Below are positions 1-14,864 of a stretch of DNA of 14,864 nt, one piece after another. Each line of letters starts with the position of its first letter. Within the stretch, counting starts at the first letter, position 1. Origin of the DNA: Sulfolobaceae archaeon (GTDB lineage Archaea > Thermoproteota > Thermoprotei_A > Sulfolobales > Sulfolobaceae). A model generated the notes under the pieces. That model did not search any database. It was given only the letters and a program-made list of their open reading frames with translations, and was not told where the DNA came from. Location of the stretch: contig JAPYVG010000038.1 in assembly GCA_028277025.1 (NCBI GenBank), forward strand, positions 1 to 14,864, in the 5' to 3' direction. The translations under genes were made by a program, and so were the position numbers.

Positions 1-408
1 TGGGCATATAATTAGGTCCGCCCTCGTTTATACAAACTTTTCTACGAAAAATCTTATTCTTTCGACTTTTTATGTATTTTATTCATCTCATTTTTTACGC
101 TAAAAAAGAGATTCCCATACTGACTTATCGCGTCTATCCTGAGCTTTACGTTAAGGTGGTCAAGGATTTCCAGTAACACGATCGTGCTTTTGTAATGCTA
201 TTAAACATAACTAATCAAGACAAATTTAGAAATAATTAAAAACAGTTAGTAGTTACTACAAGTGTTACAGTTTTTAGTACTACTCTTCTAACTAATGTCT
301 GTTTATAATGTAATGGTGTTTTCCTAAAAGGGTGATTATGTTGATCCTTTAGTCAGTCGTAGAATTAAAAGTCACACTATGGTTCAAACACTTTTTTACA
401 GATTAATT
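1..408. other. Region without an intact gene; degenerate remnants
   Basis: No convincing intact gene is visible here. On the plus strand a frame is open from 12 to 176 (54 residues plus TAA) and contains EIPILT followed by YRVYPELYVKVVKDF, which reads like real protein but begins at an upstream stop codon and is not preceded by a good start. On the minus strand 197 to 54 is also open (47 residues) and reads like protein (VLLEILDHLNVKLRIDAIS), so I cannot tell which strand was coding. I do not recognise either. From about 180 to 408 the DNA is very AT-rich with no open frame of note; it is the 3' flank of the phosphatase gene. A mobile-element remnant is the most likely explanation but is not shown. 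Confidence 0.4.
108..124 (+). repeat. 17 bp repeat, left copy (inverted relative to 14742-14758)
   Basis: The sequence GAGATTCCCATACTGAC occurs here on the plus strand and, on the minus strand, at 14758-14742. Both copies are read in the same frame as EIPILT, and the residues before it are also similar (LIFYAKKEIPILT here, LVYLAINEIPILT at the other site), so the likeness extends beyond the identical 17 bases. Confidence 0.7.
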
Positions 409-1299
409 TTACAATCCAGGTATTTCATAACGCGTGCCGTCTGGGGAAATATATACCCTTTTGAACCCGTTTTTATCCATATATAGTATACCGGCAGATT
501 GTCCGTGATAAATGCTAGAAAACACGGTTATTACTTTTCCACCGATATCTATTCTAAACCCATCTACTGCTTCATGAGCTCGAATTATACCGCTAAGCTT
601 AGAGCTCTGTAAAAATTCATCAACGACCTTTTTGCCAAAATAATAAATTCCTTCACCCCTAATATTAGGCACAAAAGCTAAATCATCTAGCCCTTCTCTA
701 GGGTCGTTCCATAATAACTGCATTGCTATAGGGTCTTTTGGTTCTACATCTGGATAGGGTAAGTCTTTAACCTCCTCTGGGTTCCTTATTCCTAACACTA
801 GGCTTCCATCGTTGTCTATTTTAGCTGGTAATCCTCCATGAACACAAAAATAATTATTCACGACTACTGCATAAGGCATATAGGAAAAGAAGTCCTTAAA
901 TTTTTCATAAACGGTTTCATCACCGAATTTCTCTCTAACTTCATCTACGAATCCGTAATAGTAATTGGTTATAGGGCTTTCATGATTTCCTCTAAGTACT
1001 ATGACTTTTTTCCCCTCTTTTTCCTCACCCTCTATCATCTTTTCTAATACAAATAGTAAATTCTCAACACCATTCGGCGGCTCCCTATCTACATAATCGC
1101 CTAAAAATACTATCAAATCTACCTTGTCATAAAACCACTCGAAAGCTTTTTTACTTATTTCTACAGCCCCGTGAGTGTCACCAACAAAGACTACTTTGTC
1201 AGCGTTATAAACTCCTAAAAATGGGCCTTTCTGTTTATACAATTCTTTAGCTTTCTCCATTATTTCAAAGATCCTTTCGTTCTTTTGTATATTTGACAT
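409..1299 (-). CDS. PPP-family serine/threonine protein phosphatase (archaeal PP1-like)
   Basis: A cytosolic metallophosphatase predicted to remove phosphate from Ser/Thr of proteins, using two metal ions. All family signatures are present: GDTHG (residues 40-44), GDYVDR (67-72), GNHE (104-107), HGG (154-156) and RAHE (240-243), which supply the metal ligands and catalytic histidine. The 296-residue length is that of a bare catalytic domain, without regulatory extensions. The frame can be opened three codons earlier with GTG at 1308, but ATG at 1299 is preferred because a TTTTAAA element (minus strand, about 1323-1329) lies about 25 bp upstream, as expected for a leaderless archaeal transcript. 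The gene diverges from gnaD. Its substrate cannot be read from sequence. Homologues in Sulfolobales (PP1-arch type) are established protein phosphatases, so the enzymatic call is firm. Confidence 0.94.
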   Translation of the reverse strand: MSNIQKNERIFEIMEKAKELYKQKGPFLGVYNADKVVFVGDTHGAVEISKKAFEWFYDKVDLIVFLGDYVDREPPNGVENLLFVLEKMIEGEEKEGKKVIVLRGNHESPITNYYYGFVDEVREKFGDETVYEKFKDFFSYMPYAVVVNNYFCVHGGLPAKIDNDGSLVLGIRNPEEVKDLPYPDVEPKDPIAMQLLWNDPREGLDDLAFVPNIRGEGIYYFGKKVVDEFLQSSKLSGIIRAHEAVDGFRIDIGGKVITVFSSIYHGQSAGILYMDKNGFKRVYISPDGTRYEIPGL

Positions 1300-1322
1300 A
1301 ATTAACACTATACAATGAAAGC

Positions 1323-1330
1323 TTTAAAAC
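1323..1330 (-). promoter_or_regulatory. TATA box of the phosphatase gene
   Basis: Read on the minus strand this is GTTTTAAA, centred about 26 bp upstream of the ATG at 1299. That spacing puts the transcription start at or next to the start codon (leaderless). Confidence 0.55.
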
Positions 1331-1350
1331 TTCATTTACTGTGAAAATGT

Positions 1351-1356
1351 TATAAA
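1351..1356 (+). promoter_or_regulatory. TATA box of gnaD
   Basis: TATAAA, centred about 25 bp upstream of the gnaD ATG at 1378, predicts a leaderless mRNA. The box lies only about 25 bp from the oppositely oriented phosphatase TATA box, so the two promoters could interfere or share a regulator. Confidence 0.6.
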
Positions 1357-1377
1357 CAAGGAGTGGTATTATAAGTT

Positions 1378-2568
1378 ATGTCAAAAATTTCTCAAATAGA
1401 GCCTATTGTTATAGCACAGACAGAGAAAGGTAGCGCTACTTGGGCGTCTTCGATGGTGATAGTTAGAGTAATAACTTCTGACGGAATGGTAGGATACGGT
1501 GAGGCCGTACCTACCTTAAGAGTAATAAATGTTTATAATACTATAAAGCAAGTAGCTCAAGGTTATATAGGTAAAGAAGCTGAAGAGCCAGAGAAGAACT
1601 ATCATGAGTGGTATAAGCAAGATTTTTATTTGGCAAGGTCTTTTGAATCTGCAACTGCTACAAGTGCGATAGACCAGGCATTATGGGATATTTTAGGAAA
1701 AGAACTAGGGGCTCCAATTTATAAGCTTTTAGGTGGTAAGGTTAGGGACAAGATCCCAGTTTACGCTAACGGCTGGTATCAAGACGCGGTTACACCGGAA
1801 GATTTTGCTGAAAAGGCTAAGGAGGTTATAAGTAAGGGTTATAGGGCGTTAAAATTCGATCCTTTTGGTCCTTATTACGATTGGATTGATGAAAAGGGTT
1901 TGAGGGAGGCAGAAGCTAGGGTTAGGGCTGTTAGAGAAGCTGTAGGGGAAGACGTAGATATTTTAATTGAACATCATGGTAGATTTAATGCTAATAGTGC
2001 TATAATGATTGCCAAAAGTCTTGAGAAATATAATCCGGTTTTCATGGAAGAGCCAGTTCACCACGAAGATGTTGAGGGCTTAAGAAAATATAAAGATTCA
2101 ATAAAGACTTTAAAAGTAGCTTTAGGTGAGAGGTTAATAAGCCTTAAGGAAGCAATGTTTTATGTATCAGAAAGATTAGTGGACATATTACAGCCAGACC
2201 TATGTAATATTGGTGGGATAACTATTGGTAAAAAGGTGATAAGTTTAGCCGAGGCTTTTGATGTCGAAATAGCTTTTCATAATGCTTTTGGTTCTATACA
2301 GAATGCCTATTCTCTCCAATTGAGTGCAGTTACTCCTAATTTGTACCTCTTAGAGAATTTTTATGACTGGTTCCCCCAATGGAAGAGGGATATAGTTTAT
2401 AACGAGACGACAGTCGAAGGCGGACACGTTAAAGTTCCGGATAAGCCTGGAATCGGAGTAAGTATTAATGAGAAGGCTATTGAGAATATGAGAGCTGAGC
2501 CTAAAGAGTTAGGAGTTGTTGAAGAACCAGTATGGGTTGTTAAGGGAACTTGGAAAAAATTCAGTTAA
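1378..2568 (+). CDS. gnaD: Gluconate (galactonate) dehydratase, enolase superfamily
   Basis: Predicted to dehydrate D-gluconate, and probably D-galactonate, to the 2-keto-3-deoxy acid in the archaeal branched Entner-Doudoroff pathway. The 396-residue protein has the mandelate racemase/muconate lactonizing enzyme layout: an N-terminal capping domain (about 1-125) and a barrel bearing KFD (159-161), the metal-ligand glutamates in LIEHHG (E198), FMEEP (E224) and LGERL (E251), D274 in QPDL, H301 and E326. Long stretches such as [20 protein letters not shown] match what I recall of the characterised Saccharolobus solfataricus enzyme, including the C-terminal [12 protein letters not shown]. It is Mg2+-dependent in the family. 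The start is ATG, with a TATA box 25 bp upstream. Unlike in S. solfataricus, no KDG aldolase, KDG kinase or GAPN gene is adjacent. It converges on the glycanase gene, with 37 bp between stop codons. Confidence 0.93.
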
Positions 2569-2605
2569 CTTTTGTAAAATTAATCTAATTAATAGTTAAG
2601 AAAAA

Positions 2606-4375
2606 TCATCCAACTTGACTGAATTTCTCACTTATTTTTACCCAATAGCCTTGAAGTTTCGTAGTACTATTTTGTAACCCTTCTCCGTAAAATGTTTCTT
2701 CGTATCCTTTACCGTTTATCAAGAATAGTGAAGTTAAAGTTTTTGTAGTAATAGCATTATTAGAGGTTAAGGCAACTAGTACTGCTCCGCCGTATTTATT
2801 AATAATCTCAAGTATTCCACTGAATCCCCCTACAGCCGTTTCGTTTTCCAATGTATAAATTGTGTTGTTATAGGCATTAAACGTGTAACTATAATAGTAG
2901 AAAAGCCCTAAAGATAATGTGCCGTTTTGAATATAACTCAAATTATAAGGAATTACGTGAGGATTAGAGATTGGTGTAGCAAAAGCACCTATTTGGAGAA
3001 GTATCGGATAATTCCCTTTAATGGATAATGAAGAGTTATATAACGATCCTTTTTCAACAGCGATCTCATAAAAGTTCTCATCTAAATATGCCTTCTCATA
3101 TATAGAATTAAATGTCTGGTATGCGGCAAATTTCCCTCCTTGAACTACATCACTATATTCCTTACCGTGTTCGAAGTATAAAAGTGCTGAATAATTAAGT
3201 AAGTAATTTCCAGTTTCTTGGTAATATATTGCAGAGAAACCTGTAAAGAATAAAGGTGTAGAATCTAAGTAACGCGAGTAGGCTGTTAGTAATTTACCCC
3301 CAATTAGCGGATTTGATTGGTTCACCCATAATAACAATACACCAGCAATGTCCCAATCAAAATACGGTGATCCAGTTATTTGGTACGCAGTTTCAAGGTT
3401 TGTTACGCACACAGTTATATCTGCGTGATTCCCTAGTGCTAGCATTGGTGTTAGGTCTATGAGATAAGGTGAGTGGAATGATAATGTATTTATAGATGTC
3501 AGAGGTTTCCACCAGAATAAGTCTATCCCCCCAGTGTAAATAGTCTCATAAGGATTAACTATTCCTACTAAGCTATTGTTGTAAAAAATTAATATACTCC
3601 TAGTTGCGGGTTCATTTGCATACCAGAACTCATCAAGTCCTCCGCCTTCCTCGTATAACAACATTTCCATTTTGTAAGTACCATTAGGTATCGTAAGTGG
3701 GCAAGAAATTGAAGGCTGAATGGAGTTAAGAATTACATAAGAATAGCCGTAATTAGATAAGAAAAGTGGTATAAACTCGTTAGGTAATCCTTGCGGTTTA
3801 GGCCCAGGGTAGAGGTATAACGTAACGTTCATGTGATAAATTCCAGTTATTCCTATTTTAGCATCATAGTAATTGGTAATCACTAGCTGGAAAGTCACAT
3901 TTCCTTGTAACAAGTTTTCGAAAAGCGTTAAGTCTGCTTCTGATGTAGAGTTATCTAGCTCTTGTGTTGAACCCCAGAACACTGGTACTCCATTTACAAA
4001 TATATAGGCAGCCCTATCATACTGTGTACCGTTTGTCTCCCAAATGCTTACATTCATTAAAATCATACTATAATTCCCTGGAGGGATGTAGACTGTTTCA
4101 TTAATTGGTCTCAGACCAGTATTATTAAATATAACATTGCTCGCTACTTTTACTTCAACCGGTGTAACATTAGGTGGTTTAATTTGATAAGCTTCGAAGG
4201 AATAGTAAGTTGGATCTACGTATCCGTTAAGGAAAGTTGAGGTTATATTGAATATTGGGAATACGGGGATCAATTGCTTCTCTCCACTACTCGCTTGATG
4301 AGTATATGCTATAGACAAAAACGGGGTTAGTGATAATAAAATTACAAAGAGTAAAAACAGACTACCTAATTTCAT
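2606..4375 (-). CDS. Secreted PNGase A-like peptide:N-glycanase
   Basis: Predicted to cleave the bond between asparagine and the first GlcNAc of N-glycans, outside the cell. A signal peptide (about 1-23, hydrophobic core LFLLFVILLSLTPFLSIA) precedes a mature region with the features of the plant/fungal PNGase A family (Pfam PF12222, from memory): YIPPGNYSMILMNVSI then YDRAAYIFVNGVPVFWGST (119-137), TGIYHMNVTLYLYP (177-190), GGGLDEFWYANEP (244-256), IYTGGIDLFWW (279-289) and LIDLTPMLALG (305-315). The plant enzymes carry the same blocks in the same order (QYDR..VWLGGVE..R.ST, TGVYHVNVTLLYY, G.DEFWYSNPP, FTGGI.PLFWEP, YDIDLTPFLG). No membrane anchor is seen. It carries many NxS/T sequons, so it may itself be glycosylated. 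It is the second gene of an operon: its ATG overlaps the peptidase stop (ATGA) and a GGTGA ribosome site precedes it. Activity is inferred from family; I cannot name the catalytic residues. Confidence 0.9.
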   Translation of the reverse strand: MKLGSLFLLFVILLSLTPFLSIAYTHQASSGEKQLIPVFPIFNITSTFLNGYVDPTYYSFEAYQIKPPNVTPVEVKVASNVIFNNTGLRPINETVYIPPGNYSMILMNVSIWETNGTQYDRAAYIFVNGVPVFWGSTQELDNSTSEADLTLFENLLQGNVTFQLVITNYYDAKIGITGIYHMNVTLYLYPGPKPQGLPNEFIPLFLSNYGYSYVILNSIQPSISCPLTIPNGTYKMEMLLYEEGGGLDEFWYANEPATRSILIFYNNSLVGIVNPYETIYTGGIDLFWWKPLTSINTLSFHSPYLIDLTPMLALGNHADITVCVTNLETAYQITGSPYFDWDIAGVLLLWVNQSNPLIGGKLLTAYSRYLDSTPLFFTGFSAIYYQETGNYLLNYSALLYFEHGKEYSDVVQGGKFAAYQTFNSIYEKAYLDENFYEIAVEKGSLYNSSLSIKGNYPILLQIGAFATPISNPHVIPYNLSYIQNGTLSLGLFYYYSYTFNAYNNTIYTLENETAVGGFSGILEIINKYGGAVLVALTSNNAITTKTLTSLFLINGKGYEETFYGEGLQNSTTKLQGYWVKISEKFSQVG

Positions 4376-7300
4376 TCTTTGCTCACCCCCTTACCTTTTC
4401 TAAGGATTAAAATTAACGCAATTAGAGCTAAAATTATACCTACTATACCTAATGAGATTGAAATAATTTTTAGATTTGAAATAGATGAGTTCAAAGTCAT
4501 AATAGATGAGTTCAAAGTAATTATTGGATATTCATTATTAATTTGGAGCGTATAGTGATATTCAATTCCGTCTGAAAACACTAGAGTTATTGTGTTAGAC
4601 CCTGGTGGTTCTTGCGCCGAATTGAATGGTATTACTATTTTAACACCACTACTTGTCTTTGAAATCATATAACTTACGGGTTTACCGTCCAACTCGACTT
4701 CCTTTATCGCTATAATATTACTGTTATTTGATGGGTTAGTTATCGTCAACGTTATGTTACTTACAGTCGTCGTTATGTTTTCTTCATAAGATATTGTTGG
4801 AGATGGTTGTAGGCTCATTTCTTCAACATTAATATAGTTAACTCCTTCAGTAGTGACATTGCTGTAAGTTAAGTTATATGCGTATGTTGTGTTTTCAAAT
4901 ACTGTGGATACTAAATCTATATTAGAATTAACGGCATTAACTCCACCGTTAACTATCTCTGATCCTATTATCTTGACTGTAGCGTTTTGAGCTTCAATAC
5001 TTCCAATTTTACTATCGATTATTGTTACGCTTCCACCTTTAATTATCAAGTTATTTATTTCTGAGTTTTGTATTACTAGACTAACTCCATTTAGTTCAAG
5101 TTTGTTCATGTAGACGTTATTCATTGTGTTACCGGCGATAAACGGTATTTGACTAATATTGCTGTTAGTAATTATCTCAGTTGGCATGTATATATAAGGT
5201 TGAATATAAGTATAAACTCCGTAAGATGGCACTGTATAGCCAGAGAAACTGTTGCCTACTATGGCTACTTTCCAAGGGCCTACGTAAGCATAAACTGGAG
5301 CACCGGGATATGAGATATTATTTGTTATTCCAGGTACTTGAACTAATGCAACCCATTCGTGTAACGTAGAATTGTATTGCATCGGTAGACCGTAACTGAA
5401 TTCTAGGAATATTTGTTCATTAATTAACTGTAACGGTTCTAAAGTCACTGTAAATAACCCTTCAGTAATGGGGGTACCGTTAGGATATGTTATGTTAGCT
5501 AATACTTTAATATATTCGCCTTGAATTAACTCCTTTATACCATTAATATGCACTACTGCATTGGCTGGGGCGACATAGAAATAATCAGTATAGTTCATCT
5601 CCTCTATTCCTATTGAACTATTATACCACCCCTCCATTACTACCTTATAAAAGCCTGGAGTAGCATTTCTGGGTATTGTGTAATTAACCTCATGGAACCC
5701 GAACAAATCATAAACACCAAACTGTGTGGCCTCGGTAGCTAATGTTGTATTAAGCTTTGCAATTAACTTTCCTTGTGGATTATAAATAAATACGTAGACG
5801 TTGGATGTAAATATCGCTAATCCGTTTTGGTCAAAGGTAAAGACTAGGACAGTTATATTTTCTCCGGGGGCAATTGAGGGGAACCCGTCATCTATCGGAG
5901 TAAAGACCAACCCCTCTAAATTTAGCCCTCCAAGCGTCTCATATAAATACGCATTACCATAAGTATCGTTTATCACCATAACATAAACTCCTTCTGGCGT
6001 TGGTGGGATTAAGGCGTAACTACCTTTATATAAGCCTGGGGTTGATGTTGGTAGTAATGTAACGTTAAACTCGTCTTTACCATTAAGTATAAATTGGGCT
6101 GTAAATGATGTGAAATTAACTGGTGTTAAATTAGGATAGTAAATACAAGCTTCTACTGTAAAAGGTTGATTAGGGGGTATTGACGCTGCATATGGGAACG
6201 GAATTGGTTCTATTATATCGATTGAGAGTCCCACATCTATTTCATAGACTCCACTACCGCTGTATTTACCAGAGGTGCCATTAATAACTATTAACCAAAT
6301 ATTTGGAGGCATTCCGGCCTTAATCGTAAAAGTACCTATCCAATAACTTCCATTATATATTAAAGGTACTTCGCCGACTAATCCTTCTGTGGAATAAATA
6401 TAGGCTGTAAATCCGCCAGAAGTCACTATTGTGTCGTTAGGGTAAGAGACTTTGGCTAATATCGAGAAAGTGGTATTATACATAAACCATGGATATTGTA
6501 CTCCCGGTTCTGTAGCTGTAACTGATATCGATAATTTAGGTATTGACTCATATTCTTCCACGGCCTTAAGTAATCCATACCAATCAACACTGCCTAATCC
6601 AGTCACTAAATTATAACCTTTATTGGCGGAATACAAGCCGTTATATCCTAACGTGATCTGGTGGAACACTTGATTGTATAGGGTAGTATTAGAATAAATC
6701 CAGTAAAGTATGTTATTAAGTAACCCTACTGGCTTATTCGTGACTGAAATTATATCAGAAACCATACCTGCCCATATAGGTGTAGCAAGACTAGTCCCAC
6801 CTATTACCGTTTCAACTCCTAATGCATATATTATTTCTCCAGTGTAAGGATTCGCATCTGCTGCAACATCTGGTACCGCTCTTGTCGTCCCATTTAATGA
6901 GTATTGATACCATGGTTTAGGATAATATGTACTATACCCTCCATCAGATGCAACATATGGGAAGAAAAACATCCCATCAGTGGACCAAGCAGTTTCATAG
7001 CCATACATTGCAGTAGAGTTTTGCATGGATAGATAGCCAGAAGTTACGTTAACAAATAATGTAGTCCCACCAACCGCGGTAACGAAAGGACTTGTAGCTG
7101 GATAAGAAACTCCTCCATAAGTCGTTAATCCACCAGCAGTTGCTCCTTCATCGCCAGAGGCTGCTAGGAAAGTTATTCCTTCAGCAGTTCCCAATTCGAA
7201 ATAGTAGTCCCAATAAGGTAAGTTTGGATATAATACTCCATCTTGAACAAAATAGAATCCAGTATCTCCCAGCACATTTTCTGGGATTCCAAAACTCATT

Positions 7301-8268
7301 GAAGTCACGTTTGCAATATCATTAGTTACAATATAGTCGATCGCTTCTGGAATGAATACGGGGGATGATGGAACTACAAGGACAATTTTTGCATAGGGTG
7401 AAATAGCATGGGCTGTTTCAACGTCTAAAGCCGTCTCTAAGTACCAACCAGTAAATAATCCGAATATTGGATGATATGGACCTATTGGAACTACTGTTAA
7501 GTTAACAGGTGGTAAGTCGAACTTTTTATCAAACGCTTGTAAATCTTGATATATTGTTGGGTCTCCGTAAGCGTCTATTATGGCTATAGTGGTACCTTTA
7601 CCTCCTTGAGTTATATTGTAAGCCCCAATTATATCTTGTGGGGAATACATATTTGCTGCGAATGACAAGTAACCAGAAAAATTAAACGGAGAGGACAAGA
7701 CCAATTTTCCGTTTATTATTTTGCCTAGAGTAATAGTATTAGTCTCGAAATAAATGTTTGTATAATTGGAAAGTCCTTGGATTAATACCCCAGAAAAGAA
7801 TGAGGGTAAAGTAGGATCTGAGACTGCCTTATAGAATATGCCATTATTAGACTCATACAATCCTAGCTTCACATTAAATGCTGACTCTACATCATTTACC
7901 GTTCCTTCAGCTATTAAGGCAAATGAAGATTTGTAAACTATTGTAAATCCCTTTGATTCTAGGTAGTTTATAATCTCTTGTTCCTTTTCGGTTTGAGCGA
8001 ACATAGAAATTAATTCTTCTCTAGATAGTTGCTTAATCTGATGAAATGCTACTTCTTGTGCTAAGAGGTAAAGTAAGTTTAGATTTTTAGGTGGAATGAG
8101 TATTCCTATACATATCGTATCCGATTGCGGTAAGTAACCTATGAAGTTAGCCTGAGTTGTAGGTCCTATGTAAGTTGCCTCGATTTCTGAGTTGGCAATT
8201 ATTAGATTTACTCCAGTTCCTAAAATTAGAATTAGGAGAAACAATAATGGTAGAATATCCTTACCCAT
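4372..8268 (-). CDS. Membrane-anchored S53 (sedolisin/kumamolisin-like) acid peptidase
   Basis: A large secreted serine-carboxyl endopeptidase. Order of parts: signal sequence (about 5-26); a Pro-kumamolisin-type activation domain (about 45-170); the subtilisin-fold S53 catalytic domain (about 200-570), with the Glu/Asp pair in WYLETALDVE (E278, D282), the oxyanion Asp in SGDEGA (D373) and the nucleophile in GGTSLATP (S493); several beta-sandwich, Ig-like repeats (about 580-1010); a short-turn beta-helix-like stretch (about 1050-1125); another beta domain; and a membrane helix (about 1268-1289) followed by the basic tail RKGKGVSKE. The protein should face the acid medium, tethered at its C terminus. 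Most S53 enzymes are only the pro and catalytic parts, so the extra 730 residues are probably a stalk or substrate-binding part. Two calcium-ligand aspartates usual in the family appear changed (Q537, N553). ATG at 8268 has a TATA box 26 bp upstream. It is the first gene of the operon with the glycanase. Confidence 0.95.
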   Translation of the reverse strand: MGKDILPLLFLLILILGTGVNLIIANSEIEATYIGPTTQANFIGYLPQSDTICIGILIPPKNLNLLYLLAQEVAFHQIKQLSREELISMFAQTEKEQEIINYLESKGFTIVYKSSFALIAEGTVNDVESAFNVKLGLYESNNGIFYKAVSDPTLPSFFSGVLIQGLSNYTNIYFETNTITLGKIINGKLVLSSPFNFSGYLSFAANMYSPQDIIGAYNITQGGKGTTIAIIDAYGDPTIYQDLQAFDKKFDLPPVNLTVVPIGPYHPIFGLFTGWYLETALDVETAHAISPYAKIVLVVPSSPVFIPEAIDYIVTNDIANVTSMSFGIPENVLGDTGFYFVQDGVLYPNLPYWDYYFELGTAEGITFLAASGDEGATAGGLTTYGGVSYPATSPFVTAVGGTTLFVNVTSGYLSMQNSTAMYGYETAWSTDGMFFFPYVASDGGYSTYYPKPWYQYSLNGTTRAVPDVAADANPYTGEIIYALGVETVIGGTSLATPIWAGMVSDIISVTNKPVGLLNNILYWIYSNTTLYNQVFHQITLGYNGLYSANKGYNLVTGLGSVDWYGLLKAVEEYESIPKLSISVTATEPGVQYPWFMYNTTFSILAKVSYPNDTIVTSGGFTAYIYSTEGLVGEVPLIYNGSYWIGTFTIKAGMPPNIWLIVINGTSGKYSGSGVYEIDVGLSIDIIEPIPFPYAASIPPNQPFTVEACIYYPNLTPVNFTSFTAQFILNGKDEFNVTLLPTSTPGLYKGSYALIPPTPEGVYVMVINDTYGNAYLYETLGGLNLEGLVFTPIDDGFPSIAPGENITVLVFTFDQNGLAIFTSNVYVFIYNPQGKLIAKLNTTLATEATQFGVYDLFGFHEVNYTIPRNATPGFYKVVMEGWYNSSIGIEEMNYTDYFYVAPANAVVHINGIKELIQGEYIKVLANITYPNGTPITEGLFTVTLEPLQLINEQIFLEFSYGLPMQYNSTLHEWVALVQVPGITNNISYPGAPVYAYVGPWKVAIVGNSFSGYTVPSYGVYTYIQPYIYMPTEIITNSNISQIPFIAGNTMNNVYMNKLELNGVSLVIQNSEINNLIIKGGSVTIIDSKIGSIEAQNATVKIIGSEIVNGGVNAVNSNIDLVSTVFENTTYAYNLTYSNVTTEGVNYINVEEMSLQPSPTISYEENITTTVSNITLTITNPSNNSNIIAIKEVELDGKPVSYMISKTSSGVKIVIPFNSAQEPPGSNTITLVFSDGIEYHYTLQINNEYPIITLNSSIMTLNSSISNLKIISISLGIVGIILALIALILILRKGKGVSKE
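4383..4388 (-). promoter_or_regulatory. Shine-Dalgarno site of the glycanase gene
   Basis: GGGTGA on the minus strand lies 7 nt before the glycanase ATG at 4375, inside the end of the peptidase coding sequence. This is the usual Sulfolobales pattern: a distal operon gene has a strong GGTG site while promoter-proximal genes are leaderless. Together with the 4 nt ATGA overlap it supports translation from one bicistronic message. Confidence 0.75.
4481..4518 (-). repeat. Tandem 17 bp direct repeat, 21 bp period
   Basis: ATAGATGAGTTCAAAGT occurs at 4481-4497 and again at 4502-4518. The 21 bp period is seven codons and encodes TLNSSIM-TLNSSIS just before the membrane helix of the peptidase, so the duplication keeps frame and simply lengthens the juxtamembrane linker. 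Confidence 0.85.
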
Positions 8269-8290
8269 ATTTGTTTATAGCGACAAGCAG

Positions 8291-8298
8291 TATATAAA
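8291..8298 (-). promoter_or_regulatory. TATA box of the peptidase-glycanase operon
   Basis: TTTATATA (minus strand), centred 26 bp upstream of the peptidase ATG at 8268, implies a leaderless operon transcript. It lies between the 3' end of the broken MFS gene (8335) and the peptidase, so the operon has its own promoter. Confidence 0.7.
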
Positions 8299-8334
8299 CA
8301 TTTAAATTTAGTCTATATCTGGGAAAAATTATCA

Positions 8335-8717
8335 TTATGTTTTAATTTTCTCTTTAGAAACCTCTTCTAAGCATGCTCCTAAGGAAAACATTGTTGCTTC
8401 AATACCGTAAACCTTCTTCCTACCCCAATAATCACCTAAAAAGTCAAATAATAATTGGCCAATGATTGCAGACCATATGGCGATTGAGGCTAGTAAGCCA
8501 GTCCAAAAAGCTGAGTCTTGACCAGTTAGGTAATTAGAAAATCCTGGCAAGGAGATGCCAGCATATTTTGGTGAGTCTTGAAAAATTGCTAAAATATAAC
8601 TGATATTCAAGAGATCATAGGCGTCAGTAAAAAAGCCAATACCAGCACTATACCAAATCTTAATATGAGCAAAACTCAACTTTAGGTTGTCAATGCTCTC
8701 AAGGGATTATTTGACAT
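8335..8717 (-). pseudogene. Broken MFS transporter (PHS/sugar-phosphate symporter type)
   Basis: Remnant of a major facilitator protein, normally about 12 membrane segments and over 400 residues; here only about 120 remain. The original start is ATG at 8717, giving MSNNPLRAL; one base is missing near 8690-8693, after which the other frame continues DNLKLSFAHIKIWYSAGIGFFTDAYDL, the typical beginning of phosphate:H+-type MFS members (ALDNxKLS, GxGFFTDAYDL). The frame continues through segments 2-3 with the MFS motif A (GDYWGRKKVYG) and then jumps from MFSLGA straight to LEEVSKEKIKT and a stop. That ending looks like the normal C-terminal tail of such transporters (compare GKSLEEIS), so an internal deletion of roughly 300 codons is likely. 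An internal TTG at 8679 could still begin a 114-residue peptide, but a working transporter is not possible. Confidence 0.85.
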
Positions 8718-8841
8718 TCTGAGCTCTATTTGGTAGTATAGCTTGTATGTATTAACGTAAATAGCTTATATATAATATAATAGATACTATATTCAACTAT
8801 ATAGTATCTATAGATATAAAATAATAAAAATAAAATTAAAC
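8718..8841. other. AT-only intergenic region with a long palindrome
   Basis: This is the gap between the usp stop codon and the start of the broken MFS gene. It is nearly all A and T between about 8755 and 8835 and contains the perfect inverted repeat listed separately. No further coding potential is seen. Confidence 0.6.
8780..8811. repeat. Perfect 13 bp inverted repeat with 6 nt loop
   Basis: Arms ATAGATACTATAT (8780-8792) and ATATAGTATCTAT (8799-8811) flank TCAACT. A second palindrome, TATCTATAGATA (8805-8816), overlaps the right arm. The site lies 30 bp after the usp stop and about 65 bp before the start of the broken MFS gene, so it may be an operator for the MFS promoter or a structure at the end of the usp transcript. 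Confidence 0.7.
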
Positions 8842-9234
8842 TTATTTTACGACGAGTACTGGAACCGGCGATTTGTTAACTATTGCAGATGAAACGCTCC
8901 CTAATATTACTTTCTTTAAACCAGTTAAACCTCTACTCCCTGTTATTATCATATCACATTTTATTCTAGTACAATATTGTATTATAGCATCTGGTACATC
9001 CAAGCTCTCTTCAATTATCGGTTTCACATTATATTCCGATAATATTTTCATTAATTCTTTCTGTTCCTCTTCTGCTTTACTTCTCTCCTCAATTATTTTT
9101 TGCTCTGGTGATTTAGGCGGTTCCTTTACTACAGTTACTATGTGTATCTCATCTTCCTTTTTTGCTATTTTAAGTAAAAAATTTATAGCCTTCTTTGAGT
9201 GTTCCGATCCATCATAAGCAACTACATATTTCAT
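8842..9234 (-). CDS. Universal stress protein A (UspA) family, ATP-binding type
   Basis: A 130-residue single-domain UspA protein of normal family length, cytosolic and probably dimeric. It has the N-terminal strand VVAYDGSEHSKKA with the conserved D8, and the C-terminal nucleotide motif G-2x-G-9x-G-S: GSRG (99-102) followed after nine residues by GSVSSAIV (112-119), then the closing PVPVLVV strand. Presence of the motif implies ATP binding rather than the non-binding UspA subtype. The partner process is unknown. It lies between the permease and the broken MFS gene, and small Usp proteins near transporters are common. A TATA box about 27 bp upstream of ATG 9234 suggests its own leaderless transcript. 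Confidence 0.93.
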   Translation of the reverse strand: MKYVVAYDGSEHSKKAINFLLKIAKKEDEIHIVTVVKEPPKSPEQKIIEERSKAEEEQKELMKILSEYNVKPIIEESLDVPDAIIQYCTRIKCDMIITGSRGLTGLKKVILGSVSSAIVNKSPVPVLVVK

Positions 9235-9257
9235 ATAATACTATTTATCTTTAAACG

Positions 9258-9265
9258 ATATAAAA
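9258..9265 (-). promoter_or_regulatory. TATA box of usp
   Basis: TTTTATAT on the minus strand is centred about 27 bp upstream of the usp ATG at 9234. The region from here to 9479 (about 215 bp) holds no gene that I can support; one 15-codon frame at 9362 was rejected. Confidence 0.55.
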
Positions 9266-9479
9266 GAATTCAGTAGATTGATATAAAAAGAGTATGATTT
9301 ATCGTAGCTATAATTAAAAATTTTTAAATTGGAACCATTCTTAAGCCAAGATAATTCAAATATGAGGATTCTTCCCTTCTTAGGTGTAATATGGATGAAG
9401 CAGTATTAAGCAATCTTTGGTAAACAGTTTTAATCTCCTTTCCTTAGTCTTTGAAGTTTTAGAAATAAATTATAATAGA

Positions 9480-10898
9480 CTAACTTATCTCTATCTCTTT
9501 ACTCTTAAGCTTTTTGATATATTCATCAAGTGTAACTAATTGATTATTGTCATCTACTACATAAGTCCCCGCTATACTCTTTCTAGCTTTTATTAAATAC
9601 CATATGGTAGAGATAACTATTACGCTCATAATTAATGATGTTTGGAAGATGTCTGGCGTTTGAAATGTTAGAATTATTCCAGTAAGATTTATTCCGGTCG
9701 CTATAATTGGGATTATAGCTGTTGTGATTTTTAATTCATTAATCCTCCAATAAAATATAGGTACTCCAAAACCATCTACTATTCTTCCAAGTAACCAGAA
9801 AACGCTAGTTATGACACTTATTTCTTGGAATGCATTATCAGGGGAACCAGTATATGCTAAAGCTACAACTGTGAACAAGGCCGATATCAAGCCTATAGTA
9901 ACTGTTGCTATGATCGGTTCATATTCTTTGTTAACTTTTTCAAACACTTTAGGCATTGCCCGTTCTCTAGCTAAGTTAAATAAAACTCTTGCAGCCCCTA
10001 TAGTTGTTCCTATATTTGAAGCTAACAAGCTGTTAAGAGAAAGTAATAACACGAGTAATACTATCGGCAAACCAAAAGAGGAGAGCTCATAGATTAATGG
10101 TTGTGAGCAGTTTGAGAGCGAACTTAAAGAACCGTTCCATAATGCTACTATTCCATATGTTCCTACAAGTATTGCACTACCACCTAAAATTAAGGATAAC
10201 CACATTCCAGCGGTTATCGTTTTTCTGGGTACTTTGGCCTCTTCACCTAGATATGTTGATGCACCCGCACCAGATATGCTAACTATTGTTAGAATCATTG
10301 CGATTCCTAGTGCACTCAATGATGTATTGGTCGGTTCAAAGTATTCAATGTTTATCCCCTTAGTAGCTACAGCGTAAATGAATATTGAAAAGAGAAATAT
10401 TACTTCTAGTGTGGCACTTACACTTACGATATTTCCTAATAGTTTCTTAATGTGGATTGTAATAGATGAAAAAGTGGGGTAAATTAAACCTATTATTATC
10501 GATAATGGAAGTAAATAAGACGGAACCGAAATATTAAAGTTTGATAAGACCGTAGAAATAATTAAGTATATTGCTAATGCGTTTACCGCATTTAATGCAG
10601 AATAAGCTATTACTTCTGTAATAGCTTCATAATATGCTATTGTTTTATTTCTCCACGCTGCTGCACCATATATGTAGTAACCTCCAGCAGATGCGATTTT
10701 AGTGGAATACCTAGTTAAAGTATATATCCATAGCGTACTTCCAATTAATGCTAAAATTGTAGCAAACACAACTGCTTTACCCGCAATTCCTATTGCTGCT
10801 GTAGTTGTTGAAACCACACTGCCTAGCGGTGCTGTAACCGCCATTGCTTGACCGTAAGCTTCCCTTAATGATAATGATCCTTTTGAAAGTCCCTTCAT
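9480..10898 (-). CDS. APC-superfamily amino acid permease
   Basis: A 472-residue integral membrane protein with about 12 hydrophobic segments, predicted to import amino acids or related amines, driven by protons or as an exchanger. It starts with the APC pattern SLSLREAYGQAMAVTAPLGSVVSTTTAAIG (residues 8-37), whose small-residue-rich first segment normally binds the substrate amino and carboxyl groups. It also has GAGASTYLGEEAKVPRKTI (210-228), the conserved segment-6 and loop motif of the family, and ARVLFNLARERAMPK later on. The hydrophilic tail of about 40 residues is cytosolic. Substrate cannot be assigned. A GGGAG ribosome site lies 6 nt before ATG 10898, and the promoter is bracketed by an inverted repeat. 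Proximity to the secreted peptidase-glycanase operon suggests, but does not show, a role in taking up released amino acids. Confidence 0.9.
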   Translation of the reverse strand: MKGLSKGSLSLREAYGQAMAVTAPLGSVVSTTTAAIGIAGKAVVFATILALIGSTLWIYTLTRYSTKIASAGGYYIYGAAAWRNKTIAYYEAITEVIAYSALNAVNALAIYLIISTVLSNFNISVPSYLLPLSIIIGLIYPTFSSITIHIKKLLGNIVSVSATLEVIFLFSIFIYAVATKGINIEYFEPTNTSLSALGIAMILTIVSISGAGASTYLGEEAKVPRKTITAGMWLSLILGGSAILVGTYGIVALWNGSLSSLSNCSQPLIYELSSFGLPIVLLVLLLSLNSLLASNIGTTIGAARVLFNLARERAMPKVFEKVNKEYEPIIATVTIGLISALFTVVALAYTGSPDNAFQEISVITSVFWLLGRIVDGFGVPIFYWRINELKITTAIIPIIATGINLTGIILTFQTPDIFQTSLIMSVIVISTIWYLIKARKSIAGTYVVDDNNQLVTLDEYIKKLKSKEIEIS

Positions 10899-10903
10899 TC
10901 TAA

Positions 10904-10922
10904 TCTCCCTATAAGCTTTGCT
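10904..10922. repeat. Inverted repeat, proximal arm (permease promoter)
   Basis: TCTCCCTATAAGCTTTGCT pairs with the arm at 10970-10988 in 18 of 19 positions. This arm overlaps the predicted permease transcription start and its GGGAG ribosome site. Confidence 0.8.
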
Positions 10923-10931
10923 CTCCTAAAA

Positions 10932-10942
10932 ACTTTTTAAAA
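10932..10942 (-). promoter_or_regulatory. Probable TATA box of the permease gene
   Basis: TTTTAAAAAGT (minus strand) lies in the 47 bp spacer between the inverted-repeat arms. A start about 25 bp downstream would fall in the proximal arm near 10912, leaving a leader of about 14 nt that contains the GGGAG site. Confidence 0.45.
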
Positions 10943-10969
10943 CTTTCCTAGTTTCCCCTCGAGTGTTTC

Positions 10970-10988
10970 AGCAAAGCTTTTAGGGAGA
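10970..10988. repeat. Inverted repeat, distal arm (permease promoter)
   Basis: AGCAAAGCTTTTAGGGAGA is the reverse complement of 10904-10922 with one mismatch. The pair, centred on AAGCTT in each arm, flanks the core promoter as an operator pair would. The rest of 10989-11087 is AT-rich with no open frame of interest. Confidence 0.8.
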
Positions 10989-11087
10989 CTCGTTAAAAAG
11001 AATAAAATTAGTCTTATAGGCTTAATAAAAACTTTACAATATTAAGCTCAAAAAATTTTACATTATTCATAAAAATATTAAAACTTC

Positions 11088-11450
11088 CTAATCAGATTTG
11101 CCTTTTAATATTTCTACTACTTTTGTAACGTTATTTTTAACTTCTTCGAATCTTATTTTAGCATCCGGCGGTAAAGGTTTTTTCGGCTTTATTGAATTTA
11201 ATTTTTCTAATGCAGAACTTAAAAGTGTTAAACTTTCACTTCTACTTTTATCAAGCTTATTGTAAGCTTGATAAATCAGTCTAGTAGACTCTTTCCATGC
11301 CTTTAAATCCTCTTCACTTATAGTACCATCTTTTAATAAATATGTGGAAAAATCATCATCCACTAAGGGTATATTGTTATTTATCAATCGCCATAATATG
11401 TCCTTTTCCTTCACGATAATATAATCTAAAAACTTATTAAATAAAGTCAT
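11088..11450 (-). CDS. Hypothetical helical protein, about 120 residues
   Basis: I do not recognise this gene. From ATG 11450 it encodes 120 residues, mostly predicted helix, beginning MTLFNKFLDYIIVKEKDILWRL, with an acidic middle (DGTISEEDLKAWKES) and a basic, proline-rich linker (KPKKPLPPDAK) before a last helix ending in VVEILKGKSD. No signal, membrane segment or metal motif is seen, so it is probably cytosolic. The frame can be opened to a GTG at 11516, but that would overlap the divergent gene starting at 11491; ATG 11450 avoids this and is about 35 bp from a TTTAAA box at 11482-11487, implying a leader of only some 9 nt. It is divergent from the heme A synthase-like gene and might be co-regulated with it. 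Confidence 0.65.
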   Translation of the reverse strand: MTLFNKFLDYIIVKEKDILWRLINNNIPLVDDDFSTYLLKDGTISEEDLKAWKESTRLIYQAYNKLDKSRSESLTLLSSALEKLNSIKPKKPLPPDAKIRFEEVKNNVTKVVEILKGKSD

Positions 11451-11461
11451 CCTTACAAGAT

Positions 11462-11470
11462 TTTTTAAAC
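11462..11470 (+). promoter_or_regulatory. TATA box of the heme A synthase-like gene
   Basis: TTTTTAAAC is centred about 25 bp upstream of ATG 11491, the usual spacing for a leaderless transcript. Confidence 0.6.
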
Positions 11471-11481
11471 GATATGGCGAG

Positions 11482-11487
11482 TTTAAA
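11482..11487 (-). promoter_or_regulatory. Possible TATA box of the divergent hypothetical gene
   Basis: TTTAAA about 35 bp before ATG 11450. Its transcript would start near 11459, so the two promoters overlap face to face: each TATA box lies downstream of the other in its own reading direction, within 40 bp of shared DNA. Confidence 0.4.
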
Positions 11488-11490
11488 GAT

Positions 11491-12243
11491 ATGATAAGCG
11501 AATTGGCTTTTCTCACTTCAGCCTTAGCAGCTTTAACGATAGTTTTAGGTGGAATTGTAGAAGGGTATGGTTATGGTCTATCTCTAGGTACAAATTGGCC
11601 ATATACTAGAAATATAGTAGAAGTTGCAGTTAAAGGTGACCCAGAAGCTATACATAGAATATCCGCGACATTAGTAGGAATATTCTCTCTTACTCTATTA
11701 CTGATTGATTTTAATACTATAACAGTAATAGGTTTCATAAGCGTAATTTTCACAGCACTGCTTGGAATGGCTACTCTCTACGTTTTAGCTGGTAAACTAC
11801 CATCAATTTTCCAAGGATTTCATGATATAGCTGCCTATACAACTTTTGTCTCATATTTTATGCTAGGCTTAGGTTACGATCCTTCTAAATTTTTACAGTT
11901 CCTCATAAGTGCAATAATTCCTCCTCATTTCCTTTACTTTGTTATTTTCATGGGGGGAGTAGTTACTGGGACTAGAAGGATGAAGCTAAGTATAGGGGAA
12001 GTAAGATATCCTAAAAATAAACTTCAATGGGCTTGGGTAATTCACGGTTTAGCAACATTGATATTTTTCATAGCTTTAATTTATTTGAGACTTTGGATAG
12101 CTCTCGGAATTTCAATTATTGAAGCTATAGTAGGGATTTTAGTATACATGTCAATAAATAAGAACCCAGAGAAACCTGGAGCCTTAATAGGAATTCACCA
12201 ACTAATTTCGATAGCTGTAGTTATTTCACTATTGCTCAGTTGA
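11491..12243 (+). CDS. ctaA: Heme A synthase-like membrane protein (CtaA/COX15 family)
   Basis: A 250-residue protein with about eight membrane segments, predicted to oxidise the C-8 methyl of heme O to give heme A for aa3-type terminal oxidases. The family pattern is clear: the first external loop reads LGGIVEGYGYGLSLGTNWP (residues 19-37), matching the TGG.VR.TGSGLS.PDWP block, followed by EAIHRISATLVG (H55). Heme-ligand histidine candidates occur in alternate helices as in CtaA: H55, H111 (FHDIAA), H185 (VIHGLA) and H236 (GIHQLI). The protein has no cysteine at all, so the loop disulfide of Bacillus-type CtaA is absent. It is shorter than bacterial CtaA (about 300). No oxidase or heme O synthase gene is adjacent. 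It converges on tmcA, with 11 bp between the stop codons. An alternative role within the same family cannot be excluded. Confidence 0.78.
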   Translation: MISELAFLTSALAALTIVLGGIVEGYGYGLSLGTNWPYTRNIVEVAVKGDPEAIHRISATLVGIFSLTLLLIDFNTITVIGFISVIFTALLGMATLYVLAGKLPSIFQGFHDIAAYTTFVSYFMLGLGYDPSKFLQFLISAIIPPHFLYFVIFMGGVVTGTRRMKLSIGEVRYPKNKLQWAWVIHGLATLIFFIALIYLRLWIALGISIIEAIVGILVYMSINKNPEKPGALIGIHQLISIAVVISLLLS

Positions 12244-12254
12244 GGTGCATCTCT

Positions 12255-14573
12255 TCATATTTCCGATGTGCGAAACTCATCATCAATATCTTTTAGTTCA
12301 ACACCCGTTTTTACATCTGGTGTTATCCCATAATATTTATATAAAAGTTGTGAAATGATTTCATACAACATTTCACTAACTTCAGTCCTATTGGCTCTTA
12401 ATGTAGATGAAGTAAACCTCCATGGTCTCCCTTGTAATACTTTAGCTATTAATAATGTTTCCTCTTGTGGTGATAAACTCCAATCCCTTTTTGCGTCCCA
12501 GAAGTATTTAAGAGTTAGCATATGGATTCCATCAGCCGAGGACTCATACGGGCTTACACCTTGAAGGAAAGCGACTACTTTATCTATGTAAATTCTGTTT
12601 ATTCTCACTTCTTTATGCACTTTAGCTCCATTAAGTAGTATCCTTACAATTTCTGGATCCATTCCAAAATATACGTCATGAATCGTGTTTAACAGTTTAT
12701 CTTTTAAGATGTAAGTAGCTATTTTCAACGCCCTTTTTGCCACTTCGCTTATCGGTTTCATAACTACTACTGGGTAATCGCCTAATTTCTCATTTCTCCT
12801 TGGGGAAACGTGAACGGGATAAAATCCATTTTTAATCCAAAAATTAAGTACTCTTATATCACTCATAAATGCCGAACCCACCCAATCTATTCCCTGTCTT
12901 TCAGCGTCCTCAACAATCATTTTTAACAACTCACTCCCAAAACCCTTATTTTGTAATTCTTGCATTATTGCTATTCTTACTATTCTCCACCCCCTCATTC
13001 TTCCGAACTCCTTTAAACGAGTATGTTTTATCAGTCTATCTGGTATTAAGTTTCCATCAAAGGTTACCCCCATTAACGCTGATTCTATTAAAGACTCTGG
13101 CAATCCTCCTTCTTCAGCTATTTGCACAACACCTATATCCTTTCCGTCAATAGTAGAGAGCGTCTTTATTGTATGATGAATCCCGTCACCCATAATCATT
13201 AAGTCGTTGGGATTATTTCTGTAATGTGCTGTCACTAGAATCCCGTAAACTTGCCTTAACCTTTTCTCGTTACTGAATAGTTCTTCTTTATCAATAGTTT
13301 CAAACACTAATTTTTCTGGTATTCTCCTAGGTTCTTCTGGTTCCGCGTCTAACAATAATGTATCATATAACCATTTCTCTATTGGATCTCCTTCAGCATA
13401 TCTCAGTGGAGTCACCATTTCTTGCCAGTAAACTATTGCTTTCCTCAGGCTAAGTATCCTCTTTAAATACCTTAAGAACGCTTTACCGGAGCCCTCATAC
13501 CCGTGGACTGTAGTCACTAATACTACTTTGTCCCAGATCTTTAGGGCTGAATCAATATAACCTACTCCTATTGCTGCCGCTTCATCCATAACAAGTAAGT
13601 CTCCCTCAGTTTCTAATACAGCATCCGGTATTTCGTAAAGCACTCTAAAGTTTTCACCCTCTATTTCCGTTGGGAAGGTTGCGTTTTTACCTTTCTTCTC
13701 TTTATACTGAATGTTTAACACATCTAGACCCCTTTTAAGGAACTCTATTATCTGGGAAATACCACTCATTGACGGTGCGGTTATTACTACTTTATATTTC
13801 CTCTTTTTTTCTTTTAGTAGAGATATTAACCCAGCTATGCCTAAACCCGTTACAGCACTTTTACCTCTCCCTCTTGCAGAAGTTATTACTAAGACTTTTC
13901 TTTTACCCACTCTTAGATTAAAGAATGACTCCAGGACTCTGTTCTGATCTGAACTCAAGCAAAGCTTATGAATCTCTTCGGGCATGAGTGGTTTTACTGG
14001 TATTAATGGTTCGCTCTTTTTCTTAACTTCCCCCTTGAAAGGTTTTACTGTAAAACTGTTCTCTTTTACTATAAATATTCCTTCGTATTCTTCTAATTTT
14101 CTTAAGAATCTTTTTTCATATACATCTAATATTTTTCCGTTATAAATTATGGAATTTCTAAACTTTTTATTTTCAAGTAATGAGTCCGTATAGATTATTG
14201 CTAATCCTCCACCTCTTACCAAATCAACTAATCTGCCAACATAATTTGGCTCAAAGTTATTTGTGAAATCTAAAACAACTACATCAAATGTGTTTCCCAA
14301 ATATTTATCTGAGCTAGAATAATCAATATCTATAAGATTATCGCTTATCTCTTCTCTGAATTTCTTTAATCTCTCTTTTGCTCCTTCAGCCCAGGGATGA
14401 AAAGCGTAAGCTATTAAGGCATTAGGGTTTAATTGAAGATACAATTTTAGGATTTTAATAGCGATCTCTTCTGGATTATTTCTTTTTTCAATGTAAACTA
14501 AATTCCTATAATATCTTCTTTGAGAGTCCTCTATTGCTTCTCTTAACGTTTCAAAGAATTGTTGTTCATCCAC
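12255..14573 (-). CDS. tmcA: tRNA(Met)/RNA cytidine N4-acetyltransferase
   Basis: Archaeal TmcA of the Kre33/NAT10 family: uses ATP and acetyl-CoA to form N4-acetylcytidine in RNA (the wobble position of elongator tRNA-Met in bacteria, many RNA sites in thermophilic archaea). Domain order is normal: N-terminal DUF1726-like part (1-170); RecD-like helicase with Walker A SARGRGKSA (232-240) and Walker B LLVMDEAAA (326-334); GNAT acetyltransferase with VRIAIMQELQNKGFGSELL, the acetyl-CoA loop (about 532-550), and the GSAFM.D.RVLNFW.KNGF block; then the C-terminal RNA-binding part. I place the start at GTG 14573, giving 772 residues. An in-frame ATG at 14651 exists, but the extra 26 residues are out-of-frame readings of the mazG 3' end and look unlike TmcA; the GTG falls 5 nt after the mazG stop, an operon-like junction. 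Confidence 0.94.
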   Translation of the reverse strand: MDEQQFFETLREAIEDSQRRYYRNLVYIEKRNNPEEIAIKILKLYLQLNPNALIAYAFHPWAEGAKERLKKFREEISDNLIDIDYSSSDKYLGNTFDVVVLDFTNNFEPNYVGRLVDLVRGGGLAIIYTDSLLENKKFRNSIIYNGKILDVYEKRFLRKLEEYEGIFIVKENSFTVKPFKGEVKKKSEPLIPVKPLMPEEIHKLCLSSDQNRVLESFFNLRVGKRKVLVITSARGRGKSAVTGLGIAGLISLLKEKKRKYKVVITAPSMSGISQIIEFLKRGLDVLNIQYKEKKGKNATFPTEIEGENFRVLYEIPDAVLETEGDLLVMDEAAAIGVGYIDSALKIWDKVVLVTTVHGYEGSGKAFLRYLKRILSLRKAIVYWQEMVTPLRYAEGDPIEKWLYDTLLLDAEPEEPRRIPEKLVFETIDKEELFSNEKRLRQVYGILVTAHYRNNPNDLMIMGDGIHHTIKTLSTIDGKDIGVVQIAEEGGLPESLIESALMGVTFDGNLIPDRLIKHTRLKEFGRMRGWRIVRIAIMQELQNKGFGSELLKMIVEDAERQGIDWVGSAFMSDIRVLNFWIKNGFYPVHVSPRRNEKLGDYPVVVMKPISEVAKRALKIATYILKDKLLNTIHDVYFGMDPEIVRILLNGAKVHKEVRINRIYIDKVVAFLQGVSPYESSADGIHMLTLKYFWDAKRDWSLSPQEETLLIAKVLQGRPWRFTSSTLRANRTEVSEMLYEIISQLLYKYYGITPDVKTGVELKDIDDEFRTSEI

Positions 14574-14578
14574 AGCGG

Positions 14579-14782
14579 TTAGATTTTGTATTTCTTCCTT
14601 AAAGCTTCTTCCACATCTATGTTTGTTAAGTTTGCTATCGAAATGGTCCATGCTAAGACGTCAGCTATTTCTTCCTCTATCGAGTCCTTATTTCCGCTAA
14701 GTAAAGCCTCAGCTAGTTCCCCAACCTCTTCAACGAGCCACGTCAGTATGGGAATCTCGTTTATTGCAAGATAAACTAAAAC
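14579..14782 (-). pseudogene. MazG-like nucleotide pyrophosphohydrolase, 5' end lost
   Basis: The frame ending at the TAA at 14581-14579 encodes TWLVEEVGELAEALL, then SIEEEIADVLAWTISIANL and DVEEALRKKYKI. This is the core of the MazG/dUTPase-like all-alpha NTP pyrophosphohydrolase family, with the metal-binding EExxE (EEVGE) and ExxD (EIAD) motifs intact. Family members of this size are about 90-100 residues and start some 25-35 residues earlier with a Met-led helix. Here the frame runs back only to a TAA at 14785-14783, with no ATG, GTG or TTG start before the motif, so the N-terminal helix is missing. The replaced part, from about 14742 outward, carries the 17 bp repeat shared with the left end of the window. 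It may be a true pseudogene, or the start may lie in sequence altered by rearrangement. tmcA follows after 5 nt. Confidence 0.75.
14742..14758 (-). repeat. 17 bp repeat, right copy (inverted relative to 108-124)
   Basis: On the minus strand this is GAGATTCCCATACTGAC, identical to 108-124. It ends exactly at the codon before the conserved mazG sequence WLVEEVGELA begins, so it marks the junction between foreign-looking sequence and mazG. Confidence 0.7.
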
Positions 14783-14864
14783 TTAGAATAAATTGAATTT
14801 AACTCAATTAATTTACAACAAAATATCATATATTTCGGGCTATTGTAGCTAATAAATAATATTT
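14783..14864. other. AT-rich end of window, no gene seen
   Basis: This stretch upstream of the truncated mazG has stop codons in all frames at short intervals. On the minus strand it weakly continues the similarity to the remnant at 12-107 (frame FNLF-stop-VLVYLAINE against FRLFMYFIHLIFYAKKE), which is consistent with a decayed copy of the same element. Confidence 0.35.

Follow-up and report, generated by a model that had tools for sequence, protein, structure and literature searches.

A tethered S53 peptidase gene linked to a PNGase A-family gene: a candidate extracellular glycoprotein-degrading module of thermoacidophilic archaea

The window, a stretch of 14,864 nucleotides from a Sulfolobaceae archaeon that was analysed as a whole, holds two open reading frames (ORFs) on its minus strand, an S53 peptidase gene (4372-8268) followed by a gene for a PNGase A-family protein (2606-4375). 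Both were confirmed as the first-pass annotation had described them, overlapping by ATGA and with the ribosome site GGGGGTGA at their junction. The features are as follows:

8291..8298, minus strand: TATA-like TTTATATA, about 25 nt 5' of the S53 ATG (position from sequence)
4372..8268, minus strand: S53 (sedolisin/kumamolisin-like) peptidase of 1298 aa, gene 1 of the pair (Pfam, PDB sequence matches, conserved residues)
7786..8154, minus strand: prokumamolisin activation domain, residues 39-161 (PF09286, E 6.8e-18)
6559..7656, minus strand: S53 catalytic domain, residues 205-570 (phmmer to kumamolisin chains)
4375..6558, minus strand: C-terminal region, residues 571-1298, with beta-sandwich domains, a putative beta-helix and a putative anchor helix
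4383..4390, minus strand: Shine-Dalgarno (SD)-like GGGGGTGA, ending 7 nt 5' of the PNGase ATG
4372..4375, minus strand: ATGA overlap, comprising the PNGase start and the S53 stop
2606..4375, minus strand: PNGase A-family (PF12222) protein of 589 aa, predicted to be secreted, gene 2 of the pair
4016..4018, minus strand: codon of Asp120 (QYDR motif), proposed catalytic Asp (conservation)
3629..3631, minus strand: codon of Glu249 (DEFWY motif), proposed catalytic Glu (conservation)

A TATA element some 25 nt before the ATG is the usual spacing for a leaderless archaeal transcript, and the position of TTTATATA therefore suggests that the S53 gene is the leaderless first gene of the pair, with one promoter probably common to both genes. 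The two genes are adjacent, co-oriented and closely linked at their junction, as in a predicted bicistronic unit; searches of the window for tRNA genes and, at gathering thresholds, for Rfam families gave no match. The junction was compared among 34 relatives in which an S53 gene lies directly upstream of the PNGase gene, using an automatic start choice. With these starts the overlap is 4 nt in 18 of the 34 relatives, and the PNGase begins within -11 to +17 nt of the S53 end in 33. SD-like matches of four to eight bases lie 5' of the chosen PNGase starts in the relatives, a result that is biased because the choice of start favoured an ATG with an SD-like match. In G060 the chosen PNGase start lies at +197 nt, and an ATGA is visible at the junction in a frame that does not continue.

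The first gene product was assigned to S53 from its best PDB sequence matches, which are to kumamolisin and sedolisin (best E 1e-29, phmmer, kumamolisin chains). Pfam reports the PF09286 prokumamolisin prodomain (E 6.8e-18, 65.7 bits versus a cut-off of 23.5) and a partial Peptidase_S8 match on residues 308-511. The Glu/Asp/Ser triad and oxyanion Asp are present as E278, D282, D373 and S493, whose roles we take to be those of the S53 residues; among the 35 PNGase-adjacent rows of the alignment, E278 and D282 are kept in 34 (with one gap) and D373 and S493 in all 35. Downstream of the catalytic domain, we interpret a stretch of short strands as a beta-helix and the helix near residues 1267-1290 as a membrane anchor, and the modelled stalk is consistent with the peptidase being displayed outside the membrane. 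The earlier proposal of a tethered S53 peptidase is thus supported in its family and, as far as the tether can be read from sequence, in its anatomy.

The 589-aa protein matches PF12222 (PNGaseA; E 5.4e-27, 94.9 bits versus a cut-off of 25.3, Pfam), in agreement with the earlier claim of a PNGase A-like gene whose product is, to judge from its sequence, secreted. Its nearest solved sequence is PNGase Bb (9vla; E 1.2e-11, or 2e-19 with a profile), and structural alignment matched the fold of a solved PNGase A family member over most of the chain. By analogy with PNGase F, Asp120 and Glu249 are proposed as catalytic residues, each of them kept in 51/51 aligned archaeal rows and 16/16 outgroup rows. 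NCBIfam returned no family at E 0.001 for the S53 or the PNGase protein, and in databases many homologues of both already carry the names glycopeptidase, peptide-N4-asparagine amidase or peptidase S53.

Across 197 genomes sampled from one archaeal order, PF12222 is present in 50 and PF09286 in 38; 36 genomes have both genes, 14 the PNGase only, two the S53 only and 145 neither (Fisher p 1.6e-25, ignoring kinship). The co-occurrence, though strong, tracks the relatedness of the genomes. By BLAST, 34 of the 50 PF12222 genomes have an S53 gene immediately upstream of the PNGase gene on the same strand, up from an adjacent-pair count of 32 of 50 by profile search (prodomain upstream, same strand, within 8 kb). 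The linkage is more than chance, since no other ORF cluster exceeds 16 of 65 loci. The 16 PNGases that lack an S53 gene directly upstream come from two genomes with both genes apart (G052 and G067, where the S53 flanks resemble the paired G043 locus) and from 14 with no PF09286 match, some of whose assemblies may be incomplete. An S53 prodomain without a PNGase occurs in G176 and G194, and another gene lies downstream of the S53 gene in G194. PF12222 matches at a single place per genome in the order sample, and further PF09286 places away from the PNGase are found in 31 of the 34 pair genomes.

A phylum sample of 398 genomes yielded PF12222 in 33 and PF09286 in 50, 49 of these over the cut-off. 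The pair is also found in a Marsarchaeota G2 metagenome-assembled genome (G003, locus L008), which has two PF12222 places, and in G451 (L135, the same DNA as L011), where the PNGase is split into two overlapping ORFs; in G274 and G385 (L136 and L137) the PNGase has no S53 gene beside it. A further 14 loci partly overlap sampled genomes and were kept out of the counts. The search for PF12222 next to S53 genes proposed with the first-pass annotation thus recovered the pair in 34 of 50 order genomes and in Marsarchaeota G2, which excludes an arrangement found only in this genome. Taken together, the gene pair appears genuine and ancient.

In the PNGase tree, the 36 S53-adjacent rows (the 34 relatives, the window and L008) correspond to one label change with support 100/99; G052, G067 and L014 were left ungrouped and uncounted, the first two falling inside the S53-adjacent group. 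The S53 tree places the 35 adjacent rows together in one clade of 39; the remaining four (G052, G067, G194 and a second copy in G123) are not beside a PNGase gene. Because the linkage traces to one clade, the 34 pair cases are not independent. At PNGase position 139, presumably the equivalent of PNGase F Glu118, Glu is found in the window, in 16/16 outgroup rows and in those 36 PF12222 genomes of the order sample that have a PF09286 match, whereas all 14 that have none, and no others, carry Gln; L014 has Glu139, though no S53 gene lies beside its PNGase gene. A single clade of the 14 Gln139 rows was rejected, as the PNGase tree, which has long branches, needs two changes.

The flanking genes of the pair vary between loci (65 loci, some from the same genome twice). 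Apart from PNGase and S53, the commonest cluster is the one containing the amino-acid permease of the window; in the fetched flanks it occurs at 16 of the 65 loci (some genomes twice), and 11 of the 34 pair genomes have it, its Pfam identity being taken from the window's member alone. Three further loci are single cases picked because they fit: in G052 the PNGase is preceded by a gene for a family 5 solute-binding protein and followed by one for an amino-acid permease, L011 has an oligopeptide ABC ATPase upstream, and in L013 the gene order is S8 subtilase, coiled-coil surface-like protein, PNGase. The Pfam scan comprised 20 chosen neighbours, some of them from 8 of the 14 genomes without S53, and also returned neighbours that do not fit (SecY, a tRNA synthetase, a helicase, a HAD hydrolase, an ABC-2 exporter, FtsX-like, polysaccharide deacetylase, cytochrome d1, V4R and rubrerythrin-like proteins). 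A peptidase partner as a general rule for the 14 S53-less PNGases is unsupported, an S8 peptidase being seen only in L013 among these neighbours. Coiled-coil surface-like proteins of one cluster (c23) are encoded one or two genes upstream of the PNGase in L063, L065, L083 and L085/L013, the last two being the same contig; a match in L088 was dismissed as an artefact of coiled-coil sequence. The contigs of L046 and L077 stop shortly before the PNGase on its upstream side, which hides any neighbours there. The L008 neighbour with a MazE-type DNA-binding match and a weak PhoU match is read as a putative regulator, and no clear toxin or immunity gene was seen among the neighbours scanned.

On the basis of sequences and models, we propose, with a probability of roughly 0.58, that the pair is a co-translated module for acid degradation of glycoproteins outside the cells of thermoacidophilic archaea, in which both genes act jointly. 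In this scheme the S53 zymogen would be anchored by its C-terminal membrane helix, with an extended beta-domain stalk holding it outside the cell, and the peptidase would work under acid conditions. The tight, SD-bearing junction points to co-translation of the PNGase with the peptidase, and the secreted PNGase A-type enzyme would hydrolyse the GlcNAc-Asn bond to yield Asp and a free glycan. Removal of N-glycans may open densely glycosylated proteins to the peptidase or, in the alternative order, the PNGase may clear glycopeptides left by the peptidase. As natural substrate we favour glycoproteins like those of the cell itself, so that S-layer and filaments would be turned over and shed material recycled, and amino-acid or peptide uptake would provide a nutritional benefit.

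Several observations bear on this reading. Deglycosylation outside the cell is plausible because bacterial relatives of the PNGase are active in acid, with pH optima of 2.6 for PNGase H+ (PMC4231336) and 2 for another bacterial member of the family (PMC7348039), and because the S-layer of S. acidocaldarius carries chitobiose-linked N-glycans (PMC2948927); the chitobiose-Asn substrate previously claimed for Sulfolobales hence exists in at least this species. Also counted for degradation were the family assignments with their conserved active sites, the linkage in the order sample, in L008 and in L011, the grouping of the adjacent rows in both trees, the retention of both genes in G052 and G067, the co-occurrence, and uptake genes near the pair (the permease cluster in 11 of 34, the G052 transport genes and the L011 ABC ATPase). 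Counted against it were that peptidase activity was not observed in the S. acidocaldarius biofilm EPS (PMC4550784), and that the acid proteases purified from the medium of peptide-fed S. solfataricus were thermopsins, the terms 'S53' and 'sedolisin' being absent from the main text of that paper (PMC3958906). The descent of the linkage from one clade, together with the extra PF09286 places in 31 of 34 pair genomes, was likewise counted against degradation, as were the four S53-clade rows and the 16 of 50 PNGases outside the pair arrangement. From the interpretation given in the first-pass annotation, the families, the tether, the secretion, the tight junction and the archaeal conservation of the pair have stood, and the probability given above refers to their joint action.

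It is unlikely, in our estimate, that the pair serves surface remodelling and not bulk degradation, editing specific surface proteins of its own cell (S-layer, pili, archaella), for example during growth, division or mating. A peptidase tethered as sequence and model predict would suit such a role, homologues are named from Metallosphaera and Acidianus, genera with chemolithotrophic growth, and PF12222 matches in one place per genome in the order sample (though G003 has two). However, no evidence of substrate specificity emerged, and a nutritional role accords better with the permease and peptide-transport ORFs that some of the genomes have close to the pair. We regard it as quite unlikely that the genes share a transcript and encode two secreted acid hydrolases for scavenging that act on different substrates and do not cooperate. 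Such independence would be consistent with G052 and G067, where the genes are apart and neither was lost, and with the prodomain lacking a PNGase in G176 and G194 and the PNGase lacking a prodomain in 14 genomes, but the junction has remained tight across a wide range of relatives (-11 to +17 nt for 33 of the 34 chosen starts) even though the genes around the pair are not the same. Antagonism, with the pair stripping and digesting surface glycoproteins of competing cells, is highly improbable, for although the predicted hydrolases appear secreted and surface-exposed and N-glycans usually differ from one archaeal species to another (PMC11607397), the scanned neighbours include no clear toxin or immunity gene, occurrence in many named genera looks like housekeeping, and nothing found speaks specifically for attack.

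If joint degradation of glycoproteins is indeed the function of the pair, it would represent an archaeal N-glycan removal system matched to the chitobiose-type N-glycan of Sulfolobus, turnover of a heavily glycosylated S-layer in hot acid would become testable in a genetically tractable archaeon, and heat- and acid-stable PNGases would be useful reagents for glycan analysis. More tentatively, archaea with eukaryote-like chitobiose N-glycans might possess a cell-surface counterpart of lysosomal glycoprotein breakdown, in which a tethered acid S53 peptidase and a co-translated acid PNGase that removes the cell's own type of N-glycan recycle the S-layer. As part of this tentative idea, glycanases and proteases at the archaeal surface may have become paired on more than one occasion: the PNGase lineages of genomes without an S53 prodomain match carry Gln for Glu at the conserved position 139, and in one of them, L013, the PNGase follows another surface protease and an S-layer-like stalk in the gene order. 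Among the literature matches listed, with subscription journals largely outside their scope, no S53-PNGase pair or characterised archaeal PNGase A is described; both families are already known, and within that scope it is their pairing in archaea that is new.

The SsMTP thermopsin-like proteases of S. solfataricus (SSO2045 and SSO1175), produced on peptide-rich medium, are likewise extracellular multidomain acid proteases from the same archaeal order, but belong to another catalytic family and appear without a PNGase partner in the available part of their description (PMC3958906). Kumamolisin and sedolisin (MEROPS S53; PDB 1t1e, 1gt9, 1ga6) share with the window protein a prodomain, the Glu/Asp/Ser triad and the oxyanion Asp, whereas the C-terminal stalk of about 730 residues and the membrane helix are particular to the latter. 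We take L013 to resemble, by description, the tetrabrachion of Staphylothermus, a coiled-coil surface protein bearing the S8 protease STABLE, and we know of no PNGase associated with that system. Identity to PNGase F and zebrafish Ngly2 is low (14-17%), and the extra C-terminal part of the window's PNGase lies outside those matches. The PNGase A / PNGase H+ family (PF12222; PNGase Bb 9vla, Terriglobus roseus PNGase H+ and PNGase Dj) is the family to which the candidate enzyme belongs, and from these members it differs in being archaeal, 19% identical in structural alignment, and tied to an S53 gene.

Among the 50 genomes carrying a PNGase A-family (PF12222) gene, out of 197 sampled from one archaeal order, PNGase residue 139 is Glu where the genome has an S53 prodomain (PF09286) match, and the genomes with Gln at this position are exactly the 14 without such a match. 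The features concerned here are:

window 3959-3961 (-), codon of PNGase residue 139
window 8335-8679 (-), MFS transporter piece, 114 aa
window 1378-2568 (+), gene resembling gluconate/galactonate dehydratase, oriented convergently to the S53-PNGase pair
L012:9986-11784, Vulcanisaeta distributa PNGase, read as two ORFs that overlap
L013:302-10346, consecutive same-strand genes for an S8 subtilase, a long coiled-coil surface-like protein and PNGase A

Locus comparison revealed an MFS-cluster ORF of 489-494 aa directly upstream of S53 in six relatives, and because of this the 114-aa ORF in the window seems to be only the N-terminal remnant of a transporter gene. A dehydratase-cluster ORF adjoins the pair in six sampled genomes.

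In L136, a close relative of L012, the PNGase is a single 599-aa ORF, as opposed to the two overlapping ORFs of L012. The gene row of L013, from a Desulfurococcales MAG, may represent a second protease-glycanase association.
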